Made by a program: the position numbers and the translations under genes. 56,521 bases of DNA, taken from assembly GCA_021793235.1 (NCBI GenBank), contig JAJYTD010000025.1:1-56521 (forward strand). The letters run 5' to 3'. This DNA is from Actinomycetes bacterium. Its GTDB lineage: Bacteria > Actinomycetota > Actinomycetes > Streptosporangiales > Streptosporangiaceae. The notes beneath the pieces were generated by a model. It worked only from the letters and a program-made list of their open reading frames with translations, did no database searches and was not told the DNA's origin. Positions within the stretch are counted from its first letter, which is position 1. Each line of letters begins with the position of its first letter. Shown here piece after piece: positions 1 to 56,521 of this stretch.

Positions 1-43
1 AGGCATAGAGTGCGGTCAGAAGGGTGTCCAGGTCTCGTTTCAC
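1..43 (-). CDS. Transposase N-terminus (IS982-like), cut by window edge
   Basis: A GTG at position 43 opens a minus-strand frame reading MKRDLDTLLTALYA before the window ends. The LDTLLTALY pattern is how I remember IS982-type transposases of actinomycetes starting. Only 14 codons are visible, so the family call rests on recognition of this short motif and not on catalytic residues. No good Shine-Dalgarno is visible upstream. If correct, the element extends leftwards out of the window and its terminal inverted repeat should lie between 44 and about 120. Confidence 0.45.
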   Translation of the reverse strand, partial: MKRDLDTLLTALYA

Positions 44-97
44 AGCAAGACTCTGCGGCACCCTTCGTCATGTCCGCGACCTGATCAGACTTCGGAC

Positions 98-283
98 TCA
101 ATCATCTAGGGGCCGGTCTGCGGGTCTCACCGGTGCGGGCGGGAGCCGCCTCAGCGGAAGTACACGCCGATGCGCTGCCCGGCGACCTCGCGGTGCCCGG
201 TCCGGGCCGTTGACCAATTCGCCGTCCACGACGGCGGTGGCGTCGGGGCCGCCGGGATCAAGGCCAACGGTGCTGTCCGGCAT
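98..283 (-). pseudogene. Short ORF after the SorC gene, possibly truncated by an IS
   Basis: An ATG at 283, only a few bases past the stop of the SorC-type regulator, opens a 61-codon frame. The first 25 or so residues (start MPDSTVGLDPGGPDATAVVD) look protein-like. The rest is Arg/Pro/Ala-rich and looks like out-of-frame actinomycete DNA. The stop lies just beside the putative transposase, so the ORF may be the stub of a gene interrupted by the insertion. I do not recognise the family. A +1 shift near the middle gives another short frame ending in AGQRIGVYFR, so a frameshift is also possible. Confidence 0.3.
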
Positions 284-290
284 GACCTGG

Positions 291-1292
291 TCAGACCCTC
301 TCCCGGGCGCTGAGCAGTCTCCGTGCCGCTCCCGCATCGGTGATGAGGGTGGAGACCAGGCCCGAGCGCAGGACGGTGTCGATGGCCTCCGCCTTCTCCG
401 CGCCTCCCGCCAGAGCGATGACCTCGGGGATGCGGCGCAGCTCCTCGGTGCTGATGGTGAGCACGCGGTCAGCGAGGCCGGTGCGTACCTCGGCGCCGTC
501 CGCGTCGAAGAGGTGGGTCGACATCTCCGCGCGGACGCCGCGCTTGCGGTAGTCAGCGCGGGTGGCCGGATCCAGTGCGTCGTAGACGGTCGACGATCCC
601 TCCTGCCACGCACCGATCGAGACGACGGCCTTGGTGATGCGGCCGAACCAGGCGAACGCCGCGGAGATCCCCGGATCGGAGCGCAGTACCCGGGCAGTGT
701 CAGGGTCGGGAAGAATCAGCGGGGCATAGATCGGGTAGGCACGGCCGCCCGAGACATCGGCGGCCCGCTGTACGGTCTCCACTACGCCGCGATTGGCGAT
801 CCGCTGGGAGTAGACGCCATTGATCTGCACGATGGTGCACTGCGGGAGCCGGGTGAGTTCGGCCAGGCCGGTGTGCAGTGTCCGGCCCCAGGCCAGGCCG
901 AGCACGTCGTCGTCCTTGGCGATCTCGGTGAGCAGGTCGGCCGCCACTGAACCGAGCTGCCGGCGCACATCGTTCTGATCATCCGAAGGCGTGCCCACGA
1001 CGATCGCCCGCCGTAGTCCGCACGCCTCCTGTACGGCACCGGACAGTTCGGCGTCGATCCGGCCGGGAAGCCGAATGTCGATGCGCACGATTCCGGAGTC
1101 GCGGGCCAGGTCCAGGATCCGGGCCACTTTGAAGCGGCTGAGCCCGAACTCTTCGGCGATCTCCACCTTGGATCGGCCTTCGAGATAGAAGCGCCGGGCG
1201 GCGCTGGCCGCCAGCAGCATCTCTGCAGGGCCTTTGACCTGCTGTTCGTCCGCTGCCGGCGGGGTGCTGTGCGTGCCGTTGTGCTTCCGCAT
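291..1292 (-). CDS. SorC/DeoR-type sugar-binding transcriptional regulator
   Basis: This is a cytoplasmic DNA-binding regulator of about 333 residues, the usual size for the SorC family. An N-terminal helix-turn-helix is visible (FYLEGRSKVEIAEEFGLSR), followed by a long C-terminal sugar-binding domain with TPSDDQNDVRRQLGSVAA and LGLAWGRTL. SorC proteins normally sense a phosphorylated sugar or polyol. It is divergent from the polyol dehydrogenase/ABC operon and very probably controls it. I prefer the ATG at 1292. The frame stays open to TTG 1370 and has another ATG at 1349, but those starts would put the operator-like repeats at 1301-1334 inside the gene and lack a good ribosome site. The 1292 ATG has GAGG, although it is very close to the start. 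Confidence 0.85.
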   Translation of the reverse strand: MRKHNGTHSTPPAADEQQVKGPAEMLLAASAARRFYLEGRSKVEIAEEFGLSRFKVARILDLARDSGIVRIDIRLPGRIDAELSGAVQEACGLRRAIVVGTPSDDQNDVRRQLGSVAADLLTEIAKDDDVLGLAWGRTLHTGLAELTRLPQCTIVQINGVYSQRIANRGVVETVQRAADVSGGRAYPIYAPLILPDPDTARVLRSDPGISAAFAWFGRITKAVVSIGAWQEGSSTVYDALDPATRADYRKRGVRAEMSTHLFDADGAEVRTGLADRVLTISTEELRRIPEVIALAGGAEKAEAIDTVLRSGLVSTLITDAGAARRLLSARERV

Positions 1293-1300
1293 GTCCTCAT

Positions 1301-1334
1301 CGCTCGTTTGAGTGCATATCCGCTCAATATTCGA
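1301..1334. promoter_or_regulatory. Two operator-like imperfect palindromes before the SorC gene
   Basis: Position 1301 reads CGCTCGTTTGAGTG and position 1321 reads CGCTCAATATTCGA. Both share the CGCTC half-site with the perfect palindrome at 1397-1410, and they start 20 bp apart, about two helical turns. They sit directly upstream of the preferred start of the divergent regulator, which suggests autoregulation. This is inferred from sequence only. Confidence 0.45.
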
Positions 1335-1342
1335 ATCATACG

Positions 1343-1371
1343 TTGACATGGTCTTACGCGGGCGTTTCAAT
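1343..1371 (+). promoter_or_regulatory. Sigma70-type promoter of the polyol operon
   Basis: A perfect -35 TTGACA at 1343-1348 is followed after 17 bp by TTCAAT at 1366-1371, which fits a housekeeping promoter pointing into the dehydrogenase/ABC operon. The predicted transcription start near 1378 lies about 20 bp before the 14-bp palindrome at 1397-1410. Confidence 0.5.
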
Positions 1372-1396
1372 GATGCTTATCAAAAGAGTGTGATGT

Positions 1397-1410
1397 CGCT
1401 CATATGAGCG
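1397..1410. promoter_or_regulatory. Perfect 14-bp palindromic operator CGCTCATATGAGCG
   Basis: CGCTCATATGAGCG is self-complementary over its full length. It lies between the predicted promoter and the ribosome site GAGGAGGG at 1418-1425. A repressor bound here would block elongation or initiation of the operon. The divergent SorC-type protein is the obvious ligand. Confidence 0.55.
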
Positions 1411-1429
1411 CACGATTGAGGAGGGTTCG

Positions 1430-2431
1430 GTGCGCGTAGCGATCGTGGAAAAGCCCGGCGTGGTGGGGGTAGGGGAACGTCCCGACCCCGAGCCCGGGCC
1501 GGGGCAGGTGGTGGTCAAGGTCGGAGCGTGCGGCATCTGCGGAACCGACCTGCACATCGCGGACGGGGAATTCCCCCCCAGCCCGTACCCGCTGGTCCCC
1601 GGGCACGAATTCAGCGGCGAGGTCGTCGCTGTGGGCCCCGATGCTCCCGGCGGGCTGCGCGGCGGGGACAGGGTAGCCGTCGATCCGTCGCTCTTCTGCG
1701 GACACTGCGACGCCTGCAGCGCCGGACGCGGCAACCTCTGTGCCAACTGGGGCGCCATCGGTGACACCGTCGACGGCGGCTTCGCCGAATACGTGAGCGT
1801 ACCGGCGGTCAACTGTCACCGCATGCCCGACTCGATGAGCTTCCGGGAAGGCGCGCTGGTCGAACCGCTGTCATGCGCGGTGCACGGCATGCGCCGCATC
1901 GGGGTGCACCCGGGTGAGGATTTCCTGCTCACCGGGGCCGGGACCATGGGACTGCTGCTGCAGCAGCTACTGCAGCGCGGAGGCGCCCGCGTCACCATGG
2001 TCGACCGCAACACCGAACGCCTGGGACTCGCACGCGGTCTCGGCGCCGTGGCCACCGCCACTGATGCGGCCGAACTCGGCGGTGCCCGGTTCGACGCCGC
2101 CGTCGACGTCACCGGGGCGCCCCCGGCGATCGAGGCCGCCATGGGTGCGCTGCGCCGCGGCGGCCGCTTTCTCGTCTTCGGTGTCGCTTCCGACGACGCC
2201 CGCGTCAGCGTCTCCCCGTTCCGCATCTACAACGATGAGATCACCATCGTCGGCTCGATGGCGGTGCTGCACAGCTTCCGGGCAGCGCTGGACCTGCTGG
2301 CCTCCGGGGCCATCGAAACCGCGCCGCTGCTCACCCACGCCATCCCGCTCGACCGCTTCCCCGAGGCCCTGGACCTCATGCGGTCGGGAGCCGGTGTGAA
2401 GATCCAGGTCGTCCCAGGACAGGAAAACTGA
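1430..2431 (+). CDS. Zinc-dependent polyol/alcohol dehydrogenase (MDR family)
   Basis: This 333-residue medium-chain dehydrogenase probably oxidises a sugar alcohol such as sorbitol, mannitol or arabitol to the ketose with NAD. Catalytic zinc ligands are visible as Cys37 in ACGICGTDLH and His59-Glu60 in PGHEF. The structural-zinc cysteines lie in CGHCDACSAGRGNLC, and the Rossmann glycines in TGAGTMGLLL. It starts at GTG 1430 behind a strong GAGGAGGG. It is the first gene of the operon, and the next gene begins two bases after its stop, so dehydrogenase and importer should be co-expressed. The exact substrate cannot be read from sequence. Confidence 0.88.
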   Translation: MRVAIVEKPGVVGVGERPDPEPGPGQVVVKVGACGICGTDLHIADGEFPPSPYPLVPGHEFSGEVVAVGPDAPGGLRGGDRVAVDPSLFCGHCDACSAGRGNLCANWGAIGDTVDGGFAEYVSVPAVNCHRMPDSMSFREGALVEPLSCAVHGMRRIGVHPGEDFLLTGAGTMGLLLQQLLQRGGARVTMVDRNTERLGLARGLGAVATATDAAELGGARFDAAVDVTGAPPAIEAAMGALRRGGRFLVFGVASDDARVSVSPFRIYNDEITIVGSMAVLHSFRAALDLLASGAIETAPLLTHAIPLDRFPEALDLMRSGAGVKIQVVPGQEN

Positions 2432-2433
2432 GC

Positions 2434-3816
2434 ATGAGAGACCGCATCCCCCGGACCGGCCGCGCACGGCGGCGCGTCGCCGCCGCGACCGCGGCCGCCG
2501 TATCCGGCCTGGTTCTGCTCTCCGGCTGCGCCGGAGCCGGAGCATTAGGCGCAGGAGACTCCGACCGCCTGGTCATCGCCATCGTCTCCAACCCTCAGAT
2601 GCAGGATGCCATCGCGCTTCAGGACCGCTTCGCCAAGGAGCACCCGGGCATCGAACTCGACTTCGTGTCCCTTCCGGAGAACGAGGCGCGCGCCAAGATC
2701 ACCACCTCGGTCGCCACCGGCGGAGGCGAATTCGATGTCGTGATGATCAGCAACTACGAGACCGCGCAGTGGGCCGAATTCGGCTGGTTGGAGAACCTGC
2801 AGCCGCACATCGACGCCACCGAGGGCTACGACGGCGAGGACTTCATGCCCTCGATCCGCGATTCGCTGTCCTATGAGGACGACATGTATTCGGTGCCTTT
2901 CTACGGCGAGTCCTCGTTCCTGGCCTACCGCGAGGACCTCTTCGAGAAGGCCGGCCTGGAGATGCCGGAGAACCCGACCTGGGAAGAGGTCGCGGAATTC
3001 GCGGCCGAGCTGGACGATCCCGACAATGGGACCGCAGGGATCTGCCTGCGTGGACTGCCCGGCTGGGGCGAAGTCCTGGCTCCTCTCAACACGGTCGTCA
3101 ACACCTCGGGCGGACGCTGGTACGACCAGGAGTGGAACTCGCGACTGAGCGACCCCGAGTTCCACGACGCCGTGGAGTTCTACGTCGACCTTGTTCGTGA
3201 GCACGGCCAGCCGGGCGCCGCCAACAGCGGATTCGGTGACTGTCTCACCCACTACAGCCAGGGACGCGCGGCCATGTGGTACGACGCCACCGCGATGGTC
3301 AGCACGCTGGAAGACCCCTCCTCCAGCGAGGTGGCGGGCAAGAGCGGTTACGCGCCCGCGCCCGTCGACCAGACCGATAGCAGCGGCTGGCTCTACACCT
3401 GGTCGCTGGCCATCCCCACCACCAGCCAGAACAAGGACGAGGCGTGGGACTTCGTCTCCTGGGTGACCGACCCCGACTACATCGAACTGGTCGGCGAGGA
3501 GTACGGCTGGGAGCGGGTTCCGCCCGGCAGCCGCCAGTCCACCTTCGAGCACCCGGAATACCAGGAGGTCGCCGGTTCCTACGCCGACCCGATGCGCGCG
3601 GCCATCGAGACCGCCGCCACCGACGGCGCCACCGTCGACCCCGTTCCCTACACCGGTATCGGGTTCGTGGCCATTCCCGAATTCCAGGACATGGGAACAC
3701 GGGTCAGCCAGCAGATCAGCGCGGCCATCGCCGGGCAGATCACTGTCGAGGAGGCGTTGGAGCAAAGCGACGAGTACGTCGAAGCGGTCGGGCGGACCTA
3801 CCGGGAGGAACAGTGA
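2434..3816 (+). CDS. Polyol ABC importer, extracellular binding lipoprotein (SmoE-like)
   Basis: This 460-residue secreted lipoprotein is a family-1 carbohydrate-binding protein. The signal peptide has an Arg-rich N-terminus, a hydrophobic core and a lipobox LLSGC, so the mature protein should be lipid-anchored outside the membrane. FVSLPENEARAKITTSVATG and the C-terminal PYTGIGFVAIPEFQ stretch resemble sorbitol/mannitol-binding SmoE proteins as I know them. Together with the adjacent dehydrogenase this supports a polyol substrate. The ATG is two bases after the dehydrogenase stop. Its own stop overlaps the GTG of the first permease. Confidence 0.87.
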   Translation: MRDRIPRTGRARRRVAAATAAAVSGLVLLSGCAGAGALGAGDSDRLVIAIVSNPQMQDAIALQDRFAKEHPGIELDFVSLPENEARAKITTSVATGGGEFDVVMISNYETAQWAEFGWLENLQPHIDATEGYDGEDFMPSIRDSLSYEDDMYSVPFYGESSFLAYREDLFEKAGLEMPENPTWEEVAEFAAELDDPDNGTAGICLRGLPGWGEVLAPLNTVVNTSGGRWYDQEWNSRLSDPEFHDAVEFYVDLVREHGQPGAANSGFGDCLTHYSQGRAAMWYDATAMVSTLEDPSSSEVAGKSGYAPAPVDQTDSSGWLYTWSLAIPTTSQNKDEAWDFVSWVTDPDYIELVGEEYGWERVPPGSRQSTFEHPEYQEVAGSYADPMRAAIETAATDGATVDPVPYTGIGFVAIPEFQDMGTRVSQQISAAIAGQITVEEALEQSDEYVEAVGRTYREEQ

Positions 3817-4733
3817 GTACTCTCAACACAGCCGCGCCGACGCGCGCGGCACGCTCCGGAGACTGGGCACGCAGAGCGCCGCTGCTTCCGGCGCTGATCT
3901 TCACGGTCCTGCTGACACAGTTGCCGTTCCTGGCCACCATCTGGTATTCGCTGGGGTCCTGGAACCTGCTGCGGCCGGGATCCCAGCAGTTCAACGGGCT
4001 GGCCAACTACGTGGCGGTCTTCACCGACACCCAGTTCCTCAAGGCCGCGCTCAACACGGTGGTCATCACCGCCGGGTGCGTGCTGGTCTCGATGGCTCTG
4101 GGAATCGGCTTCGCCCTGCTGCTGGACCGCAAGTTCCTCGGCCGCGGCGTGGTGCGGACCATGCTGATCACCCCGTTTCTGATCCTCCCGGTCGCTACGG
4201 CACTGCTGTGGAAGACCACGATGCTCGACCCGGTGTTCGGTCTGGTCGGCTTCGCGCTTTCGCCTTTCGGGCTCGGCGAGGTCGACTGGGCCACGCAGTT
4301 CCCGGTTGCCTCCATCGTCGCGGCGCTGGTGTGGCAATGGACTCCGTTCATGATGCTGCTGGTCCTGGCCGGGTTGCAGAGCCAGGGGCACGACGTCCTG
4401 GAGGCCGGCCAGGTCGACGGGGCCGGCGCGTGGCAGATGTTCTCCTTCGTCACATTGCCCCATCTGCGCCGCTACATCGAGTTGGGTGTCCTGCTCGGCT
4501 CGATCTATGTGGTCAACACCTTCGACACCATCTACATGATGACGCAGGGCGGCCCCGGCACGGCCAGCGCCAACCTGCCCTTCACCATCTACCAGCGGGC
4601 CTTCCTCGGTTTCGACATCGGCCAATCGGCGGCCATGGGCGTCGTCGTCGTGATCGGGACGATCATCGTCGCCATGCTCGCCCTCCGGCTGATCTTCCGG
4701 ACCTTCCTGTCCTCCCAGGAGCAGAAATCATGA
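3813..4733 (+). CDS. Polyol ABC importer permease 1 (MalF type)
   Basis: This integral membrane permease of 306 residues has about six transmembrane helices. The cytoplasmic EAA loop is recognisable as EAGQVDGAGAWQMFSFVTLP, the docking site for the ABC ATPase. The start is GTG 3813, overlapping the binding-protein stop (GTGA) and preceded by GGGAGGAA. Frames opening further upstream read through the previous gene and are not used. Its stop overlaps the ATG of the second permease, so binding protein and both permeases are translationally coupled. Confidence 0.9.
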   Translation: MSTLNTAAPTRAARSGDWARRAPLLPALIFTVLLTQLPFLATIWYSLGSWNLLRPGSQQFNGLANYVAVFTDTQFLKAALNTVVITAGCVLVSMALGIGFALLLDRKFLGRGVVRTMLITPFLILPVATALLWKTTMLDPVFGLVGFALSPFGLGEVDWATQFPVASIVAALVWQWTPFMMLLVLAGLQSQGHDVLEAGQVDGAGAWQMFSFVTLPHLRRYIELGVLLGSIYVVNTFDTIYMMTQGGPGTASANLPFTIYQRAFLGFDIGQSAAMGVVVVIGTIIVAMLALRLIFRTFLSSQEQKS

Positions 4734-5635
4734 CCGCGACCGCCGACCACGCGAAGACGGCCCGCCCGGTGCCGCCGACCACGACCGGAGCCGCTCGGAA
4801 GGGCGGCCGCCCCGGGCGGAGGAAGAGCGGCCCAGGCGGCCGCGCCCTCACCGTGTTCACCTGGGCCGTGGCTCTGGTGTTCATCTCCCCGGTGCTGTGG
4901 ATGGTGCTGACAGCCTTCAAACAGGAAGGCGACGCCTACACCGACCCGCCCAAGGTACTGTTCACCCCCACACTGGAGCAGTTCGGTGCTGTCCTCGGCG
5001 GCGACTTCCTGCCCTATGTCGGCAACTCGGCCATCGCCACCCTTTTCTCGACGGCGCTGGTTCTGCTGCTGGGGGTGCCGGCGGCCTACGCGCTGTCGAT
5101 CGCGCCCGTCCGCCGCACCAAGGACGTGCTGTTCTTCTTCATCTCCACCAAGATGCTGCCGGTGGTCGCGGTGATCGTGCCGCTCTATGTCGCCGCGGGA
5201 CGCATCCGGATGCTCGACAACATCTGGACGCTGGTGCTGCTCTACACGGCGATGAACCTGCCCATCGCGGTGTGGATGCTGCGGTCGTTCTTCCTCGAAG
5301 TACCCACGGGCATCATCGAGGCCGCTCGCCTCGAAGGCGCTTCGCTGTCCCGCGTGCTGTGGTCGGTCATGCTGCCCGTCATGGCGCCGGGGATCGCCGC
5401 CACGGCGCTGATCTGCATGATCTTCTCATGGAACGAGTTCTTCTTCGCGCTGAACCTGACCGCGGCCAAGGCCGCCACCGTTCCGGTGTTCATGACCGGT
5501 TTCATCACCAGTGAGGGGCTGTACTGGGCGCAGTTGTCCGCGGCGGCGACCGTGGTCTCACTGCCGATCGTGATCGTGGGCTGGGTGGCGCAGCGTCAAT
5601 TGGTGCGCGGTCTGTCCATGGGCGCCGTGAAGTGA
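4730..5635 (+). CDS. Polyol ABC importer permease 2 (MalG type)
   Basis: This second permease has 301 residues, a basic cytoplasmic N-terminus of about 35 residues and six predicted helices. The EAA motif is EAARLEGASLSRVLWSVMLP. The start ATG 4730 overlaps the previous stop in ATGA. It is the last gene of the operon and no ATP-binding subunit follows. In actinomycetes such importers commonly borrow a shared MsiK-like ATPase encoded elsewhere, which is the likely explanation. Confidence 0.9.
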   Translation: MTATADHAKTARPVPPTTTGAARKGGRPGRRKSGPGGRALTVFTWAVALVFISPVLWMVLTAFKQEGDAYTDPPKVLFTPTLEQFGAVLGGDFLPYVGNSAIATLFSTALVLLLGVPAAYALSIAPVRRTKDVLFFFISTKMLPVVAVIVPLYVAAGRIRMLDNIWTLVLLYTAMNLPIAVWMLRSFFLEVPTGIIEAARLEGASLSRVLWSVMLPVMAPGIAATALICMIFSWNEFFFALNLTAAKAATVPVFMTGFITSEGLYWAQLSAAATVVSLPIVIVGWVAQRQLVRGLSMGAVK

Positions 5636-5668
5636 TCGGGCCCTTTCCCGCAGACCGAGCTCCACTGT

Positions 5669-5704
5669 GGCGGCGCCTCAGGTTCCCATGCCGGAGGCGC
5701 CGCC
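5669..5704. terminator. Hairpin between convergent permease and kinase genes
   Basis: GGCGGCGCCTC at 5669-5679 pairs perfectly with GAGGCGCCGCC at 5694-5704, an 11-bp stem. It overlaps the last codons of the minus-strand kinase and lies 34 bp after the permease stop. There is no U-tract, so it is an actinobacterial-style terminator usable from both sides. Confidence 0.55.
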
Positions 5705-6304
5705 CGTCGCGGCCGCCGTATTGCCGATGACCAGGTCGGCGTGCGCCCGCGGGTGGTGCTCAGCATAGAACGCCTCTTCCTGGGCCGCCCACATCGACCG
5801 GTGGGGCGCGTAAACCTCGGCGTCCCAGCGCTTCGCGAGCCGCTGCTGCCGTATCGGGTCGGGGGCCTCCACCCAGACCAGCAAGGACAGGAACGCGCGG
5901 AGCTCCCGCGCGCCCGATCCGCACCCCTCGATCAGCAGGGTGGCGCCGACCGGGATGTGCTCCCATCCGGCGTATCGGCCGTGCTCCCAGTCGTAGCGCC
6001 GCAGGCGCGGATCGCGTCCGCGCGACAGCGGTTCGAGCACCCATTCCCGGACCAGCGGGACTGACGCGGCCAGTCCCTCCCATCCCGGATACAGATCGTC
6101 CATGTGCACCACAGGGCAGCCGAGGACGTCGGCGACCCGCTTTGCCAGCACGGTCTTGCCCGCCCCCGAGCGCCCTTCGATCGCCATCACCCGGCTGCTC
6201 CCGGCCCGCGGGGGGCAGTGCCGCAGCGCGCCGGCGGCTCGGGCGGCCCACCCGGGTGCGGTGGTGGTCAGAACAGGCGCGTGCCGCGGTCTATCCGGTC
6301 CCAC
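5678..6304 (-). CDS. Small P-loop nucleoside/uridine kinase-like protein
   Basis: A cytoplasmic P-loop kinase of about 208 residues. Walker A is GRSGAGKT at residues 44-51, and a substrate-site acidic motif VVHMDDLYPGW follows. LLIEGCGSGARELR and a C-terminal arginine-rich LID-like region (RQQRLAKRW) resemble uridine/cytidine kinases and the actinobacterial (d)CMP-kinase-like family. The frame is open to a GTG at 6358, but that start would overlap the ROK operator, so I use GTG 6304. It is divergent from the ROK regulator. The substrate is not determinable from sequence. Confidence 0.7.
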   Translation of the reverse strand: MGPDRPRHAPVLTTTAPGWAARAAGALRHCPPRAGSSRVMAIEGRSGAGKTVLAKRVADVLGCPVVHMDDLYPGWEGLAASVPLVREWVLEPLSRGRDPRLRRYDWEHGRYAGWEHIPVGATLLIEGCGSGARELRAFLSLLVWVEAPDPIRQQRLAKRWDAEVYAPHRSMWAAQEEAFYAEHHPRAHADLVIGNTAAATGGASGMGT

Positions 6305-6327
6305 CAGTGGCCGACCGCGTGGAATCG

Positions 6328-6337
6328 ATGAATTCAA
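6328..6337. promoter_or_regulatory. Operator-like ATGAATTCAA upstream of the ROK gene
   Basis: ATGAATTCAA lies in the divergent interval between the kinase and the ROK regulator. It matches nine of ten bases of the perfect palindrome TTGAATTCAA at 7648-7657 ahead of the xylF-type gene. Two AT-rich, nearly identical palindromes in 70% GC DNA flanking one regulator suggest binding sites for that regulator. Confidence 0.45.
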
Positions 6338-6379
6338 CTCTTGTAAGCTCGCTTTCACCAGCAGCGCCCGGCTTCAGGG

Positions 6380-7567
6380 GTGGATCAGGGGGATGTCGTG
6401 GTCGAAGTCGAGGTGACACCGGGCTCCCAAGCGGCGCTGCGGCGGGCCAACCAGCAGCGCGTGGTCGAGGCGCTGCGCAGCGGCGGAACTCTGACCCAGG
6501 CACAGATCGCCCGTGCCACCGGGCTGTCTCCGGCCAGCGTCTCCAACATCGTACGCAGCCTGCGCGCCACCGGCGCCGTATCGGTGCGCGAGACCTCCTC
6601 CAACGGCCGGCGGGCGCGGGCGGTCACGCTGGTGCGCCCGCCCGGCGCGGTCGTCTCCATCGACTTCTCCCCGTCCCATATCGCGGTCGCCCTCGGCGAC
6701 AGCCACGGCCTGCTGCTGGCGCGGGAGGCGATCCCCTACAACGCCGGTGCCGATCCCGAGCGGGGGGTGCGGCGTGCGGTGTGGCTGGTGGAGACGCTTC
6801 TCTCCGCTGCGCGGGTGGACCAGGCGACCGTGGTATCGGTGTGCGCCTCCGTTCCGGGGCCGGTCGACATCGCCACCGGCGAGATCGGCACCATCAACTG
6901 CATGCCCCGTTGGGAGGGCTTTTGCCCGGCGGAGCCGCTGTCGGAGCGCTTGGGCCTGCCGGTGGTGGTGGAGAACAACGCGAATCTGGGCGCGCTGGCG
7001 GAGATGGCGACGGGGGCCGGCGCTGGTTGCGAACACGTCATCTACGTGCAGCTCGACGAAGGAGTGGGGGCCGGGGTCGTCGTCGGCGGGCGGCTGCTGC
7101 GCGGAGCCGGCGGTACGGCGGGGGAGATCGGCCACATAGGGTTGGACGAGCGCGGCCAGGTGTGCCGCTGCGGCAACCGCGGCTGCCTGGAGACCCTTGT
7201 CGGCTCCGCGTACCTGCTCGGCATGCTTCCCCAGCAAGGGACGGAAGGGGCGCCGACCACCGTCGGCGAGATCGTCAAAGCGGCCGGTACCGGGGACCCC
7301 GGATGCGGCCGGATCGTCGCGGACGCCGGAGCGGCGCTCGGTCGTGGGCTGGCGATTCTCGTGAACACCCTTAACCCGGAGATGGTCATCGTCAACGGTG
7401 AGCTCACGGACGCGGATGAGGGTTTCCTGGACCCGCTGCGCCGCGCCATGGAGCTGGGTGCGCTCGGCAGCGCACTGCGCGACCTGCGGATCGTCCGAGG
7501 TGAACTGGGTGGCGAGGCGGCTCTCCGAGGTGGGTTGCGCCTAGCGGCGACCTTGGCCAAAGGATAG
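6380..7567 (+). CDS. ROK-family transcriptional regulator of the xylose-type importer
   Basis: This 395-residue repressor has an N-terminal winged helix-turn-helix (TLTQAQIARATGLSPASVSN) and a C-terminal ROK domain with the zinc motif CRCGNRGCLE. ROK regulators bind sugars or sugar derivatives in this domain. The order ROK regulator, then xylF, xylG, xylH is also known from Streptomyces (the rok7B7 region), which supports control of the downstream importer. The start is GTG 6380; a second GTG lies a few codons in. Intact catalytic-type ROK residues are not needed for a regulator. Confidence 0.87.
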   Translation: MDQGDVVVEVEVTPGSQAALRRANQQRVVEALRSGGTLTQAQIARATGLSPASVSNIVRSLRATGAVSVRETSSNGRRARAVTLVRPPGAVVSIDFSPSHIAVALGDSHGLLLAREAIPYNAGADPERGVRRAVWLVETLLSAARVDQATVVSVCASVPGPVDIATGEIGTINCMPRWEGFCPAEPLSERLGLPVVVENNANLGALAEMATGAGAGCEHVIYVQLDEGVGAGVVVGGRLLRGAGGTAGEIGHIGLDERGQVCRCGNRGCLETLVGSAYLLGMLPQQGTEGAPTTVGEIVKAAGTGDPGCGRIVADAGAALGRGLAILVNTLNPEMVIVNGELTDADEGFLDPLRRAMELGALGSALRDLRIVRGELGGEAALRGGLRLAATLAKG

Positions 7568-7647
7568 CCGAAGGCAAAGGCCGACCAATATCGCGGGACT
7601 TCCCATATCTGGCACTATAGGCGCTGCCGCGGACCTTGGTTCATCTG

Positions 7648-7657
7648 TTGAATTCAA
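7648..7657. promoter_or_regulatory. Palindrome TTGAATTCAA upstream of xylF
   Basis: A perfect 10-bp palindrome lies in the 247-bp gap between the ROK gene and the xylF-type gene. It is the partner of the site at 6328-6337. The surrounding 60 bp are clearly AT-richer than the genes, as expected for a promoter, but I cannot assign a convincing -35/-10 pair. Confidence 0.45.
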
Positions 7658-7814
7658 AATCCGTGACATTTCAGTTATGTGTTCAAGACTTGACGCCAAG
7701 GTGTCGAGAGGCTTGACTTCACGCATTGCTCCACCGAGCGACCCAGAGCACCAGAGTGCCTCGGAAGTCCCCCATACACCAGCTCGGTGCCCCCTTAGGA
7801 GGAGGTCAACCCCA

Positions 7815-8945
7815 TTGAAGAAGCGAAGCGGGTCCGTCCGCCGTGCCGCGGTCGGTGCCGCGGCAGCGCTGGCACTGCTGGCCACCGGCTGCGGCGCCAC
7901 GACGACCGGAGACAGTGACGCAGGCGGAGACAACAGCACCGAAGAGGGCTTCGAGGTCGGTCTGCTGCTGCCGGGAACCAATCTCGCACGGTATGAGACC
8001 TTCGACAAGCCCTACATCGAGGAGACGCTCGCCGAACTCTGCGAGAAGTGCGAACTCTCCTACCAGAACGCCGACCAGGAGACCGACAAGCAGCAGGCGC
8101 AGGCGGAAGCCATGCTGACCGACGGTGTGGACGTGCTCATCCTGAACGCCGTCGACTCCGAGGCCGCTGCCAAGATCGTCAAGGAGGCACAGAGCCAGGG
8201 CGTCCCGGTGGTGGCCCACGACCGGCTCGCCGAAGGCGGCGTCGACTACTACGTCTCCTTTGACAACGTGAGAGTCGGAGAAGTCCAGGCCCAGGCGCTC
8301 CTGGAGGCCCTCGAGAAGGAGAAAGCGGCCGACGACGCAGAGATCGTCATGATCCACGGCTCGCCCACCGACCCCAACGCCGACCAGTTCAAGACCGGCG
8401 CGCACCAGGTGCTCGAAGGCCAGGTCGACATCGGCGCCGAATACGACACCCCGGATTGGTCGGGGGACGAGGCCCAGACCGAGATGGAGCAGGCCATCAC
8501 CTCCCTCGGCCTTGAGAACATCTCCGGTGTCTACTCGGCCAACGACGGCATGGCCGCCGGCGTCGTCGCCGCGCTGAAGAGCGCCGGCGTCGACGAGATG
8601 CCGCCGGTCACCGGCCAGGACGCCGAGATCGCCGCCATCCAGCGGATCATCGCCGATGAGCAGTACATGACCGTTTACAAGGCCCTCCAGCCGGAGGGGC
8701 AGGTAGCCGCCGAGATGGCGGTGGCCGCGGCCACGGGCGAGGAGTACGACGGCGGCGAGGACGGCATCACCGAGGTCGAGGACGCCAACGGCGAGAAGGT
8801 CAAGTCGGTCCTGCTGGAGCCGATCCCGGTGACCGAGGAGAACATCGAGGACACGGTCATCTCCGACGGCTTCTACACCATCGAGGAGATCTGCACCGAC
8901 GACTACGCCGACACCGACTTCTGCAAGGAGGCCCTCGGCGGGTAG
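7815..8945 (+). CDS. xylF: Xylose-type ABC importer, substrate-binding lipoprotein
   Basis: This is a 376-residue periplasmic-binding-protein type 1 lipoprotein. A basic N-terminus (KKRSGSVRR), a hydrophobic stretch and the lipobox LLATGC give export and lipid anchoring. The body has the typical fold motifs: LLLPGTNLARYETFDKPYIE, LILNAVDS, VPVVAHDRL and SANDGMAAGVV. These match the XylF group of the ribose/xylose class. The start TTG 7815 is chosen because AGGAGGTC lies just upstream. In-frame ATG starts further up have neither a ribosome site nor a signal peptide directly after them. The mature protein is strongly acidic. Confidence 0.85.
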   Translation: MKKRSGSVRRAAVGAAAALALLATGCGATTTGDSDAGGDNSTEEGFEVGLLLPGTNLARYETFDKPYIEETLAELCEKCELSYQNADQETDKQQAQAEAMLTDGVDVLILNAVDSEAAAKIVKEAQSQGVPVVAHDRLAEGGVDYYVSFDNVRVGEVQAQALLEALEKEKAADDAEIVMIHGSPTDPNADQFKTGAHQVLEGQVDIGAEYDTPDWSGDEAQTEMEQAITSLGLENISGVYSANDGMAAGVVAALKSAGVDEMPPVTGQDAEIAAIQRIIADEQYMTVYKALQPEGQVAAEMAVAAATGEEYDGGEDGITEVEDANGEKVKSVLLEPIPVTEENIEDTVISDGFYTIEEICTDDYADTDFCKEALGG

Positions 8946-8965
8946 CCGCCCCGCAAGATGGGAAA

Positions 8966-8992
8966 GGGCGCCGGCCTGCTGCGCCGGCGCCC
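8966..8992 (+). terminator. Intercistronic hairpin between xylF and xylG
   Basis: GGGCGCCGGC and GCCGGCGCCC form a perfect 10-bp stem with a 7-nt loop, 20 bp after the xylF stop and without a U-tract. In binding-protein operons such a hairpin usually acts as a partial terminator or an mRNA stabiliser, giving excess binding protein over transporter. Confidence 0.55.
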
Positions 8993-9055
8993 AACGGCAG
9001 GGGCCACAAAGGACCACGCGTACCCCGCCGTGGGCGAAGCCTAAAGGACAAGACA

Positions 9056-9844
9056 TTGAGTACACCAGTCCTGGAGCTGTCCGGGATATCCAAGAGATTC
9101 GGCGCCGTACAGGCGCTCAGTGAAGTAGACCTGCGGGTCTCGCCCGGCGAGGTCGTCGCGCTCCTCGGAGACAACGGCGCCGGGAAGTCCACTCTGGTCA
9201 AGGTCATCGCCGGAGTGAATCCGGCGGACAGCGGTGAGATCCTCTGGGAAGACCGCCCGGTGACGATCGCCAAGCCGGGCGACGCCCAGCGGCTGGGCAT
9301 CGCCACCATCTACCAGGACCTCGCGCTCTGCGACAATCTGGACATCGTCGCCAACCTCTTCCTCGGATCGGAGCACACCACCGCATCCGGGGCACTGGAC
9401 GAGGTGGAGATGGAGCGGCGCGCGCGGGAACTGCTCGACTCCTTGTCGGTCAGGATCCCGAGCCTGCGGGTCCCTGTGGCGTCGCTGTCCGGCGGGCAGC
9501 GACAGATCATCGCGATCGCCCGCTCCCTGCTGGGCGACCCCAAGGTCGTCATGCTCGACGAGCCCACCGCGGCACTGGGCGTGGCCCAGACCGCGCAAGT
9601 TCTCGACCTCATCGAACGCCTCCGCGACAGCGGGCTCGGCGTCATCCTGATCAGTCACAACATGGCCGACGTGCGGGCGGTCGCAGACCGGGCCATGGTG
9701 CTGCGGCTGGGCCGCAACGCCGGGGACTTCCAAGTCGAGGACACCAGCTACGAGGAGATCGTGGCGGCCATCACCGGCGCCGCGGACAACCCGGTCGCAC
9801 GAAGGTCCGGGCGTGTACCAGTGGCCGGGACGGAGGACGCGTGA
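9056..9844 (+). CDS. xylG: Xylose-type ABC importer ATPase (single ABC domain)
   Basis: This 262-residue cytoplasmic ATPase has Walker A GDNGAGKST, signature LSGGQRQ and Walker B VVMLDEPTAAL. ATPases of the ribose/xylose class are often double-domain proteins of about 500 residues. This is the single-domain form seen in many actinomycetes, so it presumably works as a homodimer. The start is TTG 9056. The stop overlaps the next start (GTGA), coupling ATPase and permease. Confidence 0.87.
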   Translation: MSTPVLELSGISKRFGAVQALSEVDLRVSPGEVVALLGDNGAGKSTLVKVIAGVNPADSGEILWEDRPVTIAKPGDAQRLGIATIYQDLALCDNLDIVANLFLGSEHTTASGALDEVEMERRARELLDSLSVRIPSLRVPVASLSGGQRQIIAIARSLLGDPKVVMLDEPTAALGVAQTAQVLDLIERLRDSGLGVILISHNMADVRAVADRAMVLRLGRNAGDFQVEDTSYEEIVAAITGAADNPVARRSGRVPVAGTEDA

Positions 9845-11106
9845 TGGCACAGCAGACACCCGTTTCCCGCGGCACCGAAGCGGTGCCCCCCATAGAACGC
9901 GACCCGCGGCTGATCGTCACCGCGACCTCGCCCCGCGGGCTGATCACCACGGCCCTGCACCGTGTGCGCAGCGGCGAACTCGGGCCCATCCCGGTGATCC
10001 TCGGGCTCATCTTCATCTGCGTGGTCTTCCAGTTCGCACACGAGCGGTTCCTGTCCCCGCAGAACCTGTCCAACCTGGCCGTACAGATCGCCGCCGTGGG
10101 CCTGATGACCACCGGCGTGATCATGGTGCTGCTGCTCGGCGAGATCGACCTGTCGATCGGATCAGTGGCCGGCGCCTCGGCGGCGGTGCTCGCCGTCCTC
10201 TCCGTCAAGCAGGGGTATCCGGAGCCGCTGGCGATCGCAGCGGCCATCGGCACCGGTCTGGTCATCGGCATCATCCAGGGCACGGTCTTCGCCAAGATCG
10301 GCGTGCCCGCCTTCGTCGTCACCCTCGCGGGCCTGCTGGGCTGGCAGGGACTCCAGATCTACCTGCTCGGCGACACCGGAACGATCAACGTCAAAGACGG
10401 CGGCCCGATCGCCGCCCTGACCCAGACCTACTTCATCCCGGCGGTCGGCTGGGGTATCGCGGTGGCCGTGGTCCTCGCCTACATCGGTTTCACCCTCTAC
10501 GGCGAGCAGCGCCGCTCCGCGGCCGGTCTCCCGGCCAAGCCGACCATGGAGATCGGGCTCCGTGCCCTCCTGCTGGCCATCCCGATCTTCGGCGCTGTGG
10601 CCCTGCTCAACCAGTTCAAGGGCGTGCCGCTGTCGTTTCTGGTCTTCGTCGGGTTCGTGGTGGCCTTCGACCTGATGCTGCGCAAGACGCGCTACGGGCG
10701 GATGGTCTTCGCCGTCGGCGGCAATGCTGAGGCGGCCCGCCGCGCCGGCATCAACGTCGACCTCATCCGGATCTCGGTGTTCGCGCTGGCCTCCGCCCTG
10801 TCCGCGATCGGCGGCATCCTGATGGTGTCCCGCTCCTTCTCCGCCAGCCTGAGCACGGCCGGCGGCGATGAGCTGATGATGGCGATCGCCGCGGCGGTCA
10901 TCGGCGGCACCAGCCTCTTCGGCGGGCGCGGCAACGCCTACTCTGCGCTGCTGGGCGGTCTGGTCCTGGGCGCGATCACCTCGGGCCTGTACCTGCTGCA
11001 GATGGACTCCTCCATCCGCTACATGATCACGGCCCTGGTGCTGCTGATCGCGGTGGTCTTGGACGCCATGTCCCGGCGCAGCCGCAAACTGCACGCCAGA
11101 AGCTGA
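9841..11106 (+). CDS. xylH: Xylose-type ABC importer permease
   Basis: This 421-residue integral membrane protein of the BPD_transp_2 class has about ten or more hydrophobic segments. GEIDLSIGSVAG and GGTSLFGGRGN are the conserved permease signatures of ribose/xylose importers. The start is GTG 9841, or ATG 9844 one codon later, overlapping the ATPase stop. It completes the importer. No xylose isomerase or xylulokinase gene lies in this window. Confidence 0.88.
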   Translation: MMAQQTPVSRGTEAVPPIERDPRLIVTATSPRGLITTALHRVRSGELGPIPVILGLIFICVVFQFAHERFLSPQNLSNLAVQIAAVGLMTTGVIMVLLLGEIDLSIGSVAGASAAVLAVLSVKQGYPEPLAIAAAIGTGLVIGIIQGTVFAKIGVPAFVVTLAGLLGWQGLQIYLLGDTGTINVKDGGPIAALTQTYFIPAVGWGIAVAVVLAYIGFTLYGEQRRSAAGLPAKPTMEIGLRALLLAIPIFGAVALLNQFKGVPLSFLVFVGFVVAFDLMLRKTRYGRMVFAVGGNAEAARRAGINVDLIRISVFALASALSAIGGILMVSRSFSASLSTAGGDELMMAIAAAVIGGTSLFGGRGNAYSALLGGLVLGAITSGLYLLQMDSSIRYMITALVLLIAVVLDAMSRRSRKLHARS

Positions 11107-11141
11107 CCGGCCAGGCGTATGCGACCGGCGTACGCTTCCCC

Positions 11142-11173
11142 GCGCCCCCGGAGCCACTCCCCTCCGGGGGCGC
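11142..11173 (+). terminator. Terminator hairpin after xylH
   Basis: GCGCCCCCGGAG at 11142-11153 pairs perfectly with CTCCGGGGGCGC at 11162-11173, a 12-bp stem with an 8-nt loop, 36 bp after the permease stop. There is no U-tract. Confidence 0.65.
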
Positions 11174-11211
11174 ACCCCTGCCTCGGATTCCCCACGGGGA
11201 GAAGGGGGATA

Positions 11212-11217
11212 TAGCGT
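11212..11217 (+). promoter_or_regulatory. -10 box TAGCGT of a probable leaderless transcript
   Basis: TAGCGT lies six bases before GTG 11224, and no Shine-Dalgarno is present. The same hexamer occurs 7 bp before the starts of the genes at 45723 and at 34326 (minus strand). This fits a TANNNT -10 box with transcription starting at the initiation codon. Confidence 0.5.
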
Positions 11218-11223
11218 CTCCTG

Positions 11224-11946
11224 GTGATGCCCGATATCTGGTTTCTCGTCATTGCCGGGACCGCCGTCCTGCTCGGCGCGATCGTGCAGAGCAGTGTCGG
11301 CCTCGGCCTCGGGCTCGTCGCAGCACCGGTCGTGGCTTTCCTCGACCCCGCTCTGATCCCGGGTGCGATGCTCATCACTACGTCCGTCCTGCCGGTTTTC
11401 AGCCTGATGGCGGAGTGGCGCCACATCGACTGGCGCGGGTTGGCCTGGGCGATTCCCGGGCGCATCCTCGGTTCGGCCGCCGGAGTGTGGGTGGTGGCCT
11501 CCCTCGCCCCCGAGCTGCTGGGGGCCGCAGTGGGCGCCATGGTGCTGGTCGCCGCCGGCCTGTCGATCCGATCGATCAGGGTGCGCGTCACCCCCGCCTC
11601 GCTGCTCACGGCCGGAGCGGTCTCCGGGATGACGGGCACCGCCACCTCGATCGGCGGACCGCCGATCGCGCTGCTCTACCAGCACGAGACGGGTCCGCGT
11701 GTCCGCGCCACCCTCGCCGGCTTCTTCCTGTTCGGAGTGGGCGTATCGCTGCTCCTGCTGGCGGTGGGCGGTCAGTTGCACGAGGAGGAGGTCCGGGCCG
11801 GGCTGTGGCTGATCCCGTTCGTCGTCGCCGGGTTCCTGGTCGGCCGCCCGCTGCGCCGTGCCGTGGACGCCGGCAAGATGCGCGTCGCGCTTCTCAGCGT
11901 CGTCACGGCCTCCGGCCTGGTGCTGCTGGTCCGCTCGCTGCTGTGA
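11224..11946 (+). CDS. TauE/SafE-family sulfite/organosulfur exporter-like membrane protein
   Basis: This 240-residue membrane protein has about seven or eight hydrophobic segments and the duplicated TauE/SafE pattern. Each half carries a Gly-rich loop (GAIVQSSVGLGLGLVAAPVVA and GAVSGMTGTATSIGGPPIAL). Members export sulfite, sulfoacetate or related anions, but many are uncharacterised. The start is GTG 11224, with ATG 11227 as alternative. It stands alone after the xylH terminator. A link to the sulfur operon 31 kb away is possible but not shown. Confidence 0.8.
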   Translation: MMPDIWFLVIAGTAVLLGAIVQSSVGLGLGLVAAPVVAFLDPALIPGAMLITTSVLPVFSLMAEWRHIDWRGLAWAIPGRILGSAAGVWVVASLAPELLGAAVGAMVLVAAGLSIRSIRVRVTPASLLTAGAVSGMTGTATSIGGPPIALLYQHETGPRVRATLAGFFLFGVGVSLLLLAVGGQLHEEEVRAGLWLIPFVVAGFLVGRPLRRAVDAGKMRVALLSVVTASGLVLLVRSLL

Positions 11947-11992
11947 CCTGTTTCCGGCCTGGTGCGCGGTCGCTGTTTCGGCCGGTGTCGAG

Positions 11993-11998
11993 TAGGCT
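11993..11998 (+). promoter_or_regulatory. -10 box TAGGCT before the mug gene
   Basis: TAGGCT (TANNNT) lies ten bases before ATG 12009, with no ribosome-binding site between them, so a leaderless or very short leader mRNA is likely. It lies 47 bp after the stop of the TauE-like gene. Confidence 0.4.
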
Positions 11999-12008
11999 GC
12001 GGGTCCCG

Positions 12009-12554
12009 ATGGCAGCGCCTTCCAAGGACGAGCTGGAGGCCGCGTACGGCGCCATGATCCCCGACGTCATCGCGCCCGGCCTGGACGTCCTCTTCTGCGG
12101 TATCAACCCGGGCCTGTACTCCGGCCACACCGGGTTCCACTTCGCACGTCCGGGCAACAGGTTCTGGCCCGCCCTGCACCGGTCCGGGTTCACCCCGCGC
12201 CTGCTCCGCCCCGACGAGCAGCACCTGCTGCCGCGGTGGGGGCTGGGGATCACCAACCTCGTCGCCCGCGCCACGGCGCGCGCCGACGAGCTCACCCCTG
12301 CGGAGCTGCGCCGCGGGGGCGAGGAGCTCACGTGGCGGTTGACCCGGTTCCGTCCCGGGGCGCTCGCGGTGCTCGGCATCACCGCCTACCGCCGGGCCTT
12401 CGACCGTCCCAGGGCGCGGATCGGCCCCCAGGATGACAGGGTCGCCGATACGCCCGTGTGGGTGCTGCCCAACCCCAGCGGGCTGAACGCCCACTGGAGC
12501 GCGGCGGCCATCGCGGAGGAACTGGGGCGCCTGAGGAGAGATAGGTTCGGGTAA
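12009..12554 (+). CDS. mug: G/U mismatch-specific DNA glycosylase
   Basis: This 181-residue cytoplasmic repair enzyme excises uracil or thymine opposite guanine. It aligns well with what I recall of E. coli Mug. GINPG at 31-35 carries the catalytic-site Asn33, TGFHFARPGNRFWPALHRSGF follows the same spacing, and LPNPSGLNAHW near the C-terminus is the base-flipping wedge motif. The length is standard for the family. I chose ATG 12009; the frame is open further upstream but without protein-like sequence. It is expressed alone between TauE and dxs. Confidence 0.9.
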   Translation: MAAPSKDELEAAYGAMIPDVIAPGLDVLFCGINPGLYSGHTGFHFARPGNRFWPALHRSGFTPRLLRPDEQHLLPRWGLGITNLVARATARADELTPAELRRGGEELTWRLTRFRPGALAVLGITAYRRAFDRPRARIGPQDDRVADTPVWVLPNPSGLNAHWSAAAIAEELGRLRRDRFG

Positions 12555-12657
12555 CGGCCGGTTCGCCCGGCTCATAAACTCGGGACCTGGACGGGGCGTG
12601 CATGGTGGGAGCCCGCACGTGCCGGTACGACACGCTGGACGAGGGGACTGACGAGAG

Positions 12658-14574
12658 TTGACGCTGCTCGAGTCGATGCGAAATCCGGACGACCTGAAGA
12701 AGCTCGCCGCGGACCGGATTCCGCGGTTGGCCGCGGAGATCCGAGAGTTCCTCGTCTCCGAGGTCTCGCGCACAGGCGGGCACCTCGGCCCCAACCTGGG
12801 CGTCGTGGAGTTGACGATCGCGCTGCACCGCGTCTTCGACTCGCCCCGCGACCCGATCCTGTTCGACACCGGGCACCAGTCCTACGTGCACAAGATCCTC
12901 ACCGGGCGGCACGACTTCAGCCGGCTCAAGCAGCAGGGCGGGCTGTCCGGCTACCCCTCGCGCGCCGAATCCGAGCACGATTTCATCGAGAACTCCCACG
13001 CCTCCACTGTCCTGTCCTATGCCGATGGGATGGCCAAAGCCAACGAGATACAGGGCCACACCGGTCGCACGGTGGTCGCGGTCATCGGCGACGGTGCGCT
13101 CACCGGCGGTATGGCCTGGGAGGCGTTGAACAACATCGCCGAAGGCGAGAACCGCCGCCTGGTCATCGTGGTCAACGACAATGGGCGCTCGTATTCGCCC
13201 ACGATGGGCGGGCTGGCCGAGCACCTCGCTTCCCTGCGGGTGACCCAGGGCTACGAACAGGCGCTCGACCTCGCCAAGTCCGCGCTGAACCGCGCCCCGG
13301 TGGTGGGCCAGCCGCTGTACGAGGCACTGCACGGCCTGAAGAAAGGGCTCAAGGACGCCATCCAGCCGCAGATGATGTTCGAGGATCTGGGGCTGAAGTA
13401 TCTCGGTCCGATCGACGGCCACGACGAGCAGATGGTCGAGAAGGCACTGCGGCGCGCCCGCGACTTCGGCGGGCCGGTCATCGTGCACTGCATGACCCGG
13501 AAGGGCAAGGGATACGCACCGGCCGAGAACCACGAGGAGGACCAGTTCCACGCCCCCGGCGCGTTCGACATCGAAACGGGGGAGCAGCGCTCGAATCCGG
13601 GCCTGAAGTGGACCAAGGTCTTCAGCGAGGAGATGGTCGCGCTCGGCGCCGAGCGCGACGACATCGTCGCCATCACCGCCGCGATGCTGCACCCGACCGG
13701 GCTCGCGGCTTTTGCCGAGGCCTACCCCGGCCGTATCTACGATGTCGGCATCGCCGAGCAGCACGCGGCCACCTCCGCCACCGGGCTGGCCATGGGCGGG
13801 CTGCACCCCGTGGTGGCCGTGTACGCGACCTTTCTGAACCGCTGTTTCGACCAGGTGCTGATGGACGCCGCCCTGCATCGGCAGGGCGTCACCTTCTGCC
13901 TGGACCGCGCCGGCATCACCGGCGACGACGGGGCCAGCCACAACGGCATGTGGGACCTGTCCATCCTGCAGGTGGTGCCGGGGCTGCGCCTGGCCGTGCC
14001 GCGCGATGCCCCCCGACTGCGCGAGCAGTTGCGCGAGGCGGTGGCCGTCGACGACGCTCCCACGGTCGTGCGCTACCCCAAAGGGGTCGTGCCCGAGGAG
14101 GTTCCGGCGGTCGGCCGGGTGGGTTCGATGGATGTGCTGCGCCGCGCCGCGGACGGAGGCCACTCCGAGGACCTGCTGCTGGTCGCGGTCGGACCGATGG
14201 CCTCGGTCTGCTGCGAGGTCGCCGACCGGATGGCCGACCAGGGCATCGGAGTCACCGTTATCGACCCGCGCTGGGTCAAGCCGCTCGATGGGGCCCTGAC
14301 GGACGAGGCGGCCCGGTACCGTGTGGTCGCGGTCGTCGAGGACAACGGCCGGGTGGGCGCTGTCGGCGACGCCGTCGCGCGTGCGCTGCGCGATGCGGAC
14401 CTGGACATGCCCGTCCGTACCTTCGGTGTGGAACAGGAGTTCGTGGACCACGCCAAGCGCGACGCCATCCTCGCCAGGATGGGGCTGACCCCCCAGGAAC
14501 TGGCGCGCAGACTCACCGAGACCGTTTCGCTGCACACGGAGAAGCCGCTCCAGGACGAGCCGGTGAACAAGTAG
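12658..14574 (+). CDS. dxs: 1-deoxy-D-xylulose-5-phosphate synthase
   Basis: This is the first enzyme of the MEP isoprenoid pathway. It condenses pyruvate and glyceraldehyde 3-phosphate with thiamine diphosphate. At 638 residues it is full length. The N-terminus [20 protein letters not shown], the ThDP motif [17 protein letters not shown] and the transketolase segment [17 protein letters not shown] are all intact, as is the C-terminal RYPKG. The start is TTG 12658, which gives the usual N-terminus [16 protein letters not shown]. It is monocistronic between hairpins. ThDP enzyme function follows from strong family conservation. Confidence 0.96.
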
Positions 14575-14580
14575 ACGAGT

Positions 14581-14616
14581 CCGGTGTGTCCGTCCGGTGC
14601 CGGACGGACACACCGG
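14581..14616 (+). terminator. Perfect 16-bp hairpin after dxs
   Basis: CCGGTGTGTCCGTCCG and CGGACGGACACACCGG pair without mismatch around a GTGC loop, six bases after the dxs stop. There is no U-tract, which is typical for efficient actinobacterial terminators. Confidence 0.75.
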
Positions 14617-14745
14617 TCCTGGACGGACGGTTATCGGGGTGGTCTGTGCCGGGAGCGCCGCCGCCGTGCGGGTTCGCGGTACAGCGGTGGGGGCGACATT
14701 AGTGGCCGATGCCACACGCGCGTCGTCATGCGTCACAATAGGAGC

Positions 14746-16101
14746 ATGAGCCCTCCCGCCCCTTTGCGCGTGGCGGTGATCGGATCCGGGCCCGCCGGGA
14801 TCTACACCGCCGATGCCCTCACCCGGCAGAGCCGCGAGGCCGTGGCCGTCGATATCCTGGATCGGCTGCCCACCCCCTACGGTCTGGTGCGCTACGGTGT
14901 CGCCCCCGACCACCTGAAGATCAAGAGCGTGGCGCGCACGCTGCGTGCGGTCCTGGAGCACCCGCAGGTGCGCTTCATCGGGGGAGTGGAGTACGGCCGG
15001 CATGTGACGCGCGCGGACCTCGCCCGCTCCTACCACGCCATCGTTTACGCCACCGGCGCCAGCGTCGACCGCCGGATGGGGATCCCCGGCGAGGACCTGC
15101 CGGGCAGCGTCGCCGCGACCGACTTCGTCAACTGGTATTGCGGACATCCCGATACCGAAGTGGAGCGGTTCCTGCTGGACGCCGAAGAGGTCGCCGTCAT
15201 CGGCGCGGGAAACGTCGCGGTGGACGTCGTCCGGATCCTCGCCAAGAGCGCCGATGAGCTGCGGCACACCGACATCCCGCAGCCGGTGCTCGACGCGCTC
15301 GCGGCCAGCAAGGTGCGCCGCATCCACCTGCTCGCCCGACGCGGCCCGCTCCAGGCCAAATTCACCGCCCCTGAGCTGCGCGACCTCGGTGCGCTGGACA
15401 ACGCCGACATCACTGTGCGGTCGGAGCAGCTCGACATCGACCCCAACGGCGAGGAGATGCTGGGCGCCGCCCGCGCCGCGCGCACCAACCTCAAGATCCT
15501 CCAGGAATGGGCGGAGCGGACTCCCGAAGGGCGGCCGCGCCGTATCGACTTGCGGTTCTGGGTGCGGCCCGTCGCCGTCACGGGGGAAGAGCGCGTCACC
15601 GGGCTGCGCGTGGAGGAGACCGAATTCGACGCTGAGGGACGGCTGACCGGAGCCGGGAACGTCGACACGCTCGGCGTCGGCATGGTGTTCCGGTCCATCG
15701 GCTATGTGGGCGTCCCATTGGCCGGCGTGCCCTTCGACGAGGCCACGCGCACCGTGCCCAACACCGAGGGGCGGGTGCACGACTCAACGGGAGCGGTAGT
15801 GCCCGGTGACTATGTCGCCGGGTGGATCAAGCGCGGCGCGACCGGGGTCATCGGCACCAACAAATCCGATGCCGCGGCCACGGTCCGCAGTCTGCTCGAC
15901 GACGCCCCCCAACTGCGCGCCGCGAGCAGCGGACTGATCCCGATCGAGCAGGCGCTGGAGGGTTCAGGAGCCACCGTGACCGATTACGGCGACTGGCTGA
16001 CCATTGACGCGGCCGAGGCCGAGCGGGCCGCGCTGCTGGGGCGCGGTGAGCGGGTGAAGCTGCTCGGCTGGGAGGAGTTCTACGGCGCCCTCGGGCGCTG
16101 A
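14746..16101 (+). CDS. fprA: Ferredoxin/adrenodoxin-type NADP+ reductase
   Basis: This 451-residue FAD enzyme transfers electrons between NADPH and ferredoxin. The FAD site is VAVIGSGPAGIYTA at the N-terminus and the NADP site VAVIGAGNVAVDVVRIL lies mid-protein. YGLVRYGVAPDH and GVIGTNKSDAAATV are hallmarks of the FprA/adrenodoxin-reductase group. It could supply reduced ferredoxin to the ferredoxin-type sulfite reductase in this window, or to P450s and desaturases; that link is inference. I use ATG 14746; the track of codons before it is not protein-like. GGAG sits very close to the ATG. Confidence 0.92.
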   Translation: MSPPAPLRVAVIGSGPAGIYTADALTRQSREAVAVDILDRLPTPYGLVRYGVAPDHLKIKSVARTLRAVLEHPQVRFIGGVEYGRHVTRADLARSYHAIVYATGASVDRRMGIPGEDLPGSVAATDFVNWYCGHPDTEVERFLLDAEEVAVIGAGNVAVDVVRILAKSADELRHTDIPQPVLDALAASKVRRIHLLARRGPLQAKFTAPELRDLGALDNADITVRSEQLDIDPNGEEMLGAARAARTNLKILQEWAERTPEGRPRRIDLRFWVRPVAVTGEERVTGLRVEETEFDAEGRLTGAGNVDTLGVGMVFRSIGYVGVPLAGVPFDEATRTVPNTEGRVHDSTGAVVPGDYVAGWIKRGATGVIGTNKSDAAATVRSLLDDAPQLRAASSGLIPIEQALEGSGATVTDYGDWLTIDAAEAERAALLGRGERVKLLGWEEFYGALGR

Positions 16102-16133
16102 CCGGAACAAGCGCCCGCCGGGTCCCGGCCGGT

Positions 16134-17162
16134 TCAGCGCACCTGTACCGCCGGGGCGTCGAAGGTGTTGCAGGCGTCGACCGTGTCGAGCGCGACGCCC
16201 CGATCGAACCAGTGCTGACGGTTCTGGGACGTGCCGTGCGTGGGGAGGTCGCTGCCGCCGTTGAGGAATTCGTTCACTTTGTCGATCTCGGCGTCGTCGA
16301 AGGTGCCCAGGCCGCGCATTGCCACCCCGCCCATGCATTCGGCCTGGAGTTCGGTACGGCGCAGGACTTCCAGTTCCTCGCTTTCCGTGGACGCCTGGCC
16401 GCTCATCTCATAGGAGGCGTCCAGGATGCCGGTGCTCTGCTGTACGTGGTGTCCGTACTCGTGCCCGAGGAGCGCACTCCACACGCCTTCCTGGTGCTCG
16501 TCGGGGACTTCGCGGGCGAGCTCAGTGACGTTGGGCAGGACCACGGTGATGCTCAGCTTGTCGTGCTCGTAGTAGGCGAGGGTCATCCCCTCCTGGGCGG
16601 ACCCCGCGTCGGGATTGTCTTCTGTGACGTGGAATGTCGGGGGCTCGGTGCGCAGGCCGAGCTCTTCCAGCCGGGGCTGCCACAGGTCGCTGAGGCAGTC
16701 GCCGATCTCGCCGCTGAACTTCTTCCACGACTGGTCGGACTGCGGTTGGAGGTCAGGCAGGTCGCAGCCGACCTCCTCGGGCATCGCCAGGTCGTAGGCC
16801 GGGTGCGCGGTGATGTCGAGCTCGACCGCCGATGGCCGGGCGTCCATTTCCTTGGAGTAGTACTGCGACGGGTCGCGGTTCGCGGCCCCGCCGGACGCCG
16901 GGTCTGTGGCAGCAGGGGAGTTGACCACGAGGGCGACGCAGACCACCAGTGCAACGGCGGCGGTGAACGCCGAAACGCCCGCGGTCACCCAGACCGTGGC
17001 GGAGGAGCGCCGGGGCGGGGGCGGCGGCATCGGAGCATAGTAGCCGGACTGGTGGCCGGGGGGCATCGGCGGAGGCGCCGACCAGGCACCTGGCGGAACC
17101 GCCTGGGGCGCCGGAGGGCGGCCCGGGGCGGGCGTTCCCGCACCGCCTGGGGTGGAATCCAC
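16134..17162 (-). CDS. Membrane-anchored neutral zinc metallopeptidase (YpfJ family)
   Basis: This 342-residue protein has a Pro-rich cytoplasmic N-terminus of about 53 residues, one transmembrane helix near 54-81 and an extracytoplasmic catalytic domain. The zincin motif HEYGHH (His234-Glu235-His238) is intact, and TELQAECMGG with Glu275 gives the third ligand region of the YpfJ/zinc-metallopeptidase family. Paired cysteines (133, 156) may form a disulfide. The start is GTG 17162 with GAAGGA seven bases upstream. The substrate is unknown. It is transcribed convergently to fprA. Confidence 0.87.
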   Translation of the reverse strand: MDSTPGGAGTPAPGRPPAPQAVPPGAWSAPPPMPPGHQSGYYAPMPPPPPRRSSATVWVTAGVSAFTAAVALVVCVALVVNSPAATDPASGGAANRDPSQYYSKEMDARPSAVELDITAHPAYDLAMPEEVGCDLPDLQPQSDQSWKKFSGEIGDCLSDLWQPRLEELGLRTEPPTFHVTEDNPDAGSAQEGMTLAYYEHDKLSITVVLPNVTELAREVPDEHQEGVWSALLGHEYGHHVQQSTGILDASYEMSGQASTESEELEVLRRTELQAECMGGVAMRGLGTFDDAEIDKVNEFLNGGSDLPTHGTSQNRQHWFDRGVALDTVDACNTFDAPAVQVR

Positions 17163-17284
17163 GAGTCGATCCTTCTCTTATGCTGCGCGCGGGGCAAGTG
17201 AGACGATCAACCCTATTCGGGCACGAGGCCGGAAGGTAGTCGGAAGCCGTGGAGGGATGCCCCGGAACGGATGGCGGGCGCCGG

Positions 17285-18061
17285 TCAGGGGGCGGCGGGC
17301 GGCCGGTACTCGACTCCCAGGCGGGTCAGAGCATCGCGCAGTTCGGCTTCAAAGAGGGCCTCCAGGTCGCCTGTAGCGAACGCCAAGTGCTCGAACACCT
17401 CCATGCAGACCATGCCGTAGAGCCGGACCCAGCAGGAAGTGAGGATGCGCAGCGCGCCTTTGGGGACGTTGTCGGGGCGGAAACCGGTGTGCTGGGCGAA
17501 GGCCTCCAGCTGGTGGCAGAGCGCCGGTGACAGTTCCGTGTCGGGCGGGACCGTGAAGCGCTCCTCCCGCAGCAACCGGTCGAAGAGGGCGAAGAAGGTC
17601 GCGGCGAAGCGGCGGGCGGCCTCGGCCGCCTCGCCTTCGGCAGGAGTGCCGTGATGCGGACTCGGCGGACCGAACAGCAGGGCGAACTCCGCGCGGTCGG
17701 CCAGCGCCCAGGCGCGGAACGCGCGCAGGGAGGCGAGGATGCGGCCGTCGACGTCGTCAGGGGGGAGTGAGCTGTCGGCGGCCTGGACCACGCCGGAGAG
17801 TTCGGTGAAGAAGTCGGCCTGCAGCGAACGCATCAGTTCGTCGAGGCTGCCGAAGTAGCGGTAGAGTCCCGGCGCGGTCATCCCCATCTCGCGCGCGATG
17901 GCGCGCAGGGAGACTCCCGCTGGTCCCCGGGCGGCGAGATGGCTGCGCGCGATGGCCTTGATCTCCCGCAGTGTGGCCTCGCGCACACGTTCGCGCCGCG
18001 ACGGCGGCGGGGCGGTTGAGCCGCTGGCGCCGACCTGCGCTGATGTCGCCTGTTTGGCCAC
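17285..18061 (-). CDS. TetR/AcrR-family repressor
   Basis: This 258-residue regulator has the N-terminal TetR helix-turn-helix (GPAGVSLRAIAREMGMTAPGLYRYFGS) and a C-terminal ligand domain of the TetR_C_33-like type (WVRLYGMVCMEVFEHLAF). I chose GTG 18061 because AAGGAAGG lies upstream; the longer frame to 18103 adds an Arg-rich stretch. It is divergent from the MMPL transporter and probably represses it, as in many actinomycete TetR-MMPL pairs. Confidence 0.87.
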   Translation of the reverse strand: MAKQATSAQVGASGSTAPPPSRRERVREATLREIKAIARSHLAARGPAGVSLRAIAREMGMTAPGLYRYFGSLDELMRSLQADFFTELSGVVQAADSSLPPDDVDGRILASLRAFRAWALADRAEFALLFGPPSPHHGTPAEGEAAEAARRFAATFFALFDRLLREERFTVPPDTELSPALCHQLEAFAQHTGFRPDNVPKGALRILTSCWVRLYGMVCMEVFEHLAFATGDLEALFEAELRDALTRLGVEYRPPAAP

Positions 18062-18104
18062 GTGCCTTCCTTCTTGCCGCCTGCGCCCGGTGCTTCGCAC
18101 CACA

Positions 18105-18160
18105 TTGACGTGGTTAGTGCTGTAAGTTTGTGTGAACAGTGTTAGCTTCGGTGCTTACCG
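18105..18160. promoter_or_regulatory. Divergent TetR/MMPL control region
   Basis: The 149-bp interval contains a TTGACG (18105-18110) and an AT-richer block with the loosely mirrored elements TTAGTGCTGT and AACAGTGTTAGC. This is the place for a TetR operator, but the inverted symmetry is only about 6 of 10, so the site is tentative. Confidence 0.3.
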
Positions 18161-18210
18161 ATCCTAACCCCATCCACCTCCGCGTTCATAGCATGTTGAG
18201 GAGCAGTTTC

Positions 18211-20409
18211 ATGTTCTCAGCGCTGGGGCGGTACACCTACCGCGGCCGTGCGTGGGTCCTCCTCGCCACAGCCGTCTTCGTCGCCTTCGCCGCAGTGTGG
18301 GGAACAGGGCTCTTCAACGAGGTCAGTGACGGGGGCTTCGAGGACCCCGACGCCGAGTCCACTCTGGCCGCCCAGCGGATCGAGGATGAACTCGGCCATG
18401 AAGAGGCCGACGTGGTCGCGGTCTACCGCAGTATCGACCTGCCGATCGACAACCAGATGTTCGCCTTCTCCATCCAGCAGATGCGCGACGACCTCCCCGA
18501 GGACAAAGTCGCCTCGGTCACCACCTACCTCGATGAAGGCCTGACCGACGTCGAGCGCGGCATCCTCATCTCCGAGGACCGCAAGGCCACCTACGTGCCG
18601 ATCACCCTCGAAGGCGACACCGACGCCGAGCGGATGGACAACTTCACGGCCATCGCCGACGACCTGGACGCCGGTCAACTGGAGACCTATCTGGGCGGCC
18701 CGGTCGGCGTGGAGTACGAGATCTCTTACAGCGCCGAGGAGGACGTCGTACGCGCCGAGCTGGTCTCACTGCCGATCCTGCTCGTCCTCCTCGTGGTGAT
18801 CTTCGGCGGTGTGGTCGCCGCGATGCTGCCGCTGGCTGTCGGCGGCCTGGCCATCCTCGGCTCGCTCACCCTGCTGCGGGCCCTGACCTACGTCACCGAG
18901 ATCTCGGTCTTCGCGGTCAACGTCGCCACCCTGCTCGGACTCGGCCTGGCCATCGACTACGGGCTGTTCATCGTCAGCCGGTTCCGCGAGGAGGCGGCGC
19001 GCGGTATCGACACCGAGAAGGCGGTCTCGCGCACCCTGGCCACGGCCGGGAGAACCGTGGCCTTCTCCGGTGTCACGGTGCTGATCGCCTTCGCCGGCCT
19101 GCTCTTCTTTCCCCAGCCCCTGCTCCGATCGATCGGCCTGGGCGGCATCGCGGTGGTGCTGTTCGACGTCTTGGCCGCACTCATCATGCTGCCGGCGCTA
19201 CTCAGCGTGATCGGGCACCGCATCGATGCCCTGCCCCTGTTCCGGTCCCGGCGGCGCCCCGGTCACGCCGCCGGAGGCTGGACCCGGCTGGCGCACAGTG
19301 TCATGCGCCGCCCGGTGCTCTACCTCGCCGGCGTCGGCGCCGTTCTGCTCGCCTTCGCCTCGGCGATGGCGTTCACCGAGGTCGGTTCCACCGACCAGCG
19401 CTACCTGCCCGACGACGCGAGCAGCCGGATCGCCATCGAGTCGCTGCGCGAGGACTTCCCCGCCGGAGGGATCAACCGGATCGACATCAGCGTCACCGGT
19501 GATGTCGCTGAGGACGACTTGGAGAACTACACCGAGCGCCTCGGCGGACTCGACGGCGCGGTCGGCTCCGAGGTCGAGCGCACCGGTGATGAAATAGCGC
19601 ACGTCGTCGTCGCCTACGAAGGCGAGGTCGACGATCCGGCAACCGGTGACCTGGTGCGCGACGTGCGCGCCGCGCCCGGCCCGGAGGGTGCCGAGGAGGT
19701 CCTCGTCGGCGGACCGGCCGCCATGCAGATCGACACGGTCGACGCGATCATCGACGCGGTCCCCTGGACCCTGCTCTTCATGGCCTCGGTGACCGTTGTC
19801 CTGCTGTTCCTGGCCTTCGGGTCGGTGGTGCTGCCGATCAAGGCCGTGCTGATGGGCTTTCTGTCCCTCGGAGCGTCGCTGGGCGTGGTCATCTGGGGCT
19901 TCCAGGAGGGCTACCTGGCGACGGTACTCGGCTTCGACACGGTGGGGACCATGGACCCGACCTACCTGGTCCTCATTCTCATCGTCGCCTTCGGGCTGGC
20001 GATGGACTACGAACTGTTCCTGCTCAGCCGGGTCCGCGAAGAGTACCTCGCCACCGGTGACAACACCCACTCCGTCGCCGTCGGCCTGCAGCGCACCGGA
20101 CGGATCATCACCAGCGCGGCCCTGCTGCTCATCGTGGTGCTCGCCGCGATGGGGTCCTCCTCCCTACTGGCCTTGAAGATCATCGGGATCGGGCTCGCCA
20201 CGGCCGTGGTGGTGGACGCCACCCTGGTGCGGGCCCTGCTGGTCCCGGCGACCATGCGGCTCCTCGGCCGGGCCAACTGGTGGCTGCCGGCCCCGCTTCG
20301 GTGGCTGCACGAGCGTATCGGCATCAGCGAAAGCGAAGAAGAGGGCGGATCCCGGGGGGCCGCGCCGGGCACGGGCAGTGAGGGCCGGGCCGAGGAGCAC
20401 GTGAGCTGA
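18211..20409 (+). CDS. MMPL-family RND transporter
   Basis: This 732-residue inner-membrane transporter shows the MMPL plan. There is one N-terminal helix, an extracytoplasmic porter domain, a cluster of helices with GLGLAIDYGLFIVSRFREE, then the duplicated half with FGLAMDYELFLLSRVREEY. The Asp-Tyr pairs in both GLxxDY motifs are the proton-relay residues of this class. The start is ATG 18211, preceded by GAGGAG at 18199-18204; upstream ATG 18193 lacks a site. It is likely a lipid or drug exporter controlled by the divergent TetR protein. Confidence 0.9.
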   Translation: MFSALGRYTYRGRAWVLLATAVFVAFAAVWGTGLFNEVSDGGFEDPDAESTLAAQRIEDELGHEEADVVAVYRSIDLPIDNQMFAFSIQQMRDDLPEDKVASVTTYLDEGLTDVERGILISEDRKATYVPITLEGDTDAERMDNFTAIADDLDAGQLETYLGGPVGVEYEISYSAEEDVVRAELVSLPILLVLLVVIFGGVVAAMLPLAVGGLAILGSLTLLRALTYVTEISVFAVNVATLLGLGLAIDYGLFIVSRFREEAARGIDTEKAVSRTLATAGRTVAFSGVTVLIAFAGLLFFPQPLLRSIGLGGIAVVLFDVLAALIMLPALLSVIGHRIDALPLFRSRRRPGHAAGGWTRLAHSVMRRPVLYLAGVGAVLLAFASAMAFTEVGSTDQRYLPDDASSRIAIESLREDFPAGGINRIDISVTGDVAEDDLENYTERLGGLDGAVGSEVERTGDEIAHVVVAYEGEVDDPATGDLVRDVRAAPGPEGAEEVLVGGPAAMQIDTVDAIIDAVPWTLLFMASVTVVLLFLAFGSVVLPIKAVLMGFLSLGASLGVVIWGFQEGYLATVLGFDTVGTMDPTYLVLILIVAFGLAMDYELFLLSRVREEYLATGDNTHSVAVGLQRTGRIITSAALLLIVVLAAMGSSSLLALKIIGIGLATAVVVDATLVRALLVPATMRLLGRANWWLPAPLRWLHERIGISESEEEGGSRGAAPGTGSEGRAEEHVS

Positions 20410-20417
20410 CGAAGCCG

Positions 20418-20984
20418 TCAGCGGTTCGGCGGGGAGGCGTCCCGGAGGAGCCGGCGGTTCTCGAACCCGATGTCGGGCCGGTACCGCCGGGCCTCGGCGG
20501 CAACCTCCTCGACGCTGCGGTCCCAGGTGGGGCGGATCCGGACCGCGTGGCGCGGTTCCCAGGGAGACGGAGCCCGAAACGGCTGGTCGGCCTCCTCTCC
20601 CACGAGGAAGACCAGGTAGTGCAGGCCGGCCGTGCCGCGGCGATGCGGAACGGCCTGGGTGCAGGCGCGGATGAGCACGATGTCGTCCCATGCCAGGAAG
20701 GTGTCCTCGGCGGAAGAGCGCGGCCATGGGGCGACCAGGCGCACGCCGGCGTCGTCGAGTACGAGGATCGGGCGGCGGCTGAGGACCCGGGAGGCGGCGA
20801 GAAGCCCGCCGCCCCCGAAAATCAGCAGCGCCAGCAGCCCGATGCCGACGTCGACCGGGTCGCCGCGCACGATGAGCCCGATGGCCGCGGAACAGAAGAC
20901 CAGGCAGGCGGCCGTCAGCCACAATCCGTCCCACGTGACCCGGAGCCGGTTGGTCACGCTGAGCGGTGTGGCTGCGCCCGTCAT
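20418..20984 (-). CDS. Small membrane protein with PH-like domain, function unknown
   Basis: This 188-residue protein has two N-terminal hydrophobic segments (about residues 22-40 and 47-65), then a soluble part. The pattern LVLDDAGVRLVAPWPRSS followed by FLAWDDIVLIRAC is typical of bacterial PH-like domains. I do not recognise a specific family. It lies tail to tail with the MMPL gene, eight bases apart. The ATG at 20984 follows a TAGGCT box by six bases, so the mRNA is probably leaderless. Confidence 0.7.
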   Translation of the reverse strand: MTGAATPLSVTNRLRVTWDGLWLTAACLVFCSAAIGLIVRGDPVDVGIGLLALLIFGGGGLLAASRVLSRRPILVLDDAGVRLVAPWPRSSAEDTFLAWDDIVLIRACTQAVPHRRGTAGLHYLVFLVGEEADQPFRAPSPWEPRHAVRIRPTWDRSVEEVAAEARRYRPDIGFENRRLLRDASPPNR

Positions 20985-20990
20985 GGTCTG

Positions 20991-20996
20991 AGCCTA
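20991..20996 (-). promoter_or_regulatory. -10 box TAGGCT (minus strand), leaderless start at 20984
   Basis: Read on the minus strand, TAGGCT is followed by CAGACC and then the ATG. A TANNNT box six bases before the start codon, with no Shine-Dalgarno, indicates a leaderless transcript. Confidence 0.5.
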
Positions 20997-21014
20997 GCCG
21001 ACGCGACGGCCCCG

Positions 21015-21049
21015 GCCCCGGTCTGACAGGGCCGGAGACCGGGGCTTTT
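21015..21049. terminator. Hairpin with T-tract downstream of the fad operon
   Basis: GCCCCGGTCT at 21015-21024 pairs with AGACCGGGGC at 21036-21045, followed by TTTT on the plus strand. It lies just past the minus-strand fadB/J stop. In the minus direction the U-tract would be on the wrong side, so there it acts as a plain hairpin. Confidence 0.5.
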
Positions 21050-21063
21050 ACGGTTCGACGGCC

Positions 21064-23157
21064 CTACAGCGCCGTAGGCCCGTTCGGATGGAACAAGGCA
21101 CCGTTGACCTTTTCGGAGATACCCGACCGGTCCAGGTAGGGAGTGATTCCGCCGAGATGGAACGGCCAGCCGGCACCGGTGATCAGGCACAGGTCGATAT
21201 CGGCGGGTTCGGCTACCACACCCTCGTCGAGCATGATCCGGATCTCGCGGGCCAGTGCCTTAAGGGCGCGGTCCAGGATCTCCGGCTCGCTCGACGGCGT
21301 GCCGTCGCTGGAGAACAGTGCCTTGACCTCCGGGTCGAGCCGGAAGTCGGGGCCATAGACCGCGGTCTTGCCCGCCTCGACCATCGCCCGGTGCTGCGCG
21401 GAGACGCGGAAGCGTTCGGGGAAGGCCGCGTTCAGGGTCTCGGCCACGTGCAGCGCCACAGCCGGGCCGACGAGCTGGAGCAGCAGCAGCGGTGACATCG
21501 GCAGGCCGAGCGGGGCCACCGCGCGGTCGGCGACCTCGGGATCGGTACCCTCCTCAACGGCGCCCAGCACCTCGCCCATGAACAGGGTGAGCAGCCGGTT
21601 GACCACGAACGCGGGAGCGTCCTTGCACAGCACGGCGGTCTTCTTCAGCCCCTTGGCCGTAGCGAAGGCCGTGGCCAGCGTGGCGTCGTCGGTCTTTTGG
21701 CCACGGACGATCTCCAGCAGCGGGAGCACAGCGACCGGGTTGAAGAAGTGGAAGCCCACGACGCGCTCGGGGTGGCGCAGTCCGCTCGCCATCTCGGTGA
21801 TGGACAGCGACGAGGTGTTGGTGGCCAGGACCGCCTCGGCCGAGACCACGGCTTCCACCTCGGCGAAGACCTGCTGCTTGACTTCCATCTTCTCGAACAC
21901 CGCTTCGATGACGAAGTCGGCGTCGGCGAAGGCGTCCTTGGTCAGCGACCCGGTCACCAGGTTCTTCAGCCGGTTGGCCTTGTCGCCGGAGACCCGCCCC
22001 TTGGCGAGCAGCTTGTCGATCTCGGCGTATACGTAGCCCACCCCCTTGTCCAGGCGTTCTTGGTCCAGGTCGGTCATGACCACGGGCACGTTCAAGCGCC
22101 GGGCGAACAACAGGGCGAGCTGGCCGGCCATGAGGCCGGCGCCGACGACGCCGACCTTGGTGACCTTGCGCGCCAGCGCCTTGTCGGGGGCGCCGGCGGG
22201 GCGGCGGGCCCGCTTCTGAGTGAGGTCGAAGGCGTAGAGCCCCGCCGTGAGCTCATCGCTCATGATGAGGTCGGCGAGCGCGTCGTCCTCGGCGGCGAAG
22301 CCCTCGTCGCGGGTGTGGTTCTTGGCCTCGGCCACGAGGTCCAGCGCGCGCACCGGAGCCGGGGCGGCGCCGTGCAGCTTGCCCTCCAGTAGAAAGCGAG
22401 CGCCGTCGATCGCCTGGTCCCAGGCCTCGCCCTTGTCGACCTCGGGGCGTTCGACCACGATGTCGCCCTTGACGACCTTGGCCGCCCACCGCAGCGACTC
22501 CTCGACGAAGTCGGCCGGCTCGAACATCGCGTCGGCGATGCCCATGTCGAATACCTGGGGGCCCTTGATCGTCTTGTTCTGGGCCAGCGGGTTGTCGATG
22601 ATGAGCTTCAGCGCCTTCTGGGCGCCGATGAGGTTGGGCAGCAGGTAGGTGCCGCCCCAACCGGGGACCAGGCCGAGGAACGCCTCGGGGAGTGCGAACG
22701 CCGGCACGCCGGAGGAAACGGTGCGGTAAGTGCAGTGCAGGGCGACTTCGACGCCGCCGCCCATCGCGGCGCCGTTGACGAACGCGAACGTCGGCACGTT
22801 GAGCTCGCCGAGCTTGCGGAACACGTCGTGACCGAGCCTGCCGATGGCGTGGGCCTGTTCGCGGGTCTGGATCGCGGGCACGCCGGTGAGGTCGGCGCCG
22901 ACCGCGAAGATGAACGGCTTGCCGGTGACGGCCACAGCGACGATGTCGGTGCGTGCCCTGGCCGCCTCGATCGCGGCGTCCAGGCTGAGGAGGCCTTGGG
23001 GGCCGAACGTGTTGGGCTTGGTGTGGTCGTGGCCGTTGTCCAGGGTGATCAGGACAGCGGTGCCCGCGCCATAGGGGAGCTGTACGTCGCGCGCGAGGGC
23101 TCTGGTGACGACCTCGTCGGCGAACAGTTCGCGGGCCTCGTCGATGGGGCTGCTCAC
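21064..23157 (-). CDS. fadB: Fatty-acid oxidation multifunctional protein: enoyl-CoA hydratase / 3-hydroxyacyl-CoA dehydrogenase
   Basis: This 697-residue cytoplasmic enzyme catalyses the middle two steps of beta-oxidation. The N-terminal crotonase domain shows KPFIFAVGADLTG and NGAAMGGGVEVALHC. The NAD-binding 3-hydroxyacyl-CoA dehydrogenase domain begins at KVGVVGAGLMAGQLALLFA and has VVGFHFFNPVAVLPLLEIVRG. The C-terminal dehydrogenase domain ends the protein. The size and order match FadJ/FadB. The start GTG 23157 overlaps the thiolase stop (GTGA), so it is translationally coupled. The open frame above it lies within the thiolase gene. Confidence 0.93.
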   Translation of the reverse strand: MSSPIDEARELFADEVVTRALARDVQLPYGAGTAVLITLDNGHDHTKPNTFGPQGLLSLDAAIEAARARTDIVAVAVTGKPFIFAVGADLTGVPAIQTREQAHAIGRLGHDVFRKLGELNVPTFAFVNGAAMGGGVEVALHCTYRTVSSGVPAFALPEAFLGLVPGWGGTYLLPNLIGAQKALKLIIDNPLAQNKTIKGPQVFDMGIADAMFEPADFVEESLRWAAKVVKGDIVVERPEVDKGEAWDQAIDGARFLLEGKLHGAAPAPVRALDLVAEAKNHTRDEGFAAEDDALADLIMSDELTAGLYAFDLTQKRARRPAGAPDKALARKVTKVGVVGAGLMAGQLALLFARRLNVPVVMTDLDQERLDKGVGYVYAEIDKLLAKGRVSGDKANRLKNLVTGSLTKDAFADADFVIEAVFEKMEVKQQVFAEVEAVVSAEAVLATNTSSLSITEMASGLRHPERVVGFHFFNPVAVLPLLEIVRGQKTDDATLATAFATAKGLKKTAVLCKDAPAFVVNRLLTLFMGEVLGAVEEGTDPEVADRAVAPLGLPMSPLLLLQLVGPAVALHVAETLNAAFPERFRVSAQHRAMVEAGKTAVYGPDFRLDPEVKALFSSDGTPSSEPEILDRALKALAREIRIMLDEGVVAEPADIDLCLITGAGWPFHLGGITPYLDRSGISEKVNGALFHPNGPTAL

Positions 23158-24356
23158 TTGGTGTTCCCTTCCCAGTTCGTGTTCTCCCAGAGCACGGTTC
23201 CGCCCATGCCCATGCCGACGCACATGGTCGTCAGGCCGTATCGGACGCCGGTGCGCTCGGCGAAGAGCCGGGAGAGCTGCGTCATCAGCCGAACACCGGA
23301 GGAGGCCAGCGGGTGGCCGAGCGCGATCGCACCGCCCCACGGGTTGACGCGGGCGTCGTCATCGGCGATTCCGAAGTGTTCGAGGAAGGCCAGGACCTGC
23401 ACCGCGAAGGCCTCATTGATCTCGATGAGGCCGATGTCGTCCATGCTCAGTCCCTGGCGGGCGAGCAGTTTTTCCGTGGCCGGGACCGGCCCCACGCCCA
23501 TGACCTCGGGTTCGACACCGGCGAAGGAGAAGTCGACCAGGCGCATGCGGGCATCCAGGCCGAGTTCGGCGGCGGTGTCCTCAGCGGCGATGATCGCTCC
23601 GGTGGCACCGTCGTTGAGGCCGGCGGCGTTGCCGGGGGTCACGTTGCCGTGCGGGCGAAACGGCGTCTTCAGACCGGCCAGGCCCTCCAGCGTGGTTCCG
23701 GGACGCGGCGGCTCGTCAGCCGTTGCCAGGCCGAAGCCCTGCTCGGCGGAGCGGACCAGCACCTCCACCAGATCCTGCTGGATCTTGCCGTCGGCGTAGG
23801 CCTTGGCGACCTTCTCCTGGCTGCGCACGGAGTAGGCGTCGGCCCGCTCTTTGGTGATGGAGGGGTAGCGGTCGTGCAGGTTCTCCGCGGTGTTGCCCAT
23901 GACCAGGGCGGAGGGGTCGACCAGCTGCTCTGACAGGAAGCGGGGGTTGGGGTCGACGCCTTCGCCCATGGGGTGGCGGCCCATGTGCTCGACGCCTCCG
24001 GCGATGACCACGTCGTAGGCGCCGAAGGCGATTCCCGCGCCGCTGGTGGTCACGGCGGTCATCGCACCGGCGCACATGCGGTCGATGGCGTAGCCGGGCA
24101 CGCTGCGCGGCAGTCCGGCGAGGAGGGCGGCACTGCGCCCGATCGTCAGTCCCTGGTCACCGATCTGGGTGGTGGCGGCGATGGCGACCTCGTCGATGCG
24201 CTCCGGCGGCAGGCTGGGGTTGCGGCGCAGTAGTTCCCGGATGACCCGGACGACGAGGTCATCGGCGCGCGTTTCGGCGTAGAGGCCCTTGCCTGCCTTG
24301 CCGAACGGAGTCCGGGCCCCGTCGACGAACACGACTTCTCGGGCAGTTCGCGGCAC
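23154..24356 (-). CDS. fadA: Acetyl-CoA C-acyltransferase (3-ketoacyl-CoA thiolase)
   Basis: This 400-residue thiolase performs the last step of beta-oxidation. Catalytic residues are visible: Cys95 in DRMCAGA, the His in NPWGGAIALGHPLASSG and the second Cys in TTMCVGMGMGG. The start GTG 24356 is supported by AAGGAGGG upstream; the frame is open a few codons further. It is the first gene of the two-gene fad operon and is preceded by a possible operator and tandem 10-bp repeats. Confidence 0.94.
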   Translation of the reverse strand: MPRTAREVVFVDGARTPFGKAGKGLYAETRADDLVVRVIRELLRRNPSLPPERIDEVAIAATTQIGDQGLTIGRSAALLAGLPRSVPGYAIDRMCAGAMTAVTTSGAGIAFGAYDVVIAGGVEHMGRHPMGEGVDPNPRFLSEQLVDPSALVMGNTAENLHDRYPSITKERADAYSVRSQEKVAKAYADGKIQQDLVEVLVRSAEQGFGLATADEPPRPGTTLEGLAGLKTPFRPHGNVTPGNAAGLNDGATGAIIAAEDTAAELGLDARMRLVDFSFAGVEPEVMGVGPVPATEKLLARQGLSMDDIGLIEINEAFAVQVLAFLEHFGIADDDARVNPWGGAIALGHPLASSGVRLMTQLSRLFAERTGVRYGLTTMCVGMGMGGTVLWENTNWEGNTK

Positions 24357-24404
24357 GATTGCCCTCCTTATCAAGCGGACGAACGAACCTGTCGCCCCTC
24401 ATGC

Positions 24405-24416
24405 TACTGGTCGGTA
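24405..24416. promoter_or_regulatory. Operator-like TACTGGTCGGTA upstream of fadA
   Basis: TACTGGTCGGTA is an imperfect inverted repeat (outer TAC/GTA exact, 8 of 12 positions symmetric) located 48 bp before the fadA start. TetR-type repressors of beta-oxidation genes in actinomycetes often use similar TAC-N6-GTA sites. This is sequence inference only. Confidence 0.35.
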
Positions 24417-24430
24417 ACTAATGCTGCGAG

Positions 24431-24460
24431 CGGGAAGGTGCGGGAAGGTGCGGGAAGGTG
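24431..24460. repeat. Three exact tandem copies of CGGGAAGGTG
   Basis: The decamer CGGGAAGGTG occurs three times back to back, once per helical turn. It lies between the TPR gene end and fadA, upstream of fadA on the minus strand. It is either a slippage-prone microsatellite or a row of half-sites on one DNA face. Confidence 0.8.
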
Positions 24461-24478
24461 CCCGGTGCCCACCGTTCC

Positions 24479-24503
24479 GTCGGTCCTGGGGTGCGGGACC
24501 GAC
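24479..24503 (-). terminator. Small hairpin after the TPR gene
   Basis: GTCGGTCC at 24479-24486 pairs with GGACCGAC at 24496-24503, 14 bp past the minus-strand TPR stop. The stem is short and there is no U-tract. Confidence 0.35.
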
Positions 24504-24516
24504 AGGTCCGGCCGGT

Positions 24517-25386
24517 TCAGAACAGGGCCGAGGCTTCGCGGTGGCGGCCGAGAGCGCTCAGGGCGCCGGCGAGGTCGCGGCGCATCTTCAGCGTGAGCAT
24601 GCGGATGTCGGGGTCGCCCACAGCAGATAGTGCGTTGCGGTAGGCGGTCTGCAGCGTCTCGACCGCTTCCTCGGCGCGTCCCGCCTGCGTGTACGCGCGG
24701 CCGAGCCGATGCTGGATCACCAGCGTGTCGTGGTGCCGACTGCCCAGGCGGCGGTGCCGCTGGGCGAAGACCATGCGCAACTGCTGGATGGCGTCGTCGT
24801 TGCGTCCCACCGCACTGTAGGCGCGGCTGAGGCCGATCCGCAGGTTCTCCCGCTCCTCCGGGAGCCCGGAGTCCTCTGCGGCCTTCTCGAAATGGGCGAT
24901 CGCGGCGTTGTGGCGGCCACTCTTGTGATAGGTCGCGGCGAGCCGGCTGCGCGCGGCGACCGTGTCGCCCGCGACAGGTCCCAGCCGTTCGTCGCGGTGT
25001 TTGAGCAGAGTCTCCCACTGCTCCGCGGCATTACCGGGCTGCCCTGCGTCCTCATAGGACCAGGCGAGGTTTTCGCGGATGACGTCGGTCTGCGGGTGGT
25101 CGTCACCGAAGACCCGCTCTGCTTCGGCCAGCGCCAGTTCGAACTGGGCGACCGCGGCCTCACGGCGGCCGATCTGGGCGTACTTGCTCGCCAGGTTGTT
25201 GCGCGCGGTGATGGTCTCCGGGTGGGCCGATCCCAGCGTCTCGATCTGCTCCTGGAGCGCCCGCTCCAGTGCCGCGGCCCGCAGGGTAGGGGTCTGTTCG
25301 CGTTGGGAAACAGTGGCGCGGCCGAGGCGGTCCTCGCCCTGGTTCGGGGTCGTGAGTCCGGCTCTGCGGAGAAGGGCACGCCACAT
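24517..25386 (-). CDS. Tetratricopeptide-repeat protein (kinesin-light-chain type)
   Basis: This soluble protein of about 289 residues is built almost wholly from TPR units. Units such as ETITARNNLASKYAQIGRRE, QTDVIRENLAWSYEDAGQPG and HHDTLVIQHRLGRAYTQAGR repeat every 42 residues, the spacing of TPR_12/kinesin-light-chain arrays. No enzymatic domain is present. It is presumably a protein-interaction scaffold. The start is uncertain: I use ATG 25386, but the frame is open to 25461 with GTG codons in between. Confidence 0.72.
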   Translation of the reverse strand: MWRALLRRAGLTTPNQGEDRLGRATVSQREQTPTLRAAALERALQEQIETLGSAHPETITARNNLASKYAQIGRREAAVAQFELALAEAERVFGDDHPQTDVIRENLAWSYEDAGQPGNAAEQWETLLKHRDERLGPVAGDTVAARSRLAATYHKSGRHNAAIAHFEKAAEDSGLPEERENLRIGLSRAYSAVGRNDDAIQQLRMVFAQRHRRLGSRHHDTLVIQHRLGRAYTQAGRAEEAVETLQTAYRNALSAVGDPDIRMLTLKMRRDLAGALSALGRHREASALF

Positions 25387-25589
25387 CGCCACCAGACTCA
25401 CCACCCCTGCATCATCGCGCTTACCCGCTGGCGCTGCCGCGCCGCCGTGACCCAACAACACGATTCCATAACTTAATCCGGAAAGTGGGGTCGGGGTGGG
25501 CGCACCCGATACTTCACTGGGTGAATCGTGTCACTTTTGTGTCTTTGGGGTGATCGGAGGTTTATTGCCGTTCGTGCATCGATCGCCTC

Positions 25590-26861
25590 TCACGCCTCGG
25601 CGGCCTTGAGTAGCGCCTCGGCGAGCGGGCCCGCGGTAAGCCCGATCTGCCATTCGCGGGCGCCGTTGCCCCGGAGGTGGCCGGCCACGGCCTCCGGAGC
25701 CACGCTGCGGGGCGGCGCCCAGGAAAGCCGGCGGACGGCATCGGGCTGCAGCAGGTTCTCCGCGGGCATGGTGACCCGCTCGGCGACCGCGCTCACCGTC
25801 GCGCGAGCCGCCTCCAGCCTGCGTGCCGCCGCCGGGTCGCGGTCGGCCCAGCGGTTGGTGGGCGGCGGACCGTCGCCGGGGGCGCTGGGCTGGGGGAGCT
25901 GTGCCGAAGGCATGTCGCGGGCCCGGGTGATCGCCTTGAGCCAGTTCGGTACGTAGCGGCGGGCCAGACGCACGCTGAACGGCTTGATCCCGATGAGTTC
26001 TGCGGCCGTTCGCGGCATGGCCGTCGCCGCTTCGACGATCCCGGAGTCGGGCAGTATCCGGCCGGGCGCGATGTCGCGCTCTTGGGCGATTCGATCGCGT
26101 TCCTGCCAGAGCTCTCGGACGGCCCCCAGAGCGCGCTGATTGCGCACCCGATGGATTCCTGATGTGCGCCGCCACGGGTCGGGGCGCGGTTCCTTGGGCG
26201 GAGCGGCCAGCACCGAGGCGAACTCTTCGCGCGCCCACTCCAGCTTGCCCGCCTCCGCCAGTTCCGCCTCAAGGACGTTGCGCAGGTCGATCAGGACCTC
26301 CACGTCCAGCGCCGCGTAGGTCAGCCAGTCCTTTGGCAGCGGGCGGACCGACCAGTCCACCGCCGAATGCTCCTTGGCCAGTCGTATGCCCAGGAAGCGT
26401 TCCACCATGGAGCCGAGGCCCACGCGCTGGTAGCCCAGCAGCCGTCCGGCCAGTTCGGTGTCGAACAACGCCGACGGGCGCAGGGAGAGCTCGCCCAGGC
26501 AGGGCAGATCCTGGTGTGCGGCGTGCAGCACCATTTCCGCGTCGCCGAGCACCCTCCCGAGGCCGGCCAGGTCAGGGCAGGCGATCGGATCGATCAGCGC
26601 CGATCCGGAACCCGCACGGCGCAACTGCACCAGATAGGCGCGCTGCCCGTAGCGGTAACCCGAGGCGCGCTCGGCGTCGACCGCCACGGGGCCCGTCCCG
26701 TTCCCGAATGACTCGATCACGCGGCTGAGGTGTGCCGCGTCGGCTACGACGGGCGGCAGCCCTTCGCGTGGCTCGCGCAACAAGGGGACTTCCGGCCCTT
26801 CCTGCTCTCGCGGTTCCTCCGGATTCGGGGTGTCTGTTTTGGAGTTCAGCACGTTCGCCAC
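25590..26861 (-). CDS. rnd: Ribonuclease D-like 3'-5' exonuclease
   Basis: This 423-residue exonuclease has complete DEDDy residues: Asp62 and Glu64 in VAVDAERASG, Asp118 in HAAHQDLPCL, and Tyr182/Asp186 in TYAALDVEVL. A C-terminal HRDC-type region follows (IHRVRNQRALGAVRELWQER). RNase D trims structured RNA 3' ends such as tRNA. The start GTG 26861 is preferred: earlier codons overlap the DUF3000 gene, and TACCGT lies six bases upstream as a leaderless -10 box. The arrangement DUF3000, RNase D beside hemE is common in actinomycetes. Confidence 0.88.
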   Translation of the reverse strand: MANVLNSKTDTPNPEEPREQEGPEVPLLREPREGLPPVVADAAHLSRVIESFGNGTGPVAVDAERASGYRYGQRAYLVQLRRAGSGSALIDPIACPDLAGLGRVLGDAEMVLHAAHQDLPCLGELSLRPSALFDTELAGRLLGYQRVGLGSMVERFLGIRLAKEHSAVDWSVRPLPKDWLTYAALDVEVLIDLRNVLEAELAEAGKLEWAREEFASVLAAPPKEPRPDPWRRTSGIHRVRNQRALGAVRELWQERDRIAQERDIAPGRILPDSGIVEAATAMPRTAAELIGIKPFSVRLARRYVPNWLKAITRARDMPSAQLPQPSAPGDGPPPTNRWADRDPAAARRLEAARATVSAVAERVTMPAENLLQPDAVRRLSWAPPRSVAPEAVAGHLRGNGAREWQIGLTAGPLAEALLKAAEA

Positions 26862-26867
26862 GACACC

Positions 26868-26873
26868 ACGGTA
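26868..26873 (-). promoter_or_regulatory. -10 box TACCGT (minus strand) before RNase D
   Basis: On the minus strand TACCGT is followed by GGTGTC and the GTG at 26861. This fits TANNNT with transcription beginning at the start codon, and it helps choose this GTG over the longer frame. Confidence 0.4.
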
Positions 26874-26955
26874 TGCGCTCTCGCCTTCCCGGGTGCGACA
26901 GCGGGGGCGACCGAGAAGGGCCGGGCATTTCGGCAGGGCCCCCGGGCGGCCCTGG

Positions 26956-27537
26956 TCAGCCCTCCGTTCGGGAGCGGCGGTGGCCGAGGTCGGTGATGTC
27001 GACCGGAGGCAGGCCGGCCGCCGAGGACAGCAGGCCCAGCCACACCTCCATGTGCGCCGACAGGTCATCGGCAATGGGCGACCAGGACGCCCGCAATTCC
27101 AGTTCGGTCGTCATGGGCTGGTCCGCCTTTGCGGCGAACCCTTCGGTCGTGGCCCGGGTGACGGTTCCGCTGAGGGTGTGGTGGTCTGCTCCCCGCGAAT
27201 CGAGGGCCTCGGTCAGCCAACTCCAGGCGACCTGGCCCAGCAGGGGGTCGGCGGCGATCTCCGACTCCAGGTCCGCGCTCACCCAGGCGACGACGCGGAA
27301 CGGCCCCGGCCACTCCCGCGTGCCTTCCGGATCGTAGAGCACGATGAGCCGCCCTAGAGCGGCGTCATCGCCGTCCACGTGGACACTCGCCGACATGGCG
27401 GTGGCATAGGGCGCGAGACGCTGAGGGGCGGGGATCTCCTCGACGGTGATCTCGGGCCGCACCACGGGTGTGCGCAGACTCTCGACCGCTCGCCGGAACG
27501 CGGGAGGCGCGTCATCGACCCTACCGAGAGGGGGCAT
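26956..27537 (-). CDS. DUF3000 domain protein
   Basis: This 193-residue actinobacterial protein of unknown function has the typical DUF3000 sequence: FRRAVESLRTPVVRPEITVE, IPAPQRLAPYATAM and GQVAWSWLTEAL. The start ATG 27537 gives the family's usual N-terminus; the open frame above it (to 27645) is not protein-like. It is divergent from hemE and lies 94 bp ahead of RNase D on the same strand. No transmembrane segment is seen. Confidence 0.85.
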   Translation of the reverse strand: MPPLGRVDDAPPAFRRAVESLRTPVVRPEITVEEIPAPQRLAPYATAMSASVHVDGDDAALGRLIVLYDPEGTREWPGPFRVVAWVSADLESEIAADPLLGQVAWSWLTEALDSRGADHHTLSGTVTRATTEGFAAKADQPMTTELELRASWSPIADDLSAHMEVWLGLLSSAAGLPPVDITDLGHRRSRTEG

Positions 27538-27831
27538 GATGGAAACGTCAGCCTTAATCTTGTATCGGGGCAATTCACGGCCGCCACGGCAGAGTCGTGC
27601 TGACGGTTGCGGCACGTGGCGACGGGTACTCACCGACGGTGGCACGATTCACCTCCGGTAGCGCGGAGTTTCTCCGGCGTGTCGGCCTTTTGTAATGATC
27701 CCGGGACCGCCGTCGCAGAATCGCCACCGGTTTCATCCTGCTTCATGGTTCCCGTCCGTAGCCGGCCGCCGCGATGGCCGAAGCGGGCCACCGCGGCGCG
27801 GCCGCTTCCAGCACATGGCACGATCAGTGGT

Positions 27832-28863
27832 GTGACGCTGCACGACTCTCCATTTCTCCGCGCTTGCCGGCGCCTCCCGGTGTCGCACACACCGGTGTGG
27901 TTCATGCGCCAGGCAGGGCGCTCACTGCCCGAATACCGCAGAGTCCGCGCCGATGTCCCCATGCTGGAGGCATGCGCGCGGCCCGACATGATCGTCGAGA
28001 TCACGATGCAGCCGGTACGCCGGTACGACATCGACGCCGCCATCTACTTCAGCGACATCGTGGTACCGCTGAAGGCCATCGGCATCGACCTGGACATCAA
28101 GGCCGGAGTCGGCCCCGTCGTGGCCGAGCCGATACGCGGTGCCGACGGCATCAAGCGGCTGCGTGAACTCGAACCCGACGACGTGCTTTTCGTAACCGAG
28201 GCCGTCGGCGAGCTCACCGAAGAGCTCGGCGACCGGCCGCTCATCGGATTCGCCGGAGGGCCGTTCACCCTTGCGTCCTACCTGATCGAGGGGGGACCGT
28301 CCAAGAACCACGAGCGGACCAAGGCGCTGATGTACGGCGAGCCCGACCTGTGGGACGAGCTGATGCGCCGCCTTTCGGCCATCACCCTGGAGTTCCTGCG
28401 GGTACAGATCGCCGCCGGCGCCTCCGCGGTGCAACTGTTCGACTCCTGGGTCGGCGCGCTCAGCGCCGAGGACTACCGCACCTGTGTCCTGCCCCACGCC
28501 TCGTGGATCTTTGAACAGCTCAGCGGATCCGAGGTGCCGCGCATCCACTTCGGAGTGGGCACAGGCGAACTCCTCGGCCTGCTCAGTGAGGCCGGCGCGG
28601 ACGTGGTCGGGGTGGACTGGCGGGTGCCGCTGGACAAGGCGGCGCAGCGTGTGCAGCCCGGGACCGCGCTGCAGGGCAACCTCGACCCCGCGGTGCTCTT
28701 CGCACCGTGGGAGGTCATCGCCGAGCGCGCCCGCGACGTCATCGCCCGGGGACGCGCCGCCGAAGGCCACATCTTCAACCTCGGCCACGGGGTTCTTCCC
28801 ACGACAGACCCCGACATGCTCGCCCGCCTGACCCACCTGGTCCACGAAGAGAGCGCACGCTGA
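27832..28863 (+). CDS. hemE: Uroporphyrinogen decarboxylase
   Basis: This 343-residue cytoplasmic enzyme converts uroporphyrinogen III to coproporphyrinogen III in haem synthesis. The N-terminal signature [14 protein letters not shown] holds the substrate-binding arginines, the catalytic Asp is in [14 protein letters not shown], and [17 protein letters not shown] is the second signature. The start GTG 27832 gives a standard N-terminus. The long upstream frame is not used. Its product feeds the coproporphyrinogen oxidase and HemQ encoded 1.2-3.4 kb downstream. Confidence 0.95.
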
Positions 28864-28866
28864 GGG

Positions 28867-28908
28867 CGGTCGGCGCGCCGGGACGAGCCGTGAGGAGCGC
28901 GCCGACCG
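28867..28908. terminator. Convergent terminator hemE / DUF4349
   Basis: CGGTCGGCGCGC at 28867-28878 pairs exactly with GCGCGCCGACCG at 28897-28908. It starts four bases after the hemE stop and ends 20 bp before the minus-strand DUF4349 stop, so it can serve both genes. Confidence 0.6.
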
Positions 28909-28927
28909 GATCTCGTTCAGAGGGCGA

Positions 28928-29935
28928 TCAGGACGGGTCCGGCGTCCGCCCGGCAGTGCCGCTGTCGGGATCGGCGCCCGGGTCACTGGTGTCCTCCGCC
29001 GCGGAGGGGGCGTCACCGCCCGCACCGGAGACGCCCCCGGCCGCGGCCGGGGTCTGCTCCCCCCGCTTCAGGTTGCGGCGCCACCACAGCACGGGGGCGC
29101 CGACGACCGCTATGACCATCAGGAACGGCAGCAGCCAGCCGAAGACGATCGCGAGGCTCTGGGCGATCACCAACAGCGCCCGCCAGCCCCGGACCAACCC
29201 GCCGGTGAACCCGATCGACTCCTTCTCGTCCTCCTCGAGGTAGGTGTCCGGGGGTATCAGCCGCAGGTTCACGGTGCCCAGCGTGGTCTGGTCGGCCAGC
29301 GAGGCCTGCCGGGCCTGCAGGGCTTCCAGTTCCGCCTGGCGGGTGCTGATCTCGCTTTCCACGGCCAGGATGTCCTCGACGGTGTCGGCCTCATCGAGCA
29401 GGTCCCGCAGCCGGTCCAGCGACGCCTCCGCCGACTCCACGCGGCTGTCGACGTCGGCCACCTCCTCGGTGACGTCCTCGACATTGCGCTGCAGGTCGGT
29501 GCGCGTACCCAGTTCGGCGAGCTCCACCAGTGCCTCGTCGTAGCGGTCCGCGGGGACCCGCAGGGTCAGCGACGCCTCGGGCGCCTCCCCGGAGGTGGTC
29601 GTGGTGCTCTCGGAGGCGACGTGTCCGCCGGCGGAGTCGATCCACTGCTTGGCTTCGGCCGCCGCCTCCGCCACATCGCCCACTTCCACGGTGAGGTCGG
29701 CAGTGGAGATCACCGTGCGATCGCTCACATCGAGGTCGGTTTCGGTGTCGGTAGCCGCGTCGCCGTCCTCCGGTTCGGCCTCACCGGCGGCGTCCGCGTC
29801 GCGCGATTCGGGGGTCGAGGCGCCTTGCGAGGTCTGCGCGCCGGAACACCCGGCGAGCACGGCGATCACGAAGACAAAGGGGAGGATGACCGTCCACGGG
29901 CGGCCCGTGCGCCCAGCGGCCTGTGCGGCGTACAT
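28928..29935 (-). CDS. DUF4349 domain lipoprotein
   Basis: This 335-residue predicted lipoprotein carries a signal peptide with lipobox VLAGC followed by an acidic Ser/Ala-rich linker. The DUF4349 core includes VISTADLTVEVGDVAEAAAE and a central coiled coil (SRVESAEASLDRLRDLLDEA). One transmembrane helix follows near residues 250-280 and an acidic, Pro-rich tail ends the protein. The double anchoring (lipid plus helix) suggests the coiled coil spans the cell-wall side. The function of DUF4349 is unknown. It stands between hemE and the porphyrinogen oxidase but on the other strand. Confidence 0.82.
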   Translation of the reverse strand: MYAAQAAGRTGRPWTVILPFVFVIAVLAGCSGAQTSQGASTPESRDADAAGEAEPEDGDAATDTETDLDVSDRTVISTADLTVEVGDVAEAAAEAKQWIDSAGGHVASESTTTTSGEAPEASLTLRVPADRYDEALVELAELGTRTDLQRNVEDVTEEVADVDSRVESAEASLDRLRDLLDEADTVEDILAVESEISTRQAELEALQARQASLADQTTLGTVNLRLIPPDTYLEEDEKESIGFTGGLVRGWRALLVIAQSLAIVFGWLLPFLMVIAVVGAPVLWWRRNLKRGEQTPAAAGGVSGAGGDAPSAAEDTSDPGADPDSGTAGRTPDPS

Positions 29936-30060
29936 GCCCGTTCCGACGCAGTGTCCCCCGCCACAGTTGCGCCCGAGGAGTCACACTTCGGTCACGGCCG
30001 CCGCAAGATGCCGACAACCTGTCGGCACCTGCGGCCTGACCATCTGGAAAGCTGGAGGGC

Positions 30061-31527
30061 ATGGAGCGGAAGCAGCGCGTCGCGGTGGTCGGGGGAGGGG
30101 TGGCCGGACTGACCGCGGCCTACCGGCTCACCAAGGGCGGAGCCGAGGTCACCGTGTTCGAGTCGGCCCCGCGCCTCGGCGGCAAGATCGACGTCTCGGA
30201 GGTGGCCGGAGTTCCCGTTGACGCCGGCGCGGAATCGGTGCTCGCACGTCGCCCCGAAGCCCTGGACCTCATCTTTGAACTGGGCCTGGCCGACCGGATC
30301 GTCCACCCCGCACCCGGCCCGGCGGCCATCTACAGCAGAGGGCGGCTGCGGGCGTTCCCCCACGACCATGTGATGGGCGTGCCCGGGAATCCCGTTGCGC
30401 TCGCGCGCAGCGGAGTGCTCTCCCCGGCCGGCGCGCTGCGCGCCGGCCTCGACCTCTTTCTGCCGCGCACCCCCGTGCGCGCAGACGTACCGGTCGGCGC
30501 CTACATCCGTGCGCGGATGGGCGACGAGGTCGTGGACCGGCTCGTGGAGCCGATGCTCGGCGGGGTATACGCCGGGCGTGCCGACCGCCTCTCTCTGGAC
30601 GCCACACTGCCGCAGATCGCTCCGCTCGCACGCAATGAGCGGTCACTGATGCGCGCCGTGCGCGGGATCACCCGAGCCCAGGCGGAGAGGGCGGCCCGAA
30701 CAACCGAACCGGCACCTGTGTTCGCCACCCTGCGCGGCGGATTGGCCACACTCATCGACGCGCTGGCCGGGCAGAGCGGTGCGGTGGTCCAGACATCGGC
30801 GACAGTGCGCGAGCTGTACCCCGACGGCGCCGGAACCTGGCGGCTCACCATCGGCTCGGCGCACGACCCGCGCCAGGAGACCGTCGACGGTGTCGTTCTC
30901 GCCTGTCCCGCGCCGGCCACCGCTCGGCTGCTGCGTCCGTTCGCTCCCGCGGCGGCCGCGGAGCTGGGCGGCATCGACTACGCGAGCATGGCCGTCGTGA
31001 CGCTGGCCTATCCCGCCTCTGCTTTCTCCCGGCCGCTTTCGGGCAGCGGTTTTCTTGTGCCCGCGCGCGAGAACCTGTCGATCAAGGCCGCCACGTTCAG
31101 CAGTGTCAAGTGGCCCTGGATCGCCGAAGAGCTGCGCGCCGCGCACCCCGGTACCGGCATGGTCGCGGTACGCTGCTCGATCGGCCGGATCGGTGAAGAG
31201 GCCGTATTGCAGCGCTCCGACGAGGAGCTCGCCGCGCTGGCAGCGGCCGACCTGGCTGCCATCTGCGGTATCACCGGAGCGCCTGTCGAGACCAGAGTCA
31301 GCCGATGGGGCGGCGGTCTGCCGCAGTACGACGCCGGGCACGGCGACCGCGTCGCTCGGGCCCACACCGCCCTCGCCCCCCACTCCGGCCTGGCGCTCTG
31401 CGGCGCCGCCTACGGCGGTGTGGGTATTCCCGCCTGCATCGCGGGCGCCGCGGAGGCCGCTCGCCGGATCCTCGCGGAGACGGCCGGATCCGGCCGTCCC
31501 GCACCGTTCGCACCAACCGACCCCTGA
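30061..31527 (+). CDS. hemY: Coproporphyrinogen III / protoporphyrinogen oxidase (FAD)
   Basis: This 488-residue FAD-dependent oxidase has the dinucleotide motif [17 protein letters not shown], then [12 protein letters not shown] and a C-terminal [17 protein letters not shown] motif. In actinobacteria this enzyme (HemY/CgoX, often annotated HemG) oxidises coproporphyrinogen III to coproporphyrin III. The presence of hemQ immediately downstream indicates that route. ATG 30061 follows a GGAGG lying close to it. hemQ begins 11 bp after its stop, so they form an operon. Confidence 0.92.
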
Positions 31528-31538
31528 GGGAGTTCCAC

Positions 31539-32249
31539 GTGACCACAGAACAGCACACCCACGGCGCAGCCGACCCAGAAGACCTCAACACGCTCATCCG
31601 CTACACGATGTGGTCGGTGTTCAGGATCGGCGACATCACCGGCCTCGACCGCGCCGCCGCGGCAGAGGAGCTGGCCGCGCTGTTCGACGGCGCGGACCAG
31701 AAGGGCGTGACCACGCGCGGAAGCTATGATCTGCAAGGCTTTCGCGCCGACGCCGACATCATGTTCTGGTGGATCGGAGAGACTTCCGAGGCGGTGCAGG
31801 AAATGTACACCGCCTTCCGCCGTACCCGACTGGGCCGGGCGGCCGCACCGGTGTGGTCGGTCGTCGGCCTGCACCGGCCGGCCGAGTTCAACCGGGGCCA
31901 CATCCCCGCGTTCCTCGCGGGAGAGGAGCCGCGCGACCACATCTGCGTGTACCCGTTCGTCCGCTCCTACGAGTGGTATCTGCTGCCCGACGACGAGCGG
32001 CGGGCCATGCTCGCCGAGCACGGTCGCATGGCCGCCGGCTACACCGACGTCCGGGCCAACACGGTGTCCACGTTCGCCCTCAGCGACTACGAGTGGATGC
32101 TCGCCTTCGAGGCCGATGAACTGCACCGCATCGTCGACCTGATGCGCCACCTGCGCGGTGCGGAGGCACGGCGGCACACCCGGCTGGAGGTGCCGTTCTA
32201 CACCGGGCGCCGCAGGACCGTCGCCGAACTGGTCGAGGCGCTGCCCTGA
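31539..32249 (+). CDS. hemQ: Coproheme decarboxylase (chlorite-dismutase family)
   Basis: This 236-residue haem-pathway enzyme decarboxylates coproheme to haem b using peroxide. The actinobacterial active-site residues appear in place: His121 in FNRGHIPAF, Tyr138 in VCVYPFV-like context ([13 protein letters not shown]) and His161 in LAEHGRM. The equivalents in Corynebacterium diphtheriae are, from memory, His118, Tyr135 and His158, so the spacing is conserved exactly. The start GTG 31539 lies 11 bp after the oxidase stop with GGGAG upstream. The ferrochelatase gene is not in this window. Confidence 0.94.
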
Positions 32250-32273
32250 GCAGACGCGCAGAGACGGGCGGGG

Positions 32274-32307
32274 CGGCACTGGGGTCTGTGGGCAGACCCC
32301 AGTGCCG
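32274..32307. terminator. Perfect 15-bp hairpin between hemQ and pssA
   Basis: CGGCACTGGGGTCTG pairs with CAGACCCCAGTGCCG around a TGGG loop, and flanking G-C bases extend it. It ends right before the minus-strand pssA stop and 25 bp after hemQ, so it is a bidirectional terminator. Confidence 0.75.
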
Positions 32308-32308
32308 C

Positions 32309-33109
32309 TCAGGCACGCTGTGACCGTTTCACGAGCACGGAGAGCGGTGTGGCCAGAGTCAGCACCAGGACCAGGCCCGCCCCCGAGTAGAGCAGAGCGT
32401 CGCCGGCCGGGGCGTCCACGGCCCAGGCGGTGAGGCAGCCGACGCTGCCCACGATCCAGGCCAGAACGGCGAAGGCCAGCCGTCCTCGGGGCTTGGGGTA
32501 CTCGGTCCGGCTCACCATCAGCCACGCGACCGCGAGCACCGCGGCGGCTCCCAGATAGACCGGCGGATCCAGCAGCACGATCGTGATGACGGCCATCGCG
32601 CCGAACGGACTCGGCAGTCCGGTGAAGTAGTCGGTCCCCGGCGTCTGGCACGAGAACCGAGCCAGCCGCACCACCACGGCGAGCAGTACAGCCGCGGCCG
32701 CAAGGATCGGGGCGGCACCGCCGGTTCCGGTCGTCATGCCCCATGCCACGACGAAGAACGCGGGCGCGAAGCCGAAGCTGATCACGTCGGCCAGATTGTC
32801 CAGTTCGGCGCCCATGCCGCTGCCACCGAACCGGCGCGCGACCTGCCCGTCGAAGAGGTCGCAGGCGGCGGCGACCAAGAGCAGGACGACGGATGTGGCG
32901 ATCGCGCCGCGCTCCAGCGATCCGCTCACCCCGGCGGTGAGCTGCGCGGCCTGGGCGGCGGCCAGTTGCCAGACCGCCATGAAGCCGCACAGGGCATTGC
33001 CCAGGGTGAAGTAGTCGGCGATCGCCAGCCGTAAGGGTGCGGAGGGTTCACCGGCCTCAGCGAGGACCGGGGCCGGGACCGGGGCGAGCCCCGGGTCAGT
33101 CGCTGTCAA
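32309..33109 (-). CDS. pssA: CDP-diacylglycerol-serine O-phosphatidyltransferase
   Basis: This 266-residue membrane enzyme makes phosphatidylserine from CDP-diacylglycerol and serine. The CDP-alcohol phosphatidyltransferase signature D-G-x2-A-R-x8-G-x3-D-x3-D is complete in FDGQVARRFGGSGMGAELDN and the following Leu-Ala-Asp. About seven hydrophobic helices are visible. I use TTG 33109, inside the end of psd (14-bp overlap), with GGGAG upstream. The open frame continuing to 33340 is a shadow of psd. Its product is the substrate of Psd. Confidence 0.88.
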   Translation of the reverse strand: MTATDPGLAPVPAPVLAEAGEPSAPLRLAIADYFTLGNALCGFMAVWQLAAAQAAQLTAGVSGSLERGAIATSVVLLLVAAACDLFDGQVARRFGGSGMGAELDNLADVISFGFAPAFFVVAWGMTTGTGGAAPILAAAAVLLAVVVRLARFSCQTPGTDYFTGLPSPFGAMAVITIVLLDPPVYLGAAAVLAVAWLMVSRTEYPKPRGRLAFAVLAWIVGSVGCLTAWAVDAPAGDALLYSGAGLVLVLTLATPLSVLVKRSQRA

Positions 33110-33749
33110 GGCGTGTTTCTCCCGCTCGGACCTTCTGGCCGACTTCCACCGCCGGGGCGATCCCGGCCGGAAGGTAGACGTCGACCCGGGAACCGAAGCG
33201 GATGAGGCCGATCCTCTCGCCCTGTTCCACCTTCTGCCCCTCAGTGAAATACGGGACGATACGCCGGACCATCGCGCCGGCGATTTGAACGACCGTGATC
33301 TCACCGATCTCGGTTTCGAAGGTCCAGATGACGCGTTCATTACGCTCGCTGTCCTTGTCGAATGCGGGGCGGAAGCCCCCGGGCCGGTGTTCTACACGCG
33401 TCACGACCCCCGCTACCGGAGCACGGTTGACGTGCACGTTGAGCGGGTTCATGAAGACCGCGACCCGGGTGCGGCCGTCAGGCTGGGCGTCGAGGCTCTG
33501 CACCACGCCGTCGGCTGCGGAGACGAGCCGTCCATCAGCGGGGCCGCGGTCGGGGTCGCGGAAGAACCAGGCCATTCCTGCTGCCACCCCCACCACCGGT
33601 ACGGCGAGGGCGGTGCGCAGCCGCGATCCGCGGCCGGCGGCCACGGCGGCTCCGGCGGCCACGCACGCCGGCAGGAGCCATGGGGCGGAGCCGCGGGCCA
33701 TGCGTACGCGTGATCGGAGAGAAGCGGCGAACGGGGAGTCGTCGGTCAT
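33096..33749 (-). CDS. psd: Phosphatidylserine decarboxylase proenzyme
   Basis: This 217-residue decarboxylase converts phosphatidylserine to phosphatidylethanolamine. It is the short Psd type. Self-cleavage at Gly186-Ser187 in RFGSRVD creates the pyruvoyl group on the small subunit. N-terminal hydrophobic segments anchor it to the membrane, and FFRDPDR and FMNPLNVHVNRAP are family signatures. It precedes and overlaps pssA, so both enzymes of phosphatidylethanolamine synthesis are made from one message. Confidence 0.92.
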   Translation of the reverse strand: MTDDSPFAASLRSRVRMARGSAPWLLPACVAAGAAVAAGRGSRLRTALAVPVVGVAAGMAWFFRDPDRGPADGRLVSAADGVVQSLDAQPDGRTRVAVFMNPLNVHVNRAPVAGVVTRVEHRPGGFRPAFDKDSERNERVIWTFETEIGEITVVQIAGAMVRRIVPYFTEGQKVEQGERIGLIRFGSRVDVYLPAGIAPAVEVGQKVRAGETRLDSD

Positions 33750-33903
33750 TGGGAGCTTTCGTTGAGAGGCCGTGCGGCGGGGCGCTCGGGACAGGCCCGG
33801 ACACCGGGGCGGGTGTGCCCGGGGCGGTCATTGAGCGCAGGGTGGAGGTCGGCAGCACGTCAGCGGGCGGATCGGTGGCCGACAGAACCCATGAAGGAGG
33901 ATG

Positions 33904-34326
33904 CTATTCCACTGAGTCGTCCGCCTCCAGGGTGAGCGCCAGAGAGTTTATGCAGTACCGTTCGTCGGTCGGGGTCGGGTACCCCTCTCCGTGGAAGACG
34001 TGGCCGAGATGGGAATCGCAGCGGGCGCAGCGGACCTCGGTCCGTACCATGCCGAGCGAGCGGTCCTCGTGCAGGGTCACCGCGGTGCTGTCCGAAGGAT
34101 CATAGAAACTCGGCCACCCGCAGTGCGACTCGAACTTTTCGGTCGAACGGAACAGTTCAGCTCCGCAAGCCCGACAATGGTACACACCGGTCACGTTGGT
34201 CGAGACGTATTCGCCGCTCCACGGGCGCTCGGTGGCGCCCTGGCGCAGTACCGCATAGGCCTCGGAGTCCAGACGCCTGCGCCACTCTTCTTCGCTCCGT
34301 CTTACCTGGGCAGTTGGTTCATCCAT
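33904..34326 (-). CDS. msrB: Peptide-methionine (R)-S-oxide reductase
   Basis: This 140-residue repair enzyme reduces methionine-R-sulfoxide in proteins. Zinc ligands Cys51/Cys54 (CRAC) and Cys100/Cys103 (CARC) are present. The catalytic Cys125 lies in RYCINS, and HCGWPSF with Cys69 is the second signature. The start ATG 34326 is fixed by the family N-terminus and by a TAGCGT box seven bases upstream. The open frame beyond it is spurious. It is transcribed alone. Confidence 0.94.
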   Translation of the reverse strand: MDEPTAQVRRSEEEWRRRLDSEAYAVLRQGATERPWSGEYVSTNVTGVYHCRACGAELFRSTEKFESHCGWPSFYDPSDSTAVTLHEDRSLGMVRTEVRCARCDSHLGHVFHGEGYPTPTDERYCINSLALTLEADDSVE

Positions 34327-34333
34327 GTAGGGG

Positions 34334-34339
34334 ACGCTA
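34334..34339 (-). promoter_or_regulatory. -10 box TAGCGT (minus strand) before msrB
   Basis: On the minus strand TAGCGT is followed by CCCCTAC and then the msrB ATG, with no Shine-Dalgarno. The hexamer is identical to the boxes at 11212 and 45710. Confidence 0.5.
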
Positions 34340-34504
34340 CCCCCAATCGGGCGGCTTCGCCCGTTACGCGTCCGGTACAGGCCGCATCCGAACCGATGAT
34401 CCTTACCCGGCAGGGCATCCTTTTCCGTGGGCTTGAGAAGTTCGTTACGAAAGAGCAAAGGGTAGGGGGACGGCAAGGCTCTCGAACAGTCGGGAGAAGT
34501 GACG

Positions 34505-34948
34505 ATGCTCATTTCGTATCGACAGCCGTTAGGGTACAGGCGGCCACTGCGCGTGGGTCGGGTTCACTACTGTCGCCTGTGGTTGGATCATCACACCATT
34601 CGCTTCCGTGCGGAAGTGCGACCCGTATGGCAGGCCCTCTCCGCCGCCGCGGCCGAGATCTGCTGGGTCGTCCAGCTGACCGCGCGCTCCGCGGCCGACC
34701 GCTTCGAACGGGGCCGGCCGCGTCCGTGGAGCGACGAAAGGCTCTTCTGGGTGGTGCTGGTGGTCGCCGTTGGCGCGGTGGCCGCCGCCTCGCTGCTGGG
34801 CGTCGCCCTGGCGGAGTGGGTGGCATCCGGTTCGGGCGACGTGCTCCCTGCCGCAGGCGGGGCGCTCATGGTCGGAGCGGCCTTATTCGCGCTGATGTAC
34901 CTGGTCTTCGCCGCGAAAGAACAGGAGCCGCGAACGGAGGAGCGTTAG
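34505..34948 (+). CDS. Small two-helix membrane protein, unknown
   Basis: This protein of about 147 residues has a basic, aromatic N-terminal half (RRPLRVGRVHYCRLWLDHHT) and two hydrophobic helices (near 83-103 and 115-135). It ends in a charged tail rich in Glu. I do not recognise it. ATG 34505 has GGGAG eight bases upstream; GTG 34499 is an alternative. A perfect GC hairpin follows ten bases after the stop, which supports a real transcription unit. Confidence 0.6.
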   Translation: MLISYRQPLGYRRPLRVGRVHYCRLWLDHHTIRFRAEVRPVWQALSAAAAEICWVVQLTARSAADRFERGRPRPWSDERLFWVVLVVAVGAVAAASLLGVALAEWVASGSGDVLPAAGGALMVGAALFALMYLVFAAKEQEPRTEER

Positions 34949-34957
34949 CTTTCCGTG

Positions 34958-34990
34958 CGGCGGGCCGGGTCCGTCCTCCCCGGCCCGCCG
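34958..34990 (+). terminator. Terminator hairpin after the 34505 gene
   Basis: CGGCGGGCCGGG at 34958-34969 pairs exactly with CCCGGCCCGCCG at 34979-34990, a 12-bp stem and 9-nt loop, ten bases after the stop. Confidence 0.65.
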
Positions 34991-35103
34991 TGTGCGGTAT
35001 GGGAGTCCTCTAGAGAACCCCTTGCCCTTATACCGCCATGGAACGCACCGCACGTCAACCGGCATTCGGCGGATGTCCGCACTCGCGCGGGCGTATGCGC
35101 CGC

Positions 35104-35871
35104 TCAGGCGCTGAAGTCGTACTGCAGGACGTAAGCCGATCCGTCGAGGGTCATCTCGTTGAGCTCCACCGCCGCGTGTGCGGCGGTGAGCGCTGTGCGC
35201 ACTATGTCGAGTACGGGGGTTCCCGCGCTCAGCCCCAGGTCGTCGACTTCGCGGGGAGTGGGCATGCGGACGCGGATCTCTTCGGTGAAGTGGGCGGGGG
35301 ACCGGCCGATTTCGGCCAGTCGGGCGTAGATACCGCCGGGGCCCGTATCGACCTCGGCGATGGCCGTACCCGCCACGAGGCCGGCGGGCAGATAAGAGGT
35401 GGCAAGCTGCATGGGGCGGCCGTCCAGCCGGTATCGACGCCGTCGCCGTACGACCAGGTCGTTTTCGGCCAGGTTGAGCGCGCGGGCCACGTAATCGGGC
35501 GCGGTGGTCTCGCACACCTCGATGTTGTCGGCCTCGAAGCCGCGGTCGCCCGCGTCGGTCTGCCAGATGGACCGGCCCGCCCCCCACAGTTCGCGGGAGA
35601 GGCGTCGGGGTCCGTGCCGGCGCAGTGGACGGAACGCGCGGACGTAGATGCCCGATCCCCGGACCGCCACCACGAGCCCTTCGTTGATGAGCACTGACAG
35701 CGCCTGGCGTGCGGTTGCCCGGGCGACCCCGTACTGCTTCATCAGGTCGTTCTCGCCGGGTAACCGGTCGCCGTCGGAGAGGCGGCCTGAGGCGATCGCG
35801 GACCGCAACGCTTCGGCGATTTCGCGGTAAACCGGCGGGGAGCCGTTTTCGGACGTCGGCACTACGTTCAT
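35104..35871 (-). CDS. GntR-family regulator, HutC/UTRA type
   Basis: This 255-residue regulator has an N-terminal winged helix (IASGRLSDGDRLPGENDLMK, YGVARATARQAL) and a C-terminal UTRA ligand domain (RRRRYRLDGRPMQLATSYLP). It resembles HutC/KorSA-type repressors. ATG 35871 has its GAGAGG directly adjacent; GTG at codon 4 is better spaced and may be the real start. No obvious partner operon is adjacent, so the target is unknown. Confidence 0.85.
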   Translation of the reverse strand: MNVVPTSENGSPPVYREIAEALRSAIASGRLSDGDRLPGENDLMKQYGVARATARQALSVLINEGLVVAVRGSGIYVRAFRPLRRHGPRRLSRELWGAGRSIWQTDAGDRGFEADNIEVCETTAPDYVARALNLAENDLVVRRRRRYRLDGRPMQLATSYLPAGLVAGTAIAEVDTGPGGIYARLAEIGRSPAHFTEEIRVRMPTPREVDDLGLSAGTPVLDIVRTALTAAHAAVELNEMTLDGSAYVLQYDFSA

Positions 35872-36115
35872 CCTCTCGCCCGGAATGCGTGATCACGCTG
35901 ATGGGGATGTGCTTGTTCGACCCTTCTCTCGGCGCCGCCACACTCTTTCGGAATGAATGCCGGATTGCTTCATTTCCTACCCAGTCCCCCGGGACGCCGT
36001 TGAAGCCACACAGCGGGTATGTCCCATCGCGGGGGGGATTATGCGCGATTGGGGACATCCGAAACCGGCCATTGGAAGACCTGCGGCATTCCCCGAAATC
36101 CCGCGGGTGGTCGGG

Positions 36116-36874
36116 TCAGATCCGCGTGTACCGGGCGAACAGCGTCCCATCAGACTCCAGCAGATGACCCAGGCGCAGGTCATGAGTGTGGGAGGGGGCA
36201 TCGCCGGCGACGATCCGGGAGGCCGCCGGACCCAGCAGATGAGGACTGATCGTCAGGCAGAGTTCGTCCAGCAACCCCGCTGCGGTGAATTCGGCCAAGA
36301 GGTGCGGGCCCCCCTCGGTGAGGACCCGGAAAAGGCCACGATCGGCCAGGGCCACCAGGATTTCCTCCGGCCGTACGGTGTCCTCGCCCGCCACGACGAC
36401 ATCGGCGGTGCGGGCCGCGGCGCGGCGTTTGTCGGCAGGGGCGGACTCCGTAGTGAAGACGATCGTGCGCGCGTGGTCGGGTGCGTCCGCCAAGAGGTCG
36501 GGGTGCAGGTCGAGGGACCGGGTCACCACGGCGACCGGCGGGGTCGCCGTGCGCCCGGCGCGCAACTCCTTCCACACCTCGCGCGGACGCACCGGCCGGT
36601 AGCCTTCGATGCGCGCCGTCGCCGCCCCGGCGAGCACGACATCGGCCTGTCCGCGCAGGATGGACATGAGGATGCGGTCGGGCGGCGCCGACAGCTCGGC
36701 GGTGCGTCCGGAGGGGCCCCATGCCCCGCCGTCGGCGCTGGCGACCATGTTGGCGCGCAGCCAGGGCCGGTCCAGATCGGCGGGGTAGGCGTAGGCGGCG
36801 CTGGGGTCGATATCGGCGGAAGGCGTGGGCAGCAGTGCGCGGAAGCGCGGCCCGGTGGCGGTAACGGAATTCAT
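36116..36874 (-). CDS. RibD C-terminal-like pyrimidine reductase family protein
   Basis: This 252-residue protein of the RibD-C/dihydrofolate-reductase-like fold has the NADPH and substrate motifs RANMVASADGGAWGPSGRT, ADVVLAGAATARIEGY and VLTEGGPHLLAEF. The deaminase half of RibD is absent. In actinomycetes such stand-alone homologues exist beside the true riboflavin genes, and their reaction is usually unproven. ATG 36874 has GGGAGG close upstream and a TAACCT box eight bases before it. Confidence 0.82.
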   Translation of the reverse strand: MNSVTATGPRFRALLPTPSADIDPSAAYAYPADLDRPWLRANMVASADGGAWGPSGRTAELSAPPDRILMSILRGQADVVLAGAATARIEGYRPVRPREVWKELRAGRTATPPVAVVTRSLDLHPDLLADAPDHARTIVFTTESAPADKRRAAARTADVVVAGEDTVRPEEILVALADRGLFRVLTEGGPHLLAEFTAAGLLDELCLTISPHLLGPAASRIVAGDAPSHTHDLRLGHLLESDGTLFARYTRI

Positions 36875-36885
36875 GCCTCCCGAGG

Positions 36886-39018
<2,133 letters not shown>

Positions 39019-39285
39019 GGCGTTATCACTCGATTCTTCTACGTCTGGTGACGAGGCGGTTTCTGCGTGCGGCCGCGCGTATCGCCGGTCCTGTCGGATC
39101 CCGCGGATCGACATCGGTATTGTGCCCGTTTTCCCGGAGGATACAGAGAACATTCCGCGATTCCCGGAAGGGATTTCGCGTTCGAGCGGCAATCGCTCTC
39201 GCATATCAAGCACAATAACGACGAATCGGACGCTGGTATCGGATGGACACAGCAATCCCCGGCGGCGGTGGCCACCGGGGAGGGG

Positions 39286-39717
39286 TCAGACCGCGGTGAT
39301 ACGCACCCTTCCGTCGCAGAGTCGATTCATGTCATCCGGGTCGCTGGTGAGCATGAGGACAGGAGCGGGTTGCCGCAGGGCCGTGGCTGCGACCACGGCG
39401 TCGATCGCATCACTGTGCCCGTGTTTTTCGGTGGAGTGGAGCAGCGCAACGGCCTCTGCCGCGATGTCCTTGGTGACATCCAGGATCTCAAGGCACGAAA
39501 GGATGTAGCGCAGCCGTCTCTTGTCGATTCCGGGGTGCTGGACCTCGATCAGAGTCAACGCGCTGATCGCCCGCTTGACCCGCATTTCTCCGGATTTGAT
39601 GAAGAGGCTGGTGACGCTTGTGCGTCCGGAGACCAACTCGGAGAGTCCATGGCTGTCCAGGAACAGGGTTCCTTCCCAAACGCCTTCCGGGCTTACTCGC
39701 CCTCGTCGCCGCGCCAT
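39286..39717 (-). CDS. PIN-domain toxin (VapC-like ribonuclease)
   Basis: This 143-residue predicted endoribonuclease carries the four acidic PIN residues: Asp21 in LFLDSHGLSE, Glu58 in LTLIEVQ, Asp103/Asp106 in HSDAIDAVVAA and Asp126 in LTSDPDD. Such toxins cleave tRNA or rRNA and are held in check by a cognate antitoxin. ATG 39717 lies inside the end of the antitoxin gene (25-bp overlap) and has GGAAGGA five bases upstream. The gene order antitoxin-toxin and the overlap are typical of type II modules. Confidence 0.75.
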   Translation of the reverse strand: MARRRGRVSPEGVWEGTLFLDSHGLSELVSGRTSVTSLFIKSGEMRVKRAISALTLIEVQHPGIDKRRLRYILSCLEILDVTKDIAAEAVALLHSTEKHGHSDAIDAVVAATALRQPAPVLMLTSDPDDMNRLCDGRVRITAV

Positions 39718-40013
39718 GCGGGTCCTTCCCAGCCGGCCTTGCGGATCTGGGCATCCGCCCATTGGACATCGTCTTCGGAGAACGGTCCACTCTCCCGCAG
39801 GAATATCTCCTCGTAGGCGTGGACCGCCCTGCGCTGAGCATCCTCCTTGACGAGTTCGGTGACGTAATCGGCGACTCCCTCGTCGCCGACCTCTTCGCGG
39901 ATCTGTTCGACCAGTTCCTGATCCATGGACACGCGTATTTCGACGGGCTTGTGCCGTGAAATGATCTCCGCGGTGCTCGGCTCATGCTCGGCCGAACGGG
40001 CTTCGTTGGTCAT
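39693..40013 (-). CDS. Antitoxin partner of the PIN toxin (RHH-like)
   Basis: This is a 106-residue acidic protein. The segment VEIRVSMDQELVEQIREEVG looks like a ribbon-helix-helix DNA-binding strand plus helix, and the C-terminal acidic part (SGPFSEDDVQWADAQIRK) would wrap the toxin. The start ATG 40013 has AAGGA seven bases upstream; ATG 40019 is two codons earlier. It probably autorepresses its promoter in the 53-bp gap to the acyl-CoA dehydrogenase stop. The antitoxin family is not one I can name. Confidence 0.7.
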   Translation of the reverse strand: MTNEARSAEHEPSTAEIISRHKPVEIRVSMDQELVEQIREEVGDEGVADYVTELVKEDAQRRAVHAYEEIFLRESGPFSEDDVQWADAQIRKAGWEGPAWRGDEGE

Positions 40014-40066
40014 CAGCATGTCCTTACTCTTGCACCCGGCGTGACGGTTCGCAGGTGAATGCCGGA

Positions 40067-41701
40067 TTAGGCGGTCTGTGGCCGGTTGCGGTCGATGATG
40101 GCCGCTGTGTCCACGGTAGGCGGCAGGGTGCCGAAGACACGGCCCCAATCGCCGTTGAGGCGCGAGGCGACGAAGGCATCGGCGACCGGGGTGGGGCTGT
40201 ACCGGATGAGCAGGGCGGCCTGCAGGGTCAGGGCCATCAGCTCCACCAGGCCGCGGGCGCGGAACTCGATCTCTGCCAGGTCGGCCAGTTCGGCGTGCAG
40301 CCGCTTGACGGCGGCGTCGAAGCGCGCGTCGGCGCCCTCGGCCGGGGCCAGTTCCGCCAGGAACGCCTCGACGCCCTCCGGTTGCCGGGCCATCGCGCGC
40401 AGCACGTCGAGAGCGGCCACGTTGCCCGAGCCCTCCCAGATGGAGTTGAGCGGCGAGTCGCGGAACAGCCGCGGCATCCCCGACTCCTCGACGTAGCCGT
40501 TGCCGCCCAGGCATTCCAGAGTCTCCGCGGCGTGGGCGGGCAGCCGTTTGGTGACCCAGAACTTGCCGATCGCCACGGCCAGGCGACGGAAGGCGGCCTC
40601 GGCGCTGTCGCCGCGGATCGCCCGGTCGGCCGCGCCGGCCAGCCGCATCATCAGCGTCGTCGCCGCTTCCGACTCCAGCGCCAGGTCGGCCAGGACGTTG
40701 CGCATCAGGGGCTGCTCGATCAGCGGCTTGCCGAACGCCCGGCGTTCAGCAGCGTGGTGCACGGCTTGCAGCAGCCCGGCGCGCATCCCGGCGGCGGATC
40801 CGATGACGCAGTCCAGCCGGGTGCCGTTGACCATCTCGATGATGGTGCGCACGCCCCTGCCCGGCTCACCGACCGGCCACGCCAGGGCACCGTCGTATTC
40901 CAGTTCGGCCGAGGCGTTGGAGCGGTTGCCGAGCTTGTCCTTGAGCCGCTGGATGACCAGGGCGTTGCGGGAGCCGTCCGCCAGCACGCGCGGCACCAGG
41001 AAGCAGGTGAGCCCTTCAGGGGCCTGGGCGAGGGTGAGGAAGAGGTCGCCCATGGGGGCGGAGGTGAACCATTTGTGGCCGGTCAGCAGGTGGGCGCCGG
41101 CCGATGCGGGGACGGCCCGGGTGGTGTTGGCCCGCACGTCGGAACCGCCCTGCTTCTCGGTCATCGACATCCCGGCGAGCAGCCCCTGCTTGCTCTGCGG
41201 CGGGCGCAGGCCGAAGTCGTAGGTGCACGAGGTCAGCAGCGGCTCGTAGCGGGCGGCCAGGTCGGGGGAGTGGCGCAGCGCCGGAATCGCGGCGTAGGTC
41301 ATTGAGATCGGGCAGCCGTGTCCGCTTTCGACCTGGGACCACACGTAGAACTTCGCGGCGCGCGCGACGTGCGCGCCGGCCCGGTCCTCGGCCCATGGAG
41401 CGGCGTGCAGGCCGTAGCTGATGGCGATGTCGGTGAGCACGTGCCAGGCGGGGTGGAAGTCGACCTCGTCGATGCGGTTGCCGTACCGGTCGTGGGTGCG
41501 CAGCACCGGTTCGTTGGTGTTGGCCTGCTCGCCCCAGGTGCGGGCGCGGGCGGTCCCGGCGATCCGGCCGAGTTCATGCAGTTCCGCGTCGGCCCATCCG
41601 GCGCCCTCGCGCTCCAGGCCTTCGGTGAGGGCGGCATCGGCGGCGACGTCGTAGTCCTCCAGCGGGGAGGCCTGGTTGAACACCTCGTGTGTGGGCGGCA
41701 T
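40067..41701 (-). CDS. Acyl-CoA dehydrogenase, AidB-like
   Basis: This 544-residue flavoprotein is close to E. coli AidB and its actinobacterial homologues. The FAD-binding and substrate regions are visible (GMSMTEKQGGSDVRANTT, GHKWFTSAPMGDLFLTLAQA and ECLGGNGYVEES). AidB-type proteins have weak isovaleryl-CoA dehydrogenase activity and bind DNA in the alkylation response. Whether this one does so cannot be told. The start is ATG 41701 with AGGAAGG upstream. It is not co-transcribed with the fad operon. Confidence 0.9.
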   Translation of the reverse strand: MPPTHEVFNQASPLEDYDVAADAALTEGLEREGAGWADAELHELGRIAGTARARTWGEQANTNEPVLRTHDRYGNRIDEVDFHPAWHVLTDIAISYGLHAAPWAEDRAGAHVARAAKFYVWSQVESGHGCPISMTYAAIPALRHSPDLAARYEPLLTSCTYDFGLRPPQSKQGLLAGMSMTEKQGGSDVRANTTRAVPASAGAHLLTGHKWFTSAPMGDLFLTLAQAPEGLTCFLVPRVLADGSRNALVIQRLKDKLGNRSNASAELEYDGALAWPVGEPGRGVRTIIEMVNGTRLDCVIGSAAGMRAGLLQAVHHAAERRAFGKPLIEQPLMRNVLADLALESEAATTLMMRLAGAADRAIRGDSAEAAFRRLAVAIGKFWVTKRLPAHAAETLECLGGNGYVEESGMPRLFRDSPLNSIWEGSGNVAALDVLRAMARQPEGVEAFLAELAPAEGADARFDAAVKRLHAELADLAEIEFRARGLVELMALTLQAALLIRYSPTPVADAFVASRLNGDWGRVFGTLPPTVDTAAIIDRNRPQTA

Positions 41702-41810
41702 GGGCGGCGCCTTCCTGTCCGAACGGGATTCGGGATGCTCGGAACCAGCCTACGCCGACCCTTCCGGAAACAGCGTTCGGCAAAGGCCCGCACGAGACCC
41801 TGCGGCAGCC

Positions 41811-41841
41811 GGGTGGGGCCGCGGCGGCTCTGGCCCCACCC
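41811..41841. terminator. Hairpin after the sulfur operon
   Basis: GGGTGGGGCC at 41811-41820 pairs exactly with GGCCCCACCC at 41832-41841, 21 bp past the minus-strand chelatase stop. There is no U-tract. Confidence 0.6.
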
Positions 41842-41862
41842 GACCGGCTTTTCGGGCCTCTT

Positions 41863-42657
41863 TCACCCCGCGGCGACGTGGAACAGCGGCGACCGGCGCA
41901 ATGCCTCGCCGTAGCGCTGCAGGACCACCTCGGCGAGTTCCGGCGCGTCTCCCAGGGCGGGAGAGACGAAAGCGGCGCCCTCGGCAAAGGACTGGTCGGC
42001 GACCCGGTCGGCGAAGAATCCCGGCGCCAGCAGGTAGCCGGCGACCGCGACCCGACCGGCGCCGCGGTCGCGCAGCCGCGCCACGGCCTCACCCGGAGTG
42101 GGCGAGGCCGCTGATGCGTAGGCCGGCACCACCTGCCGCCACGGCTTCCGCACGGCCAGTTCCGCGGCCGCCTCCTCGATCACGGCGTTGGCCCCGGCAT
42201 CACTGGAGCCCGCGGAGGCCAGCACCAGCGCGGTGTCCGGTGCGGCCACCGCGCCGGCCTCGGTGATCCGGCGCTCCACCGCTTTCAGCAGCAGCGGATG
42301 CGGCCCGAGTGTGGCGGCGTAGCGGATCCGCAGCCACGGACAGGATGTCCGCACCCGCTCCAGTACCGCAGGCAGGTCGACCTTGCTGTGGTAAGCGGCG
42401 GTGAGCAGGGCGGGCAGGACCACGGCCTCGCCCGCGCCCTCCATGGCCACAGCGGTGAGGGCCTCCTCCGCCCCGGGGGATACATGGTCGAGGTAGGCGA
42501 CCCGTACGTCCAGGTCCGGGCGGAGCCGCCGCACCCGGTCGAAGATCTGCTCGACCGCGTGCGGTGAGCGCTCGTCCTGGCTGCCGTGGGCCACAGCGAT
42601 CAGCGGTACGCGGCCCCGCGCCCGCTCCGTGCCCGCCGCACCCCTTCCGCCGGTCAC
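41863..42657 (-). CDS. Sirohydrochlorin chelatase / CbiX-like protein
   Basis: This 264-residue protein of the CbiX/SirB superfamily inserts Fe or Co into sirohydrochlorin. It has the N-terminal VPLIAVAHGSQDERSPHAVE with the metal-site His, then VVLPALLTAAYHSKVDLP with the second His. The second half repeats the fold with SAGSSDAGAN, so it is the long, two-domain form. The operon context with a sirohaem-dependent sulfite reductase points to ferrochelation for sirohaem. The start GTG 42657 overlaps the cysH stop. Confidence 0.87.
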   Translation of the reverse strand: MTGGRGAAGTERARGRVPLIAVAHGSQDERSPHAVEQIFDRVRRLRPDLDVRVAYLDHVSPGAEEALTAVAMEGAGEAVVLPALLTAAYHSKVDLPAVLERVRTSCPWLRIRYAATLGPHPLLLKAVERRITEAGAVAAPDTALVLASAGSSDAGANAVIEEAAAELAVRKPWRQVVPAYASAASPTPGEAVARLRDRGAGRVAVAGYLLAPGFFADRVADQSFAEGAAFVSPALGDAPELAEVVLQRYGEALRRSPLFHVAAG

Positions 42658-43349
42658 AGGTGGATTCCGCACTCGATTTTGCCGGTGCCCGCCCAGCGGC
42701 CGCTACGGGGATCCTCGCCCGGCGCCACCGGCCGGGTGCAGGGCGCGCACCCGATGGAGGGGTATCCGTCGTACTGCAACGGGTTGACCAGGATGCCGTG
42801 CTCGGCCATGTAGGCGTCCACGTCCTCCTGGGTCCACCGCGCGATCGGGTTGACCTTGACCATCTTCTTGCGCGCGTCCCACTGCACCACCCCGACGTTG
42901 CGCCGAGTGGCGGCCTCGTCCCGGCGCAGCCCGCTGACCCAGGCGCTGTAGGGCTCCAGCGCGCGCTGCAGCGGTTCGACCTTGCGCAGGTGGCAGCAGA
43001 TGTTGGGGTTGCGGCCGTGCAGCCGCGGGCCGAGGTCGCGGTCCTGCTCTGGCACCGTGCGCAGCGGTGTGACATTGATCAGGTTGATCGGGTAGACCGC
43101 CGCAACGGCATCGCGGGTGCCGATCGTCTCGGCGAAGTGGTAACCGGTGTCCAAAAAGATCACGTCGATGCCCGGGACGACCGTGGAGACCAGGTCGACC
43201 ATGAGGGCATCGGCCATGGAGGAGGTCATGCACAGGCGGTCGCCGAAGGTGTCGGCGGCCCACTGGATGATCTCGCGGGCGCTCGCCTCTTCCAGCTCCG
43301 CCGCAGCCCGCTCCGCCAGGACCCTGCCGTCGTCCAGTGTGACGTTCAT
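42654..43349 (-). CDS. cysH: Assimilatory adenylyl-sulfate (APS) reductase
   Basis: This 231-residue enzyme reduces activated sulfate to sulfite with thioredoxin. The four iron-sulfur cysteines (Cys118-Cys119 and Cys201/Cys204) and the catalytic Cys227 in KIECGIHL are all there. The paired-Cys cluster marks the APS-using type rather than the PAPS-using type lacking the cluster. FLDTGYHFAET and SGLRRDEAATR are conserved. ATG 43349 overlaps the stop of the zinc-ribbon gene (ATGA), and its own stop overlaps the chelatase start. Sulfate adenylyltransferase is not in the window. Confidence 0.93.
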   Translation of the reverse strand: MNVTLDDGRVLAERAAAELEEASAREIIQWAADTFGDRLCMTSSMADALMVDLVSTVVPGIDVIFLDTGYHFAETIGTRDAVAAVYPINLINVTPLRTVPEQDRDLGPRLHGRNPNICCHLRKVEPLQRALEPYSAWVSGLRRDEAATRRNVGVVQWDARKKMVKVNPIARWTQEDVDAYMAEHGILVNPLQYDGYPSIGCAPCTRPVAPGEDPRSGRWAGTGKIECGIHL

Positions 43350-43552
43350 GCGTTCCCATCCGTTCGTGTCGGACCCTGGTCCGCGCTGGCGACAGCGGCG
43401 GCGCGCAGGCCGACGAACTTGACCCGGAAGACCCGGGCGCAGGCAAGGCAGGCCCAGGCATAGCCCGCGCCCTTCTCCGCGTCGCCCTCGTGCGGCATCA
43501 GGTCCTCGTCTCCGCAGTACGGGCAGTAGTGGGGGGCGGCTCGTTCCGTCAT
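43346..43552 (-). CDS. Small zinc-ribbon protein in the sulfur operon
   Basis: This 68-residue protein has two Cys pairs, CPYC near the N-terminus and CLAC in YAWACLACARVF, forming a likely zinc ribbon. A similar tiny gene often sits between sulfite reductase and APS reductase in actinomycetes. Its function is unknown to me; it may be a regulator or a metallochaperone. ATG 43552 lies 11 bases after AAGGAG; GTG 43561 is possible but too close to that site. It overlaps cysH by ATGA. Confidence 0.72.
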   Translation of the reverse strand: MTERAAPHYCPYCGDEDLMPHEGDAEKGAGYAWACLACARVFRVKFVGLRAAAVASADQGPTRTDGNA

Positions 43553-43571
43553 CGCGCTCACCGCTCCTTGC

Positions 43572-45257
43572 TCATTTGAGATCGCTGTCGTCGGCCCGCG
43601 CCACCCAGGACGCGAACGCCTCCCCGTCCTGCTTCTGCGCCAGGAAGCGGCGCAGGACCCGTTCGACGTAGTCGGGCAGTTCCTCGGCGGTCGTCTTCAG
43701 GCCGCGCACCTTGCGGCCGAACGAGGCGTTGAGCCCCATGCCGCCGCCCAAGTGCACCTGGTAGCCCTCGACCTGGTCGCCGTTGGCGTCGGTGACGAGC
43801 TGGCCCTTCAGGCCGATGTCGGCGACCTGGATGCGGGCGCAGGAGTTGGGGCAGCCGTTGATGTTGATGGTGACCGGTTCGGGGAAATCGGGCAGGCGGC
43901 GCTCCAGCTCGTCGATGAGGGAGGACCCGCGGGACTTGGTCTCGACGATGGCGAGCTTGCAGAATTCGATGCCGGTGCAGGCCATGGTCTGGCGTCGGAA
44001 CACGCTTGGGCGCACCTGCAGGTCCTCGGCCTCCAGGGCGGCGACGATGGAGTCGACCCGGTCGTCGGTGATGTCGAGGATGACGAGTTTCTGGTCGGGG
44101 GTGGTGCGGATCCGGTCCGAGCCGTGCGCCTCGGCGATGTCGGCGATACGGGCGAGCTTGGTGCCGGAGACACGGCCGACCCTGGGGGTGAACCCGACGT
44201 AGTTGCGGCCGTCGCGCTGGCGGTGCACGCCGATGTGGTCGCGCCTGGTTCCGGGGTCGAGCTCGGGTTCGGGGCCGTCGGGAAGGGCGTAGCCGAGGTA
44301 CTCCTTCTCCAGGACCTCGCGGAATTTCGCCGCACCCCAGTCCTTGATCAGGAACTTGATCCGGGCGCGGTGGCGCAGCCGCCGGTAGCCGTAGTCGCGG
44401 AAGATCGAGGTGACCCCGGCCCAGACTTCGCTGACCTGGTCGGGGCGGACAAAGGCGCCCAGGCGCTGGGCGAACATGGGGTTGGTCGACAGCCCGCCGC
44501 CGACGAACAGGTCGAAACCCGGGGCGCCGTCCGGGCCGGTCACCCCGACGAACGCCACGTCATTGATCTCGTGGTTGACGCAGTGGGAGGCGCAGCCGGA
44601 GATCGAGGTCTTGAACTTGCGCGGCAGGTTGGAGAACAGGGGACTGCCGATGTGGTCGTCGTGAACCTGGCGGATCTGCGGCGCGGCGTCGATGACCTCG
44701 TCCTCGGCGACCCCCGCGAGCGGACAGCCCATGATCACTCGGGGCGTGTCGCCGCAGGCCTCTGTGGAGGACAGGCCCACGGCCTCCAGCTTCTCCCAGA
44801 TCCGCGGTACGTCCTCGATGCGGACCCAGTGGAGCTGCACATTCTGCCGGTTGGTGATATCGGCGGTGTCGCGGCCGTACGCCGTGGAGATCTCGGCGAT
44901 CGTACGCAGCTGCGCGGCGCTGAGCTGGCCGCCGTCGATCCGTACCCGCAGCATGAAGTAGCGGTCGTCGAGCTCTTCGGGTCCCAGTACGGCGGTCTTT
45001 CCGCCGTCGATGCCGGGGGCGCGCTGCGTGTAGAGCCCGTACCAGCGGAATCGGCCGCGCAGATCAGCGGGGTCGATGGAGTCGAAGCCGGCCTTGGAGT
45101 AGATGTCGATGATGCGCTGGCGGACGTTGAGCCCGTCGTCGTTCTTCTTGTTCTCTTCGTTCTTGTTCAGCGGTTCCCGGTAGCCGAGGGCCCACTGGCC
45201 CTCGCCTCGGCGCGGCCGGGACGCCTTGGTGCCGGTCGATGCGGATGTGGGAGGCAT
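43572..45257 (-). CDS. sirA: Sirohaem-dependent sulfite reductase (ferredoxin type)
   Basis: This 561-residue enzyme reduces sulfite to sulfide with ferredoxin. The [4Fe-4S]-sirohaem cysteines are in MACTGIEFCKLA and NGCPNSCARIQVAD. The first half has the ferrodoxin-like repeats (TNRQNVQLHWVRIEDVPRIW). It resembles mycobacterial SirA/NirA and Streptomyces SirA, with WYGLY and STEACGD in the region of their Tyr-Cys crosslink. ATG 45257 has GGAGG eight bases before it; the open frame to 45341 is not needed. It heads the minus-strand sulfur operon. Confidence 0.93.
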   Translation of the reverse strand: MPPTSASTGTKASRPRRGEGQWALGYREPLNKNEENKKNDDGLNVRQRIIDIYSKAGFDSIDPADLRGRFRWYGLYTQRAPGIDGGKTAVLGPEELDDRYFMLRVRIDGGQLSAAQLRTIAEISTAYGRDTADITNRQNVQLHWVRIEDVPRIWEKLEAVGLSSTEACGDTPRVIMGCPLAGVAEDEVIDAAPQIRQVHDDHIGSPLFSNLPRKFKTSISGCASHCVNHEINDVAFVGVTGPDGAPGFDLFVGGGLSTNPMFAQRLGAFVRPDQVSEVWAGVTSIFRDYGYRRLRHRARIKFLIKDWGAAKFREVLEKEYLGYALPDGPEPELDPGTRRDHIGVHRQRDGRNYVGFTPRVGRVSGTKLARIADIAEAHGSDRIRTTPDQKLVILDITDDRVDSIVAALEAEDLQVRPSVFRRQTMACTGIEFCKLAIVETKSRGSSLIDELERRLPDFPEPVTININGCPNSCARIQVADIGLKGQLVTDANGDQVEGYQVHLGGGMGLNASFGRKVRGLKTTAEELPDYVERVLRRFLAQKQDGEAFASWVARADDSDLK

Positions 45258-45431
45258 CGCGGGGTCCTCCGTGCGGTTCGCGGGGCGCGTGGACCGACGC
45301 GCACCACGGCAGGACTCCGCTTCCGGCACGTCGTTGTGCACGGGATACGGAAGTGCTGGAGAAGTGGCGGATCACGTCGGCGCCGCTTGCGCCCCAGAAG
45401 GTGGGCGGAAATGACAGATGTGGTGGCGGAC
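45258..45431 (-). promoter_or_regulatory. Leader region between the leader peptide and sirA
   Basis: These 174 bp separate the stop of the tiny leader ORF from the sirA ATG. The stretch has short inverted repeats such as CCGTGCACAACGACGTGCCGG-like arms but no single strong terminator that I can see. Its length and place fit a translation-coupled attenuation region. Confidence 0.35.
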
Positions 45432-45500
45432 TTAACCGACGTTGCGACAGATGGCGCTGCGGACCCGAAGGAAGTCCACGTGCCGGCGCACGCAGAGCAT
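45432..45500 (-). CDS. Putative 22-residue sulfur-responsive leader peptide
   Basis: On the minus strand an ATG at 45500 opens a 22-codon frame starting MLCVRRHVDFLRV and ending SAICRNVG before TAA. The RRHVD-hydrophobic-R core and a nearby late Cys are the pattern I recall in the small leader peptides found upstream of sulfur-metabolism genes in actinomycetes. It has Cys codons at 3 (TGC) and 18 (TGT, a rare codon here). It precedes the sirA operon by 174 bp. An in-frame ATG at 45521 would lengthen it by seven residues. No good ribosome site is visible for either start. Confidence 0.6.
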   Translation of the reverse strand: MLCVRRHVDFLRVRSAICRNVG

Positions 45501-45709
45501 CGGGTCAAGGGCAGCGATCATGTCAACGACAATGGCACGCCGCGGCGCGCCTGTCCAGACGCAGCGCGCCTGCAACGGCCGTGAAGCCCATCACGTAAGC
45601 AGAACCTAACTCATCGGTGAAGTGCGGAATTAAGTCACGGTTCGCCATCGAAACGGACATGTTCGCCGTGGTCCGGGCCTTAAACCGGTCTTTGCGCGCC
45701 GCCGCCCCT

Positions 45710-45715
45710 TAGCGT
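45710..45715 (+). promoter_or_regulatory. -10 box TAGCGT before the BrkB gene
   Basis: TAGCGT is followed by seven bases and then GTG 45723, with no Shine-Dalgarno. It matches the boxes at 11212 and 34334 and indicates a leaderless transcript. No clear -35 element is seen. Confidence 0.5.
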
Positions 45716-45722
45716 TGACCTC

Positions 45723-46940
45723 GTGTGGGGCATCGGGGAGCGAACCTGGCGCGCCGCCGAGAACTGGCGGGCGCGCCATGAGCGCATGGGCAAGCCGGTC
45801 CTGGTCGTCATCCGTACGGTCCGCGCCATAATGCGCGCCCGCGTCGTCGGCCTCGCCGCGGAATCGGCGTTCTTCTCCCTGCTGTCGCTGCCCTCTCTGC
45901 TGCTGGGCCTTATCGGCACGCTCGGCCACCTGAGCCCCGTTCTCGGCGGGGACACGGTCACAGAGATCCGCACATGGCTGCTCGACCTGGCGGCCACCGC
46001 GCTGACCAGGTCTACCGTCGACAGCCTTGTGGCGCCGATGGTCGACGATTTCCTAGGCGGCGCCCAGGGCGGGATCCTCTCGGTGACCTTCGTGGTCTCG
46101 CTCTGGTCCGGGTCCCGGGCGATGAACGTCTTCATCGACGCCATCACCATCGCCTACGGTCTGGACGGCCTTCGCGGCTACGTCCGCCAGCGCGTGCTGG
46201 CGTTCGTCGCCTACCTTGGCGGGCTGCTGTTCGCTCTGGTCGTCCTGCCCGTCCTGGTGGCCGGCCCCAACATCGTGCACCGACTGCTCCCCGCCACCGT
46301 CGGCCACCTGGGTTTCGCCTACTGGCCGGTGGTCGGACTGCTGTCGACGGCGGCCGTCACCCTGCTGTACATGCTCAGCACACCGGTGCGCACTCCTCTG
46401 TGGCGGTACCTGCCCGGCGCTCTAGTGGCGATGGCGATCCTGGTCACGGGGTCGGTGCTGCTACGCGTCTACCTGGACGCCTCTTTCGGAGAGGTCTCCA
46501 TCTACGGCTCCCTCGCGGCACCGATCGCGATCCTGGCCTGGCTGTGGATCATGGCGGCGGCGGTGCTCACCGGGTCCGCGCTCAACGCCGAGATCGACGC
46601 GATGTGGCCCACCACGCGAACGGCGGCCGCCCGGGCCGAGATCGCGGCGCGCCGCCAGGCCCGTGCCGCCCGCATGGTCGAGAGGCACGAGCAGGCGCTG
46701 CGGACCGTCACCGCCCCCAAGCCCGAGGACGGGGGACCGGAGGAGCCGAAGCGCCGCAGGATCGCCCCCGTGGCCGAGGCGGCGGATGTGCAGAGAGCGG
46801 AGAGTGAGGACGAAAAAGCAGCGCCGCACCCGGTGGAAGAGGGCGGTGCCGCGGTGGAACCGCAGGACCAGCGGCCCGATGGGAGCAGGGGAACGGCACC
46901 CGGGTCTGATGGGGGCGGCTCCGGTCCGGCATCCTCATAA
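45723..46940 (+). CDS. YihY/BrkB-family inner-membrane protein
   Basis: This 405-residue protein has six hydrophobic segments in the first 290 residues and the YihY/BrkB motifs AAESAFFSLLSLPSLLLGL, GGILSVTFVVSLWSGSRAMN and SIYGSLAAPIAILAWLWI. The family is widespread but lacks an agreed function (often mislabelled RNase BN). The C-terminal 110 residues are a highly charged, disordered cytoplasmic tail rich in Arg then Glu/Pro/Gly. The start is GTG 45723. It has no operon partner. Confidence 0.87.
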   Translation: MWGIGERTWRAAENWRARHERMGKPVLVVIRTVRAIMRARVVGLAAESAFFSLLSLPSLLLGLIGTLGHLSPVLGGDTVTEIRTWLLDLAATALTRSTVDSLVAPMVDDFLGGAQGGILSVTFVVSLWSGSRAMNVFIDAITIAYGLDGLRGYVRQRVLAFVAYLGGLLFALVVLPVLVAGPNIVHRLLPATVGHLGFAYWPVVGLLSTAAVTLLYMLSTPVRTPLWRYLPGALVAMAILVTGSVLLRVYLDASFGEVSIYGSLAAPIAILAWLWIMAAAVLTGSALNAEIDAMWPTTRTAAARAEIAARRQARAARMVERHEQALRTVTAPKPEDGGPEEPKRRRIAPVAEAADVQRAESEDEKAAPHPVEEGGAAVEPQDQRPDGSRGTAPGSDGGGSGPASS

Positions 46941-47003
46941 GCGGCCGGCGACGCGCGACCCTTCACCCCCTGACCCCCTGACCCGCGTCGGCCAGGTGAG
47001 ACC

Positions 47004-47762
47004 GTGACACGCTCTTCCCGTTCCTCCTCTACGCGCTCCGGCAGGAGGCGCGCGACAAGGCTTCTCGCGTGGGTCCTCGCGGTTCTCGTGCTGGCCGTAA
47101 TCGTATCCACGCTGACCGGTGAGGGCCTCCTGGATTCCCTGCGCAACGTGCCCAAAAGCCCGCCACCCGCCCCTGACGGTGATGCCGGACCCGTCACCGG
47201 CGAGGAGGCCGCAGAGGCGCGCGAGCGGCTGGAGGGCGTCGAGACCGCCGAACCGCGGCCCCGGGGCGACTACGAGCGCGACGAGTTCGGGTCTTCCTGG
47301 GTCGACACCGACGACAATGGGTGCTCCACGAGGAACGACATCCTCGCCCGCGATCTGGAGGAGGTCGCGGCCGGCGCGGACTGCAAGGTGCTCAGCGGCG
47401 TACTCGACGATCCCTACACAGGCGAGCGGATCGAGTTCAGTGCCGAGGATCCGCAGGCGGTGCAGATCGACCACGTGGTGCCGCTGTCTCTGGCGTGGCG
47501 GATGGGAGCTGCCGACTGGAACCGCGACCGCCGCGTGGAGTTCGCCAACGATCCCGCCAACCTGCTCGCCGCGGACGGTCCGGCCAACGGCCGAAAGGGC
47601 GACGCCGGGCCGGGGGAGTGGCAGCCCTACGAGGGGTACCGGTGCTCCTACGCCGTGGTCTACATCGGCGTCACCCGCGACTACGGTCTGCCGCTGGCGC
47701 CAAAGGACCGCCAAGGACTCGCCGACATGCTGGACACTTGCGCTGGAACCGCGCTCGGATGA
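47004..47762 (+). CDS. Membrane-anchored extracytoplasmic HNH (DUF1524-like) nuclease
   Basis: This 252-residue protein has a basic N-terminus, one transmembrane helix (about residues 18-38) and an outside domain. The nuclease core QIDHVVPLSLAWRMGA with Asp156-His157, then FANDPANLLAADGPANGRKG with Asn186, Asn195 and Lys198, matches the actinobacterial secreted HNH/GmrSD-C-like proteins. Four cysteines (107, 127 and two near the C-terminus) could form disulfides, in keeping with export. The start GTG 47004 has AGGTGAG upstream. It probably degrades external DNA, though this is not shown. Confidence 0.85.
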   Translation: MTRSSRSSSTRSGRRRATRLLAWVLAVLVLAVIVSTLTGEGLLDSLRNVPKSPPPAPDGDAGPVTGEEAAEARERLEGVETAEPRPRGDYERDEFGSSWVDTDDNGCSTRNDILARDLEEVAAGADCKVLSGVLDDPYTGERIEFSAEDPQAVQIDHVVPLSLAWRMGAADWNRDRRVEFANDPANLLAADGPANGRKGDAGPGEWQPYEGYRCSYAVVYIGVTRDYGLPLAPKDRQGLADMLDTCAGTALG

Positions 47763-48235
47763 CAGGATAATCGGCCGGATGTGGCCAAAAGCGGTGCGGT
47801 CGCGGAAAATGGGCCCGAACCGGTGGCGCACAGCAGGTAGTGTGCCCGATGGTCTCCTCCGTGTGTCCCGTCATCCCAGGTGACGCGGCAGCCGGACGGG
47901 GACGGGAGCGGGCAGCGGAGCCTGCGGGCCCCGGTGGACGGGTGCGCCCACGATCGCAGCGAGATCCGCGGCGCCACCGGGGCTGTCAGTATCATGCCGG
48001 TGACCCGTGATGACCGACTGCCCGGGCCTTGCGCGGCCGATCGTCCCGCTGCGGCCCCATGCCCCTCAGCCCCGCGCCGGGTGACCCCCGATGACAGCAG
48101 CACCTTGACGGAACAGGTTCACGATCACATGACCGAAGCTTTGCCGCCGCGAGGAGCACCATCGGCGCCCTCCCCAGGTGTGGAGGGGCATGCGGAGCGC
48201 GGACGCGGCGGCAGGCGAGAAAAGGCGGGACCGGT
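47763..48235. other. 473-bp interval with a weak ORF
   Basis: Besides the doubtful ORF at 47880-48239 I see only a TAGTGT box at 47838-47843, five bases before an ATG at 47849 that opens a 54-codon frame of low-complexity residues. GC is high throughout and no tRNA, hairpin pair or repeat is evident. Confidence 0.4.
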
Positions 48236-48239
48236 ATGA
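47880..48239 (+). CDS. Doubtful ORF coupled to the next gene
   Basis: A GTG opens a 119-codon frame whose TGA overlaps the next ATG (ATGA at 48236-48239). The residues are rich in Arg, Pro, Gly and Ala and show no domain. Third-position GC is high in the first half and falls in the second. The overlap is the only argument for reality; it may be chance. Confidence 0.25.
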   Translation: MTRQPDGDGSGQRSLRAPVDGCAHDRSEIRGATGAVSIMPVTRDDRLPGPCAADRPAAAPCPSAPRRVTPDDSSTLTEQVHDHMTEALPPRGAPSAPSPGVEGHAERGRGGRREKAGPV

Positions 48240-49642
48240 GCGCTGACCGCCCGCAGAAGCACCGCAGCCCCGTCATTCTGGTCGTCTCGCCCGACGAGCA
48301 AAGCGCCGAGGTCACCATCGAGGGCCAGACCCACGTCGTGTCCGGCGGCACCCCCAAGGAGACCCGCAACGCGGCTCTTGACGCCGCGGCGAGATACGCC
48401 GCCCACATCGGCGCCTCGGTACTGGTCAACGCGCGAGACGCCAATGGTGCCTGGCAGCTCATCGTCAGCCCCACCGGTGTGGTCCGGGCCGCAGGCGGCA
48501 GCGAGGTCACGCTCGCGGCCAGGCCGGGCCGCAGGCGCGGCATCGTCCTCGCCGCGGTCGGCGGTGTACTCGCCGTCGCGGCGGTCGCCGGCGCCGGGGC
48601 CGCCGCGGTCCGCATCCTCCCGGACATCACGGCGACCCGGGTCGAGGACGGCGGAGAGGCCGCAGTGATGCTCCCGGGTCGCGCCGCACCGCCGGGCTTC
48701 AGCCAGGAGGCCGCCTGGAAGCTGCCCGCCCGCCCCGGCGCGAGCCCGGCCGTCACACCTGACGGTAGCGCGCTGGCCTACGTCGACCCAGAGGAGCGGA
48801 TCGTCGTCGCCGATCCCGACGGGGCGGAACTGTGGTCAGACGATCTGCCCCTCGCGCCCGAAGACATCGACGGAACACCGGCGTTCGTTCCCGACGGCGA
48901 CGAATACGGGCTCGCGATCACCGGCGACAGCACACTGTGGCAGTGGCCGGCCGGAGGGGGCACGCCGGATGCGGTGGAACTGCCCGCTGAGAGCCGGGTG
49001 ACCTTCGCCGGGTCCACCCCTCTTGTCCTCGAAGGCGAAAGCGCCTACCTCCCCGAGGGCGACGGCCTGCAGGAGGTCGAGGTACCCGACGGATACGGTG
49101 CGATGCTCGCCGAAGGCGGCCGCGTCCTCACCGCGGTGCGCACCGGCCCGTGGACGTGGGTGGATACGGACGGCACGGCCAGCGAGGTCGAGCCCGATCC
49201 CCCCGCTGGCGCGGAGGAGCCCGCCGAGATGCTGACCGCCCGGCAGGGCTATGTCGTCCTGCTCTGGAGCGCTGCGGACGGTGGCGACGACAGCGGTGTT
49301 CTGGCGCTGCACGATTCCGCGGACGGATCAATAGTCGCCGAAGCCCCGGTCGACTCCGATACCGTCGCTGACGCCTCCTGGGTGCGGGGCGATTCGGTCG
49401 CGGCCTACGGCCCGGTGCTGATCGACCTCGATAGCGGCGCGGCAACGACCCTGGAAGAATTCGTTCCCTTCAGCGCGGCCGGGGAGCTGGTCTACGGAGA
49501 GGCCGACGGCGCGCCCGTGGCGGTCGGAGCCGATGGCGAACCGGTGGACCTGCCCGACAACACCGCGCGCCCCTGGGGGGTGCTCGGCGGCCGCGCGATC
49601 GTCGCCGCTGCCGACGGCCTCTATGCCCTTCTTCCCGAATGA
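48236..49642 (+). CDS. Membrane-tethered protein with external propeller-like repeats
   Basis: This is a 468-residue protein. A small cytoplasmic domain of about 95 residues comes first (RSPVILVVSPDEQSAEVTIE, KETRNAALDAAARYAAHIGA), then one transmembrane helix near 102-127. The outer part is long and very acidic. Its repeats, such as TPDGSALAYVDPEERIVVAD and ADGSIVAEAPVDSDTVADAS-like segments, suggest beta-propeller blades (WD40/PQQ-like). I know no specific family. AAGGCGGG precedes ATG 48236. The next gene follows after 26 bp, so the two are probably one operon. Confidence 0.65.
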   Translation: MSADRPQKHRSPVILVVSPDEQSAEVTIEGQTHVVSGGTPKETRNAALDAAARYAAHIGASVLVNARDANGAWQLIVSPTGVVRAAGGSEVTLAARPGRRRGIVLAAVGGVLAVAAVAGAGAAAVRILPDITATRVEDGGEAAVMLPGRAAPPGFSQEAAWKLPARPGASPAVTPDGSALAYVDPEERIVVADPDGAELWSDDLPLAPEDIDGTPAFVPDGDEYGLAITGDSTLWQWPAGGGTPDAVELPAESRVTFAGSTPLVLEGESAYLPEGDGLQEVEVPDGYGAMLAEGGRVLTAVRTGPWTWVDTDGTASEVEPDPPAGAEEPAEMLTARQGYVVLLWSAADGGDDSGVLALHDSADGSIVAEAPVDSDTVADASWVRGDSVAAYGPVLIDLDSGAATTLEEFVPFSAAGELVYGEADGAPVAVGADGEPVDLPDNTARPWGVLGGRAIVAAADGLYALLPE

Positions 49643-49668
49643 TTCCCCTATGAGAAGAAAGGAGTTGT

Positions 49669-50421
49669 ATGTCCCATACAGCACGCGCGGTCGGTGTGGC
49701 CGCTGCGGGGCTGCTGGCCGCCGGATTCCACACGGCACCGGCGTTCGCGGACACCACGGACGAGACCTCGTCTGAGGCTGTCGATTCCCCCGTACAGCAG
49801 GAAACGGAAACGGTGCCGCGGTCGGAGTCCGCACCGATCAAGGTCGACCTTGGCGTCGGCCTTGAATCCGGCATATCGGCGCCGGCCAACGTGACCCCGG
49901 ACGCCCCGGGGGACCCCACACCTCCGGGGCCTGAGCCGGACCCCACGGACCCGGGTGATCCGGGTGATCCGGGCGATCCTGGTGACCCCGGTGATCCTGG
50001 TGATCCTGGTGATCCCGGCGATCCGGGCGATCCCGGCGATCCTGGTGACCCCGGTGATCCTGGTGACCCGGGCGATCCTGGTGACCCGGGTGACCCGGGT
50101 GACCCGGGTGATCCGGGTGATCCGGGCGATCCTGGTGATCCCGGTGACCCCGACGATCCCGGTGACCCTGGTGACGGCGACGACCAGAAGCCCGGCGGTG
50201 ACGAGGGCGACTCCGGTGGCGAAGACTCGGACAAGGACTCCGACGACTCGGTCGAGGACTCCGAGGAGGGCGACAACGCAGCCGCTCCCGGGTCCGACAG
50301 CGGCGGGGATCTCCCGGTCACGGGCGTCGACCTGTCCGGCTTCGTGCTCGGAGGCGTACTGGCCACCGGTGTTGGCGCAGTGACCCTCTACGCCGCTCGG
50401 CGGCGTCCCCAGGCGCAGTAG
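49669..50421 (+). CDS. LPXTG surface protein with collagen-like Gly-Asp-Pro repeat
   Basis: This 250-residue cell-wall protein has a signal peptide ending APAFA at residue 27 and an acidic linker. An unbroken run of 22 Gly-Asp-Pro triplets (residues 96-161) follows, then an Asp/Glu/Ser-rich spacer. The sorting signal is LPVTG (215-219), a hydrophobic helix and an Arg tail. A sortase should link it to peptidoglycan. The triplets place Gly at every third residue as in collagen, but with Asp at X and Pro at Y. AAGGAG lies upstream of the ATG. It follows the propeller-like gene by 26 bp. Confidence 0.85.
   Translation: MSHTARAVGVAAAGLLAAGFHTAPAFADTTDETSSEAVDSPVQQETETVPRSESAPIKVDLGVGLESGISAPANVTPDAPGDPTPPGPEPDPTDPGDPGDPGDPGDPGDPGDPGDPGDPGDPGDPGDPGDPGDPGDPGDPGDPGDPGDPGDPGDPGDPGDPDDPGDPGDGDDQKPGGDEGDSGGEDSDKDSDDSVEDSEEGDNAAAPGSDSGGDLPVTGVDLSGFVLGGVLATGVGAVTLYAARRRPQAQ
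49954..50151 (+). repeat. 22 x 9-bp repeat encoding Gly-Asp-Pro
   Basis: The tract is 198 bp of nonanucleotide units such as GGTGATCCG, GGCGATCCT and GGTGACCCC. Synonymous changes differ from unit to unit while the tripeptide never changes within the run. It is followed by one Asp-Asp-Pro and another Gly-Asp-Pro. Such a tract is prone to gain and loss of units. Confidence 0.95.
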
Positions 50422-50440
50422 AATCCGCGCCGTGATCACG

Positions 50441-50473
50441 CCTGTCCCCGGCCGCTCATCGGCCGGGGACAGG
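50441..50473. terminator. Perfect 14-bp convergent terminator
   Basis: CCTGTCCCCGGCCG at 50441-50454 pairs exactly with CGGCCGGGGACAGG at 50460-50473 around CTCAT. It lies 19 bp after the LPXTG gene and overlaps the 3' end of the minus-strand MFS gene, so it may serve both. Confidence 0.7.
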
Positions 50474-51682
50474 CCGCTCCCGGGTCGGGGAGGAAGCACG
50501 CAGCGCCGCGGCGAGGACCGCGGCGACCATACCGGCGACCGGAACGGCCCACAGCCCGACTCCCAACGACGCGGCGTCGGCGATCACCCCGATCAGGGGC
50601 GGAAATGCCAGGAAGCCCACCCGGCCGAGCCAGGCCGCGATGGTCACACCATCACCGCTGCGCACTCCGGGGATCTCGCCCGCCGCGGCGAGGGCCAGCG
50701 GGAACAGGGTCGCCACCCCTAGGCCCATGAGCCCGAATCCCACGATGGCGGTCCCGGGATGGGGCAGGACCAGCGCCCCGGCCAAACCGGCGGCCGCCAG
50801 CAGCGCACCGACGCGTGCCGTCGCGACCGCGCCGAACCGGTCGGTGAGCCGATCGCCTGTCAGTCTCCCCACCGTCATCATCGCCTGGCAGGCCACGAAC
50901 GGCAGTCCCGCGAGGAACAGCGGTGCAGCCAGCTCATCCCGCATGAACACCGCACCCCAGGAGGCAGCCGAATCCTCGATCGCACCCGCCGTCATCAGCA
51001 GTACGCTCAGCGCGAGCAGCAGTCCGATGGTGCGCGGGGACAGCCGCAGCACCTCGCCGGGTTCCGGGGCATGCGCACCGTCAGCGCGTTCGGTGTGCTC
51101 GGGGCCGGTGAGCAGGAAGCGGGACGCGGTCAGGGCAAGAGCGATGAGCAGCAGTGCCGCTCCAGCGAAATGGACGGGCATCGGCACGCCGATTCCGGCC
51201 ATGGCCGATCCGGTCAATCCGCCGCAAACGGCCGCGACGCTCCAGACGGCGTGGAAGGTGTTGATGATGGTGCGGCCGTAGCGCCGCTGGACGCGCAGCG
51301 CATGGGCGTTCATAGCGGAGTCCATCCAGGCGTCGGCGCAGCCGATGCCGAACAGCACCGCGGCCAGGATCCACCACTGGGGAGCGATCGCGACCAGGGG
51401 CAGCAGGCAGGCGCTGAACACCCCGCTGCCCACTGCGACGCGTCCACTGCCGAAACGGGCGATGAGAGGGCCGGCGAGCATGCCCGTCAGGAGCGCGCCG
51501 AAGGGCAACGCGGCGACCGCGGTGCCCAGTGCGGTATTGGTCAGTCCCAGATCGTTCTTGATCGTCGGTAGCCAAGGCACCACGTTGGTGTAGGTGAAAC
51601 CATTGACCAGGAAGAGCGCTACAACGGCGAACCGTGCTCGCCGGGCATCGGAGCCCGGTGCCCCCTGCGAATCGGTCGCCAC
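50456..51682 (-). CDS. MFS transporter
   Basis: This 408-residue permease has 12 predicted helices in two halves. Positions of the MFS loop motif are visible as GPLIARFGSGRVAVGSG and GDRLTDRFGAVATARVG. It resembles the YbjJ/fucose-permease-like branch (FTYTNVVPWLPTIKNDLGL). GTG 51682 with GGAGGTCC directly upstream is the likely start; the frame continues to 51739. The substrate is unknown. Confidence 0.82.
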   Translation of the reverse strand: MATDSQGAPGSDARRARFAVVALFLVNGFTYTNVVPWLPTIKNDLGLTNTALGTAVAALPFGALLTGMLAGPLIARFGSGRVAVGSGVFSACLLPLVAIAPQWWILAAVLFGIGCADAWMDSAMNAHALRVQRRYGRTIINTFHAVWSVAAVCGGLTGSAMAGIGVPMPVHFAGAALLLIALALTASRFLLTGPEHTERADGAHAPEPGEVLRLSPRTIGLLLALSVLLMTAGAIEDSAASWGAVFMRDELAAPLFLAGLPFVACQAMMTVGRLTGDRLTDRFGAVATARVGALLAAAGLAGALVLPHPGTAIVGFGLMGLGVATLFPLALAAAGEIPGVRSGDGVTIAAWLGRVGFLAFPPLIGVIADAASLGVGLWAVPVAGMVAAVLAAALRASSPTRERPVPGR

Positions 51683-51862
51683 CGGACCTCCAGAGATAGC
51701 GGATGGTGTGCTGCGGATGCTACGTGCTCGGCGCTGCAAGGGTTGCGCGGGGACCGCAACACCTCGTACATATACCCTTCTGGCCGTAGCCGCCGGCTCG
51801 GCAACGACCTCGGCGCTGTGCCCGATCCCCTCAGCCGCCTTCGACGACCGGAGCCACCACCG

Positions 51863-52432
51863 ATGATCGATTTGCGCGCGCTACGCGAGAAACCGACCCT
51901 CGTAGGCGACCGCGTCCGGCTGGTGCCACTGGCCGTGGAGCATACCGATGCCTACTACGCGTCGGCCCGCGATGCGGAGATCCGCCGACTGACCGGGACT
52001 CACCATATATCCGGCTATGAGGAGGTTCGTCAGTGGTGTGCGAGCCGGCAGGACCAACCCGACCGCCTTGATCTCGCCATCATCGAGCAGCCGAGCGGGC
52101 GCTTCGTCGGCGAGCTGTCGCTGGCCGACGTCGATCTGGACAACGAGAGCGCCGCCTATCGCATCGCGCTGTCGGCGATCGAATTCACCGGACAGGGGTT
52201 GGGCAGGGAAGCGACACGGCTGGTACTGGAATACGCGTTCGACCAACTGCTCCTGCACCGGGTATGGCTGAACGTTTACGCTTTCAACATGCGCGCCATC
52301 GCGGTCTACCGCTCCTGCGGCTTCAGCGTCGAAGGACGGTTGCGCGACGCACTGCTCTGGGCCGGCCGCCGCCATGATGCGCTGGTCATGGCGGTGCTGG
52401 CGAACGATTTCCGCAAAGCAATCGGGAAATGA
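51863..52432 (+). CDS. GNAT acetyltransferase (RimJ/RimL type)
   Basis: This 189-residue acetyltransferase has the RimJ-like N-terminus VGDRVRLVPLAVEHTDAYYA, a central beta-strand GRFVGELSLADVDLDNESAA and the acetyl-CoA loop EFTGQGLGREATRLVLEYAF, followed by NMRAIAVYRSCGFSVEGRLR. Targets in this class are protein N-termini or small amines. The start is ATG 51863 with GGAG nine bases upstream. It is divergent from the MFS gene. Confidence 0.88.
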   Translation: MIDLRALREKPTLVGDRVRLVPLAVEHTDAYYASARDAEIRRLTGTHHISGYEEVRQWCASRQDQPDRLDLAIIEQPSGRFVGELSLADVDLDNESAAYRIALSAIEFTGQGLGREATRLVLEYAFDQLLLHRVWLNVYAFNMRAIAVYRSCGFSVEGRLRDALLWAGRRHDALVMAVLANDFRKAIGK

Positions 52433-52595
52433 GGAGAGCCGCCCCGGACCGCCTCCGGGATGAGTTTTGGGGTGCTGCGAGGTTGCACCGGGGACGGAAG
52501 CGGGTATCCCCGTAGCACTTTCTGTAGAACCGTCCCGCTTTCGGGGAGGAGCGGCGCCACCGCCTGCTGCACGTCGGGCCAGGCGCCGACTGCGT

Positions 52596-53900
52596 ATGAA
52601 TCCGCTGCCCGTATCGCTGCCCTTCACCGACCGTTCCGAGGCCGGCCGCCGGCTCGCCGAGCGGGTCCGCGCGTTCGCGGCCGCCGACCCGGTCGTGCTC
52701 GCTCTGCCCCGCGGGGGAGTTCCGGTCGGCGCAGAACTCGCCCGCCGCCTTCGTGTCCCGCTCGATGTGCTCGTGGTCCGCAAGGTGGGGCTGCCCGGCC
52801 GCGCCGAACTGGGGGTGGGCGCGATCGCCGAGGACGGGCAGGTCTGCTTCGACGACGGCGCACTCGCCCGGATAGGTCTCTCCCGCGACGCCCTTGCCGC
52901 CACCGTTCGCGAGGAGCGTGCCGAACTCGCCCGCCGCCTGGAGGTGTATCGGGGATCCAGCGCAGTACCGGAGCTGTCCGGGCGTGATGTGGTCGTCGTG
53001 GACGACGGTATCGCGACCGGGGGCACCGCACGCGCCGCCCTGCGCATGGTGCGCCGGCAGCAACCGGCGCGGCTGGTGCTGGCGGTCCCGGTCGCCTCTC
53101 ATGCGGCGGTGGAGATGCTGGGCCCGGAGGTCGATCACCTCGTCGCTTTGGCCGTACCGGAGAACTTCCGCTCCGTGGGGGAGTGGTATCGCGACTTCGC
53201 GCAGCTCTCCGATGGTGATGTCACGGCCGTGCTGGCCGGTCTGGAAGGACCGGCCGCCGAATCCGGAGCCGAGCGCGCCGTGCGGATCCGCGTGGGCGGG
53301 ACACACCTCGACGGGGAGCTGGCGATGCCCGCGGAGGGGCGGGGAGGTGTTGTGGTCGGCCTCGGCCGTGGACGCGAGGACCCCCGGCAACGGGCGATCG
53401 CCGCGATGCTGCGTCGCGCCGGCCATGCCACGCTACTGCTCGATCTGCTCACACCCGAGGAAGCGGACCAGGGAAGGGAACAGGGGGAGGGTGCGGTATC
53501 CGCCGGGGTACTGAGCGAGCGGCTGGCGGCGGCGGTGGGCCGGCTGCGCCGTTCCACCGGCGCTGTCGACGGGAGCGTGGGGCTGTTCGCCTCCGGGCCT
53601 GCGGCCGCTGCGGCGCTGACGGTCGCCGCGGACCGGCCCGGGGAGGTCGCCGCGGTGGTCCTCCACGGGGGGCGCATCGATCTGGCGGAGGAGGCGCTGC
53701 CCGCAGTGCGCGCTCCGGTCCTGGCACTGGTCCAGGGGAACGATTCCGTTGTTCGTGAACTCGCCGAGTGGGCGCTGGGCCGCCTCGGTACCGTCCACGA
53801 GTTGCGGGTGGTCCCGGGTGCGGAGCAGTTGCTGGACGGTGCCGGGGCGTGGCGCGAAGCGGGTGACGCGGCGGTCGAGTGGTTCGGTCGACACGTGTGA
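52596..53900 (+). CDS. Phosphoribosyltransferase fused to a degenerate alpha/beta-hydrolase
   Basis: This 434-residue fusion resembles mycobacterial Rv0571c. The N-terminal phosphoribosyltransferase half (about 1-215) has VVLALPRGGVPVG and the intact PRPP loop DVVVVDDGIATGGTA at 131-145. The C-terminal dienelactone-hydrolase-like half (about 225-434) has lost its usual active site. Where a nucleophile elbow like GASTG is expected I see FASGP (331-335), and where the catalytic His is expected I see Gln411 in VVPGAEQLL. Only Asp383 (GNDSVV) matches. So the hydrolase half may be non-catalytic. The start is ATG 52596. Confidence 0.85.
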   Translation: MNPLPVSLPFTDRSEAGRRLAERVRAFAAADPVVLALPRGGVPVGAELARRLRVPLDVLVVRKVGLPGRAELGVGAIAEDGQVCFDDGALARIGLSRDALAATVREERAELARRLEVYRGSSAVPELSGRDVVVVDDGIATGGTARAALRMVRRQQPARLVLAVPVASHAAVEMLGPEVDHLVALAVPENFRSVGEWYRDFAQLSDGDVTAVLAGLEGPAAESGAERAVRIRVGGTHLDGELAMPAEGRGGVVVGLGRGREDPRQRAIAAMLRRAGHATLLLDLLTPEEADQGREQGEGAVSAGVLSERLAAAVGRLRRSTGAVDGSVGLFASGPAAAAALTVAADRPGEVAAVVLHGGRIDLAEEALPAVRAPVLALVQGNDSVVRELAEWALGRLGTVHELRVVPGAEQLLDGAGAWREAGDAAVEWFGRHV

Positions 53901-53943
53901 ACAGGAGAACAGGGAAGGGGCGCCGCCGTTGGCCGGACGCGAA

Positions 53944-53988
53944 AACCCGCGGCGCCCTCGACGTGGCTACGTCGGGGCGCCGCGGGTT
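53944..53988 (-). terminator. Strong terminator downstream of the WhiB gene
   Basis: AACCCGCGGCGCCC pairs exactly with GGGCGCCGCGGGTT, and an inner CGACGT/ACGTCG stem extends it. On the minus strand the stem is followed by TTTT, so this is a classical intrinsic terminator for whiB that also closes the convergent fusion gene. Confidence 0.75.
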
Positions 53989-54064
53989 AATGTGGCCGGG
54001 GCCGTTCAGGAAACTGTTGTCGCGTGTGTGTCGACCGTCGCGGTCATCGCCCGAGGCGGACGGT

Positions 54065-54364
54065 TCAGGCCGCGTTGGCCCGACGCATACGGCGCCGACG
54101 CTCGGACGCGCGCTCGTCTTCGTTGAGGCCGCCCCACGTGCCGTACTTCTCGGGGCGCGAGATCGCGTAGTCGAGACATTCGGTACGGACAGGGCACTGA
54201 GCACAGATCTCCTTGGCCTTGCGCTCGCGGATCTCCCGCTCCGGCTGGCGCTCGCCGTCCGGGCCGAAGAAGAGCACAAGGTCCTCGCCCCGGCACGCGG
54301 CGGCATCCTGCCACCCCCAGCTCGGGCGGGGGCGCAGCGCGGCCTGCCGACGTACCTGAGACAT
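54065..54364 (-). CDS. WhiB-family iron-sulfur transcription regulator
   Basis: This 99-residue regulator has four cluster cysteines, Cys24, Cys54, Cys57 and Cys63 (C-x29-C-x2-C-x5-C). The turn motif is GTWGGLNEDE and the C-terminus is Arg-rich for DNA contact. The [4Fe-4S] cluster normally senses redox or NO and the protein works with the principal sigma factor. I cannot place it in a named Wbl subgroup; the GER...AKEICAQCPVRTEC part is somewhat WhiD-like. ATG 54364 has AGAGGTGG upstream. Confidence 0.93.
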   Translation of the reverse strand: MSQVRRQAALRPRPSWGWQDAAACRGEDLVLFFGPDGERQPEREIRERKAKEICAQCPVRTECLDYAISRPEKYGTWGGLNEDERASERRRRMRRANAA

Positions 54365-54869
54365 GGTTGAACCACCTCTACTGAAATCGCTAGTAAGCTG
54401 TTGGAAAGACAGGGTCAGGCAAAGCTGGGTCAAGCAGCGTGAGTCACCCCGCACGACATGAACGCCGTGCGATGCTTCGGTGTTCCCGGTGTGGCTGAGA
54501 CCACGGCGGCGCAGATCCGCCGAAGACGGCGGGCGCTCACGCGAACGGCCGGGGAGGCTGTCCCGCGCTCCCTGCGAGCCGGTACGTAATCATGCCATCC
54601 CCACTCCCGATCGCGCACGGGGGGCGAGGAAATTACTCGCTCAACCGTTATCGAACCCTGACAAACAGCGGTTGATATTTGGTCATATGTCCGGTTTCGG
54701 CAGTGAATTGCGGGAACTAATGCCTCTGGCCGGATACGGACAATCCTATGTCGGGTTTCGGCTTCCTGCCTAGGGGCAGTGTCTGATAGGCGCGTCACGT
54801 TGTGGCCCGCGCCATAAGCGGACCGCCCGGCCCTGCAGGGCGGGGCACCGGCGGAAGGGGCCGAATGGT
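54365..54869. other. 505-bp interval upstream of the WhiB gene
   Basis: No gene is convincing here. The first 120 bp should hold the whiB promoter and leader. A stretch at about 54600-54780 is distinctly AT-richer than the rest of the window and contains two near copies of TATGTC[C/G]GGTTTCGG (54686 and 54748). It also has a 28-codon frame (54687-54773). It could be a remnant or a regulatory region. Confidence 0.4.
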
Positions 54870-55520
54870 TCAGAGGTCCCGACTCTGCCCGGGAGACAGG
54901 CGCGTGTAGTCCACCTGCGGCACGGTGGCTGCGAAGTTGCGTGCGTACACACCGGCCCCGGTGTCGTTGAGCAGGCCGTCGTGGACCGCGAGGGCGCTGG
55001 CGGGGCGGACCGCGCGCAGGTAGTCGATCACTTCCGAGATCTTCGACCACGGGGCGTGCACCGGTACCAGAAGCGTATGCACCGGATCTTCGGGAACGGT
55101 GAGTGCGTCTCCGGGGTGGAAGACGGCACCATTCGGAGTGTCGATCCGGAAACCGATGTTGGCGATGACCGGAATATCGGGGTGGATGACGGCGTGGCGC
55201 TCCCCGTAGATGTGCGTGTCGAAGCCGGCGATCCGCAGGACATCCCCGTGCGCCACCTCGTGAACGCGCGCGCCGAGTTCGCGCAGTTCGCCGAGCCCGG
55301 CGGCGATACTCGCGTGCGTGTAGATCTCCAGGCCGGGCTTTGCCAGGGCGGCCGCGCGCAGCCGGCCGGCATCCAGGTGGTCGGGGTGCTCGTGGGTGAT
55401 GGCGACCGCGTCGGCGCCCACGGCCGCGTCGGGCTCGCTGAACCCGCCGGGATCGATGACCAGGGTCGCGCCGGCCTGTTCCAGGCGGACGCAAGCATGT
55501 CCGAGTTTGGTGATGCGCAC
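54870..55520 (-). CDS. Metallo-beta-lactamase-fold hydrolase (UlaG-like)
   Basis: This 216-residue metal-dependent hydrolase has the HxHxDH metal motif as His43, His45, Asp47 and His48 in THEHPDHLD. Further ligand-type residues are in NGAVFHPGD and LLVPVHAPW. The short N-terminus MRITKLGHACVRLE is usual for UlaG-like proteins, whose substrates are mostly unknown. GTG 55520 follows a TAGGAT box by seven bases, supporting this start over the longer open frame. Confidence 0.88.
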   Translation of the reverse strand: MRITKLGHACVRLEQAGATLVIDPGGFSEPDAAVGADAVAITHEHPDHLDAGRLRAAALAKPGLEIYTHASIAAGLGELRELGARVHEVAHGDVLRIAGFDTHIYGERHAVIHPDIPVIANIGFRIDTPNGAVFHPGDALTVPEDPVHTLLVPVHAPWSKISEVIDYLRAVRPASALAVHDGLLNDTGAGVYARNFAATVPQVDYTRLSPGQSRDL

Positions 55521-55527
55521 GCACCGA

Positions 55528-55533
55528 ATCCTA
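55528..55533 (-). promoter_or_regulatory. -10 box TAGGAT (minus strand) before the MBL gene
   Basis: On the minus strand TAGGAT is followed by TCGGTGC and the GTG at 55520. No ribosome site lies between, so translation is probably leaderless. Confidence 0.5.
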
Positions 55534-55711
55534 TCGGCGCAGGTCGGCGGCACAGCGGCAGGGACGCGCGGGGGTCTCCCGGCCGACCGACCCTTAGTAC
55601 TGCTGACGGGGCCGATGACCGCGATGCGGCCCGCGACGCCGATCACGAGACCGCCCGCCGCGTACATCTTTGGCAACCGGTGGAGGACCTCGGGGAGGTG
55701 GTCGAGGGAGA

Positions 55712-55900
55712 CTAGAAGCCGTCGGTCTTCAGATCGCGCAGGAATGCCGTCCAGGCGTCGGTCGAGTACTCGATGTGGCCAAGCCCGCGGTTCTGGGTGT
55801 CACGCACGAGGACGGCCTCACCTTCAGCCACCTCGACGCAGCTACCCTGCGCACCGCTGTAGCTGCTCTTGTGCCACTCAGGGCCACCCTTACGTCTCAT
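55712..55900 (-). CDS. DUF397 protein
   Basis: This 62-residue protein has the standard DUF397 pattern WHKSSYSGAQGSCVEVAEG, VRDTQNR and WTAFLRDLK. In actinomycetes such proteins are paired with an adjacent helix-turn-helix/DUF5753 regulator (bldB/abaA/whiJ-like, Scr1-type), as here. The ATG overlaps the end of that regulator by 11 bp. The C-terminus is complete. Confidence 0.92.
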   Translation of the reverse strand: MRRKGGPEWHKSSYSGAQGSCVEVAEGEAVLVRDTQNRGLGHIEYSTDAWTAFLRDLKTDGF

Positions 55901-56521
55901 CGAGCTTGTCCTTGACCTTCCTGATCAGACTCCTGCTCGCGCTGGGCGAGAGCGCCTCGGACTGGAGTATCCCGAAGATGGTTACACACTGCTGTACATG
56001 GATCATCTCATCCGTCAGCTTCTCCCCTAACATGTGCTCCGCCGAGGCGACCATGGGCCGGTCGGGAAAAGTGTAGATCCGGAACGGGCCAGAACCACCC
56101 GGATGGCAACCAACTCCCGGAGGCATGACCTGGAGCCGCACGACCTCCTCATCGATCAGGTGGAGCATACGTGCGAGCTGGTCAGACAGGACCTGTTTAC
56201 CCCCGATCACCCGTTCGATGACTGATACCTCCAACACCATCGACACCAACGGCGGCTGATCCTTTTCGAGGATCTTCTGCCGCTGCAACCGAGACTCGAC
56301 CATCCGGTCCACATCCAGTGTCGAGGCCCACGGAGCTGAATTCTTGAGCAGTGCCCTGATATAGCCCTCAGTCTGGATAAGCCCAGGAGCGATTGAGGAC
56401 TGGTACTCACGCAGCTCCGAGACCGCGCGCTCCAGCTCCTCAACTTCTTCGTACCACGCAGGCAGGGTTCCCGCCGCGTTCATGTTCCGCCAGGCCCGGG
56501 AGAGTAGACCGCTCGCGCTAA
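55890..56521 (-). CDS. XRE/DUF5753 (Scr1-type) regulator, 5' end outside window
   Basis: At least 209 residues of a DUF5753 domain are visible: LPAWYEEVEELERAVSELRE, SIAPGLIQTEGYIRALL and GPFRIYTFPDRPMVASAEH. The frame has an ATG at 56483 but remains open and protein-like (LLSRAWRNMNAAG) to the window edge. The true gene should therefore begin outside, with an N-terminal Xre helix-turn-helix. It is coupled to the DUF397 gene. GC content is lower than in neighbouring genes, suggesting an acquired module. Confidence 0.85.
   Translation of the reverse strand, partial: SASGLLSRAWRNMNAAGTLPAWYEEVEELERAVSELREYQSSIAPGLIQTEGYIRALLKNSAPWASTLDVDRMVESRLQRQKILEKDQPPLVSMVLEVSVIERVIGGKQVLSDQLARMLHLIDEEVVRLQVMPPGVGCHPGGSGPFRIYTFPDRPMVASAEHMLGEKLTDEMIHVQQCVTIFGILQSEALSPSASRSLIRKVKDKLDET

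Follow-up and report, generated by a model that had tools for sequence, protein, structure and literature searches.

The short minus-strand reading frame ahead of the sulfite reductase gene sirA in the window, i.e., the whole stretch of 56,521 nucleotides that was analysed, is on the evidence of sequence comparisons a real gene with a conserved start at ATG 45521. It probably (estimated probability about 0.7) acts in cis on the sirA-cysH operon as a leaderless attenuator that responds to cysteine. At the level of sequence, comparison with relatives demonstrates a frame with constraint in its family, a leaderless geometry, a fixed TGT codon and a helix in the family. The genes, the leader and its putative sensor codon are located as follows:

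43572 to 45257, minus strand: sirA, 561 aa, a relative of Mycobacterium tuberculosis NirA and, by our reading, a ferredoxin-dependent sulfite reductase
42654 to 43349, minus strand: cysH-like phosphoadenylyl-sulfate reductase, downstream of sirA (NF002537, 267 bits against a cut-off of 154)
45432 to 45521, minus strand: leader ORF MIAALDPMLCVRRHVDFLRVRSAICRNVG, 29 codons, putatively leaderless; the 22-codon form starts at 45500
45447 to 45449, minus strand: conserved Cys codon TGT, the putative sensor, which is nearly always TGT in the leaders of relatives

The best solved relative of the sirA protein was 1zj8 (E 4e-218, residues 13-561), which is entitled probable ferredoxin-dependent nitrite reductase NirA; we take NirA of M. 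tuberculosis to be a sulfite reductase. Against the 11 NCBIfam models listed for nitrite and sulfite reductases, all scores of sirA were below the cut-offs. The closest named relatives of the protein were those of Marinactinospora thermotolerans (87%) and Streptomonospora mangrovi (86%), followed by other Streptomonospora and Nocardiopsis. The leader is located upstream of a sulfur operon (sirA, cysH), as polycysteine attenuators are. The plus strand of the window encodes, at 49669-50421, a protein that looks secreted and contains a long GDP repeat; its LPVTG motif near the end is presumably like that of a sortase substrate.

On the minus strand, positions 45500-45432 encode MLCVRRHVDFLRVRSAICRNVG followed by a stop, i.e., 22 codons with Cys at 3 and 18, Cys18 being TGT, and 174 nt separate the leader stop from the sirA ATG (45257). 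Re-reading of the sequence confirmed these features of the original prediction, except for its start codon (45500): the conserved start is the upstream in-frame ATG 45521, which lengthens the leader to 29 codons (MIAALDPMLCVRRHVD...). Peptides of relatives start near this ATG (MIAALDPML.., MPADPLL.., MSGTGIAL..); at the position of the 22-codon start many relatives have Leu, and several are without any start codon there. The start was found 9-11 codons ahead of RRHVD in 97/108 leaders having a -10-like box. One Cys is conserved, 9 residues past the Asp of RRHVD; the two Cys of the window leader are separated by 14 codons and form no run. At the position of Cys3, V is present in 97/121 leaders and C in 14/121, and all 14 belong to the window's own clade of 21. 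Weight had originally been laid on both Cys codons, of which the second is conserved, as TGT, and the first is not. The caution voiced at that time, that this may not be simple Cys-run attenuation, was right.

With a motif search, 121 of the 130 fetched loci proved to have the leader frame ahead of sirA, as did 79 loci in an overlapping set of 80 named ones. The 130 loci consisted of 30 from a search for relatives and 100 picked by hand among the matches listed, spread over families; they represent part of the genomes carrying sirA, and 128 of them had at least 360 bases. The search pattern specifies [RL][HA][VI]D plus the residue before it, five residues in all, and a Cys near the conserved place, which need not be TGT. 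A leader lacking this pattern is scored as a miss; the misses number 9/130 (L030, L062, L078, L110, L121, L123, L124, L133 and L138), and L030 and L124 among them are contig ends. In L139, one of the 121, the Cys is shifted one codon further. In L123 and L138, which have no sirA leader, a leader on the other strand (L285 and L242) precedes a divergent gene with a cysH-like start.

Substitution patterns were determined over 14 core codons. In the window's family (f1) together with its neighbour f2 (57 sequences), pN/pS was 0.17 in frame versus 1.99 and 6.26 in the other two frames. In-frame values were 0.15 in the window clade (n=21), 0.11 in f20 (n=20), 0.34 in f21 (n=10) and 0.47 across all 121 leaders; the other two frames gave 1.3 to 9.7 in all groups. 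Five of the 14 codons are those demanded by the motif search. With these five removed, f1 and f2 yielded 0.39 in frame, compared with 2.36 and 3.07 out of frame, the window clade 0.31, f21 0.62, all 121 leaders 0.73, and f20 1.09, the last value being uninformative because few changes exist there. Without the motif codons, the constraint is still frame-specific in the window's family and weaker outside it. A chance origin of the short frame within a structured 5' UTR can hardly be believed: it is short, and it scores under both relevant NCBIfam cut-offs (see below), but the frame-specific substitutions in the window's family and the class-wide recurrence contradict this explanation. These comparisons lend good support to the original prediction that the sulfur operon has a leader peptide with a putative regulatory role, and family matches in other genomes bore out its statement that RRHVD-type leaders recur ahead of sulfur genes.

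The peptide in the window's family is conserved beyond the nucleotide level, as would be expected of an arrest peptide, and a contribution of this kind fits the sequence data. In the 121 leaders, residues beyond the search motif are conserved as well, i.e., R at offset 7 (113), S at 10 (113), A at 11 (99) and L three places ahead of the motif (120), though control by a single codon would not require any peptide motif. As an alternative, the conserved nascent chain could itself stall the ribosome in response to a small molecule, such as cysteine or another sulfur metabolite, the Cys codon being the stall site and not a sensor of starvation. The motif is common to leaders of different genes, and modelling given in the accessible part of PMC1183508 indicates that, with a single regulatory codon, sensitivity has to be paid for with low read-through. 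Nevertheless, the genes that follow suggest a role in sulfur supply, where Cys-tRNA sensing would be the simpler signal, and arrest in place of starvation sensing is regarded as somewhat doubtful.

The cysteine attenuator proposed here would be transcribed without a leader of its own. Promoter-like elements were read from the sequence at the following positions:

45552 to 45557, minus strand: -35-like TGGACA, 17 nt ahead of the -10-like hexamer
45529 to 45534, minus strand: -10-like CATTGT, 7 nt ahead of the ATG of the upstream ORF (uORF)

By eye, TGGAC(A) was found at the matching place in many of the relatives listed. The pattern NANNNT occurs 6-7 nt ahead of the uORF start in 108/119 leaders (those with a start in range, out of 121 examined), compared with 4.4% at random upstream positions. 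Shine-Dalgarno-like motifs are present ahead of the uORF start in 8/119 leaders and ahead of sirA in 107/119. A scan for consensus promoters yielded nothing in this leader region; one terminator-like site was found upstream of the uORF, with 0.5 expected by chance. We infer that the leader transcript is leaderless, with its 5' end at the A of ATG 45521. In many loci of the sister clade (L011-L027), a direct repeat TGGAC...TTGGACAT was seen by eye to overlap the -35 region; it could be an activator site.

The conserved Cys codon is TGT in 120/121 sirA leaders, the exception being L119 with TGC, and in 79/79 named sirA leaders. The other Cys codons of the 121 peptides are 51 TGC and 11 TGT (Fisher 3e-33 for conserved versus other codons, a statistic that ignores relatedness), and TGT is rare in the sirA genes of the 80 named loci, which contain 584 TGC and 32 TGT (616 Cys codons). 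The same was observed in the wider family. Matches to NF042934 at E<=0.001 were present in 50/60 genomes of the class, with 123 matches listed and 98 of them above the cut-off. Ninety of these 98 were read and gave 88 TGT, 1 TGC (L302) and 1 stop (L292); the remaining 8, which belong to the sirA set or the own genome, all have TGT. Few of the 25 matches below the cut-off were read, among them L033 from the own genome, with TGT. Judged by the N-terminal sequence of the next gene, 7/90 family matches are sirA leaders and 83 are not; the other next genes were, by eye, sulfurtransferases, cysH, cysteine synthase, transporters and more. Cys codons 7 places before the conserved one in the 90 peptides are TGC in 32 cases and TGT in 3, and those 2 places before it TGC in 21 and TGT in 4, in a tally which omits last-position Cys and the loci L225 and L244. 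In L292 a TGA stop takes the place of the conserved Cys codon; this leader copy is perhaps decayed. When 119 genomes were sampled across the phylum, matches at E<=1e-4 were present in 6, all from the same class, which, judging by the named relatives, would be the Actinomycetes.

In the own genome, four further leaders of this type were found, all with TGT, making five with the sirA leader; the search gave 8 matches, of which 3 with E above 0.5 were dropped. They precede a 2-oxoacid:acceptor oxidoreductase, an FMN-reductase-like gene, a sulfurtransferase pair and an O-acetylhomoserine sulfhydrylase. The alpha subunit of the 2-oxoacid:acceptor oxidoreductase has a leader in the own genome (L032, C45) and, by N-terminal sequence, in the relatives L249 and L308; the set is therefore wider than sulfur assimilation. 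Enzymes of this type work with Fe-S clusters, and the leader is perhaps linked to these.

Several explanations for the choice of TGT were considered. A by-product of low GC3 was rejected, with U-ending two-fold codons amounting to 17% in the same peptides. A mere demand for base pairing of the fixed U is unlikely, because partner and helix differ between families whereas TGT is constant; in single clades it may still play a part, as by eye some TGT codons of f21 could pair. No UGU-specific tRNA was seen: both tRNA-Cys genes listed, among loci meant to cover 59 tRNA matches, have the anticodon GCA. UGU is therefore presumably read by wobble, and its choice cannot come from selective charging of isoacceptors. 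The base following the conserved TGT in the 121 sirA leaders is C in 92, A in 15, T in 14 and G in none; G at this place does occur in the family, because the next residue in L268 is Ala. The sulfur-containing modification ms2i6A37 is present in tRNA-Cys, and a miaB homologue was found in the genome (470.6 bits, cut-off 355.3). Tentatively, and with more doubt than confidence, RRHVDxxRVxSAxC(UGU), a unit conserved across the class, could be taken as one sensor module with selected codon identity, in which the nascent chain in the tunnel makes the wobble-read UGU a sensitive detector. UGU may in this case exploit slow wobble decoding, or the loss of ms2i6A37 on tRNA-Cys. If that loss is sensed, the leader would read sulfur status directly, and if codon identity belongs to the sensor, a synonymous change of TGT to TGC should alter regulation. 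The theory of codon choice in attenuators, according to the accessible part of PMC1183508, rests on different isoacceptors; it cannot apply here, because one tRNA species reads both Cys codons.

The RNA between the conserved codon and sirA contains the following elements:

45436 to 45443, minus strand: arm 1, AACGTCGG, inside the uORF and 3 nt past TGT, predicted to pair with arm 2
45400 to 45431, minus strand: C-rich, G-poor stretch directly past the uORF stop
45390 to 45407, minus strand: small hairpin CGCCC...GGGCG between arms 1 and 2, by eye present in many relatives
45374 to 45381, minus strand: arm 2, GCCGACGT, which has complementarity to both arm 1 and arm 3
45294 to 45299, minus strand: arm 3, CGTCGG, with which arm 2 could pair instead of arm 1, as it does in the predicted MFE fold
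45263 to 45270, minus strand: Shine-Dalgarno site of sirA, GGAGGACC, which could pair with GGTCC at 45291-45295

Arm 2 is located about 50 nt downstream of the leader stop. In 119/121 leaders 1-4 codons lie between the conserved Cys and the stop, and a pausing ribosome would therefore cover arm 1. The segment following TGT matched its own downstream region better than shuffles did, at p<=0.05, in 23/112 loci, compared with 1/112 for the segment preceding it; the match between arms 1 and 2 of the window does not reach significance by itself (z 1.32, p 0.11). When tails were swapped between relatives, 0 of 2000 permutations reached the own match in the window clade (n=21) and in f1 and f2 (n=56; own match of arm 1 to the downstream region 20.0, swapped 16.4), versus 736/2000 and 367/2000, respectively, for the control segment before UGU. 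The signal was absent in f20 (1924/2000) and in the pooled other families (1264/2000), and it was not significant in f21 (280/2000). In alignment A2 (18 sequences) 87% of the cells pair, and 30-46% in slid versions; pair 17/109 is AU in 8 sequences, GC in 8 and other in 2, a change which may represent one inherited event. In the sister-clade alignment A1 (24 sequences) the helix of arms 1 and 2 is 94% paired, with no two-sided changes, and that of arms 2 and 3 has 82% paired cells and 6 two-sided cells. By shuffles, arm 2:arm 3 reached p<=0.05 in only 5/45 loci (window z 0.89, p 0.20). Alongside this helix, GCGCCCC at 45282-45288 pairs with GGGGCGC at 45389-45395 in the predicted MFE fold. The fold from the uORF ATG to the sirA ATG was better than 198/200 shuffles (z -2.4), and that without most of the uORF better than 192/200 (z -1.8).

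Pairing of arm 1 with arm 2 is thus supported by sequence covariation in f1 and f2 only. The original prediction had named covarying stems as a check, and these were found for arm 1:arm 2 in f1 and f2. A single RNA structure for the whole class was rejected, as the signal is confined to f1 and f2. Searches of Rfam at gathering scores gave 0 matches in the window; with relaxed limits the opposite strand gave two chance-level matches (E 1.7 and 3.9), both far below gathering scores.

From these data the following course of events is proposed. Transcription would start at the A of ATG 45521, and ribosomes would synthesize the 29-codon peptide. When Cys-tRNA is scarce, a ribosome would wait with the single conserved UGU (45449-45447) in its A site, and the conserved nascent chain RRHVDFLRVRSAI in the exit tunnel would probably lengthen this pause. 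The parked ribosome would cover arm 1, which then could not pair with arm 2; free arm 2 could pair with arm 3, the mRNA would stay readable, and sirA-cysH would be on. With plentiful cysteine, the ribosome would add four residues, stop and leave. After its release the helix of arms 1 and 2 could form, C-rich RNA would become exposed, and sirA expression should fall. This could be brought about by termination, by Rho, or by a hidden Shine-Dalgarno site. Regarding intrinsic termination, a T-run was present past arm 2 in 9/26 scored sister sequences versus 2.8% of control windows, and in 0/19 scored sequences of the window clade.

Rho-dependent attenuation as in tnaC, where the ribosome near the stop would hide a C-rich rut site and its release would permit Rho to terminate before sirA, is a possibility, toward which we are on balance disinclined. 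The RNA past the stop is C-rich and G-poor: C minus G was +0.28 in the first 20 nt and +0.15 over 80 nt versus +0.02 upstream (109 leaders), with 17/19 family means above the upstream control over 80 nt (Wilcoxon p 2e-4). The bias is spread wider than the helix of arms 1 and 2, and it is a matter of composition only. Rho was also proposed for mycobacterial cys leaders in PMC1262725, which in its accessible part calls its own prediction rather weak. However, C bias alone is weak evidence for a rut site, in f21 the 80-nt value is not above the control (0.094 versus 0.114), and the covarying helices in f1 suggest that structure matters too.

In a purely translational attenuator, stalling would free the ribosome-binding site of sirA, and polycysteine leaders of M. 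smegmatis have been described as translational attenuators. In the sister clade GCGCGTCC:GGACGCGC could pair across the Shine-Dalgarno site (L017, p 0.010; L012, p 0.020), and the window has GGTCC:GGACC. Yet such pairing reached p<=0.05 in only 8/120 loci, none of them in the window clade, and a purely translational mode appears unlikely.

Concerning known relatives, the window leader, which is proposed to be a cysteine attenuator, most likely works, as far as sequence comparison can tell, like the NF042934 and NF042936 peptides of Actinomycetes. We do not assign it to either family because it is below both cut-offs: NF042936 (Ms4527A family Cys-rich leader peptide) gave 19.8 bits for the 22-aa and 16.9 bits for the 29-aa form (cut-off 45), and NF042934 (putative leader peptide, cis_reg_atten) 18.9 and 21.3 bits, and 19.9 in the genome search (cut-off 27). 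With NF042936 it shares the RRHVD core (E 4e-4 over 18 residues), but the end is Cys-rich there, whereas the window leader has one conserved Cys; Ms4527 is presumably sirA of M. smegmatis. With NF042934 it has the core and the conserved last Cys in common. One f20 sirA leader, of the type present in the named Streptomyces loci, passes NF042934 (32.9 over 27), and one Ms4527A-like f6 sirA leader (43.2 bits versus 45) has TGT for all four Cys codons.

Canestrari 2020 reportedly described cysteine-responsive attenuation via polycysteine leaderless ORFs in mycobacteria. The leaders described here resemble these in their leaderless geometry (108/119 leaders, from sequence), in the sulfur genes and in the short ORF just upstream; the Cys run of the mycobacterial attenuators is missing in the window leader. 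The tnaC leader of E. coli has a short peptide, a pause near the stop and C-rich RNA after it, which would be similar if the output were by Rho; it is no relative of the window leader and responds to another signal. An attenuator of the trp type needs a run of control codons and a U-run terminator, unlike the window leader with its single conserved codon and no U-run past arm 2 in its clade. Canestrari 2020 is cited in the accessible text of PMC13236596 and PMC9094748. The accessible part of PMC1262725 (2005) predicts that cys operons of Mycobacterium and P. acnes are preceded by leader ORFs containing Cys runs; these leaders likewise are short ORFs before cys genes with Cys near the stop and no conserved terminator hairpin reported, but they have Cys-codon runs instead of one conserved Cys and a covarying helix. 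According to the accessible part of PMC8632094, uORFC-8-2 of cysS in Rhodobacterales is also a uORF-based attenuator with conserved Cys codons, though with two tandem Cys codons, UGC dominant, and a U-run consistent with an intrinsic terminator. In a reannotation of S. lividans (PMC8079986), 8 leader peptides are named, none of which is called Cys-dependent in the accessible text. A text search for RRHVD produced nothing relevant by title and abstract. In the literature searched, which is part of the whole, no report of a fixed UGU in these leaders was found, which is no proof of novelty; judged by this literature, three features seem to be novel, namely the fixed UGU, the form with a single Cys, and the helix that covaries.

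With this analysis, a likely control element is assigned to the stretch before a core sulfur operon. Across the many genomes sampled, the members of a family listed as putative leader peptides have one near-fixed codon while the codons next to it vary. This bears on synonymous codon choice in attenuators where one tRNA species reads both codons.
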